From: Candidatus Levybacteria bacterium RIFCSPHIGHO2_02_FULL_37_13
Lineage (GTDB): Bacteria; Patescibacteriota; Microgenomatia; Levybacterales; UBA12049
DNA length: 32,381 bases
Direction of reading: 5' to 3'
NCBI GenBank assembly: GCA_001782195.1
Contig: MFNZ01000001.1
Coordinates: forward strand, 1-32,381
Under the pieces are notes generated by a model. That model made no database searches, was not told where the DNA came from, and saw nothing but the letters and a program-made list of their open reading frames with translations. Both the position numbers and the translations under genes were made by a program. Shown in pieces: positions 1-32,381 of the stretch. Every line of letters begins with the position of its first letter. The stretch's first letter is position 1.

Positions 1-690
1 AGAATAAACTAAATTAATAAACGGATTGCCGGGTGTGGGTTTTCCGGAATCCGTAACACGCAATATTTTCCCGGCCAAAGAATTGATATCTTGCGCCAAT
101 GACGGATTCTGCGCATCGCCGGTTGTAATATAGAGCATTTTATCGGGACCAAACTTTATTCGTCCGCCATCGTGAAATAAAGCACCGGGAATATTGTCAA
201 TAATTATAGTTTTTTCGATTAATTCTTCTTTATCATATCTAAACCGCACGACTTTATTAAGAGTACCAATAATATTTTGTCCATACGTATAATAAACATA
301 GACAAAATGGTTATTTGTAAAATCTGGGTGAAGGGCTATTCCATGAAGTCCGCCTTCGCCTATTTGTTTAACATCTTCTATTTGAATAACAGGATTTGGG
401 TTTAGTTGTCCATTTTTATCAACCAATCTTATTCGTCCAACACGTTCGGTAACAAGCATTGATCCATCGGGAAGAAAAACTAAAGCCCAGGGAACTTCTA
501 GATTTTCAGCGACTGTTGTTAAAAGGGAAGTGTCTTTCCGATCTTTATTTTCACTTATAGAAACAGAAGGAGTGGTTGTAGAGGGAGCAATTATGTTTGT
601 TTTATTTTTTAAAGAAATATTAAAAAGAAAAATACTTATGATAATTAAAATAAAAGACAATGTTAATATCTGTAAAAAATTTTTCGACAT
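1..690 (-). CDS. PQQ-dependent sugar dehydrogenase (GSDH family), 3' end outside window
   Basis: Reading the minus strand from ATG at 690 gives about 230 codons with no stop before the window edge, so the C-terminal part is missing. Residues about 6-25 form a hydrophobic signal anchor (LTLSFILIIISIFLF), followed by a Thr/Ser/Pro-rich linker. Next come hallmarks of the soluble aldose sugar dehydrogenase beta-propeller: VPWALVFLPDG, EGGLHGIALHP, then HDGGRIKFGPD, LYITTGDA and SLAGKILRV. In this family the enzyme oxidises aldose sugars outside the membrane with PQQ and calcium. The family call is secure; the real substrate and whether this organism obtains PQQ are unknown. No good ribosome binding site precedes the ATG, and several TATAAT-like hexamers lie within 40 nt upstream. 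Confidence 0.88.
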   Translation of the reverse strand, partial: MSKNFLQILTLSFILIIISIFLFNISLKNKTNIIAPSTTTPSVSISENKDRKDTSLLTTVAENLEVPWALVFLPDGSMLVTERVGRIRLVDKNGQLNPNPVIQIEDVKQIGEGGLHGIALHPDFTNNHFVYVYYTYGQNIIGTLNKVVRFRYDKEELIEKTIIIDNIPGALFHDGGRIKFGPDKMLYITTGDAQNPSLAQDINSLAGKILRVTDSGKPTPGNPFINLVYS

Positions 691-822
691 AATATTATAT
701 GACATATTAATTATATTATATACGAATACTTACAATATTCAAATTTCCCACTTGATTTAAAATAAAAAAATGATATGCTATTTTAATAGAAAAAATTATT
801 TGATGGGAGGGGGTGAAATTAT

Positions 823-1128
823 ATGATGAAGTATTCAATGAAATGCACTTGCGGAGACGTTTTGACATGCGATGCAGCAAATCGTGATGAAGCAGTTGCA
901 AAATTTAAAGGAATGATGACACCGGATGCAGTACTAAAGCATTTTACAGAGAAACATCCAGGACAGCCCGTTCCAACACCGGAGCAAGAACAAGCTAACA
1001 TAGAACAAGCAGTAGTTGAGGGTGAGACCGGAGAAATGGCACCACCAGCGCCAATGCCACCGACCCCACCGCCAGCGGCACCAGGTGTGCCACCAACTAT
1101 GCCGCCAACTGTACCACCAGTTGTTTAA
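823..1128 (+). CDS. Small protein with DUF1059-like N-terminus and Pro-rich tail
   Basis: 101 aa. Residues about 1-45 (KCTCGDVLTCDAANRDEA, then HFTEKHPG) resemble the small DUF1059-type domain, with two close Cys and a HxxxKHPG end. Residues about 70-101 are almost only Pro, Ala, Met, Val and Thr (PPAPMPPTPPPAAP), a disordered tail. The function is unknown. A strong Shine-Dalgarno (GGGAGGGGGTGA, 804-815) sits 7 nt before ATG 823; a second ATG follows directly. A terminator hairpin closes the gene. The domain assignment is from recall and is tentative; that the gene is real is well supported by the ribosome binding site and terminator. Confidence 0.75.
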   Translation: MMKYSMKCTCGDVLTCDAANRDEAVAKFKGMMTPDAVLKHFTEKHPGQPVPTPEQEQANIEQAVVEGETGEMAPPAPMPPTPPPAAPGVPPTMPPTVPPVV

Positions 1129-1150
1129 GGGTTTTTAAAGTGACTTTTCG

Positions 1151-1182
1151 GAAAAATCTCAAGCAAACGCATGAGATTTTTC
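1151..1182 (+). terminator. Hairpin terminator after the Pro-rich gene
   Basis: A perfect 11-bp inverted repeat, GAAAAATCTCA (1151-1161) and TGAGATTTTTC (1172-1182), with a 10-nt loop, starts 23 nt after the stop. The 3' arm carries the T run. It lies only 13 nt before the next gene, whose promoter must therefore overlap or follow the stem. Confidence 0.7.
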
Positions 1183-1195
1183 TGGTATCTTTGCT

Positions 1196-2290
1196 ATGGA
1201 TAAATTAAAAATATTTTTGGGAATTGCCGTTTTGTTTGTTATTGGGATTTACTTTTTTTCAACCGCTAAAGAGGCGAAAAAAACAAATACTGTAGGGAAT
1301 GTTGAAAGCCAGCTGAATATGCCGGGGGATGAGGGTGGGATACAAAATAATATTCATCCTTTAACAATTGAGAATTTACGAAGAGGCGAGTATCCGGGCA
1401 GTGAAATTGTGATTGAGCAAACATTGGATTCCGGCTCTAATTACCGGCGGTATATCGTTTCTTATAAATCAGAAGGACTTAAAATTTTTGCGCTTCTAAC
1501 TGTTCCAAACGGCACTCCTTCGACAAGCTCAGGGTGGCCGGCGATTGTTTTTAACCACGGATATATTCCTCCAGCGCAGTATAGAACAACCGAGCGCTAT
1601 ATTGCCTACACTGACGGATTTTCAAGAAACGGATATATTCTTTTGCGTCCGGATTATCGCGGGCATGGAAATTCCGAAGGCGAGGCCTCGGGAGGATATG
1701 GTTCCAATGGTTATACTATAGATGTTTTGAACGCAGTCTCCTCACTAAAGAGGGAAGAAACAGATATGGCCCTTCGACAAGCTCAGGGCCTCACTTCTCG
1801 AATTATAAATCCTGAGAAGTTCGGCATGTGGGGACATTCAATGGGCGGATTTATTACACTTCGCTCTATGGTAGTTAATAAAGATATAAAAGCAGGTGTA
1901 ATTTGGGGGGGAGTAGTGGCATCGTATGAAGATTTGATTTCAAGATGGAGAAGAAGAAATGTTCCGACCACAACTCCAAGCACCCGGGGAGGCAGTTGGA
2001 GGCAGTCTCTGACAGAGCAGTATGGTTCTCCAGAGGAGAATCCGACTTTTTGGAGTTCGATTTCAGCAAATTCTTTTCTTTCTGATGTTTCAGGCCCAAT
2101 TGCTCTTCATCATGGAGAAGCGGATACTTCGGTGCCGGTAGAGTTTTCCAGAAAACTAAGTGAACAGTTAAAGTCAGTTGGAAAAGAAGTTGAGCTTTTT
2201 ACATATCCAGGAGACGATCACGACATAACATCGAATTTTGGTTCTGCAATGCAAAGATCAATTGACTTTTTCGACAAATACCTAAAATAA
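1196..2290 (+). CDS. Membrane-anchored alpha/beta hydrolase (prolyl-oligopeptidase-like)
   Basis: 364 aa. Residues 5-22 are a hydrophobic N-terminal anchor, so the enzyme faces outside the membrane. The catalytic domain shows the oxyanion-region HGYIPP, DYRGHGNSEG, nucleophile elbow GHSMGG (Ser215), the acid in HHGEADTSVP (Asp310) and His342 in GDDHDI. This is a complete serine-hydrolase triad of the S9/dienelactone-hydrolase type; the substrate is not readable. It is a paralog of the gene at 13424-14545 (shared HGYIPPA, RGHG(N/D)SEGEA, NPEK(F/I)G(M/I)WGHSM). Relative to that paralog it has about 14 extra residues around ALRQAQG (192-198), encoded by a palindromic repeat, and a second repeat copy encodes PSTSSG (108-113). 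The start directly follows the terminator; a weak TATCTT box lies 4 nt upstream. Confidence 0.88.
   Translation: MDKLKIFLGIAVLFVIGIYFFSTAKEAKKTNTVGNVESQLNMPGDEGGIQNNIHPLTIENLRRGEYPGSEIVIEQTLDSGSNYRRYIVSYKSEGLKIFALLTVPNGTPSTSSGWPAIVFNHGYIPPAQYRTTERYIAYTDGFSRNGYILLRPDYRGHGNSEGEASGGYGSNGYTIDVLNAVSSLKREETDMALRQAQGLTSRIINPEKFGMWGHSMGGFITLRSMVVNKDIKAGVIWGGVVASYEDLISRWRRRNVPTTTPSTRGGSWRQSLTEQYGSPEENPTFWSSISANSFLSDVSGPIALHHGEADTSVPVEFSRKLSEQLKSVGKEVELFTYPGDDHDITSNFGSAMQRSIDFFDKYLK
1517..1534. repeat. In-frame palindromic repeat copy 1 (encodes PSTSSG)
   Basis: CCTTCGACAAGCTCAGGG inside the hydrolase gene. It is an imperfect palindrome with an ACAAG centre. It matches copy 2 (1770-1788) over 18 nt and copy 3 (12067-12085, opposite strand) with one change, but is read here in a different frame from copies 2 and 3. 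Confidence 0.8.
1770..1788. repeat. In-frame palindromic repeat copy 2 (encodes ALRQAQG)
   Basis: CCCTTCGACAAGCTCAGGG, flanked by GG and CC, which extends the outer arms to GGCCCT/AGGGCC. It lies in a segment that is absent from the paralogous hydrolase at 13424-14545, which suggests that it was inserted. Confidence 0.85.
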
Positions 2291-2298
2291 TTCGTATC

Positions 2299-2327
2299 TT
2301 GACAAGGGTTTGTTTTGTTAGTAAACT
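2299..2327 (+). promoter_or_regulatory. Sigma-70 promoter of the metzincin gene
   Basis: TTGACA (2299-2304), a 17-nt spacer, then TAAACT (2322-2327). The ATG is 15 nt downstream of the -10 box, so the leader is only about 8 nt and has no Shine-Dalgarno sequence. Confidence 0.65.
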
Positions 2328-2341
2328 TACAAATATAAAGA

Positions 2342-3214
2342 ATGAAAAGCTATTTTTTTATTTCTGTTTTAATTGTTTTTATTCTTGTTTTGACAGGAAG
2401 CGCTAAAGCAGTACCAACAGCTCCGGATGCTCCATCAGCTCCAAGTTCACCATCTTCACCTGATAAGCCCTTTGCTTTGCCAAAGGACGCAGAGAAGATT
2501 TCGGAAGATACTTTTAAACTTAAGCCTTCAAAAGATCCATCAACCGGCGAGACGGTTGAAGCATTTGCGTTTGTTCATAAAAAGTCGCATTTTAAAGAAG
2601 TTCCAGCTCGCGTTCAGCGTCCTGCAAAAATTTCAGGAAGCACTTGTTATGGGTATTTTGCAAGCGGAGCAAAGTGGAAGTCGGTTGAGCCATGGGTAGT
2701 AAACCCTGCAAATAATAGCGGAATTTCTGATGGTGCTGTTTTTAATACTTTCGTTAATGCTATTTCAAAATGGGAAGACGCGACTGATGGTGTAGTTGGA
2801 AACGGAGCTGGCGTTAATGTACTTGGAGACGGATCCGCTACATCTGCTGTACTTTTGGCAGATACAGTATCGCCTGATAATGTAAATGAGGCATATTTTG
2901 GAGCAATTGATGATCCGGATACAATTGCTGTAACAATAGTTTGGGGCATTTTTTCAGGGCCTACGTTCCAAAGAAGATTGGTTGAATGGGATCAAATTTA
3001 CAACAGTGTATACGATTGGTCGTCGTCTGGAGAGTCAAATAAAATGGATTTGGGCAATATAGTAATCCACGAGAAAGGGCACAGCTTTGGGATGAATGAT
3101 CTTTATACTTCTTTCTGTTCCGAGCAAACCATGTATGGATATGCAACGACAGGTGAAACAAAGAAGACAACTCTTGAAGCAGGCGACATCAACGGCATAA
3201 ATAAACTTTATTAA
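2342..3214 (+). CDS. Secreted matrixin/snapalysin-like zinc metalloprotease
   Basis: 290 aa. A signal peptide (about 1-23, ending SAKA) is followed by a Pro/Ala/Ser-rich linker (about 24-42). The catalytic motif is HEKGHSFGMND, with His243, Glu244 and His247 as the zinc-site core. The third-ligand position holds Asp253 instead of the usual His, as in snapalysins. A Met-turn-like TMYGY follows, and the protein ends with a matrixin-like GDINGINKLY. It is likely an extracellular or wall-exposed endopeptidase. No cysteine-switch propeptide is recognisable. It has its own promoter and is followed after 11 nt by the alcohol dehydrogenase, probably in one transcript. Confidence 0.83.
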   Translation: MKSYFFISVLIVFILVLTGSAKAVPTAPDAPSAPSSPSSPDKPFALPKDAEKISEDTFKLKPSKDPSTGETVEAFAFVHKKSHFKEVPARVQRPAKISGSTCYGYFASGAKWKSVEPWVVNPANNSGISDGAVFNTFVNAISKWEDATDGVVGNGAGVNVLGDGSATSAVLLADTVSPDNVNEAYFGAIDDPDTIAVTIVWGIFSGPTFQRRLVEWDQIYNSVYDWSSSGESNKMDLGNIVIHEKGHSFGMNDLYTSFCSEQTMYGYATTGETKKTTLEAGDINGINKLY

Positions 3215-3225
3215 TAGTTTCCTCT

Positions 3226-4263
3226 ATGAAAGCTGCTGTTTTTTATGGACCCCGTGACATAAGAATTGATAATGTTCCAGCTCCTCATATACAAAATCCT
3301 AAAGATGCAATTGTGAAAGTAAAATATGCCTGTATTTGCGGATCTGATCTTTGGTCGTATAGAGGATTATCGCCAAGGGAAAAGGGTAGCCGTATCGGAC
3401 ACGAGTTCATAGGGATTGTAGAAGATGTGGGTCGTGGCGTTACTAAAATAAAAAAAGGCGATTTTGTGATTGCTGCTTTTAGCAGAAGCGATGGAACATG
3501 TCCGGAGTGTAAGATGGGAATGCCGAGCAGTTGCAGAAATGGGGGTTATTGGGGAGTGGATGGGTATGATGGAGGGCAGGGAGAGATGGTTCGCGTGCCA
3601 AACGCAGACCATATGTTAATTGTTGTTCCAAAAAATAAAATAAAAGAAAAATTAATGAAAGCATTTACAGCGTTAACAGATGTAATGTGCACAGGCCACC
3701 ACGCGGCAATTTGCGCAAGCGTTTCGAAAGAAAAAACAGTTGCAGTTGTAGGAGATGGAGCAGTTGGTTTGTGCGCTGTATTGGCAAGCCGCAGGCTTGG
3801 AGCAAAACAAATAATACTTTTAAGTTCGCATAATGATCGCGCAAAAATCGGGCAAAAATTCGGAGCAACAAATATTATTGCTGCTCGAGATGATGAAGCG
3901 TTTAAAAAGGTTCGCAAATTAACAAATGATACGGGTGTTGATTGTGTTTTGGAGTGCGTTGGGACAAAAGATTCATGGGAAACTGCATTTAAAATTGTTA
4001 GGAAAGGCGGAAGGATTGGTTGGGTGGGAATTCCTCATGATGTTGCTCCAATAAATCTTGCTAATATGTTTTCAGAAAACATTGGCATTATGGGCGGCAG
4101 GGCGCCCTCTGCAGTTTATATTCCTCAGCTTCTTCCGGAAGTTCTGTTCGGTAAACTCGATCCATCACCAGTATTCACAAAAACCATAAGTCTTTCTCAG
4201 ATTAAAGATGGGTACGAAGCAATGGACAAAAGAAAAGCCATAAAAGTGTTGATTAAATTTTAA
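3226..4263 (+). CDS. Zinc-dependent medium-chain alcohol dehydrogenase
   Basis: 345 aa, the usual length. Catalytic-zinc residues are seen in CICGSDLWSYRG and GHEFIG; the structural-zinc lobe shows Cys in DGTCPECKMG and SSCRNG (three of the usual four). The NAD(P) Rossmann motif is VVGDGAVGLCAVLASRRLGA, and GRIGWVGIP follows as in threonine/sorbitol dehydrogenase-type enzymes. It would oxidise or reduce alcohols or polyols in the cytoplasm; the substrate cannot be assigned. It starts 11 nt after the protease stop without a clear ribosome binding site and ends convergently with the next gene, the two stop codons overlapping by 3 nt (4261-4262 shared within 4260-4263). Confidence 0.9.
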   Translation: MKAAVFYGPRDIRIDNVPAPHIQNPKDAIVKVKYACICGSDLWSYRGLSPREKGSRIGHEFIGIVEDVGRGVTKIKKGDFVIAAFSRSDGTCPECKMGMPSSCRNGGYWGVDGYDGGQGEMVRVPNADHMLIVVPKNKIKEKLMKAFTALTDVMCTGHHAAICASVSKEKTVAVVGDGAVGLCAVLASRRLGAKQIILLSSHNDRAKIGQKFGATNIIAARDDEAFKKVRKLTNDTGVDCVLECVGTKDSWETAFKIVRKGGRIGWVGIPHDVAPINLANMFSENIGIMGGRAPSAVYIPQLLPEVLFGKLDPSPVFTKTISLSQIKDGYEAMDKRKAIKVLIKF

Positions 4264-4841
4264 AAAGATCTTTTGAAATCAAGTCGTCTTTTAAGTAATT
4301 TCTCGTTATATCCTCCCTCGCGTTGGTGCTTATCCTCAACAGCATTTATCTGGCGGTCAAGCAAGTATCCGCTTCTTATCAAAAGATCTATCAGATAGTT
4401 TACTACTGCTTCCAATCCTTCTTTCCCTTCTAATCTTCCTAATACTTCGTGGACGTTTGTTACTGAGGGACGAGAGAGAATAGGTGAATTAGAGGGATTG
4501 GATGAGTATCCTTCAAATATTTGACGAAGATTCCTAAGTCTTGTGTCGTCTTTGTTCCAGCGTGGCAAATTTTCAAGACGTAAAATATCTTCAAAGTCTT
4601 CCAAGGCTTCCATGCCAGAGGCTTTCGCAACATCATAGAGTTTTAGCTTTGAAGATAAACTTCTTTCTGCTGATCCCTCGACGATATTCTGTTTATGTGA
4701 ACGAAGGGCCTGTTTTATTTGATCTCTTTGGCGGGAATCCTCGAACTTTTTGTAATACTGTGGCACAAAATCCCAACCCAAATCGAATGCAATTTGAGCT
4801 AACTTGTAGCTAATAAGACTCTTATATCCCGCTTCCGCCAT
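4260..4841 (-). CDS. Four-helix bundle suffix domain protein
   Basis: 193 aa from ATG 4841. The N-terminal half (SYKLAQIAFDLGWDFVPQYY, RQRDQIKQALRSHKQNIVEG) matches the S23/avd-type four-helix bundle fold, and the C-terminal half (ANYL-like VVNYLIDLLIRSGYLLDRQI, then HQREGGYNEKLLKRR) matches the four-helix suffix domain. It is alpha-helical and probably oligomeric; the function is unknown, although relatives are often associated with structured RNA insertions or diversity-generating elements. I prefer ATG 4841 to an in-frame TTG at 4847 because an extended -10 box (TGC-TATGCT, 4850-4858) lies 8 nt upstream of the ATG. It converges on the alcohol dehydrogenase. Confidence 0.78.
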   Translation of the reverse strand: MAEAGYKSLISYKLAQIAFDLGWDFVPQYYKKFEDSRQRDQIKQALRSHKQNIVEGSAERSLSSKLKLYDVAKASGMEALEDFEDILRLENLPRWNKDDTRLRNLRQIFEGYSSNPSNSPILSRPSVTNVHEVLGRLEGKEGLEAVVNYLIDLLIRSGYLLDRQINAVEDKHQREGGYNEKLLKRRLDFKRSF

Positions 4842-4937
4842 TTGCAATTAGCATAGCACAATTTGCTTCCGTTGTAGCATTTCATCCTCAAAAATAGCAA
4901 AACCATTCTGAACAATGCAACATTTTTCCATATTTGC

Positions 4938-4952
4938 TATAATCGCCTCATG
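4938..4952 (+). promoter_or_regulatory. Extended -10 promoter, leaderless start of the dehydrogenase
   Basis: TGC-TATAAT with TATAAT at 4938-4943, then exactly 6 nt (CGCCTC) before ATG 4950. Transcription should start at the A of the ATG. There is no Shine-Dalgarno sequence. Confidence 0.7.
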
Positions 4953-5900
4953 AAATTTAAAAAGATTCTAGTTTACAATATTGATAGATCTAAAAACCTA
5001 GACCCCAAGTCTTGGAAGACAATAGAAAGTTTTGGGGAGAAAATTGCTTTCGTTCCAAAAGACAGCCCCAAATTAAAACAGGAACTAGCAGATACAGACT
5101 GCGTGCTTGTTGCTTTCGGAACAGTTATTGGCAAAGAAGAAATAAATGCTGCATCTAAGCTTAAATACATCGGAGTCATGGCAACCGCTTTTGGGAAAAT
5201 CGACACAAATTATGCAAAAAAGAAAAAAGTAATTGTCTCCAACCTCAAAGGATATAGCACGGAATCTGTTGCTGAATTTATCTTTGCCGCGATTTTAGAA
5301 CAATCAAGAGGTTTGGAAGAAGGAAAAAGAAGAGGAAAGTCTGGTAATTATTCAGAAATTGGCATATCCGCAAATGAAATAAAGGATAAAATCTTTGGTG
5401 TTATTGGTTTGGGAACAATTGGCAAAAGAGTTGCGGAAATAGCTCTAGGTTTTGGTGCAAATGTAAAATATTGGTCAAAAAATAGAAAAAATGATTATGA
5501 GAAAAAAGGCATTAAATATGAAGCCTTAGATAAATTAATCAAAGAAGCAGATTATTTATCTATTAATCTTGCTCAAGCAAAAGAAACAGAAAAAATATTT
5601 GACAAAAATAGATTTCAGAAAGTTAAGAGTGGGGCAGTTTTAATAAATACAGCGCCAATGGAATTAGTTGACATTGACGGATTGGAGTTAAGGCTTAAAA
5701 AGGGAGATATTACTTTTATTTTGGATCATTCTGATGAAATGTCAGAAAAAGACCTAAAGACACTTTTAAAATACAAAAACTGCATCATTTATCCGCCGAT
5801 TGCTTATGTTTCCAAAGAAGCAGCGGAGAATAGAAGAAGAATATTTATTGAAAATATTGAAGGTTTTCTAAAAGGCAAACCCCAAAACGTTGTCAATTAA
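4950..5900 (+). CDS. D-isomer 2-hydroxyacid dehydrogenase (NAD-dependent)
   Basis: 316 aa, close to family length. The NAD-binding signature is GVIGLGTIGKRVAE (from about residue 151), followed by the substrate-domain pattern KSGAVLINTAPMELVDIDGL, and the family's C-terminal FLKGKPQNVVN. In the usual catalytic Arg-Glu-His set the Arg position reads TAPMEL (NTAR in typical members) and the His position reads PPIAY (often PH), so active-site residues look altered and activity may be unusual. It is likely cytoplasmic. It is followed after 3 nt by the ACT-domain gene. Its last ten codons are part of the 52-bp repeat shared with the ridA end at 7955-8006. Confidence 0.85.
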   Translation: MKFKKILVYNIDRSKNLDPKSWKTIESFGEKIAFVPKDSPKLKQELADTDCVLVAFGTVIGKEEINAASKLKYIGVMATAFGKIDTNYAKKKKVIVSNLKGYSTESVAEFIFAAILEQSRGLEEGKRRGKSGNYSEIGISANEIKDKIFGVIGLGTIGKRVAEIALGFGANVKYWSKNRKNDYEKKGIKYEALDKLIKEADYLSINLAQAKETEKIFDKNRFQKVKSGAVLINTAPMELVDIDGLELRLKKGDITFILDHSDEMSEKDLKTLLKYKNCIIYPPIAYVSKEAAENRRRIFIENIEGFLKGKPQNVVN

Positions 5901-5921
5901 ACCATGGATAAAAAATTAAAG
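5870..5921 (+). repeat. 52-bp direct repeat, copy A (dehydrogenase/ACT junction)
   Basis: It matches 7955-8006 at 50 of 52 positions; the only two differences are CC versus GT just before the downstream ATG. It covers the last codons of the dehydrogenase (KGKPQNVVN, stop) and the first six codons of the next gene (MDKKLK). Confidence 0.95.
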
Positions 5922-6299
5922 AAAATAATTGAATCAAGTACTTTTGAAGTAATCCACGGAAGGTTTGTTTATACTAAAGTATCTAAGGAGCCGCAGATAA
6001 GTAACCATTTTTTGATTTCAAAGGATAAAGACGAGATTACCGTTGTAACAGAAGAAGCCAATTTGAGCGAACTTGAAATTCTTGAAAAGAATAAGGATTA
6101 TTGGACGCTTATCGCGCTGAATGTTTCTGCTCCGTTTTATTCAGTCGGTTTCTTAGCGGCTGTTAGTTCTGCAATTGCAAAGGCAAATAGAGATGTACTT
6201 ATCGTATCAACCTATTCCAAGGATTATATTTTGGTGCAATATGATTTTTTGGATGGAGTAAAACAAGTTCTGCTTACTTTAGGGTTTAAGGAGAAATAA
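5904..6299 (+). CDS. ACT-domain-containing protein
   Basis: 131 aa. The C-terminal two thirds (WTLIALNVSAPFYSVGFLAAVSSAIAKANRDVLIVSTYSKDYILVQYDFLDGVKQVL) fit a stand-alone ACT domain of the type with the pattern hxL-nVxapfxxvG...sxAxIxxlvvStYxxDYiLv, a ligand-binding regulatory fold that usually senses amino acids. There is no catalytic domain. It starts 3 nt after the dehydrogenase stop, so the two are probably co-translated and may work together on an amino-acid-derived 2-oxoacid. The first six residues are shared with the unrelated protein at 7989 through the 52-bp repeat. Confidence 0.8.
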   Translation: MDKKLKKIIESSTFEVIHGRFVYTKVSKEPQISNHFLISKDKDEITVVTEEANLSELEILEKNKDYWTLIALNVSAPFYSVGFLAAVSSAIAKANRDVLIVSTYSKDYILVQYDFLDGVKQVLLTLGFKEK

Positions 6300-6312
6300 A
6301 TGGATAACATGT

Positions 6313-6414
6313 ATGGGTAAATTTGCCAAAAATCCTAAAATTTGCACGGAGAAAAATTTTGTTCGGGATCAACAACGTCATATTCTACAAGAGCCTAAAA
6401 TGAAAGTCCCATAA
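6313..6414 (+). CDS. Possible 33-aa ORF or gene remnant
   Basis: ATG 6313 opens a 33-codon frame with balanced composition (MGKFAKNPKICTEKNF, then VRDQQRHILQEP), lying in the gap after the ACT gene. There is no ribosome binding site and no recognised family. It may be a small gene or the relic of a larger one; the evidence is weak. Confidence 0.25.
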   Translation: MGKFAKNPKICTEKNFVRDQQRHILQEPKMKVP

Positions 6415-6430
6415 TTAATGTTTTTGACCG

Positions 6431-6459
6431 TTGATTTTTTCTGCATAACGACGTATAGT
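6431..6459 (+). promoter_or_regulatory. Promoter of the Clp-fold protease gene
   Basis: TTGATT (6431-6436), a 17-nt spacer, then TATAGT (6454-6459). The predicted start near 6466 rules out the upstream TTG (6464) as initiator and favours a later start for the protease. Confidence 0.5.
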
Positions 6460-6526
6460 ATGTTTGAAAATAACATATGTGAAGTACGCTTCGATATTGA
6501 AGTCGTCGACAGTTTTAGTGATTTTT

Positions 6527-7390
6527 ATGAATGAGGACTTACATTTGCTTCTTCGGGAATTAGCTCGAATAAGAAAGAGACCATTATTGGTATTCAATTC
6601 TGTAGACATCCAACCTGAGTCAGTAATTTTAACTGAGAAAGTTCTTGGTTCTAAAAAATTTCAGGAGTTGGACATACTTGTTCAGACTCCTGGAGGCGAT
6701 CCTCATTCAGCATTCAAGATTGTCAAGCTTTTTAGAAAAAATGCAAAGAAAGTCAACATCATCGTTCCGTTACTTGCAAAAAGCGCAGGTACTTTAATCT
6801 GTTTAGGAGCAGATAAAATTATCATGTCTGAAATTTCAGAACTAGGTCCATTAGATACCCAAATAGCAGAGTCCAGACAAGGCGATGTCCAATTTAAATC
6901 AGCTTTGAATGGTTTTAAGGCACTTGAGCAAGTGCAAACACATGCATTAGAAAACTTAGATATTGCTACAAGAGTTATCTATGAAAGGAGCGGTTTAAAA
7001 ATGTTAGAGGCGATTGAATTAGCCATCGAATTTTCAGGTAAAACTAGTGCATGCTTATACAATCAATTAGACCCCATGAATATAGGCGAGTATAAAAGAT
7101 CTCTTGAAATTTCCGAAAGATATGGTCATTTAATTTTAATTAATTTAATGGGATGGTCCAAAGAAAAAGCTCATTCCGTAGCTATGTCCTTAATTTATGA
7201 TTATCCCTCTCATGATTCAATCATAGACATGGAAGAATTAAAAAGGCTTGGTTTTGATACAGTAGAAATTGAGGAAAATCAAAAGGAAGTCCTAGATAAA
7301 ATAAAAATAAGACTTCAAAAAGAAAATGGGGATTTTATTCACCTTGTTGAAAACAATAAAAGAAAAAATTCAAAGAATGTTGTACAATAA
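6527..7390 (+). CDS. SDH-type (serine dehydrogenase proteinase) Clp-fold protease
   Basis: 287 aa from ATG 6527; the frame is open further upstream (GTG 6479, TTG 6464) and the start is uncertain. The Clp/crotonase fold is clear: DILVQTPGGDPHSAFKIVKLFR, then IIVPLLAKSAGTLICLGADKIIMSEISELGPLDTQI. Ser86 in AKSAGT is the likely nucleophile, and GPLDTQI is the SppA/SDH family landmark. Members of this family are membrane-associated or cytosolic serine peptidases; no transmembrane segment is seen in the chosen frame. The C-terminal 40 residues are charged (KEVLDKIKIRLQKEN). A 57-aa gene follows after 3 nt, probably translationally coupled. Confidence 0.83.
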   Translation: MNEDLHLLLRELARIRKRPLLVFNSVDIQPESVILTEKVLGSKKFQELDILVQTPGGDPHSAFKIVKLFRKNAKKVNIIVPLLAKSAGTLICLGADKIIMSEISELGPLDTQIAESRQGDVQFKSALNGFKALEQVQTHALENLDIATRVIYERSGLKMLEAIELAIEFSGKTSACLYNQLDPMNIGEYKRSLEISERYGHLILINLMGWSKEKAHSVAMSLIYDYPSHDSIIDMEELKRLGFDTVEIEENQKEVLDKIKIRLQKENGDFIHLVENNKRKNSKNVVQ

Positions 7391-7393
7391 AAT

Positions 7394-7567
7394 ATGATGT
7401 TCAACCAAAGTCAAAAATCAAAAAAAGGAAAGGTAGAAAGTATATCTGAGATAGTGCAGAGGGAGATTAAAAAAACTAGAGAAACGGTAAGAGAGATTAT
7501 TTCTACTACAAGAAATGAATCAAAATCTAGAGCGTCTCATATTAGTGGAACTGACAAGTATTTGTAA
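7394..7567 (+). CDS. 57-aa basic helical protein coupled to the SDH protease
   Basis: ATG 7394 is 3 nt after the protease stop, and the frame runs 57 codons to TAA 7565-7567. The protein is rich in Lys, Arg, Glu and Ser (KVESISEIVQREIKKTRETV), with heptad-like Ile/Val spacing that suggests one amphipathic helix or short coiled coil. No family is recognised. The spacing suggests a partner, adaptor or inhibitor of the protease. There is no Shine-Dalgarno sequence, consistent with re-initiation. Confidence 0.55.
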   Translation: MMFNQSQKSKKGKVESISEIVQREIKKTRETVREIISTTRNESKSRASHISGTDKYL

Positions 7568-7583
7568 TTTGTCTTAGAATTTT

Positions 7584-7985
7584 ATGAAGCAGAAAGTTGA
7601 AGCTGATAAAGCCCCGAAGGCTACTGGGCCGTTTTCGCAGGCGATAATTTCCGGCAATTTAGTTTTTACTTCAGGACAAGTTTATTTAACACCGGAAGGA
7701 AAGTTACTAGAGGGAACTATTGAAGATCAAACTCATCAGGCTATGAAAAATTTGCAGGAAATTTTGAAAGCTGCAGGCGTGGCTTTTTCTGATGTTGTAA
7801 AAACAACTATTTATGTAACTGATATGGCTAATTATGGAAAAATCAATGAGGTTTATGGCAGTTATTTTTCTGACCCCTTTCCTGCAAGAGAAACAGTTTG
7901 CGTAAAAGAACTTCCGCTTGGTGCAAAATTAGAAATCAGCATGATCGCATTTGCAAAAGGCAAACCCCAAAACGTTGTCAATTAA
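7584..7985 (+). CDS. ridA: RidA family reactive-intermediate deaminase
   Basis: 133 aa. Family signatures are KAPKATGPFSQAI, NLVFTSGQVYLTPEG, NLQEILKAAG, VVKTTIYVTDMANYGKINEVY and PARETVCVKELPLGAKLEISMIA; the Arg in PARETV is the catalytic substrate-binding residue. RidA hydrolyses reactive enamines/imines such as 2-aminoacrylate. Most RidA proteins end shortly after the (I/V)E(I/V)xxIA strand; here nine extra residues, KGKPQNVVN, follow and are identical to the end of the dehydrogenase at 5900. They come from the 52-bp repeat, so the tail looks acquired by recombination rather than native. Confidence 0.93.
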   Translation: MKQKVEADKAPKATGPFSQAIISGNLVFTSGQVYLTPEGKLLEGTIEDQTHQAMKNLQEILKAAGVAFSDVVKTTIYVTDMANYGKINEVYGSYFSDPFPARETVCVKELPLGAKLEISMIAFAKGKPQNVVN

Positions 7986-8006
7986 AGTATGGATAAAAAA
8001 TTAAAG
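7955..8006 (+). repeat. 52-bp direct repeat, copy B (ridA/membrane-protein junction)
   Basis: 50/52 identical to 5870-5921. It gives RidA the foreign tail KGKPQNVVN and the next gene the start MDKKLK. Confidence 0.95.
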
Positions 8007-8672
8007 GTAGTTCTTTCAACGCCCCTTCTATTTGCAAAAGTATTCAAAAAAACTAAGATAGATAATTTTGTGGGAGGATTAATTATTGGTGCGATATTTA
8101 GCCTTGTTATTAATATCATTACAGTAAGGACGCAGGAAGTTATAACCAAACAACGAGCTCTGGAAGCAATAGAGAGAGAAATTTCTTTACATTTTACAAG
8201 CGCTTCGTCAATTCTAAATAGCGCTCAAAGGGTTGTAACTGCGTCTTCTAAAAGTACAATAAATATAGATGGCGATATGGCAATAAGATTTTCAACGAAG
8301 GTATGGGATAACACAGAGGTTTATAAATATATATTCGAAATTGATCCAGATACTTCAGCTCTAATAGATGGATATTATGGGGTTGTGGTTCCATACACAA
8401 ATAGACTCTTAGAGGAGAACTATAGTATCTACAAGACTATTTACGAACCATGTAAGCCCTTTTATGAATTAATTTCTGGTAAGAAACCACAAAGCAATGA
8501 GAATTGTCTAGAAATTATTAAAGGTTCGATGAGCTTACAGGCTAGAGTATTGAACTTATTAGTAGAGAAGCAACCTGAATTAAGAAAAAAATTTCACCCA
8601 ACAAGAGACAGGCTTAATAGTTTTTGGTTAAGATTGTTATTAGGAGATAAGGCTGTTAATCTATTAAGATAG
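7989..8672 (+). CDS. Single-span membrane protein of unknown function
   Basis: 227 aa. After a basic N-terminus and residues KVFKKTKIDN there is one clear transmembrane segment (about 30-47, GGLIIGAIFSLVINIITV), then a helical region (QRALEAIEREISLHFTSASS) and a mixed C-terminal domain with two Cys (EPCKPFYELI, NENCLEII). No family is recognised. It begins 3 nt after ridA inside the 52-bp repeat, so its first six residues equal those of the ACT protein and its original start may lie elsewhere. Confidence 0.6.
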   Translation: MDKKLKVVLSTPLLFAKVFKKTKIDNFVGGLIIGAIFSLVINIITVRTQEVITKQRALEAIEREISLHFTSASSILNSAQRVVTASSKSTINIDGDMAIRFSTKVWDNTEVYKYIFEIDPDTSALIDGYYGVVVPYTNRLLEENYSIYKTIYEPCKPFYELISGKKPQSNENCLEIIKGSMSLQARVLNLLVEKQPELRKKFHPTRDRLNSFWLRLLLGDKAVNLLR

Positions 8673-8741
8673 TAGAACGGGAAGTGAAATTTATTGTAGT
8701 GTTTTTATCTCAGAAAATGCTAAAATCAACCCAAAGAATCA

Positions 8742-9389
8742 ATGAGTAAAATAGTCGGATATTTTTCTACCGGTCAGACATGGAGAGTGATTGACGAAAA
8801 AGAATATAGAAAGGTTTTCTTATTAAATCCCAATTTAGCCATCTCCTATTTAAAACACGAAATTATGGAATCTGTTGAAAGAGAAATGGGAGTAATACTT
8901 TCAGGAACAAAAGCAGGTTTTTATGCTGGCCTTAGGTTTCTATTCCCAGAGGTAGTTCACCTAGCACATCTTTATTATGGATACAAAGGGAACGATTGGA
9001 AATTTAAAGAAAGTAAGTTTACTGCACGTTTTATGAGAAAATTTAAAATTTTATATCCACAGTGTGGATTATATTTCGAGGTTTTTCGTCATGGATTAAT
9101 TCACGGTCACCATCCAAAGTGGTTGAGAAAAGGAAAGTCCGTAAACGAATGGTATGTAAGTAACACCGAGAAATTAGACATGTTTGGGGTCTCTCTTCCA
9201 GAACTTACAAAAACAATAAAAACAGCAATACTAGAATTTATAGATGAGTTAGAAAATAAAAATGCAAATAAAAATAGATATAGGTTGCGTAAATTTCTTG
9301 ATGCGTTATCAGACTGTGGAAAAATCCTCAAAAAGAAAGACTTGAAGGGTTATGCTAAGTATGACAAAAGAAGAAATCCTGAAGTTTAA
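8742..9389 (+). CDS. Hypothetical protein with a RHGLIHGHHP motif
   Basis: 215 aa, soluble and basic. The sequence is well formed: YLKHEIMESVEREMGVILSG, then YFEVFRHGLIHGHHPKW, then an amphipathic C-terminal helix and a Lys-rich tail. The clustered His motif could bind metal or nucleic acid, but I recognise no family. A TGC-TAAAAT box lies 15 nt before the ATG. It stands just ahead of two toxin-antitoxin modules, so an accessory or defence role is possible but unproven. Confidence 0.6.
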   Translation: MSKIVGYFSTGQTWRVIDEKEYRKVFLLNPNLAISYLKHEIMESVEREMGVILSGTKAGFYAGLRFLFPEVVHLAHLYYGYKGNDWKFKESKFTARFMRKFKILYPQCGLYFEVFRHGLIHGHHPKWLRKGKSVNEWYVSNTEKLDMFGVSLPELTKTIKTAILEFIDELENKNANKNRYRLRKFLDALSDCGKILKKKDLKGYAKYDKRRNPEV

Positions 9390-9394
9390 TTAAG

Positions 9395-9418
9395 AGAATT
9401 TAATGATTCTTGCGTTTT
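9395..9418 (+). terminator. Weak hairpin plus T run
   Basis: AGAAT (9395-9399) and ATTCT (9406-9410) form a short stem, followed by TGCG and a run of seven T. It follows the 8742 gene and is a weak rho-independent terminator candidate. Confidence 0.35.
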
Positions 9419-9519
9419 TTTGAGGTTGACGTTATTAAAACACTAGTTTTTGGAATTTGGAGTGGGCTATGACAAAATTTTATATATGGTAAATTGTATG
9501 CTAATATGGTAATATATTT

Positions 9520-9804
9520 ATGAATATATCCTTTGAGTGGGATGAAGAGAAAAATGTTGAGAATTTACGGAAACATGGGGTTGATTTTAATACTGCGCAG
9601 TATGCATTTATTGATCCAAAGCGTGTAATCGCTAAGGATTTAACACATAGCAAGGCAGAAAAACGTTTTTATGTTTTTGGAAAAGTGAAAGGAGGTGTTT
9701 TGACTGTCCGTTTTACCTATCGCAATAATAGCATCCGCATAATCGGGGCGGGTTATTGGAGAAAGGGAAAAAATATATATGAAAAACAGAATAAAATACA
9801 GTAA
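9520..9804 (+). CDS. brnT: BrnT family type II toxin
   Basis: 94 aa. FEWDEEKNVENLRKHGVDFNTAQYAFIDP, then RFYVFGKVKGGVLTVRFTYRNNSIRIIGAGYWRKGKNIYE is the DUF497/BrnT pattern: WDxxKxxxNxxKHGV, GxxxxVxfT-R and the IRIISA-like strand. BrnT is a RelE-fold RNase that blocks translation. The usual second Arg/Glu region reads GAGYWRKGKNIYE. It overlaps the downstream antitoxin by 26 nt, the standard toxin-first brnTA order, which implies co-translation. Confidence 0.88.
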   Translation: MNISFEWDEEKNVENLRKHGVDFNTAQYAFIDPKRVIAKDLTHSKAEKRFYVFGKVKGGVLTVRFTYRNNSIRIIGAGYWRKGKNIYEKQNKIQ

Positions 9805-10009
9805 CGAACCTATCGAAGCACGTGTAGTAAGTGACTTTTTACCAAGTCCTGAGAATTTAGTTCTGAAAGAAAAAAAGACAAGAGTAACTTTGACGCTTAC
9901 AGAAAAAAGTTTGGACTTTTTTAAAGACGCTGCTAAAAAACACAAAGCCTCTTATCAAGCAATGATACGAAGGCTTATTGATTTTTACGTGGCAAACCAG
10001 AGGGTTTAG
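9779..10009 (+). CDS. brnA: BrnA-like ribbon-helix-helix antitoxin
   Basis: 76 aa. A variable N-terminus is followed by a CopG/BrnA ribbon-helix-helix: KTRVTLTLTEKSLDFFKDAAKKHKASYQAMIRRLIDFYV, with a beta strand then two helices. It neutralises BrnT and should repress the operon. It overlaps brnT. The N-terminal 30 residues, the likely toxin-binding part, show no strong similarity that I recognise. Confidence 0.82.
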   Translation: MKNRIKYSNEPIEARVVSDFLPSPENLVLKEKKTRVTLTLTEKSLDFFKDAAKKHKASYQAMIRRLIDFYVANQRV

Positions 10010-10110
10010 AGTTTTTGGAGGCGGGTGTCATTAGAATTAAGAATTATATTCTATAACTTTTGAATATGGGTAGATTTAAATCCAGTTGGGTATTTTAGGC
10101 CGAGAAGGAA

Positions 10111-10395
10111 TTATTCAAATTGGATTTTGACTTTTAAATTTAAGGCTTGAGCTATTTTTTGTAAAAGCCCAACTGAAGGATTGGCTGTCATATTTTCCAA
10201 TCTGGAAATAACAGCCTGAGTGGTATTAGCTTCATAAGCTAGTTCTTGCTGTGAGATTTTTCTTTTAATTCTGGCAGCAATAAGAGTTCTGCTAATTTGA
10301 TATTCAACTTCAGATTCCTTCCATGCTTTTTTAAATTCGGGATTTTTTAAGCTGTCTTTAATATGGTCTTGTAAGGTATAAATCTGTCTTTTCAT
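10111..10395 (-). CDS. higA: HigA-type XRE-family antitoxin
   Basis: 94 aa. A helix-turn-helix of the Cro/C1 type is clear (IKRKISQQELAYEANTTQAVISRLENMTANPSVGLLQKIAQAL). The N-terminal part (YTLQDHIKDSLKNPEFKKAWKESEVEYQISRTLIAARI) matches antitoxins paired with phage-derived Gp49-like toxins. It lies downstream of its toxin with a 32-nt gap. It has its own consensus promoter overlapping an inverted repeat, so it can be made independently of the toxin and probably autoregulates. Confidence 0.88.
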   Translation of the reverse strand: MKRQIYTLQDHIKDSLKNPEFKKAWKESEVEYQISRTLIAARIKRKISQQELAYEANTTQAVISRLENMTANPSVGLLQKIAQALNLKVKIQFE

Positions 10396-10400
10396 GGATA

Positions 10401-10431
10401 AATTATATCCTAAAAGATATAATTATGTCAA
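10401..10431 (-). promoter_or_regulatory. Antitoxin promoter with operator palindrome
   Basis: On the minus strand: TTGACA (10431-10426), an 18-nt spacer, TATAAT (10407-10402), then 6 nt to the antitoxin ATG (10395). Both hexamers are perfect. A perfect 9-bp inverted repeat, AATTATATC-N6-GATATAATT (10401-10424), covers the spacer and the -10 box, as expected for an XRE operator. The -35 box overlaps the toxin stop codon. Confidence 0.78.
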
Positions 10432-10769
10432 GTGCCAATTTCAGATAATCTCGTTAGGCCAAGATTGATTTCTCTTCTTGGCGTTTTATTAGTTTTCTTA
10501 AGAAATGCGTGCAGTAGTACAATTTTCTTTCCTTGTTTTGTTACATAAAGAATTCTAACGCTGTCTTCTCCCAAAATCCTGATTTCCCAAAGAGGCGTAC
10601 CTGTTAATTTTTTAATATGGGGTATTGCATATGTTAAACCATATTCCTCAATATGGGAAAGAATTCTCAAAGCTTTTAATTTAGCTTTTGGGTAGGAATC
10701 CAAAAATTTCTTAACAGGGCTTTCTCCGTTTGCTGAAATATAGTAAGTAACCTTCCAGCCTAAATCCAT
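10428..10769 (-). CDS. higB: HigB-type RelE/ParE-superfamily toxin (Gp49-like)
   Basis: 113 aa. VTYYISANGESPVKKFLDS, KLTGTPLWEIRILGEDSVRILYVTKQGKKIVLLHAFLKKTNKTPRREI is the pattern of the phage-derived Gp49-like/HigB toxin family (LWEIR, then RI-YV, then LLHAFxKKtxKTPxxEI). It is expected to cleave mRNA on the ribosome. It is the first gene of a toxin-antitoxin pair, 32 nt upstream of the XRE antitoxin. A TATGAT box lies 11 nt before the ATG on the minus strand. Confidence 0.9.
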   Translation of the reverse strand: MDLGWKVTYYISANGESPVKKFLDSYPKAKLKALRILSHIEEYGLTYAIPHIKKLTGTPLWEIRILGEDSVRILYVTKQGKKIVLLHAFLKKTNKTPRREINLGLTRLSEIGT

Positions 10770-10815
10770 AAAACTAGCGTATCATAAATCTTTTTAGAGG
10801 CGGAGTTATTTTTGA

Positions 10816-10830
10816 TATAATCGCATTGTG
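10816..10830 (+). promoter_or_regulatory. -10 box, leaderless GTG start
   Basis: TATAAT (10816-10821), 6 nt, then GTG 10828. There is no Shine-Dalgarno sequence. Confidence 0.65.
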
Positions 10831-11388
10831 AGGGAAGTTTTGATATTTCATGGGACAGGAGGAAGTCCTAGTGGTAATTGGTTCCCTTGGCTTAAAAAAG
10901 AATTGGAGAAAAAAGATTGTCATGTTTTTATACCCCAGTTTCCAGATCCTCGAGAGAACAATCAGTTGGAAGATTGGCTAAAAGTCCTCAAACAATACGA
11001 AAAACATATTGGCGAACAATCTATTTTGGTAGGGCACAGTCTTGGTGGATTATTTTTGCTCAGAGTTTTGGAAAGATTAGATCATCCTGTTTCTGCTGCG
11101 TTTTTTGTTGCAGCGCCGGTTGGAGTTAGACCAATTTTATATTACGATAGTGATGAAAAATTTAGCGGATTTGAATTTGATTGGGAAAAGATTAGAAAAG
11201 GAGCAAGGCACTTTAAAGTATACCATTCAGATAATGATCCTTACGTATCTTTGGGGAATGGAAAGGAAATTTCAAAACAATTAGGAGTTGATTTAACATT
11301 TATCCCAAATGCAGGACATTTAAATGCCGAAAGCGGATACACAAAATTTGATATTCTGTTGGCAGATATACATAAACATCTAAAATAA
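10828..11388 (+). CDS. RBBP9/YdeN family serine hydrolase
   Basis: 186 aa with a GTG start. A cytoplasmic single-domain alpha/beta hydrolase: VLIFHGTGGSPSGNWFPWLK, then LVGHSLGGLFLLR with the nucleophile in GHSLG, the acid in YHSDNDPYVS and the catalytic His in PNAGHLNAESGY. These match the RBBP9/YdeN pattern, including NAGHxNxxSGY. The substrate is unknown. The -10 box 6 nt upstream fixes GTG 10828 as the start of a leaderless mRNA. Confidence 0.9.
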   Translation: MREVLIFHGTGGSPSGNWFPWLKKELEKKDCHVFIPQFPDPRENNQLEDWLKVLKQYEKHIGEQSILVGHSLGGLFLLRVLERLDHPVSAAFFVAAPVGVRPILYYDSDEKFSGFEFDWEKIRKGARHFKVYHSDNDPYVSLGNGKEISKQLGVDLTFIPNAGHLNAESGYTKFDILLADIHKHLK

Positions 11389-11397
11389 TAAAGAAGA

Positions 11398-11502
11398 TTA
11401 TTTAAAGAAAGCGATGTAAAGGAGGAGAAATACAATCATCATAAGCGAAAAAGCTATCAGGATTCTGGCGTTGACATCAAGAATATCAAATTTTCTATTC
11501 AT
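11398..11502 (-). CDS. 34-aa single-span membrane peptide
   Basis: ATG 11502 overlaps the stop of the upstream 61-aa gene by 4 nt (ATGA), a classic translational coupling. The product has a polar N-terminus (MNRKFDILDVNAR) and one hydrophobic helix (ILIAFSLMMIVFLLLYIAFF). No family is recognised. The coupling argues that it is real. Confidence 0.5.
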   Translation of the reverse strand: MNRKFDILDVNARILIAFSLMMIVFLLLYIAFFK

Positions 11503-11684
11503 ATATTCCTTAGCATAAATGATGCTACTAAGCAAACTATAGCAGCACAAAGATCTAGTGTCAATATCACAATTTTCCTTAAGCCTCTATCTTTGGAGAA
11601 GTTTGGGACAATAAGCATTGCGCCAAACCATCCAGCAGAAAGATTAATCAGAAGATCAGAAACTGTAAGAAGAAAAGTATGCAC
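11499..11684 (-). CDS. 61-aa two-span membrane protein
   Basis: GTG 11684. Two hydrophobic segments (about 4-27, LLTVSDLLINLSAGWFGAML, and about 38-58) are joined by a charged loop (NFSKDRGLRK). A TGA-TATACT box (11691-11699) ends 6 nt before the GTG, which gives a leaderless mRNA and supports this start. It is coupled by ATGA to the 34-aa membrane peptide, so the two may form a small membrane complex. The function is unknown. Confidence 0.6.
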   Translation of the reverse strand: MHTFLLTVSDLLINLSAGWFGAMLIVPNFSKDRGLRKIVILTLDLCAAIVCLVASFMLRNI

Positions 11685-11696
11685 AAATTGAGTATA

Positions 11697-12794
11697 TCAT
11701 ATTGAATTTAACGCTTCTTGGGCGGGTTTGAGATTTACGTTATAGAAAACAGCTTTTTGGAATTCGGAGCGCGCGGCTTCAATGTTTCCTTGGTTCTTGT
11801 AAATATTTCCTCTTAGTATATAAAGTTCTGAAAACGCGCGATTGTATTTGTTTAAAATTCCATCGGTTATTTGAAATACACGATCATAATTTCCCAATTC
11901 GTAATAAGCAAGAATTGGTTCTATCTGATACCAAAGCGTTCGGAAGGGGAGAAGAGTTTCGACTTTTTCAAACTCTTCAACTGATTTTTGATAATCGCCA
12001 ATATTGTAAAGTGCAACTGATAAATTAAATGTCATATAGATACCGTTAGGATTTTCCTGCAGTTTACCCTGAGCTTGCCGAAGGGCTTTTCTCCATGCGG
12101 TTTTTTCATCCTTGTCCTCTCCTAAAATTTGTTCAGCAATCTCTGTTTTATCTTGGGGTACTAGTACTAAATACTCATAATTAAACCTCTTCCAAAGTTC
12201 ACTAAAATCAGCGTATGAAAACCTCAAGTTTTTATTTTGAAGAGAGTCGTCTTGAATAATCTCTTGCGTTTGATCGTCGTATCCCTTGACTATTCTGTAA
12301 TGTCCAATATCTTCGTTTACTTTGGTTAATGTTCTTGTAATAACTGGAATGTCGTAGGTAATAAAAAGTTTAATAATTTCAATATTGCCATTTGGTCTGT
12401 GGTATGGAATAAATCCATATTCTTTTGATTTTTCAGCCAATTCTTCCAAAGTTACTGATTTATCATCGTTATCACCGTTTGGGATTTGATACGGGCGCAA
12501 ATCCTGCCCGAGTTTTTGCTGTGTTTCGTTTATTCCGTAATAAGAGAACGCCATAGATAAGGCAGCCGGCCCGCAGTTATTAAATGATTGAAAAACATGA
12601 TAGTCGTTGCTTAAAACCTTATTTGCTGTGGGTTGTTCAAGAGTTATCGTAGGGGTTGGGGTAGGAGTCGGAAAATCACTGGGAATAGGGGATAATGATA
12701 TTAAAGTATTTGATGGTTTTGTCATCACAAAAGCAGTTACGGCAATTACCGAAATTGCAATTAAAACAATAAATAATAGAATAAGCTTTCTCAT
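11697..12794 (-). CDS. Membrane-anchored C39-like cysteine peptidase with TPR repeats
   Basis: 365 aa. An N-terminal anchor (about 4-24) and a linker rich in Thr/Pro (PTPTPTPTIT) lead to a C39_2-type papain-fold domain: Cys74 in FNNCGPAAL, His165 in GHYRIVKGYDD. TPR-like helices fill about 245-365 (NLSVALYNIGDYQKSVEEFEKV, ELYILRGNIYKNQGNIEAARSEFQKA). It is an extracytoplasmic peptidase with a protein-binding module. ALRQAQG (237-243), encoded by a palindromic repeat, sits exactly at the linker between the peptidase and TPR parts. It is divergent from the L,D-transpeptidase, 45 bp apart, which suggests a shared cell-wall role. Confidence 0.85.
   Translation of the reverse strand: MRKLILLFIVLIAISVIAVTAFVMTKPSNTLISLSPIPSDFPTPTPTPTITLEQPTANKVLSNDYHVFQSFNNCGPAALSMAFSYYGINETQQKLGQDLRPYQIPNGDNDDKSVTLEELAEKSKEYGFIPYHRPNGNIEIIKLFITYDIPVITRTLTKVNEDIGHYRIVKGYDDQTQEIIQDDSLQNKNLRFSYADFSELWKRFNYEYLVLVPQDKTEIAEQILGEDKDEKTAWRKALRQAQGKLQENPNGIYMTFNLSVALYNIGDYQKSVEEFEKVETLLPFRTLWYQIEPILAYYELGNYDRVFQITDGILNKYNRAFSELYILRGNIYKNQGNIEAARSEFQKAVFYNVNLKPAQEALNSI
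12067..12085. repeat. In-frame palindromic repeat copy 3 (encodes ALRQAQG)
   Basis: On the minus strand it reads CCCTTCGGCAAGCTCAGGG, one base different from copy 2 and in the same reading frame, giving the same peptide in an unrelated protein. Confidence 0.85.
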
Positions 12795-12800
12795 TGTTGT

Positions 12801-12832
12801 ATTTTACCAAATTGCACATTTTTTGGTAGAAT
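12801..12832. promoter_or_regulatory. Divergent mirrored extended -10 promoters
   Basis: Minus strand: TTTGG-TAAAAT (12806-12801 for the hexamer), 6 nt to ATG 12794. Plus strand: TTTTGG-TAGAAT (12827-12832), 7 nt to GTG 12840. Together they form a TACCAAA...TTTGGTA inverted repeat that could also bind one regulator controlling both genes. Confidence 0.6.
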
Positions 12833-12839
12833 ATAGTTT

Positions 12840-13427
12840 GTGAAGAAAATTTTCGCTCTTTTTGCATTCATTTTTATTTTACTTAGCGTTTTTCTTTATA
12901 AAGGAGATACGAGCACTAAGTCTTTGGGGGTTTTATCTTCAAATGTAAAACCCTCTTATTGGTTGCTATTGCATAGAAAATCAAATATTGAATATTTGTT
13001 TCAAGGATTGCCCGGAGAGAAAGACAAAAGTACGTTGGTAAAAACATTTACTGTCAAAACAGGAATTCCAGGACAAAGCCCAACCCCATTGCCAAGACTT
13101 TTAGGAAAAGAGTATTGGATAATTACAAATAAAGAAGACTCTAGTGAAAATCTGGAAACTGCGCCATATTTTTTGACTCTTGATATTCCGGTAACGGATG
13201 ATTATCCCTTTGGCCCAACTTCATATAATGAATGTAGTGGGCAATGTGATTGGCAAATGCCGGGATATTTTGGATTGCATGGAGTAAATGGAAATGAGCA
13301 AAAACTTTCAAGTGAAGATCCCGGAAGCTCGGGTTGCATAAGACATTTTGACGAGGACATAATTTATCTGTACAATCTGTTAAATCCGGAAGTGAATGAA
13401 GTTAGATATTACATAGAAGATATATGA
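12840..13427 (+). CDS. L,D-transpeptidase (YkuD fold), membrane anchored
   Basis: 195 aa with a GTG start, fixed by a -10 box 7 nt upstream. The N-terminal hydrophobic segment (about 2-21) is a signal anchor. The catalytic part shows YFGLHGVNG (His147) and the nucleophile motif SSGCIRH (Cys166), a variant of the usual SHGCIR. These enzymes make 3-3 cross-links in peptidoglycan or attach proteins to it. Its stop overlaps the start of the downstream hydrolase by 4 nt (ATGA), so the two are co-translated, and it is divergent from the C39-like peptidase. Confidence 0.86.
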   Translation: MKKIFALFAFIFILLSVFLYKGDTSTKSLGVLSSNVKPSYWLLLHRKSNIEYLFQGLPGEKDKSTLVKTFTVKTGIPGQSPTPLPRLLGKEYWIITNKEDSSENLETAPYFLTLDIPVTDDYPFGPTSYNECSGQCDWQMPGYFGLHGVNGNEQKLSSEDPGSSGCIRHFDEDIIYLYNLLNPEVNEVRYYIEDI

Positions 13428-14545
13428 TAAATGACGTTAATAATCCGTTTACAGATCAAATCAAAGTCAATGTTGATCCAAAAAAATCAAATAAAAAGAG
13501 AAAAATCGAGATTGTTATATTTTCTTTTTTTATCATAGTTTCTATAACAATACTCTATTATTTAGTAATTAAAAATAAGGAAGGTGCGGAATCCTTCCAA
13601 GAAAACATATCAATTCTACCTGTTCAAGATCTAACTCCTACTCCTTTTCCATTTATTGAATTAACTGTTCCATATCTTAGGGAAAGAAAATACGAAAGCA
13701 ATCTTTCTGAGCTACAGCAAGTTTCCAGCAACGCAAGTCATACGTCTTATTTGACCTCTTATGATTCAGATGGTTTCAAAATTAATGGGATGTTAACAAA
13801 ACCAAATATCCAAATGCCTGAAGGAGGATTTCCGGGAATTATTTTTGTTCATGGATATATCCCGCCTGCTAATTACAATACGCTTACAAATTATTCTTCT
13901 TATGTTGATTTCTTGGCAAGAAATGGATTTGTTGTTTTTAAAATTGATCTTCGGGGACATGGAGATTCGGAGGGCGAAGCAGGCGGCGGCTATTTTGGCT
14001 CTGATTACATAATAGATGTTCTTAATGCGCGTTCTGCACTTTCCAGTTCTGACTTTGTAAATCCTGAAAAAATAGGAATTTGGGGACACAGTATGGCAGG
14101 AAATATTGCTTTAAGAAGTATGGTTTCTTCGGATGTTCCTGCAGTTGTTATCTGGGCTGGCGCTGTTTATACCTACGAAGATCGGGTTAAGTATGGCATT
14201 AATGACTCGAGTTTTTCCCCAAACCAATTTAGCCCAAGCCGCACGAGCAAAAGGCAGGAATTATATGAAAAATACGGAAGCCCGAGCGCTCAAAGTGTTT
14301 TCTGGCAGAAAGTAATTCCGACAAATTACTTACAGGATACAAAAGGCGCGATTCAAATCCATCATGCAGTTAATGATAATGTAGTTAGTGTTGGATATAG
14401 CAGAGATTTAATGGAAATTCTGGATAAAACAACAATTGTTCACGAGTTGCATGAGTATAAAAATGGAGGCCATAATTTGAAAGGAGCAAGCTTTGCTCAG
14501 GCTATGCAAAGAACTGCTGATTTTTTCAAAAGCTATTTAAGGTAG
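13424..14545 (+). CDS. Membrane-anchored alpha/beta hydrolase, paralog of 1196-2290
   Basis: 373 aa. Basic N-terminus, then a transmembrane anchor (about 27-46, IEIVIFSFFIIVSITILYYL) and an extracytoplasmic hydrolase: VHGYIPPANYN, DLRGHGDSEGEAGGG, nucleophile GHSMAG (Ser223), acid in HHAVNDNVVS (Asp318), and His350 in GGHNLK. The triad is complete. It lacks the ALRQAQG insertion seen in the paralog. Co-translation with the L,D-transpeptidase suggests action on cell-envelope ester or peptide bonds, but this is inference. Confidence 0.9.
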   Translation: MINDVNNPFTDQIKVNVDPKKSNKKRKIEIVIFSFFIIVSITILYYLVIKNKEGAESFQENISILPVQDLTPTPFPFIELTVPYLRERKYESNLSELQQVSSNASHTSYLTSYDSDGFKINGMLTKPNIQMPEGGFPGIIFVHGYIPPANYNTLTNYSSYVDFLARNGFVVFKIDLRGHGDSEGEAGGGYFGSDYIIDVLNARSALSSSDFVNPEKIGIWGHSMAGNIALRSMVSSDVPAVVIWAGAVYTYEDRVKYGINDSSFSPNQFSPSRTSKRQELYEKYGSPSAQSVFWQKVIPTNYLQDTKGAIQIHHAVNDNVVSVGYSRDLMEILDKTTIVHELHEYKNGGHNLKGASFAQAMQRTADFFKSYLR

Positions 14546-14553
14546 CTTAATGG

Positions 14554-14577
14554 TATAATGATCAATAGGTGATTGAT
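14554..14577 (+). promoter_or_regulatory. Promoter of the AlkD-like gene
   Basis: TGG-TATAAT (14554-14559), 9 nt, then GTG 14569. An ATCAAT-N5-ATTGAT inverted repeat (14561-14577) straddles the predicted start of transcription and the GTG, a possible operator. Confidence 0.55.
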
Positions 14578-15270
14578 AAACTAAGAAAAGAATTAAAGAA
14601 ACTTTCCAATCCTCAAAAAGCAAAAGTACTTCAGGGGTTTTTTAAGACAGGAAAAGGGGAGTATGGAGAAGGAGATATTTTTTTGGGACTTACAGTTCCT
14701 CAGTCTAGAAAAATAGCTATTAAATACAAAGAAATATCGTTTGATGAAATAAAAAAACTTTTACAATCAAAAATCCACGAAGAGCGTTTAATCGCGCTTC
14801 TTATACTTGTTCACCGTTTTGAAAAAGGCACGGATGCGGATAAGAATAAAGTTTATAATTATTATCTTAAAAATACTAAGTATATTAACAATTGGGATTT
14901 GGTGGATTTGTCTGCAGATAAAATCGTTGGACATTACTTGCTCGATAAATCCAAAAATGTTTTGTTTAAGCTTGCGCGATCGAAAAATCTTTGGGAGCGC
15001 CGGATTTCAATTGTCGCGACTTATCAGTTTATAAAAGACGGCCGGTATCAGGAGACATTAACAATTTCTAAAATGTTGCTTAATGATACGCATGATTTAA
15101 TTCACAAAGCAGTGGGGTGGATGCTAAGAGAGGTTGGCAAACAATCCTCGCAAGAAATTCTTGAAGACTTTTTAAAAAAACACTACAAACAAATGCCTCG
15201 AACAATGTTAAGATATGCAATTGAAAGACTTCCGGAAAAACTTAGAAAGATGTACTTAAGCCGAGAGTAA
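14569..15270 (+). CDS. DNA alkylation repair protein (AlkD-like HEAT-repeat glycosylase)
   Basis: 233 aa with a GTG start. It matches AlkD throughout: FFKTGKGEYGEGDIFLGLTVPQSRKIA, EERLIALLILVHRFEKG, INNWDLVDLSADKIVG, SKNLWERRISIVATYQFIK, LIHKAVGWMLREVGK, MPRTMLRYAIERLP. The Trp/Asp of NNWDLVD and the Trp of LWERR correspond to the conserved DNA-binding and catalytic cleft. AlkD excises N3- and N7-alkylpurines without base flipping. The length is normal for the family. It is a single gene with a near-leaderless promoter. Confidence 0.93.
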   Translation: MIDKLRKELKKLSNPQKAKVLQGFFKTGKGEYGEGDIFLGLTVPQSRKIAIKYKEISFDEIKKLLQSKIHEERLIALLILVHRFEKGTDADKNKVYNYYLKNTKYINNWDLVDLSADKIVGHYLLDKSKNVLFKLARSKNLWERRISIVATYQFIKDGRYQETLTISKMLLNDTHDLIHKAVGWMLREVGKQSSQEILEDFLKKHYKQMPRTMLRYAIERLPEKLRKMYLSRE

Positions 15271-15279
15271 AATTCCTTA

Positions 15280-15327
15280 TTGACGTCCTCAAATTATTAA
15301 TTTATTGTTAATTATGGAAGGAGGTGA
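15280..15327 (+). promoter_or_regulatory. Promoter and strong ribosome binding site of the DUF378 gene
   Basis: TTGACG (15280-15285), 17 nt, TATTGT (15303-15308), then a leader with AGGAGGTGA (15319-15327) 9 nt before ATG 15337. This is one of the few leadered, Shine-Dalgarno-driven genes here. Confidence 0.6.
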
Positions 15328-15336
15328 GATGATAAT

Positions 15337-15546
15337 ATGAAAATGCTTCATATGGTAGTCGTTACGCTTGTTGCTGTTGGCGCTTTGAATTGGGGACTTA
15401 TCGGATTGTTTAATTTCAATCTAGTTGAAGCTATTTTTGGACCAATGTCAGGTCTTTCAAGAGTAGTTTATATTCTAGTCGGCGCATCGGCAGTGTACTT
15501 TTTCGCGACACACAAGAAAGACTGCAAAATTTGTTCGGGAAAATAA
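15337..15546 (+). CDS. DUF378 family small membrane protein
   Basis: 69 aa. VTLVAVGALNWGLIGLFNFNLVEAIFG, then SRVVYILVGASAVYFF is the DUF378 (YuzA/YwzB-like) signature: two transmembrane helices with GALNWGLxGLFxFNLV. The C-terminal tail holds KKDCKICSGK, a CxxC that could bind metal or form a disulfide. Its function in bacteria is unknown. Confidence 0.9.
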   Translation: MKMLHMVVVTLVAVGALNWGLIGLFNFNLVEAIFGPMSGLSRVVYILVGASAVYFFATHKKDCKICSGK

Positions 15547-15557
15547 TTCCGGTTCAG

Positions 15558-15665
15558 CTAACATCAGAAATCTTTGGCAGCAAGAAATGGAGTCTTTTTG
15601 CCATAAATACAGGATTCCAGTTGGCATCATTAGTGGCAATGGGAATTGTAATTTCAGTTTTGTAG
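15558..15665 (+). pseudogene. C-terminal remnant of a DUF1761-like membrane protein
   Basis: In a frame different from the DUF378 gene, just after its stop, an open stretch reads LTSEIFGSKKWSLFAINTG and then FQLASLVAMGIVISVL, ending in TAG. This resembles the last helix of DUF1761 proteins (K-W-LF-IN-G-xL-SLxxMGxII). There is no start codon and no upstream part, so it looks like a truncated gene end. The family call is from pattern memory. Confidence 0.45.
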
Positions 15666-15725
15666 CACAATACCGGATCGTCAATAGGATTCCGATACGG
15701 GATCGGTACAGATATGACGATGTGG

Positions 15726-17240
15726 TTAGGTAGTGTAAGTTTCGGAATATCCCGGGAAATAATCTCTTTTAATTTGGCTTTTCTTCAATCCCATTTTACC
15801 TAGCATTTTTTCAAATATCTTTACCATTGGCTCCGGGCCGGAAATATAAAAAGTCCGTTCTTTAAAGTCAGGCACTTTCTCATTGATAAATTTTTCATCA
15901 TTATGACCGCCTTTGTCTGTATTAAAGTAAATTGTTTTTAATCCAAACCGCTCTGCCTTTTTGAAAATATCTTCAAAGACAATATCTTCTTTTGTTTTAT
16001 TATAAAAAAGTAAAATTACATCTCTGTGTTGTTTATTATACAAAATCCACTTAATCATAGCCCTAAATGGGGTGATACCAACCCCCCCGGCTATAAAAAC
16101 CAGTTTAGTGTCCAAATTGTTAGGCAGAGTAAACTCCCCTTCTAAGTCAGAGGCAATTATTTCGTCCCCCGGCCCAAGCTTCATAAGGGCTTGTTTGAAA
16201 GTACTGGGCTTTTCGTAAAATTTAGAAGCCAGTAAAACTAAATCTTCGGCAGGTGATGAGGCAATTGTAAAAAATCTTCTAACTCCTCTGGTGTCCGGAT
16301 GCTGATGAGATAATGTCCATTCCAAAAACTGGCCTGGTTTAAATTCAAACTTTTTCCACGGTTCAAACCAAAATCCAATTACATCTTTGGACAGTATTTC
16401 TTTTTTGCGTAAAGTTAACACCTGCCTAAAACTACCGTTAACAATGTAGGCAAAAAGGTTGCCTATTAAAAGGGAGGCCTCAAGAGAGTATGGGACTAGA
16501 TATCCTAACAGATAAAAGGAAAACGAAACTAAAATCGCATACACAATTTGGTGAGACCTTCTAAATGGAGACGTTAATGGTTCAACTAACATTGCTATTG
16601 CAAAAAAAGCCAGGGGTGAAACGAACAAAAAAGCCGCTTGATCGTGCAGCCATACGAATAGATTGAATGGTTCACCATCAAAAATAGTAATTACTACCAT
16701 CAAAAGAGTCATGCTGATTAAAAATACTCCCACCATTTCAAATCTCCTAATTTTTTTCAGAATTAAAAATCCACCGATTAAAATAAAGGGAGCTATGGAT
16801 AAACCTCCCACCCACCAACTGGCGCCCTGACCCAAAATTAGAGCAGAGGCCAGCGCCCCAAAAGCTGCGGGATTAAAAATATGCCGTCCCCTCCAAATAA
16901 TTAAATATTTACTAGCCATTGCGGCCGTTCCCGCGAAAGCAGGAATCCAAAAAGAAGACAACGCAAGTAAGTTTGTTGGACCAAATATTAAAGATAAAAT
17001 CAAACCGGAAATTAATGCTGACTCAAGATTAGTTTGAACTTTTTGGATTTTGGCAAGAATTTTATTAGATATCCAACATACAAAACTTAGATAAATTGCA
17101 TTCCCTAAAATATGAAAACCGTTATATGGCAGAAGTCTGATAAAGCTTAGGCAGCTAACAACCACTACCAAAAAAATCAAGTAATAAAGCATCAACCGAT
17201 ACATGGTAGTGTTGTTAACGAAAGAATTAATAGGACTCAC
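15726..17240 (-). CDS. RnfD/NqrB-like membrane domain fused to a FAD/NAD(P)H ferredoxin-reductase domain
   Basis: 504 aa with a GTG start (17240). Residues about 12-285 carry some nine transmembrane helices with RnfD/NqrB-like landmarks (GRHIFNPAAFGAL, MLVEPLTSPFRRS). Residues about 290-504 are a flavin reductase: FKPGQFLEWTL, FAD motif RRFFTIASSP, NAD motif IAGGVGITPFRAMI, and YISGPEPMV. No C-terminal 2Fe-2S ferredoxin domain is present. It would move electrons from NAD(P)H to a membrane acceptor, perhaps a quinone or ferredoxin. The peptide WIPAFAG (98-104), in a loop between helices, is encoded by a palindromic repeat. TGA-TACAAT lies 6 nt before the GTG, a leaderless start. Confidence 0.85.
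   Translation of the reverse strand: MSPINSFVNNTTMYRLMLYYLIFLVVVVSCLSFIRLLPYNGFHILGNAIYLSFVCWISNKILAKIQKVQTNLESALISGLILSLIFGPTNLLALSSFWIPAFAGTAAMASKYLIIWRGRHIFNPAAFGALASALILGQGASWWVGGLSIAPFILIGGFLILKKIRRFEMVGVFLISMTLLMVVITIFDGEPFNLFVWLHDQAAFLFVSPLAFFAIAMLVEPLTSPFRRSHQIVYAILVSFSFYLLGYLVPYSLEASLLIGNLFAYIVNGSFRQVLTLRKKEILSKDVIGFWFEPWKKFEFKPGQFLEWTLSHQHPDTRGVRRFFTIASSPAEDLVLLASKFYEKPSTFKQALMKLGPGDEIIASDLEGEFTLPNNLDTKLVFIAGGVGITPFRAMIKWILYNKQHRDVILLFYNKTKEDIVFEDIFKKAERFGLKTIYFNTDKGGHNDEKFINEKVPDFKERTFYISGPEPMVKIFEKMLGKMGLKKSQIKRDYFPGYSETYTT
16928..16945. repeat. In-frame palindromic repeat encoding WIPAFAG
   Basis: TTCCCGCGAAAGCAGGAA, a near-palindrome with a GAAA loop and one mismatch, followed by TCC. 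It encodes the peptide WIPAFAG, a translation I know as typical of a repeat found in many bacterial genomes. Confidence 0.7.
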
Positions 17241-17246
17241 AAAGCT

Positions 17247-17255
17247 ATTGTATCA
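17247..17255 (-). promoter_or_regulatory. Extended -10 promoter of the RnfD-FNR fusion
   Basis: On the minus strand TGA-TACAAT (hexamer 17252-17247), then 6 nt to GTG 17240. A leaderless arrangement. Confidence 0.6.
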
Positions 17256-17326
17256 AAATAGGTTTTTTTTGGTCGGTGGATATGATATGATAAGAAAGGT
17301 TTCAAAAATTTTAAAGACATGAGCAT

Positions 17327-18271
17327 ATGAAAGCAACGCAATACAATAAGTACGGAGGACCGGAGGTTTTGGAAATTAATAAAAATGCCCCTTCACCAAC
17401 TGTTGAGTCAGGAAAAATTCTTGTTGAAATACATGCGGCAAGCCTTAATCCTTTTGATGTGACCTTGCGGTCAGGGCGTCTGAAAGAAATGATGCCGTTA
17501 CAATTTCCAGTAACAATAGGAGGCGACTTTTCCGGAGTTGTTTTTCAGTTGGGGAAAGGTATTTTAGATTTTAAAATAGGGGATGAAGTTTATGGTCAGT
17601 CTTTAATTGTAAATGGCGGATCAGGTGCACTGGCAGAATTTTGTGCGGCAAAAACCGTTGGTATCTCACACAAACCTAAGAATATTAACCATGTCGAAGC
17701 GGCATCTCTTCCTCTTGTTGGAGCAAGTGCAATACAGGTTTTGGTAGAGCATATTAAGCTTAAGAAAGATCAAAAAATTCTTATTCATGGTGGATCTGGC
17801 GGTATCGGAAGCATCGCAATACAACTGGCTAAATATTTAGGGGCTTACATTGTAACTACCGTGAGTGCGGAAAATGGGGAGTTTGCGAAAGGGCTTGGGG
17901 CAGATGAAGTGATTGATTACAAAACACAAAAGTTTGAAGATTTATTAAAAGATTTTGACGCTGTGTTTGACACAGTTGGCGGGGATACAATGGGAAGATC
18001 TTTTAAGGTGCTTAAAAAAGGCGGAGTTATTGTTTCTATGCTTGGAGTTCCAAATCCGGAACTTGCCAAAGAGCATGGTGTAACGTCAATAGGACAAGTG
18101 ACGCGTATCAATAATAAAACTCTTGCGCGTTTAACAGAGCTTGTTGAAAAGGGAGCAATCAATCCGCAAATCGATAAAGTTTTTCCTCTTGACGAAGCAC
18201 GAGAAGCATTTGAATATTTTGAAAGCGCCCACCCCCGCGGTAAGGTGGTTATTAAGATTAAAGGAATTTAG
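17327..18271 (+). CDS. Zinc-free medium-chain NADP-dependent oxidoreductase (quinone oxidoreductase-like)
   Basis: 314 aa. MKATQYNKYGGPEVLEI start, HAASLNPFDVTLRSG, GGDFSGVV and ILIHGGSGGIGSIAIQLAKYLGA mark the quinone-oxidoreductase/zeta-crystallin branch, which uses NADPH and lacks the catalytic zinc residues. FDTVGGDTM, then HPRGKVVIKI at the end fit. It probably reduces quinones or enones in the cytoplasm. TATGAT boxes lie about 35 nt upstream with no convincing ribosome binding site. It is divergent from the RnfD-FNR fusion and could share a redox role with it. Confidence 0.9.
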   Translation: MKATQYNKYGGPEVLEINKNAPSPTVESGKILVEIHAASLNPFDVTLRSGRLKEMMPLQFPVTIGGDFSGVVFQLGKGILDFKIGDEVYGQSLIVNGGSGALAEFCAAKTVGISHKPKNINHVEAASLPLVGASAIQVLVEHIKLKKDQKILIHGGSGGIGSIAIQLAKYLGAYIVTTVSAENGEFAKGLGADEVIDYKTQKFEDLLKDFDAVFDTVGGDTMGRSFKVLKKGGVIVSMLGVPNPELAKEHGVTSIGQVTRINNKTLARLTELVEKGAINPQIDKVFPLDEAREAFEYFESAHPRGKVVIKIKGI

Positions 18272-18287
18272 TTTGTTATTTTGTTGC

Positions 18288-18316
18288 TTGACAAGTAAAT
18301 AAAACATATCTACTCT
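18288..18316 (+). promoter_or_regulatory. Promoter of the CHRD gene
   Basis: TTGACA (18288-18293), 17 nt, TACTCT (18311-18316), then 7 nt to ATG 18324. The start is leaderless or nearly so. Confidence 0.6.
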
Positions 18317-18323
18317 ATATTAG

Positions 18324-18776
18324 ATGAATAAAAATGTAATTATTGGAATTGTTATTATAATAGCGATTGTTGGTTTTCTAATGCTTACCAACAAGCCAAC
18401 AACACCAGTTTCGCAACCGGAAGAAACAACCCAAGCACCTGCTTCTACCGAAGTAACAGTTGCTCTTTCTGAGCAAAACGCTTCCGGAGAATCCGGTACA
18501 GCAACTCTGATAGAAGTAGACGGAAAAGTAAAAGTTACGCTTAATTTAACCGGAGCTACACAAGACGTGACACAGCCGGCGCATATTCATGTGGGTTCAT
18601 GTCCGGACGTTGGCGAAGTTAAGTATGCTTTGAATTCTCCTGTAAATGGTGTATCGGAAACAATGCTGGATGTAACCTTGGATCAAATAAAATCAGGATT
18701 GCCTCTTGGAATAAATGTTCATAAGTCTGAAACAGAAGCAGCTACCTATGTTTCCTGCGGCGACATTACCCTCTAA
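18324..18776 (+). CDS. CHRD domain protein, membrane anchored
   Basis: 150 aa. An N-terminal anchor (about 4-21, VIIGIVIIIAIVGFLML) and a Thr/Pro/Ala/Glu-rich linker lead to one CHRD domain: VALSEQNASGESGTATL, KVKVTLNLTGA, QPAHIHVGSC, DQIKSGLPLGINVHKS, TYVSCGDI. The AHIHxG motif and final SCGDI are diagnostic. Two Cys (in HVGSCPD and YVSCGD) may form a disulfide. CHRD domains are extracellular; their role is unsettled, though the His cluster may bind metal. Confidence 0.9.
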   Translation: MNKNVIIGIVIIIAIVGFLMLTNKPTTPVSQPEETTQAPASTEVTVALSEQNASGESGTATLIEVDGKVKVTLNLTGATQDVTQPAHIHVGSCPDVGEVKYALNSPVNGVSETMLDVTLDQIKSGLPLGINVHKSETEAATYVSCGDITL

Positions 18777-18821
18777 TATTTCAGCCTCAAAAGCATGAAT
18801 AGCAAATTAGGAGTAGAGTTA

Positions 18822-18850
18822 TTGACAAGAGAATGGCTTATATATACAAT
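18822..18850 (+). promoter_or_regulatory. Consensus promoter upstream of the exporter operon (distal)
   Basis: TTGACA (18822-18827), 17 nt, TACAAT (18845-18850). No gene starts within 170 nt, so it makes either a long leader for the MacA-like gene or a separate small RNA. Confidence 0.6.
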
Positions 18851-18877
18851 GTAAATTGAAATTTCCTCGTTTTCTGC

Positions 18878-19018
18878 CTATTTCAGATCTGGTTTGAATA
18901 TGCCATGCCATATTCTATACCGTCGAGTTAATCTTGCTATGGCATCAAGAAGTCGATGGGTTTTACTTACAGGATAAGACCTATAGTTGACTTTGGTGTC
19001 CTCTTGTACTACAATGGC
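18878..19018 (-). pseudogene. Open reading remnant on the minus strand
   Basis: Between the CHRD gene and the exporter, the minus strand is open for about 46 codons to TAG (18880-18878) with a natural-looking sequence (QEDTKVNYRSYPVSKTH, then RLLDAIARLTRRYRIWHGIF). No ATG, GTG or TTG begins it, so it looks like the 3' end of a lost gene. The family is not recognised. Confidence 0.3.
18987..19015 (+). promoter_or_regulatory. Proximal promoter of the exporter operon
   Basis: TTGACT (18987-18992), 17 nt, TACAAT (19010-19015), with the ATG 15 nt further at 19031. The palindrome TTGTA-C-TACAA (19005-19015), similar to a BlaI/CopY half-operator pair, covers the -10 box. Confidence 0.65.
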
Positions 19019-19030
19019 TTTTCTTAAAGT

Positions 19031-20068
19031 ATGATCAAAAGTTTGAATCTATTCGCGCGCAAACATCGAAGGCTTATAATCGGAGTAGTTGTAGTTTTTG
19101 TCCTTTTATATACACTGACTCCTCTGGGGAGAAGAGAGAGAAAAATTGAGGAGATATATAAGGTAGAGAAGAAAAATCTTATCCTCTCTTTTACTACTTC
19201 TGGAAACATTGAGGCTTCCCAAAAGGCATCATTACATTTTCTAACAGGGGGAAAAGTTGTGTGGGTTGGAGTAAAAAAGGGCGATAGCGTCTACATGGGA
19301 GAGGCGTTAACGTCACTTGATATAACAGAACTTCAGGCTTCCTGGAGGGGGGCAGAGCAGGATTTTATAGCAGCAAAAGCAGAAGTTGAAAAAGTATATG
19401 ACGAAACAGGCAGAAAGACTGACGAATCGTTCAGCGAAAAAGTCAAACGTACAGGCTCAGAAGCAAAACAAAACAAGGCATATGATTCCATGAAAAAAAT
19501 AGAAAAACAAATGCAGGATGCAACGTTATTTTCGCCAATAGATGGAATAGTTACAAAGGTGTCAATAAAAAAAGGAGAATTTGTTGACATTACAGAAACA
19601 ATTGAGATAGTTAATCTATTAGATTTTAGCTTTGTGGCGAGCGTTGATGAGACTGATTTTGCGAAAGTATCAATCGGGCAAAAAGCAAAGGTTACGCTTG
19701 ATGCATTTCCCAAAAGTTCATTTGAGGGAAAAGTTTCCTTTATTGGCAGTATAACAGAGGAAACAGAAAGCGGAGGGTCGGCGATTCGTGTTGAAATTAA
19801 ATTAAGAAGCGATCAGCATAATCTAATTGACGGATTATCAGGAGAAGCAGAGTTTGTAGAAAATGAAATAAAAGATGCAATTGTTGCTCCAAGAAAATCG
19901 CTTATTGAAGAGGGAGAGCAAAACTTTATTTATGTTGTAAAAGGTGAGAAAAAGGACAAAAGACGTGTTACGATAGGGACGCATTCGGAAAGATTTGTTG
20001 AGGTTTTAAGAGGTATTTCGGAAGGAGAGATGATTATAGTTAATGAGTCTTTAGATGAAAAACGGTAA
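19031..20068 (+). CDS. MacA/HlyD-type periplasmic-adaptor-like subunit of an ABC exporter
   Basis: 345 aa. Basic N-terminus and one transmembrane anchor (about 14-34). The barrel-sandwich and hairpin pattern is present: [32 protein letters not shown], a helical hairpin (about 105-160), then [22 protein letters not shown], and the beta-barrel with [12 protein letters not shown]. The end matches the membrane-proximal domain (VRRVTIG-like [28 protein letters not shown]). In a bacterium with a single membrane it would link the ABC transporter to an extracytoplasmic substrate. It overlaps the ATPase gene by 14 nt. Confidence 0.9.
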
Positions 20069-20732
20069 CCTTTTGCAGCTTGTTGCTGTAACAAAAACAT
20101 ATCGTCTAGGCGAGCACGAGATAAGAGCTTTAGATTCTGCATCTATTACCATACGAAAGGGAGAATTTGTCGCAATAGTTGGACCCTCTGGTTCTGGTAA
20201 ATCAACACTGATGCATATTATGGGACTTTTAGATGTTCCCACAAAGGGTTTGGTTTATCTGGAAGGAAAGGATGTTTCTAAATTGTCGGAAAGTGAGCTG
20301 GCTGTTATTAGAAACAAAAAAATTGGATTTGTATTTCAGCAATATAATCTTTTGGAGAGGACTACAGCTCTTGATAATGTAGGGCTTCCTCTTATATACG
20401 CTTCTTTCTCTGAGGAAGAGATTAAAAAAAGGGCAAAAGAAGCACTTGTGCAAGTTGGGCTTTCAGAACGGTTATATCATTATCCAAATCAACTTTCCGG
20501 AGGACAACAGCAGCGAGTTGCAATTGCGCGGGCGCTAATTAACAACCCTTCGATTATTTTTGCCGATGAGCCAACTGGAAATTTAGACACAAAAACAGGT
20601 ACGGAGATTTTGAATATTTTAAAGGTACTTAATGATAAAGGAAGCACGGTTGTGCTTGTGACTCACGAGCAGGATATTGCAAGAAAAGCGAAAAGAATCA
20701 TAAAAATAAGGGATGGGAAAATAGTTTCTTAA
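20055..20732 (+). CDS. MacB/LolD-type ABC transporter ATPase
   Basis: 225 aa. Walker [10 protein letters not shown] (about 43-51), Q-loop in VFQQYNLL, signature LSGGQQQR, Walker [13 protein letters not shown] and the switch His in VLVTHEQ are all present. The [14 protein letters not shown] opening is typical of the MacB/LolD/FtsE branch. It powers the permease encoded 6 nt downstream and overlaps the adaptor gene by 14 nt, so adaptor, ATPase and permease form one operon, as in macrolide, peptide or lipoprotein exporters. Confidence 0.95.
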
Positions 20733-20738
20733 AAAAAT

Positions 20739-21950
20739 ATGCCGTTTAAACAATTAATAAATGTATCCGCAAGGGCAATTCTTCGCAATAAAACAAGGTC
20801 GGCCTTAACTATGCTGGGCGTTATTATTGGCGTGTCGTCAGTAATTCTTCTTATGTCCTTAGGGTCAGGAGTTAAAACGTTTGTTGTTGAAGAGCTTGAA
20901 GGATTGGGGTCAAATCTTATCTTGATAATTCCCGGGCAATTTGACACAAAGCAGGGGTTTGCATCTGCGCGAGGGGGAGGTTTAGGAGCAATTGCAAACT
21001 CAAAGCTTGAACTTGAAGATGTAAAGCGTTTAAAAAATGATGTCACGGAGGTATCTGAAGCAACAGGACTTCTTATGGGGTCAGCCGTTGTAAGGTACGC
21101 AGATGTTAAAAAAACAGTTCAGATAATTGGAACGACTTCTGATTTTACAGAAGTCAGGAATGTCTCTTTGTCGGAGGGAGAGTTTTTTTCGGAACCGGAT
21201 GTTACATCTTTAAAGAAAGTAATTGTATTGGGTGCCAACGTAGCCTTAGATTATTTTTCAGACACAAGTCCAATTGGTGCAAAAATTCAACTTGGTGAGT
21301 TTCGTTACAGCGTAATCGGGGTGCTTGAAAAAAAGGGCGGTCTTGGGCAGACAAACTTAGATGATCAGGCGATTATTCCAGTCACAAGCGCAAAGCGTCT
21401 ATTTGATAGGGATAATTTGAATTTTATTTATGCAAAAGTTGCATCATCGGATCTTGTGGATACTGCAATATCAAAAATTCAAATGTCTATGATAGAAAGA
21501 CTGGACGAGGACGAGTTTACTTTAGTTGATCAGAAAGAAGTTCTTCAGAGTGTTTCAAGTATTCTTAATATGCTCACCTTTGCGCTTTCTGGAATTGCCG
21601 CTATTTCGCTTTTGGTTGGCGGAGTAGGAATTATGAATATAATGTTGGTGTCGGTTACAGAGCGAACGCGTGAAATAGGCTTGAGAAAAGCACTGGGAGC
21701 AACTCCAAACATAATTCTCCTTCAATTTCTCACAGAAGCTATTTTATTATCTGTTGGAGGCGGAGTTATTGGGATTCTTACTGGAATGCTTGGGAGTTTT
21801 GCACTCTCGCAATTTATGACAATCACCCTAACTTGGTGGTCTATTGCTTTGGCGTTTGCGGTTTCGGTTGGAGTGGGCATCATCTTTGGCGTAATGCCTG
21901 CCCGCAAAGCCGCTTCTCTTTCGCCTATTGAAGCACTTAGATACGAATAA
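20739..21950 (+). CDS. MacB/FtsX-type ABC transporter permease
   Basis: 403 aa. N-terminal transmembrane helix in ARAILRNKTRSALTMLGVIIGVSSVILLMSLGSG, a large extracytoplasmic MacB_PCD domain (about 50-270), then three helices with the FtsX signature ISLLVGGVGIMNIMLVSVTERTREIGLRKALGA and a C-terminal PARKAASLSPIEALRYE. This is a half-transporter of the mechanotransmission type. The substrate is not predictable. It is the last gene of the exporter operon. Confidence 0.95.
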   Translation: MPFKQLINVSARAILRNKTRSALTMLGVIIGVSSVILLMSLGSGVKTFVVEELEGLGSNLILIIPGQFDTKQGFASARGGGLGAIANSKLELEDVKRLKNDVTEVSEATGLLMGSAVVRYADVKKTVQIIGTTSDFTEVRNVSLSEGEFFSEPDVTSLKKVIVLGANVALDYFSDTSPIGAKIQLGEFRYSVIGVLEKKGGLGQTNLDDQAIIPVTSAKRLFDRDNLNFIYAKVASSDLVDTAISKIQMSMIERLDEDEFTLVDQKEVLQSVSSILNMLTFALSGIAAISLLVGGVGIMNIMLVSVTERTREIGLRKALGATPNIILLQFLTEAILLSVGGGVIGILTGMLGSFALSQFMTITLTWWSIALAFAVSVGVGIIFGVMPARKAASLSPIEALRYE

Positions 21951-22333
21951 AATCACAACTTTTCTCAGGCACCATCATGCTTTTCTTTATTCCTGTTGTC
22001 TATTATTACTTCTTCAAACCAAGAAAAGGGAAGTAATTCTTGTGTCATCTCTACGAGCCTGAGGCTCTCAGAGCCGAATGGCCTGAACTTGTTTCAGGAT
22101 CTCAGCTTTTCAGGAACTAAGAGTCTGTTTGTGAAAAGTCCATTTTTAATTCTATCGTCATTCTGGTAAGCCGCAGCGCATCCAGAATCTCCAAGGTGTT
22201 TAGAGATGCTGGACAAGCCAGCATGACGTGGTAGAAAACTTTTAAAACACGTTCTAAGATGCCGAAACAAGTTCGGCATGACACGGATTAGGGATTAGTA
22301 AATCGGAAGGTGGAGAGGATTTGATTGGAGTCT
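21951..22333. other. Gene-free region holding a palindrome cluster
   Basis: No convincing reading frame in about 380 nt. The first 100 nt show only a long-range CTTTTCTT/AAGAAAAG inverted repeat. The rest carries the palindromic repeats listed separately. Confidence 0.7.
22055..22279. repeat. Cluster of five palindromic repeats, most with an ACAAG/CTTGT loop
   Basis: GAGCC-TGA-GGCTC (22055-22067); CCTGAA-CTTGT-TTCAGG (22082-22098); ATTCTGG-N15-CCAGAAT (22160-22188); ATGCTGG-ACAAG-CCAGCAT (22206-22224); ATGCCGAA-ACAAG-TTCGGCAT (22259-22279). Several are followed by GACG/GACAC-like or ATCTC flanks. Three have the same 5-nt loop although their stems differ. Confidence 0.85.
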
Positions 22334-23005
22334 TTAGTTTATGAGTTTAAATGTAGAGACAAAATAACCATAAGCCATTCCTCGATGATCTTCCTGAATA
22401 TCTTTTCCATAAATTTCAAAAAATCCTTTTGGCGCAACAACATATGTGTAAAAATCTGTTTTATTAACATTAACTAAACTGACTTTGTCTTTAGGTTGAA
22501 TTATCGATTCTGTAAATCCAGATTTTTTAAGAGAGTCAATTTTATCCTTTATGTCTTGATTTATCTTTGTTGATTCAAAGTACTTTACGCGTATAAAAGT
22601 ACCCTTCTTACAAGCGTCATAATTATAGGAAGAACAAAATATTCTAGTATATAAGTTGTCAACGCCAGGATTTTCATTTTCATTTAAGATAGACCAGTTA
22701 TATGGAATTCCTTTTACCTCATATCCAAATCCATCTTTGACAAGACTTCTGTATGCTACAAATGTAGTATCTTCAGATATACTTGTTATAGGAGTTGGGG
22801 TTGGGATGGGAATTGTTTGAACGGAGTTTTGGACTACGGGTTGGGGTTGTTTTGTTCCCAAAACATAAGCGCCGATGGCAATTACTGCAACAGTTGCAAT
22901 ACCAAGAATAATAGGAATGACTTTTGATTTGCTGGAATTATTATTAATCGGAGGCATTTGACTATTAATTTCCTGAGCTTGGGAAGTTTGATTTGAATTC
23001 TCCAT
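22334..23005 (-). CDS. Membrane-anchored hypothetical protein
   Basis: 223 aa from ATG 23005; an upstream in-frame TTG (23032) lies inside a hairpin and is unlikely. A polar Asn/Gln-rich cytoplasmic N-terminus (MENSNQTSQAQEINSQMPP) is followed by one transmembrane helix (about 28-47, VIPIILGIATVAVIAIGAYV) and a Pro/Thr linker (PIPTPTPITS). An extracytoplasmic domain of about 150 residues follows, with two Cys (FCSSYNYDACKKG). No family is recognised. The domain has a beta-rich look with FEIYG and GYFVSTFKL at the end. It is transcribed away from the Crp/Fnr gene. Confidence 0.7.
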   Translation of the reverse strand: MENSNQTSQAQEINSQMPPINNNSSKSKVIPIILGIATVAVIAIGAYVLGTKQPQPVVQNSVQTIPIPTPTPITSISEDTTFVAYRSLVKDGFGYEVKGIPYNWSILNENENPGVDNLYTRIFCSSYNYDACKKGTFIRVKYFESTKINQDIKDKIDSLKKSGFTESIIQPKDKVSLVNVNKTDFYTYVVAPKGFFEIYGKDIQEDHRGMAYGYFVSTFKLIN

Positions 23006-23014
23006 ACCTAAATC

Positions 23015-23050
23015 CCAGCACCTTTTCTGCAAGATTTTGATAGGTGCTGG
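23015..23050 (-). promoter_or_regulatory. 5' leader hairpin of the anchored hypothetical gene
   Basis: CCAGCACCT (23015-23023) and AGGTGCTGG (23042-23050), a perfect 9-bp stem with an 18-nt loop, ends 9 nt before the ATG on the minus strand. The 3' arm contains the only AGGTG that could act as a ribosome binding site, so folding could limit translation. Confidence 0.5.
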
Positions 23051-23114
23051 ATAAACTATGGCATAAGACTAAAAAGATTGCAAGTCTCAAAACTTGAAGT
23101 GATTTTTGGTCTAG

Positions 23115-23136
23115 AGTATAGCACTATGTAGTAGTG
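23115..23136 (-). promoter_or_regulatory. Extended -10 box with BlaI-like palindrome
   Basis: On the minus strand TGC-TATACT (hexamer 23120-23115) would give a leader of about 100 nt. Just upstream, CACTA-TGTAG-TAGTG (23122-23136) contains the TGTAGTA half-site seen in the BlaI-type operators near 29911 and 31226. Confidence 0.4.
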
Positions 23137-23180
23137 TACTTTGGGAAGAGAGACTGTTTTTTTCCAAGGTGGCGTATCTA

Positions 23181-23213
23181 TTCCACCTCTAAGGTGGAAA
23201 GTGATAAGGTGGA
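23181..23213. promoter_or_regulatory. AAGGTGGA direct and inverted repeats before the Crp/Fnr gene
   Basis: TTCCACCT-CTA-AGGTGGAA (23181-23199) is an 8-bp palindrome with a 3-nt centre; another AAGGTGGA follows at 23206-23213, and AAGGTGG precedes at 23166-23172. They lie just upstream of the TATAAT at 23232 and are a candidate operator. Confidence 0.5.
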
Positions 23214-23231
23214 AAGGTAATGAAGAAATGG

Positions 23232-23247
23232 TATAATGCCAGTTGTG
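23232..23247 (+). promoter_or_regulatory. Extended -10 promoter of the Crp/Fnr gene
   Basis: TGG-TATAAT (23232-23237) then 7 nt to GTG 23245. The hexamer overlaps the more upstream ATG (23236-23238), which therefore cannot be on the transcript. Confidence 0.7.
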
Positions 23248-23871
23248 GATAATAAGATTGCCAAGAAGCTTGAGGAGTTTTTTACCCAATTTAAACATCA
23301 AGTATATAAAAAAAAAGAATTACTTATTAGAGCAGACGATAATCCTTCGGGAATTTTTTATCTCAAAAAAGGCTTCGTTAAAGAATACGCGATTTCCAAA
23401 AAAGGGGATGAACTGGTAGTGAATATTTTCAAGCCCATTTCTTTTTTTCCCATGTCATGGGCTATTAATAATACAAAAAATATGTATTTTTTTGAGGCGG
23501 TAACTGACGTTGAAGTTTGGAGAGCCCCAAAGGAAAATACCATCGAATTTGTCAAAAATAATCCTGATGTGTTATATGATTTGCTGGGAAGAGTTTACAA
23601 GGGAACAGACGGGATTTTGATGCGGATGACATATCTAATGGCAGGCAATGCATATGCCAGGCTTATCACGGAAATAATCATTCATGCTAAAAGATTCGGC
23701 AGTCCCCTTAAAATTTCAGAAAAAGATTTAGCAGCGCAATCCGGCATGACCAGGGAAACAGTGAGTCGAGAAATGAAAATGCTTAAAGTTAAAGGGTTGG
23801 TAGCTTTTGAGAAGAATACAATTATTGTAAAAAACTTAGGCGGGCTTGAGGAAGAGCTGGGTTTGTTATAA
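23245..23871 (+). CDS. Crp/Fnr family transcriptional regulator
   Basis: 208 aa from GTG 23245, chosen because the upstream ATG overlaps the -10 box. The N-terminal cyclic-nucleotide-binding-like beta-roll (LLIRADDNPSGIFYLKKGFVKEYAISKKGDELVVNIFKP) is followed by a long dimerisation helix and a winged helix-turn-helix: ISEKDLAAQSGMTRETVSREMKMLKVKGLV. The recognition helix has RETVSR, combining the Arg-Glu of CRP with the Glu...Ser-Arg of FNR. The protein has no Cys at all, so it is not an Fe-S FNR, and the ligand is unknown. Nearby FNR/CRP-like palindromes before 24868 and 28265 are plausible targets. It ends 4 nt from the convergent DoxX gene. Confidence 0.9.
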   Translation: MDNKIAKKLEEFFTQFKHQVYKKKELLIRADDNPSGIFYLKKGFVKEYAISKKGDELVVNIFKPISFFPMSWAINNTKNMYFFEAVTDVEVWRAPKENTIEFVKNNPDVLYDLLGRVYKGTDGILMRMTYLMAGNAYARLITEIIIHAKRFGSPLKISEKDLAAQSGMTRETVSREMKMLKVKGLVAFEKNTIIVKNLGGLEEELGLL

Positions 23872-23875
23872 TAAA

Positions 23876-24352
23876 TTATCGTAAAAGGGGATATTTTTTT
23901 ACAAGGCTTGTTTTTTTCCACGATTTTCCAAATCCAAAATATTCTCCGGCATCCGAGCGATCCAACACCATTAAAACAAGTATATAAATAATATGATCGT
24001 CCAAGATTGGATTATTTTCAGGAGGAAGAAGCGCCAGCCACATAAGAAAAAGCAATAATGATCCCGAGTACGCGGCAATCCTCATTCCAATTCCCAGAAT
24101 TAGCGAAAGTCCTATGCCAAAAAGACCAATCATGAATAACCAATCTACAATTGTACTTCCCGCAAGGCTTTCAAAAAAGGGCTTGAATGGTCCATGAGTT
24201 GCAAATTTGAGAAATCCGGTTGTTGGCGAATTGCCGGAAAGCCAGGATTTGGCGGTTTCGGTTGCAAAACCAAGTCCCAATAGCTTATCCAAAAACGCCC
24301 AGAAAAATATCCAACCCATTCCGATCCGAAGTATTGATAAAGTGTATTTCAT
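23876..24352 (-). CDS. DoxX family membrane protein
   Basis: 158 aa from ATG 24352 (an in-frame TTG at 24364 is also possible). Four transmembrane helices; the opening ILRIGMGWIFFWAFLDKLLGLGF and GLFGIGLSLILGIGMRIAAYSG match the DoxX/thiosulfate-quinone-oxidoreductase DoxD-like group, as does the FxKPFFESLAG loop. The group is linked to redox and membrane functions; the reaction here is unknown. It is downstream of the 117-aa gene, in one operon, and convergent with the Crp/Fnr gene. Confidence 0.85.
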   Translation of the reverse strand: MKYTLSILRIGMGWIFFWAFLDKLLGLGFATETAKSWLSGNSPTTGFLKFATHGPFKPFFESLAGSTIVDWLFMIGLFGIGLSLILGIGMRIAAYSGSLLLFLMWLALLPPENNPILDDHIIYILVLMVLDRSDAGEYFGFGKSWKKTSLVKKYPLLR

Positions 24353-24365
24353 GTAATCAAACAAA

Positions 24366-24719
24366 TTAATTTACGCTTTTTGTAATTATTTCCAGAGTTG
24401 GAATAATCCTTACTCTACTAGTATTTGCTTGAGGAAGGCCTTTTGTCAAGAGGTAACCTTGCCAAATCCCTTCTCCTACCAATAATTCCAAATGGATAAG
24501 ATCTGTTAATTTTGCTTCATCCTTTACTTGGTACAGCCTATATCTTCCAACAGCAAGAATATGATCTGTTTTGTGGGGTTTGTGTGAAGCAACTAAGATT
24601 TCTCCGATTCCGGCAGCATTTATCCACACAAATACCTTTCCTTTTCCAAGATTTAATATTTTGATATGTTTGTGAGTTTCAATTAACGTATAGTTGCCGT
24701 CCTCAAGAAGTTTAATCAT
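24366..24719 (-). CDS. 117-aa hypothetical protein upstream of DoxX
   Basis: 117 aa, soluble and beta-rich, with no membrane segment and no Cys: IKILNLGKGKVFVWINAAGIGEILVASHKP, then YRLYQVKDEAKLTDLIHLELLVGEGIWQGYLLTKGLP. No family is recognised. The composition suggests a small beta-barrel or ligand-binding fold. It is transcribed with DoxX (13 nt between) and divergently from the RNA-repair operon; an FNR-like palindrome (24765-24780) lies between the two. Confidence 0.6.
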   Translation of the reverse strand: MIKLLEDGNYTLIETHKHIKILNLGKGKVFVWINAAGIGEILVASHKPHKTDHILAVGRYRLYQVKDEAKLTDLIHLELLVGEGIWQGYLLTKGLPQANTSRVRIIPTLEIITKSVN

Positions 24720-24764
24720 AAATATTAATTATTATGTAGATTAAGCGATTCGGACATAAAAGTC

Positions 24765-24862
24765 ATTGATTCTTATCACATATTTTTTATGACCAAGATC
24801 AATGCATTTTTTAAATACAAAAAGTATGCTTTGTTCATGATAATATTAAAAAGAGGGGGTGA
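24765..24862 (+). promoter_or_regulatory. Operon promoter with two FNR/CRP-like sites and a Shine-Dalgarno
   Basis: Site 1: ATTGAT-TCTT-ATCACA (24765-24780). Site 2: ATGAC-CAAG-ATCAA (24789-24802), a weaker left half. A TATGCT -10 box lies at 24825-24830 with no good -35. If transcription starts at 24837, the sites centre at about -64.5 and -41.5, the classical activator positions. AGAGGGGGTGA (24852-24862) is the ribosome binding site, 5 nt before TTG 24868. Confidence 0.5.
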
Positions 24863-24867
24863 ATAAG

Positions 24868-25083
24868 TTGAAAAATAAACAAAAAAATTTGACAATAAAA
24901 AGCCCGCAAATGCAGGGTGAGGAATCAATAAGCGGAAGCATGCCGGATCTTGAATCGGATGACGATGCTTTAAAAAGCGCTCATGAAATGGGGATTGGGC
25001 TTAGTGAAAATTATGAGCATCCAAAGGAACTTGATATCGCAAAAGATATTGATAAGGCTGAGGAGCATGTAAGAACACATTAA
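24868..25083 (+). CDS. 71-aa acidic protein, first gene of the RNA-repair operon
   Basis: TTG 24868 is chosen because the Shine-Dalgarno sequence AGAGGGGGTGA overlaps the alternative GTG at 24859. The product has a basic N-terminus (MKNKQKNLTIKSPQ) and then an acidic middle and end (MPDLESDDDALKSAHEMGIG, HPKELDIAKDIDKAEEHVRTH). It is likely disordered or helical, with no Cys and no membrane segment. No family is recognised. Its place as leader gene of a stress-like operon suggests a small regulator or protein-binding partner. Confidence 0.6.
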   Translation: MKNKQKNLTIKSPQMQGEESISGSMPDLESDDDALKSAHEMGIGLSENYEHPKELDIAKDIDKAEEHVRTH

Positions 25084-25103
25084 GGGAGAGAAAAGTAGGG
25101 TAT

Positions 25104-25751
25104 ATGTTTTTTAAAGATAGAGCGGATGCTGGAAGATTGCTAGCGATTGCTTTAGAAAAATTTAAGGATGGAAATTGTGTGGTGTACGCTCTTCCAAGAG
25201 GTGGAGTTGTTACTGCTTATGAAATCGCGAAATACCTGCGTTGCCCGCTTGATTTAATAATTACCCGGAAAATCGGCCATCCGTCTCAACCGGAATACGC
25301 AATTGCCGCGACCGCAGAAAATGGGCATATAGTCGGTTCTGAAAAAGAAATGTCGGCAATTGATGAAGAGTGGTTAAAAGCTGCGATTGAAAAAGAGCGT
25401 AAGGAAGCAGGGCGCAGAAGAGAAAAATACCTTCAAGGGAGAAAGGAAGTACCTGCAAAAGGGAAAATTGCTATTTTGGTAGATGACGGTATCGCGACAG
25501 GTCTTACCATGCGCGTTGCAATTAAAGAGCTTAAGCATCGCCAGCCCAAAAAAATAATTGTCGCAACACCTGTTGTCCCAAAAGATACAGCAAAAGTCCT
25601 TCGAAAAGAGGTGGATGAACTTATTGCGCTTGAAGAACCAAGGGAGTTTTACGCAATTGGAGAATGGTATGAAAACTTTCCGCAGGTAACCGATGATGAG
25701 GTAACTCAACTTATGGAGAAAGTATATGAAAAAAATTTCTATTCGGATTAA
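25104..25751 (+). CDS. Phosphoribosyltransferase-fold protein
   Basis: 215 aa. The start FFKDRADAGRLLAIALEKFK, then VVYALPRGGVVTAYEIAKYLRCPLDLIITRKIGHP and the PRPP-binding loop IAILVDDGIATGLTMRVAIKEL identify the stand-alone phosphoribosyltransferase group related to COG1926. In other bacteria this domain is fused to a dienelactone-hydrolase-like domain; here the hydrolase is the next gene, overlapping by 26 nt, which recapitulates the fusion. The substrate is unknown. TAGGGTAT before ATG is a weak ribosome binding site. As I recall it, the mycobacterial counterpart Rv0571c belongs to the DosR dormancy regulon. Confidence 0.9.
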   Translation: MFFKDRADAGRLLAIALEKFKDGNCVVYALPRGGVVTAYEIAKYLRCPLDLIITRKIGHPSQPEYAIAATAENGHIVGSEKEMSAIDEEWLKAAIEKERKEAGRRREKYLQGRKEVPAKGKIAILVDDGIATGLTMRVAIKELKHRQPKKIIVATPVVPKDTAKVLRKEVDELIALEEPREFYAIGEWYENFPQVTDDEVTQLMEKVYEKNFYSD

Positions 25752-26349
25752 CTCGGTTTTGCTTGAAGGGATATTAAGTCTTCCTAAAACGGCTAAGGGC
25801 ATTGTGCTTTTTGCTCATGGAAGCGGGAGCAGTAGGTTGTCCCCAAGGAATACGTTTGTTGCCAGCGTGTTGCAAAAAGAAGATATAGCGACACTGCTTA
25901 TAGACTTATTAACGGAAGAGGAAGATGAGGTGTATGAAACCCGTTTTGATATTAATCTTTTAACGCGTCGGCTGATTGAAATTGTAAAATGGTTGCAAAA
26001 ACATCCGGAAACAAAAGACTTATCGATCGGCCTTTTTGGAGCAAGTACGGGAGCGGCCGCGGCGCTAAAAGTTGCGGCTGTTTTGGGTTCTGCGATTAAA
26101 GCAGTCGTATCTCGCGGCGGCCGTCCCGACTTGGCAAATGAAATTCTTGATCGGGTTAAGTCTCCAACGCTTCTTATTGTTGGAGGCAATGATTTCGGAG
26201 TGATTGAACTGAATGAAAGCGCTTACAGCCTGCTTCGATGCGAGAAAAAGTTAGAAATCGTTGAGGGAGCAACACACTTATTTGAAGAAAAGGGAGCTTT
26301 AGAAAAAGTTGCAGAACTTGCGGTGGATTGGTTCAAGGAATACTTATGA
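25726..26349 (+). CDS. Dienelactone-hydrolase-like alpha/beta hydrolase
   Basis: 207 aa. VLFAHGSGSSRLSPRNTFVA (oxyanion region), IGLFGASTGAAAALKVAA with the nucleophile in GASTGA, acid in LIVGGNDFGVIELN and catalytic His in VEGATHLFEEKGA complete a hydrolase triad. It is cytoplasmic. It overlaps the phosphoribosyltransferase gene by 26 nt and the archease gene by 4 nt (ATGA), so all three are co-translated. The usual fusion of this pair suggests that both act on one nucleotide-related substrate. Confidence 0.88.
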   Translation: MKKISIRINSVLLEGILSLPKTAKGIVLFAHGSGSSRLSPRNTFVASVLQKEDIATLLIDLLTEEEDEVYETRFDINLLTRRLIEIVKWLQKHPETKDLSIGLFGASTGAAAALKVAAVLGSAIKAVVSRGGRPDLANEILDRVKSPTLLIVGGNDFGVIELNESAYSLLRCEKKLEIVEGATHLFEEKGALEKVAELAVDWFKEYL

Positions 26350-26762
26350 AATCTTACGAGATAATTCCACACGTTGCGGATGTACGATTGCAGGCGAAAG
26401 GCGCATCGCTTGATCAACTTTTTGAGAATGCTTTAGAAGGTATGAACAGAATTCTGTGCAAAGATTACGATCGTTTTCTGAACAAGCACCTGTTTGCAAA
26501 AGAGATTGCTATCACTGCGTATGATACAACATCGCTTTTGATTGATTTTCTTTCCGAAGTTTTGACGCTTTCCCATATTCATAAAGCAATTTTCTACTCG
26601 ATTGATAGACTGGAGATCTACGGGAATTCGCTTAACGCGCGAATTTTGGGAGTAAAAATAGAGAAATTTATGGAAGATATAAAAGCAGTAACTTATCACG
26701 AAGCAGAAGTCAGGAAAAATGATGAAGGGCAATATGAGACAATGATTGTGTTTGATATTTGA
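26346..26762 (+). CDS. Archease
   Basis: 138 aa from ATG 26346, which overlaps the hydrolase stop (ATGA). YEIIPHVADVRLQAKGASLDQLFENALEGM is the archease opening with the Asp-bearing HVADV motif, and TTSLLIDFLSEVLTLSHIHKAIF carries the LLxxxLxExL pattern. The end has AVTYHEAEV, corresponding to the KAxTYHxxxV motif of the family, and IVFDI as the last strand. Archease activates RtcB for repeated guanylylation and turnover. The rtcB gene follows after 10 nt, giving the usual pairing. Confidence 0.92.
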   Translation: MKSYEIIPHVADVRLQAKGASLDQLFENALEGMNRILCKDYDRFLNKHLFAKEIAITAYDTTSLLIDFLSEVLTLSHIHKAIFYSIDRLEIYGNSLNARILGVKIEKFMEDIKAVTYHEAEVRKNDEGQYETMIVFDI

Positions 26763-26772
26763 GTTTCAAACT

Positions 26773-28218
26773 ATGAATATTACTAAAAATGATCTAAAAA
26801 AAGTAGATGAATATACTTGGAAGATACCAAAATCATACAGATCCGATATGCGTGTTCCTGCTTTGGTGTATGCGACTGAAAGCATGTTGGACGAAATTCT
26901 GCGCGACCGTTCGGTTGAACAGCTGGTAAATGTTGCGACACTTCCGGGAATAAAAAAGGCCGCGATCGTAATGCCTGATGCGCATGAAGGATACGGTTTT
27001 CCTATTGGAGGCGTTGCGGCAACACTGTATCCCGATGGCGTGATTTCTCCGGGAGGAATAGGGTATGACATAAATTGTGGCGTAAGACTTTTACGCTCGA
27101 AATTAACCCTTGAAGAATTAAAACCGCATCTTGAAAAATTATCGAAACATCTATTTAGGGAAATCCCATCAGGGGTTGGTCACGCAGGATCACTCAAATT
27201 AGGTATGGGAAAACTTGATGAGGTGCTAAGTGAAGGAGCACATAGGCTTGTCAAAGAAGGATATGGAGAAGAGATAGATACGCACTTTATCGAGTCGTAT
27301 GGTGTTTTAAAAAATGCAGATCCAAGTGCGGTATCGGATCATGCAAAAAAGAGGGGCCATGATCAGCTTGGCACTATGGGAGCAGGGAATCATTTCGTAG
27401 AGATAGACCGAGTGGATGAAATTTTTGACGAAAAGATTGCTCATGCTTTTGGATTAAGCGTAAATCAAATAGTAGTTCTTATTCATACAGGATCAAGAGG
27501 ATTGGGACATCAGGTGGCAACCGATTATATTCGCCTTATGAATCAGGCAATGGCTCGTTATCACATCAGCGTTCCGGATCGGGAACTCGCTTGCGCTCCA
27601 TTTTCTTCAGAAGAAGGAAGGAATTACTTTAACGCAATGGCAGCTGCTGCAAATTTTGCCTTCGCAAACAGACAAATGATTACTTATGAAATACGAAAAG
27701 TTTGGGAAAATATATTAGGTGGAGCAGGAGGCAAGCTGTCTGTTCTCTATGATGTAGCGCATAATATTGCAAAAGTTGAAGAACATACAGTAAACGGAAG
27801 ACAGGAAAAAGTTATAGTTCATCGAAAAGGCGCAACAAGAGCATTTCCCCCATATCATCCCGAACTTGTTGGTGAGTATCAGAAAGTTGGTCAGCCAGTG
27901 ATTATTCCTGGCAGCATGGGGACTGCGTCTTATGTTCTGGTCGGGACTACAAAAGGAAAAGAATCATTTTATTCAACATGTCATGGTGCAGGAAGACGGA
28001 TGTCTCGACATCATGCAAAAAAAGAAATTCAAGGCAAGCAACTATTATTAAATCTTGAAAAAGAGGGAATTCGCATCGAAACCGGTTCGGTTACAGACTT
28101 GTCGGAAGAAGCGCCACTTGCGTATAAAGATATTGAGGATGTTGTTAATGTAGTTGATAAGATCGGTCTTGCTAAAAAAGTCGCAAGACTTAGGCCAATC
28201 GTTGTAGTTAAAGGATAG
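26773..28218 (+). CDS. rtcB: RNA-splicing ligase RtcB
   Basis: 481 aa from ATG 26773, matching family length; an upstream in-frame TTG overlaps archease and is not needed. MPDAHEGYGFPIGGVAA, GGIGYDINCGVRLLRS (Cys102, metal ligand), GTMGAGNHFVEID, IHTGSRGLGHQV, PIIxGSMGTASYVL-like VIIPGSMGTASYVLVG and CHGAGRRMSR are all present, including the His and Cys that bind Mn2+ and the His for guanylylation near the end. RtcB joins 2',3'-cyclic phosphate or 3'-phosphate to 5'-OH RNA ends, in tRNA splicing or RNA repair. Repair of RNA cut by endoribonucleases, such as the toxins in this window, is a possible role (inference). Confidence 0.97.
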   Translation: MNITKNDLKKVDEYTWKIPKSYRSDMRVPALVYATESMLDEILRDRSVEQLVNVATLPGIKKAAIVMPDAHEGYGFPIGGVAATLYPDGVISPGGIGYDINCGVRLLRSKLTLEELKPHLEKLSKHLFREIPSGVGHAGSLKLGMGKLDEVLSEGAHRLVKEGYGEEIDTHFIESYGVLKNADPSAVSDHAKKRGHDQLGTMGAGNHFVEIDRVDEIFDEKIAHAFGLSVNQIVVLIHTGSRGLGHQVATDYIRLMNQAMARYHISVPDRELACAPFSSEEGRNYFNAMAAAANFAFANRQMITYEIRKVWENILGGAGGKLSVLYDVAHNIAKVEEHTVNGRQEKVIVHRKGATRAFPPYHPELVGEYQKVGQPVIIPGSMGTASYVLVGTTKGKESFYSTCHGAGRRMSRHHAKKEIQGKQLLLNLEKEGIRIETGSVTDLSEEAPLAYKDIEDVVNVVDKIGLAKKVARLRPIVVVKG

Positions 28219-28267
28219 TGATTTATATCACTGCGTTGTTGCAAAAATTTGATATACTTTAAAAATG
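28217..28267 (+). promoter_or_regulatory. Internal HPF promoter with a CRP/FNR-like site
   Basis: AGTGAT-TTAT-ATCACT (28217-28232) is a perfect 6-bp palindrome with the GTGA-N6-TCAC core. TGA-TATACT (hexamer 28253-28258) lies 6 nt before ATG 28265. With transcription starting at 28265 the palindrome centres at -40.5, close to class II activator position. There is no usable -35. Confidence 0.6.
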
Positions 28268-28651
28268 CATTATACAATTACAACTAAAGACTGTTCGCTT
28301 TCGGAAGGCTTAGAAAAATATTTGCAAGTTCACATCGAAAAACTTGCGAAGTTTTTGCCAAAGTTTGACCGAGACTTGCCGCTTTTAGATATTATTGTCA
28401 GGAAACACAAGAAAAAAAGCTTAAAGAAAGCGGGAAAAAAACACATTGATAATCCGGTATATTATGATGGCACACTGAAGTTAATTCTTCCAAAAAAACC
28501 GCTTGTAGTCAAAATTCTTGGTAAGACAATAGAAGAAGCGACAAATTTAGGTTTTAGTCATCTTTTAAAGGAGCTGGAGACTTATAAAGGAAAGCATATG
28601 TCAAGCGACAGCGAATATTTTGATCGCAGGTCTATCCGGACAAGAAGGTAG
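28265..28651 (+). CDS. HPF/RaiA family ribosome hibernation factor
   Basis: 128 aa. The N-terminal S30AE/HPF domain shows MHYTITTKDCSLSEGLEKYLQVHIEKLAKFLPKFD and LKLILPKKPLVVKILGKTIEEATNLGFSHLLKELETYKGKH: the beta-alpha-beta-beta-beta-alpha layout of HPF with the basic DNA/RNA-facing face (RKHKKKSLKKAGKKH). It is short, without the C-terminal dimerisation domain of long HPF. It would bind the 30S decoding centre and silence or protect ribosomes. It has its own leaderless promoter inside the operon, so it can be switched on separately. Confidence 0.85.
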   Translation: MHYTITTKDCSLSEGLEKYLQVHIEKLAKFLPKFDRDLPLLDIIVRKHKKKSLKKAGKKHIDNPVYYDGTLKLILPKKPLVVKILGKTIEEATNLGFSHLLKELETYKGKHMSSDSEYFDRRSIRTRR

Positions 28652-28663
28652 AAAGGATATGAT

Positions 28664-29455
28664 ATGAATTATCAAAATGTGGAAAAAAATTTACAGCGAC
28701 TTGCATCCCACAAAAGATCGCCGTACAAAATACTTTCTTTGTATTTAGGCTTTAAAGATAAGAAATCGCCATCCGGAACGGTTCTTGTTACGCTTTTTCA
28801 CTTGCTTATTCATAAGAGTCTTACAAGTTTGGAGAAAAAGGCATTTAGAGAAGATCTTAAAAAGATTGAGAAATATTTACAAGAATCATTTGATACAAGG
28901 GGAAACAGAAGTATTGTTTTTTTTACCGCAGGCGCGCATCTTTTTAAAGTACTTCAATTCGAGTTTTATTTGCCTCCGGATGTTTCTATTTCTTACTCTC
29001 CAAATGTTGCGCCAATTGTCGAAACAATCTCGCGTTATGGAGCGTATCTTGTTTTGTTAGCGGATAGAAAGAGAGCTCGACTATTTACAGTTCATCTTGG
29101 TAAAATAGAAGAGCATGAAGATATTGTAAATGGTTTTGTGCCGCAAAAAGTAAAACATGGGGATGATACTTGGGATGCCCAAGATAAGATATTAAGGCAT
29201 ATAGAAGATCATTTACACAGACATTTGAAGCTTATTGCGCAGTCTGTTGATGATTTTGTAAAACAAAAACGCATAGAATTTATTATTCTTGGCGGGCATA
29301 AGGAATTTTTCAACAAGATAAAAAAACATCTGCCAAAGCGTCTTGCAAAAAAAGTTCTTGGAGAACTCGTGACAGAAATTAATATTCCATTGAATGATGT
29401 TTTTTTACGTAGTAAAAAAGTAGCGCAAAATATTGGAAAGGGGGTGCATCTATGA
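28664..29455 (+). CDS. baeRF/Vms1-like bacterial archaeo-eukaryotic release-factor homolog
   Basis: 263 aa. YKILSLYLGF, RSIVFFTAGAHLFKVLQFEF, ISRYGAYLVLLADRKRARLFTVHLGKIEEHEDI, then the C-terminal FIILGGHKEFFNKIKKHLPKRLAKKVLGEL match bacterial release-factor-like (baeRF) proteins of the eRF1/Vms1/Pelota fold. The peptidyl-tRNA-contacting loop (GGQ in eRF1) is not visible; AQDKILRHIEDHLHRHLK fills that region. It probably acts on stalled ribosomes or peptidyl-tRNA. AAAGGA lies 8 nt before the ATG. Its stop overlaps the next start by 4 nt. Confidence 0.8.
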   Translation: MNYQNVEKNLQRLASHKRSPYKILSLYLGFKDKKSPSGTVLVTLFHLLIHKSLTSLEKKAFREDLKKIEKYLQESFDTRGNRSIVFFTAGAHLFKVLQFEFYLPPDVSISYSPNVAPIVETISRYGAYLVLLADRKRARLFTVHLGKIEEHEDIVNGFVPQKVKHGDDTWDAQDKILRHIEDHLHRHLKLIAQSVDDFVKQKRIEFIILGGHKEFFNKIKKHLPKRLAKKVLGELVTEINIPLNDVFLRSKKVAQNIGKGVHL

Positions 29456-29691
29456 TTTGTCCAAAATGCGAGGAGGGTAAAGTTGGAAAAGTGAAATTTA
29501 AAAAGAGCGGAACAACCGGTTATTTATGTGATTTTTGTGAAAGCTTGTGGTTTAATAGCGACGATATAAATATTGGCACAGGGCATACGTTGAGTTCATT
29601 TGCAGAAGGAGGAGACCGCGAGTACTCTCTCGAAAGTACAGGAGAAAAAGACCAGGAACACGAACCTGCAAAATACAAAAATCATAAGTAA
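29452..29691 (+). CDS. Small zinc-ribbon protein
   Basis: 79 aa. CPKC (Cys3, Cys6) and CDFC (Cys26, Cys29) form a four-Cys zinc ribbon, followed by an aromatic/acidic tail (LWFNSDDIN, DREYSLESTG). AAAGGGGGTG lies before the ATG, and the ATG overlaps the baeRF stop (ATGA). It is probably an RNA- or protein-binding accessory of the operon; its function is unknown. Confidence 0.75.
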   Translation: MICPKCEEGKVGKVKFKKSGTTGYLCDFCESLWFNSDDINIGTGHTLSSFAEGGDREYSLESTGEKDQEHEPAKYKNHK

Positions 29692-29705
29692 AGGAGGTGA
29701 GTAAT

Positions 29706-29822
29706 ATGATGGGATGGGATTACGGGAACATGATGGGAGGATTTGGATTAATTGGGATAGTAATGTTTATTGATTTAGTCCTTTTGGGAGTCTGGCTCTG
29801 GAAACAAATACAGAAGAAATAA
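29706..29822 (+). CDS. 38-aa Met/Gly-rich membrane peptide
   Basis: ATG 29706 follows the strong Shine-Dalgarno AAGGAGGTGA (29692-29701) and opens 38 codons. MMGWDYGNMMGGFGLIG is followed by one transmembrane helix (IVMFIDLVLLGVWLW) and a KQIQKK tail. Short SHOCT-like or Met-rich peptides of this kind often close CPR operons. It is 14 nt after the zinc-ribbon stop. Function unknown; the strong ribosome binding site supports it. Confidence 0.6.
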   Translation: MMGWDYGNMMGGFGLIGIVMFIDLVLLGVWLWKQIQKK

Positions 29823-29880
29823 TTTTGTTGTTAAGGCAATAGCAAAAATACTATAGTGTGTGGTAGTTATTTTATTGTTG

Positions 29881-29916
29881 TTGTAATTTATGTAGATTCA
29901 TTCTACAATATGTAGT
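29881..29916 (+). promoter_or_regulatory. blaI promoter with overlapping operator palindromes
   Basis: TTGTAA (29881-29886), 17 nt, TACAAT (29904-29909), 7 nt, ATG 29917. TGTAGA-N5-TCTACA (29891-29907) and CTACA-ATA-TGTAG (29903-29915) overlap the -10 box and the start site, the TACA...TGTA pattern of BlaI/MecI/CopY operators. Confidence 0.65.
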
Positions 29917-30297
29917 ATGAAAACAATTTCTCTTGGAGAGTTGGAGAAACAAATAATGGACATCGTTTGGGAATGCAATGAGTGTTCTGGACGGGATGTT
30001 TTGACCAAGCTTAAAAAAAACCGAAAATTGGCTTACACTACTGTCGCGACGATTCTTCAAAGACTTTACGAAAAAGGCCTTCTAATTAGAAAAGAAAAGA
30101 GAATAGGTTATGTTTATTCTCCAAAACTTTCAAAAGAACGATATGGCAAAAGCATTGCCAAGTCGTTTTTAAATAAATTTATAGATTCTTTTGGTGACAC
30201 CGCGATTGCTTCGTTTGCGGAAGGGATTGATGGGCTTCCTAAGAAAAAACGAATGCAGTTTTTAAAATTTATCGAGAAACATGATAAAAGTAAATAA
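29917..30297 (+). CDS. BlaI/MecI/CopY family transcriptional repressor
   Basis: 126 aa. SLGELEKQIMDIVWECNECSGRDVLTKLKKNRKLAYTTVATILQRLYEKGLLIRKEKRIGYVYSP is the complete winged-helix domain of the BlaI family (LgxlExxIMxixWe, then AYTTVxTxLxRLxxKGLLxR). The C-terminal dimerisation part (about 80-126) is short but present. Two Cys lie in WECNECSG. It overlaps the M56 peptidase by 17 nt, the BlaI-BlaR1 arrangement. Binding sites matching this family lie at its own promoter and at that of the DsbA-like gene. Confidence 0.92.
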   Translation: MKTISLGELEKQIMDIVWECNECSGRDVLTKLKKNRKLAYTTVATILQRLYEKGLLIRKEKRIGYVYSPKLSKERYGKSIAKSFLNKFIDSFGDTAIASFAEGIDGLPKKKRMQFLKFIEKHDKSK

Positions 30298-31204
30298 AAA
30301 TCTGTTTTTATTTTCTGGATTATTTATTTCGTTTACAGGTATTTTATTGGCTATTTTTCAAAAGTTCTTACCTTTTTTTCCCCATGCGATTTATTATTGC
30401 CAGTCGTTTATAAACTCAAGCATGATTCAAATGCCACTTTACTTAAATTTTGTTCCGTTTCTTTTGCTGTTTGGTTTCGTAAGCGTTTTGGGACTAAAGT
30501 TAGTTATATTTTATTTTCGTTCCCAATCCTTAAAATCTAAATTAAAAAGTAAGATAATAGTTGAGAACCAGAAAGAAAAAACCGTTATCATAAAATCAAC
30601 CGCCAAATTCGCTTTTTGTCTTGGGATTATAAAACCAAAAATTTATATTTCTTCAAATTTGATATTAAAACTTTCAAAAAAGGAATTAAGAACTGTTGTT
30701 GAGCACGAACGCTATCATTTAGAAAGAGGGGATACCCTTATAAACCTAATTGTTTTTATAGTAGGGTCGCTGTCTTTTGCTTTTCCTTTAATAAACGATC
30801 TTATCAAAAATTATAAAGTAAGGCGGGAAATAGAAGCTGACAATTTCGCGGTAGCGAAAATCGGAGATAGCCGCTTCCTTGTCTCAGCGCTTAAAAAGAT
30901 TCTTGTAGTGCCGGCTGTTGTGCCTTCATCTGTTGCAAGCATTATGGATCATGATACGCTTGAAGAAAGAATTTATGCTCTTTTATCAAAACAAAGAGAG
31001 AGAAAAAAAGTCAAGTTATTAAATCTTTTTATCAGTATTGCATCAATTGGTATTGTCGCATTAATTGTATTAGTGCCTATACACGTAAGCGAAGCACATT
31101 ATGATAATCATGATTTTGTAATGATTTGCGCGACAAGCAAACTTTATTCAGAAATGCCGTCTTCTTATACCCCATCCAGACAGTTTTGGTCTCTTGACAA
31201 ATGA
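30281..31204 (+). CDS. M56 (BlaR1-like) integral-membrane metallopeptidase
   Basis: 307 aa. Three hydrophobic segments (about 7-27, 52-80, 105-120) precede the catalytic VVEHERYHLERGD (His142, Glu143, His146), then another pair of helices with REIEADNFAVAK, the family's third-ligand region, and a last transmembrane helix (about 245-268). The C-terminal tail (about 40 residues, one Cys) is short, so there is no penicillin-binding sensor domain. It should cleave the BlaI repressor upon a membrane or envelope signal. It overlaps blaI by 17 nt. Confidence 0.9.
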   Translation: MIKVNKNLFLFSGLFISFTGILLAIFQKFLPFFPHAIYYCQSFINSSMIQMPLYLNFVPFLLLFGFVSVLGLKLVIFYFRSQSLKSKLKSKIIVENQKEKTVIIKSTAKFAFCLGIIKPKIYISSNLILKLSKKELRTVVEHERYHLERGDTLINLIVFIVGSLSFAFPLINDLIKNYKVRREIEADNFAVAKIGDSRFLVSALKKILVVPAVVPSSVASIMDHDTLEERIYALLSKQRERKKVKLLNLFISIASIGIVALIVLVPIHVSEAHYDNHDFVMICATSKLYSEMPSSYTPSRQFWSLDK

Positions 31205-31232
31205 AGCAGTTTACTACTACAATTTGTAGTAG
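31194..31232 (+). promoter_or_regulatory. DsbA-like gene promoter with near-perfect BlaI-type operator
   Basis: TTGACA (31194-31199), 18 nt, TACAAT (31218-31223). The palindrome CTACTACAA-T-TTGTAGTAG (31214-31232) has 9-bp arms and covers the -10 box and start region. The -35 lies in the end of the M56 gene. Confidence 0.75.
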
Positions 31233-31237
31233 AGACT

Positions 31238-31984
31238 ATGGCAGTTAAGAAAAAATCACTAACGAATCGAGTTCTTATAGTTCTTCTAATAGTTGCATCA
31301 TTTTTCATAGGAGCTTTGTACACTAAAGTCCAGTATTTAGAGAAAGGTACGGAAGATACAAAAGCTGGTCAGACTTCACCACGGACTGCGCCGCAGGCCG
31401 ACCCACAGGGAGGTTCCAAAGAGGTTTCCACAGATGACGATCCGGTGCTTGGAGATAAAAATGCTCCAATAACTATGATTGAGTTTGTTGATTATGAGTG
31501 TCCGTTTTGTAAGCGGTTTGTTGATGAGACATTATCTCAAATCAAAAGCGAATATATAGATACGGGAAAAATAAAACTTGTAATGCGTGATCTTCCGCTT
31601 TCTTTCCATCAAAACGCGCATAAAGAGTCGCAAGCTGCCGAGTGCGCTAGAGACCAAGGCGGAGACACAGCGTATTTTAAGTACCATGACGAGATTTTTA
31701 AAAGAACAACGTCAAATGGAACTGGACTTGCACTTGACCAGCTTTCAGTTATCGCAAATGATCTTGGGCTAAACGGCTCTGCTCTTCAAGGATGTTTAGA
31801 TTCAGAAAAATACAAAGTCGAAGTGGACAAAGATTTGGCAGATGCATCTGCGTATGGCGCAACCGGCACTCCTACATTTTTTATTGGCAAATCAGATTCT
31901 TCCGGTAAATTCACAGGTACTATTGTAGTTGGCGCTCAGCCTTATGCTGCATTTAAAACAATCATTGATGAGCAATTAAAATAA
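31238..31984 (+). CDS. DsbA-like (thioredoxin-fold) membrane-anchored disulfide oxidoreductase
   Basis: 248 aa. N-terminal anchor (about 9-30, NRVLIVLLIVASFFIGALY), a polar linker, then a thioredoxin fold with an inserted helical domain: PITMIEFVDYECPFCKRFVDE with Cys88 and Cys91 of the CPFC site, VMRDLPLSFHQNAH, and the cis-Pro loop GATGTPTFFIG. Two further Cys (in AAECARDQ and LQGCLDSE) may form a structural disulfide. It would oxidise or isomerise disulfides in exported proteins. It has its own promoter under a BlaI-type operator and is followed by a CxxC membrane protein. Confidence 0.93.
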   Translation: MAVKKKSLTNRVLIVLLIVASFFIGALYTKVQYLEKGTEDTKAGQTSPRTAPQADPQGGSKEVSTDDDPVLGDKNAPITMIEFVDYECPFCKRFVDETLSQIKSEYIDTGKIKLVMRDLPLSFHQNAHKESQAAECARDQGGDTAYFKYHDEIFKRTTSNGTGLALDQLSVIANDLGLNGSALQGCLDSEKYKVEVDKDLADASAYGATGTPTFFIGKSDSSGKFTGTIVVGAQPYAAFKTIIDEQLK

Positions 31985-31986
31985 TT

Positions 31987-32001
31987 TATAATGTATTATG
32001 T
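31987..32001 (+). promoter_or_regulatory. -10 box before the CxxC membrane gene
   Basis: TATAAT (31987-31992), 9 nt, ATG 32002. Near-leaderless; it overlaps the end of the DsbA-like gene. Confidence 0.5.
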
Positions 32002-32381
32002 ATGCAAAAGATTTTAATATCCTCAAAATTTCTTTTTCCAACCCTTGTCATCGCTAGCATCTACGTGATATTCGCTACTTACCTTATGAACTTAAGGCTT
32101 GTACAAGCTACGGTTTTTGGTTCATTTTCAGTAATTTACAAGGCAAGTTTACTATTTGCTTTACTTTCCGGCATGTGGACGGCAATGAGTGGCATGGGTC
32201 TTTTCCTTTTGTTCTTAACTGCTATTTTAACCGGAGCTAATCTTACATTATTGGCAAGACAGATAAAACTTTTGCGCGGTGTTAAAAATCTGCATTTTAT
32301 TGTGGGAGGAAACACATTGCTTGGGATTGCGGGAAGCGGCTGCGCTGCGTGTAGCCTCCCTGTTTTATCGCTATTGGGTCT
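32002..32381 (+). CDS. Multi-span membrane protein with CAAC motif, 3' end outside window
   Basis: The frame is open for 126 codons from ATG 32002 to the window edge. At least three hydrophobic helices are seen (about 12-30 TLVIASIYVIFATYL; 44-60 VIYKASLLFALLSG; 66-82 MGLFLLFLTAILTGA). A fourth, at the edge, carries GSGCAACSLPVLSLLG. The Cys pair lies in the membrane helix, as in DsbB/VKOR/CcdA-type electron carriers, but the pattern is not one of those families as I know them. It directly follows the DsbA-like gene, so it is a candidate redox partner. Only the N-terminal part is available. Confidence 0.6.
   Translation, partial: MQKILISSKFLFPTLVIASIYVIFATYLMNLRLVQATVFGSFSVIYKASLLFALLSGMWTAMSGMGLFLLFLTAILTGANLTLLARQIKLLRGVKNLHFIVGGNTLLGIAGSGCAACSLPVLSLLG

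Follow-up and report, generated by a model that had tools for sequence, protein, structure and literature searches.

Short-patch double illegitimate recombination is reportedly a process in which short intragenomic segments replace DNA elsewhere in the genome, directed by microhomology, and DprA limits such events in other organisms. Tandem duplication and deletion, both frequent in bacteria, likewise leave the end of a gene repeated downstream in direct orientation when they occur at short repeats. We analyzed a 32,381-nucleotide stretch of Candidatus Levybacteria bacterium RIFCSPHIGHO2_02_FULL_37_13 (contig MFNZ01000001.1, positions 1 to 32,381, hereafter the window), in which the junction between two genes is repeated at a second, unrelated gene junction. 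As in short-patch recombination, a short segment of the same genome has come to lie at an ectopic site with sharp junctions, where microhomology is plausible; unlike in that process, what we have here is only an evolutionary footprint, and the patch bridges the stop codon of one gene and the start of the next. The reading we favor, to which we assign a probability of roughly 0.6, is that the junction of a dehydrogenase gene and an ACT-domain gene was copied in one step, via microhomology, onto the junction of ridA and a membrane-protein gene. The event belongs to a known kind of short duplication, of which it is a clean, well-resolved single instance.

The repeat is direct, spans 57 nucleotides (5865-5921 and 7950-8006) at 93% identity and has a spacing of 2085 nucleotides. 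The first-pass annotation had reported a 50/52 match between its core copies, 5870-5921 (copy 1) and 7955-8006 (copy 2), both on the forward strand, with a shared KGKPQNVVN-stop and MDKKLK; repeat comparison and the open reading frame (ORF) list bear this out. At both copies, one ORF closes with KGKPQNVVN and a stop codon and the next opens with MDKKLK. The only two mismatches are adjacent and lie in the 3-nucleotide spacer between the stop and start codons (CC at 5902-5903, GT at 7987-7988), so that the coding parts of the two core copies are identical, synonymous sites included. Between them the copies hold the longest exact repeat of the window, at 32 nucleotides, compared to a maximum of 19 nucleotides in 50 first-order Markov simulations of the same sequence. 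Convergence of the two protein tails is ruled out by the identity of synonymous sites across these 32 nucleotides. A search of the organism's own genome, an assembly of 66 contigs that totals 1.09 Mb and is 84% complete, recovered the repeat in two copies only, and viral contigs yielded no exact hit for the 31-mer at the junction. Folding of both copies was no better than that of shuffled sequences, and a promoter scan of 4800-9500 gave sites at chance level with none inside either copy; a functional RNA or shared structure and a shared promoter were rejected on these grounds. The top promoter-like site in that scan, CTGACA-18-TAGAAT (10/12), lies at 7551-7580, just upstream of ridA.

Copy 1 comprises the tail of the dehydrogenase gene, its TAA stop codon, the 3-nucleotide spacer and the start of the ACT gene. 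The dehydrogenase, a D-2-hydroxyacid dehydrogenase of 316 amino acids (4950-5900, forward strand) and the proposed tail donor, matched both the catalytic and NAD-binding domain models (PF00389 and PF02826), and no NCBIfam equivalog scored above its cut-off. Its C terminus reads FLKGKPQNVVN. Recognizably the same motif closes all 12 close dehydrogenase relatives (49 to 76% identity, with some at 71 to 76%), which span Levybacteria, Curtissbacteria, other Patescibacteria, Aenigmatarchaeota and Micrarchaeota, with a Levybacteria genome holding the nearest named one. It also closes the dehydrogenase of genome G332, from another family of the same class, bringing the count to 13 of 13 checked. The proposed head donor, an ACT-domain protein of 131 amino acids (5904-6299, forward strand; Pfam ACT_7), directly follows the dehydrogenase. 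In G332, 8 nucleotides separate a 75% identical dehydrogenase with the tail FLKGKPQNVVN from the next gene, whose ACT-domain product shares 82% identity with that of the window, and the DNA of the two genomes is colinear without a break through the junction over 1,357 bp (locus L087, 4838-6193, against window positions 4950-6300). Relatives of the ACT protein start M-N-x-x-LKKIIE or similarly, which aligns to MDKKLKKIIE in the window; the ACT start in G332 likewise aligns to LKKIIE. Because the tail is kept in dehydrogenase relatives and G332 is colinear across the junction, these comparisons show both halves of copy 1 to be native and the dehydrogenase-ACT junction to be ancestral. A dehydrogenase match also lies near the ACT gene, in the opposite order, in genome G125 (locus L078); this nearness and the adjacency in G332 suggest that the two proteins form a functional pair. 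The ACT-domain protein itself is rare: of 374 genomes in the class, 9 encode it when the organism's own is counted (loci L073 and L078 being among the occurrences).

At copy 2, the KGKPQNVVN tail belongs to RidA, a protein of 133 amino acids (7584-7985, forward strand; Pfam PF01042) that carries 9 to 10 extra C-terminal residues. The protein is a full-length match to its family, scoring above the cut-off of TIGR00004 over residues 3 to 123 (3.1e-44), and residues 124 to 133 fall outside the match; the best-matching solved RidA chains similarly end their match at query residues 121 to 126. Past position 112, RidA of the window extends 21 residues compared to 12 to 15 in some 45 relatives. None of the approximately 45 relatives examined ends in KGKPQNVVN, although one (at locus L124) has an unrelated cysteine-rich extension. 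Identity to RidA of genomes G310 and G316 reaches 82 to 84% at the protein level and 79% at the DNA level, and the DNA match of ridA to its nearest relatives (loci L100 and L101) ends at 7948, just before copy 2, which marks this copy as the derived one. The first-pass annotation had called the tail native to 2-hydroxyacid dehydrogenases and foreign to RidA. Its presence in 13 of 13 dehydrogenases and its absence from some 45 RidA relatives uphold that view, and such comparisons show the RidA tail to be foreign; no sign emerged of the tail being widespread in relatives of RidA, which the same annotation had named as the outcome that would tell against it. A native AFAK end of ridA is plausible, because RidA relatives end in AFK or AVAK. 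Since the RidA domain is complete to its usual end, the change has probably had little if any effect on function.

The right side of copy 2 opens the membrane-protein gene (227 amino acids; 7989-8672, forward strand), whose product has no Pfam match and whose first six codons are those of the ACT gene. Three informative relatives (35 to 40% identity) open with MRRL, MRKF and MKRA, that is, M-[K/R]-[K/R], and not with MDKKLK. From the start to the conserved G in the DNF..GG region, 30 residues are found in these relatives and in the MDKKLK version alike. Such an unchanged length points to a replacement in register, which fits a right-hand junction that arose around the start codon, where microhomology is plausible. 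Borrowing from the ACT gene start, which had earlier been proposed as the probable source, is the best explanation of the first six residues of the membrane protein, and we infer it strongly. The argument for the head is nonetheless weaker than that for the tail, because the relatives are distant and the native start had to be inferred from them.

In the proposed route, a patch made up of the last ~10 codons of the dehydrogenase gene, the stop codon, the 3-nucleotide spacer and the first six codons of the ACT gene would have landed about 2 kb downstream, on the junction of ridA and the membrane-protein gene. The event would have lent RidA a 9-residue tail and the membrane protein a new start that keeps its original register, with the spacing of stop, 3 nucleotides and start kept in the new junction. 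This was probably achieved in a single short-patch event, whether by templated copying or by double illegitimate recombination, with priming by microhomology such as TTTnnAAAA at the left end and the A-rich stretch around the start codon at the right end. TTTnnAAAA is present at the left junction in both copies, breakpoints are sharp on both sides of the patch, and a donor is identifiable in the same genome, copy 1 being native dehydrogenase-ACT DNA. The copying is recent on an evolutionary scale. With regard to the means, the genome carries comEC, a DNA-uptake gene that is required for natural transformation in Saccharibacteria (PMC10633639), and no match to the DprA family was detected in it (84% complete). 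Given comEC, DNA uptake by this bacterium is possible; we take the argument no further than that.

The main rival to one-step copying is a tandem duplication that took in everything between the dehydrogenase tail and the last codons of ridA and was joined by microhomology; almost the whole second copy would then have been deleted, such that the tail and the ACT head were left over, fused to the membrane-protein gene. Such a history yields the same order and orientation, with the repeat downstream and direct, its two steps are each common in bacteria as a matter of general knowledge, and the breakpoints fit it and one-step copying equally. It calls, however, for two events with independent breakpoints, the second of them both in frame and in register with the membrane-protein start. 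No remnant of a second copy lies between 8006 and the body of the membrane gene, and no duplicated gene is left over, since ridA and this kind of ACT gene each occur once in the genome. We consider this sequence of events unlikely, while giving it more weight than the alternatives that follow.

One of these sees in the repeats a duplicated target site or attachment site, marking the edges of a block that was inserted or can be excised. Direct repeats do flank such a block, which holds the ACT gene, a ClpP-like/SDH-type protease-related gene (6527-7390, 287 amino acids from the ATG; PF01972 over 79 residues, NCBIfam Clp_like_SDH far below its cut-off), a small ORF of 56 amino acids that fell into no family (7397-7567) and ridA, all on the forward strand, and one repeat copy restores the dehydrogenase end, as in some integrative elements. 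Yet G332 has the dehydrogenase and ACT genes adjacent without a second copy, which argues that no insertion begins at the left repeat; with that junction ancestral, copy 1 is not where the block came in, and a mobile-element boundary was rejected, leaving this reading very improbable. Searches of the block's gene products against Pfam and NCBIfam found no recombinase, integrase or transposase family. The first-pass annotation had further suggested that the repeats could permit loss or circle-out of the intervening genes, which finds no support, as copy 1 sits in an uninterrupted ancestral junction, no recombinase is encoded, no deletion form was seen and nothing points to circle-out. The 52-bp copies could physically recombine with each other, an event that would fuse the dehydrogenase to the membrane-protein gene and remove the ACT gene, the protease gene and ridA, but there is no evidence for it. 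An assembly or binning artefact might be suspected in a fragmented draft of 66 contigs; we rate it the least probable explanation of all, given that the copies differ at two internal bases, their flanks are unique, the exact stretch is only 32 nucleotides and native ridA sequence would have no overlap with the dehydrogenase tail that could permit a false join.

Read as a copy, the junction would be a clean trace, left in nature, of a short stretch copied within the genome of an uncultivated bacterium; both donor and recipient can be identified, and two proteins changed together. It also carries a caution, namely that short tails and heads common to neighboring genes can be mutational rather than functional in origin. 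We think it improbable that the copied junction was kept as a ready-made, translationally coupled stop-start unit and that junction copying builds operons and gene tails in this lineage. In a survey of 345 kb, about a third of the genome, with 324 ORFs of at least 100 amino acids, the dehydrogenase and ridA formed the only pair to share a tail, and a control set of 324 segments taken from the middle of genes contained not one that was repeated. As no other ORF pair shares a tail, the junction copy is a one-off, and not a genome-wide process, in the 345 kb sampled.

Repeats in these 345 kb are mostly dispersed palindromic families, simple-sequence runs, paralogues and tRNA genes. Several dispersed families have units of 60 to 130 bp, some clearly palindromic (REP/MITE-like) and mostly intergenic, and reach up to 14 copies. 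They resemble the junction repeat in being short repeated DNA; the latter, in contrast, has two copies, is coding and shows no special structure, and its membership in a repeat family was rejected for its copy number. In addition, a 32-nucleotide repeat (31/32) is found in locus L126 at 7696-7727 and 9109-9140 (the organism's own contig C1, about 59.7 and 61.1 kb). Its first copy covers the final codons of a 1,228-residue open frame together with the stop; 1.4 kb further downstream this sequence closes a 29-residue frame as well, in a copy that adjoins a dispersed repeat; this is possibly a second, smaller gene-tail copy.
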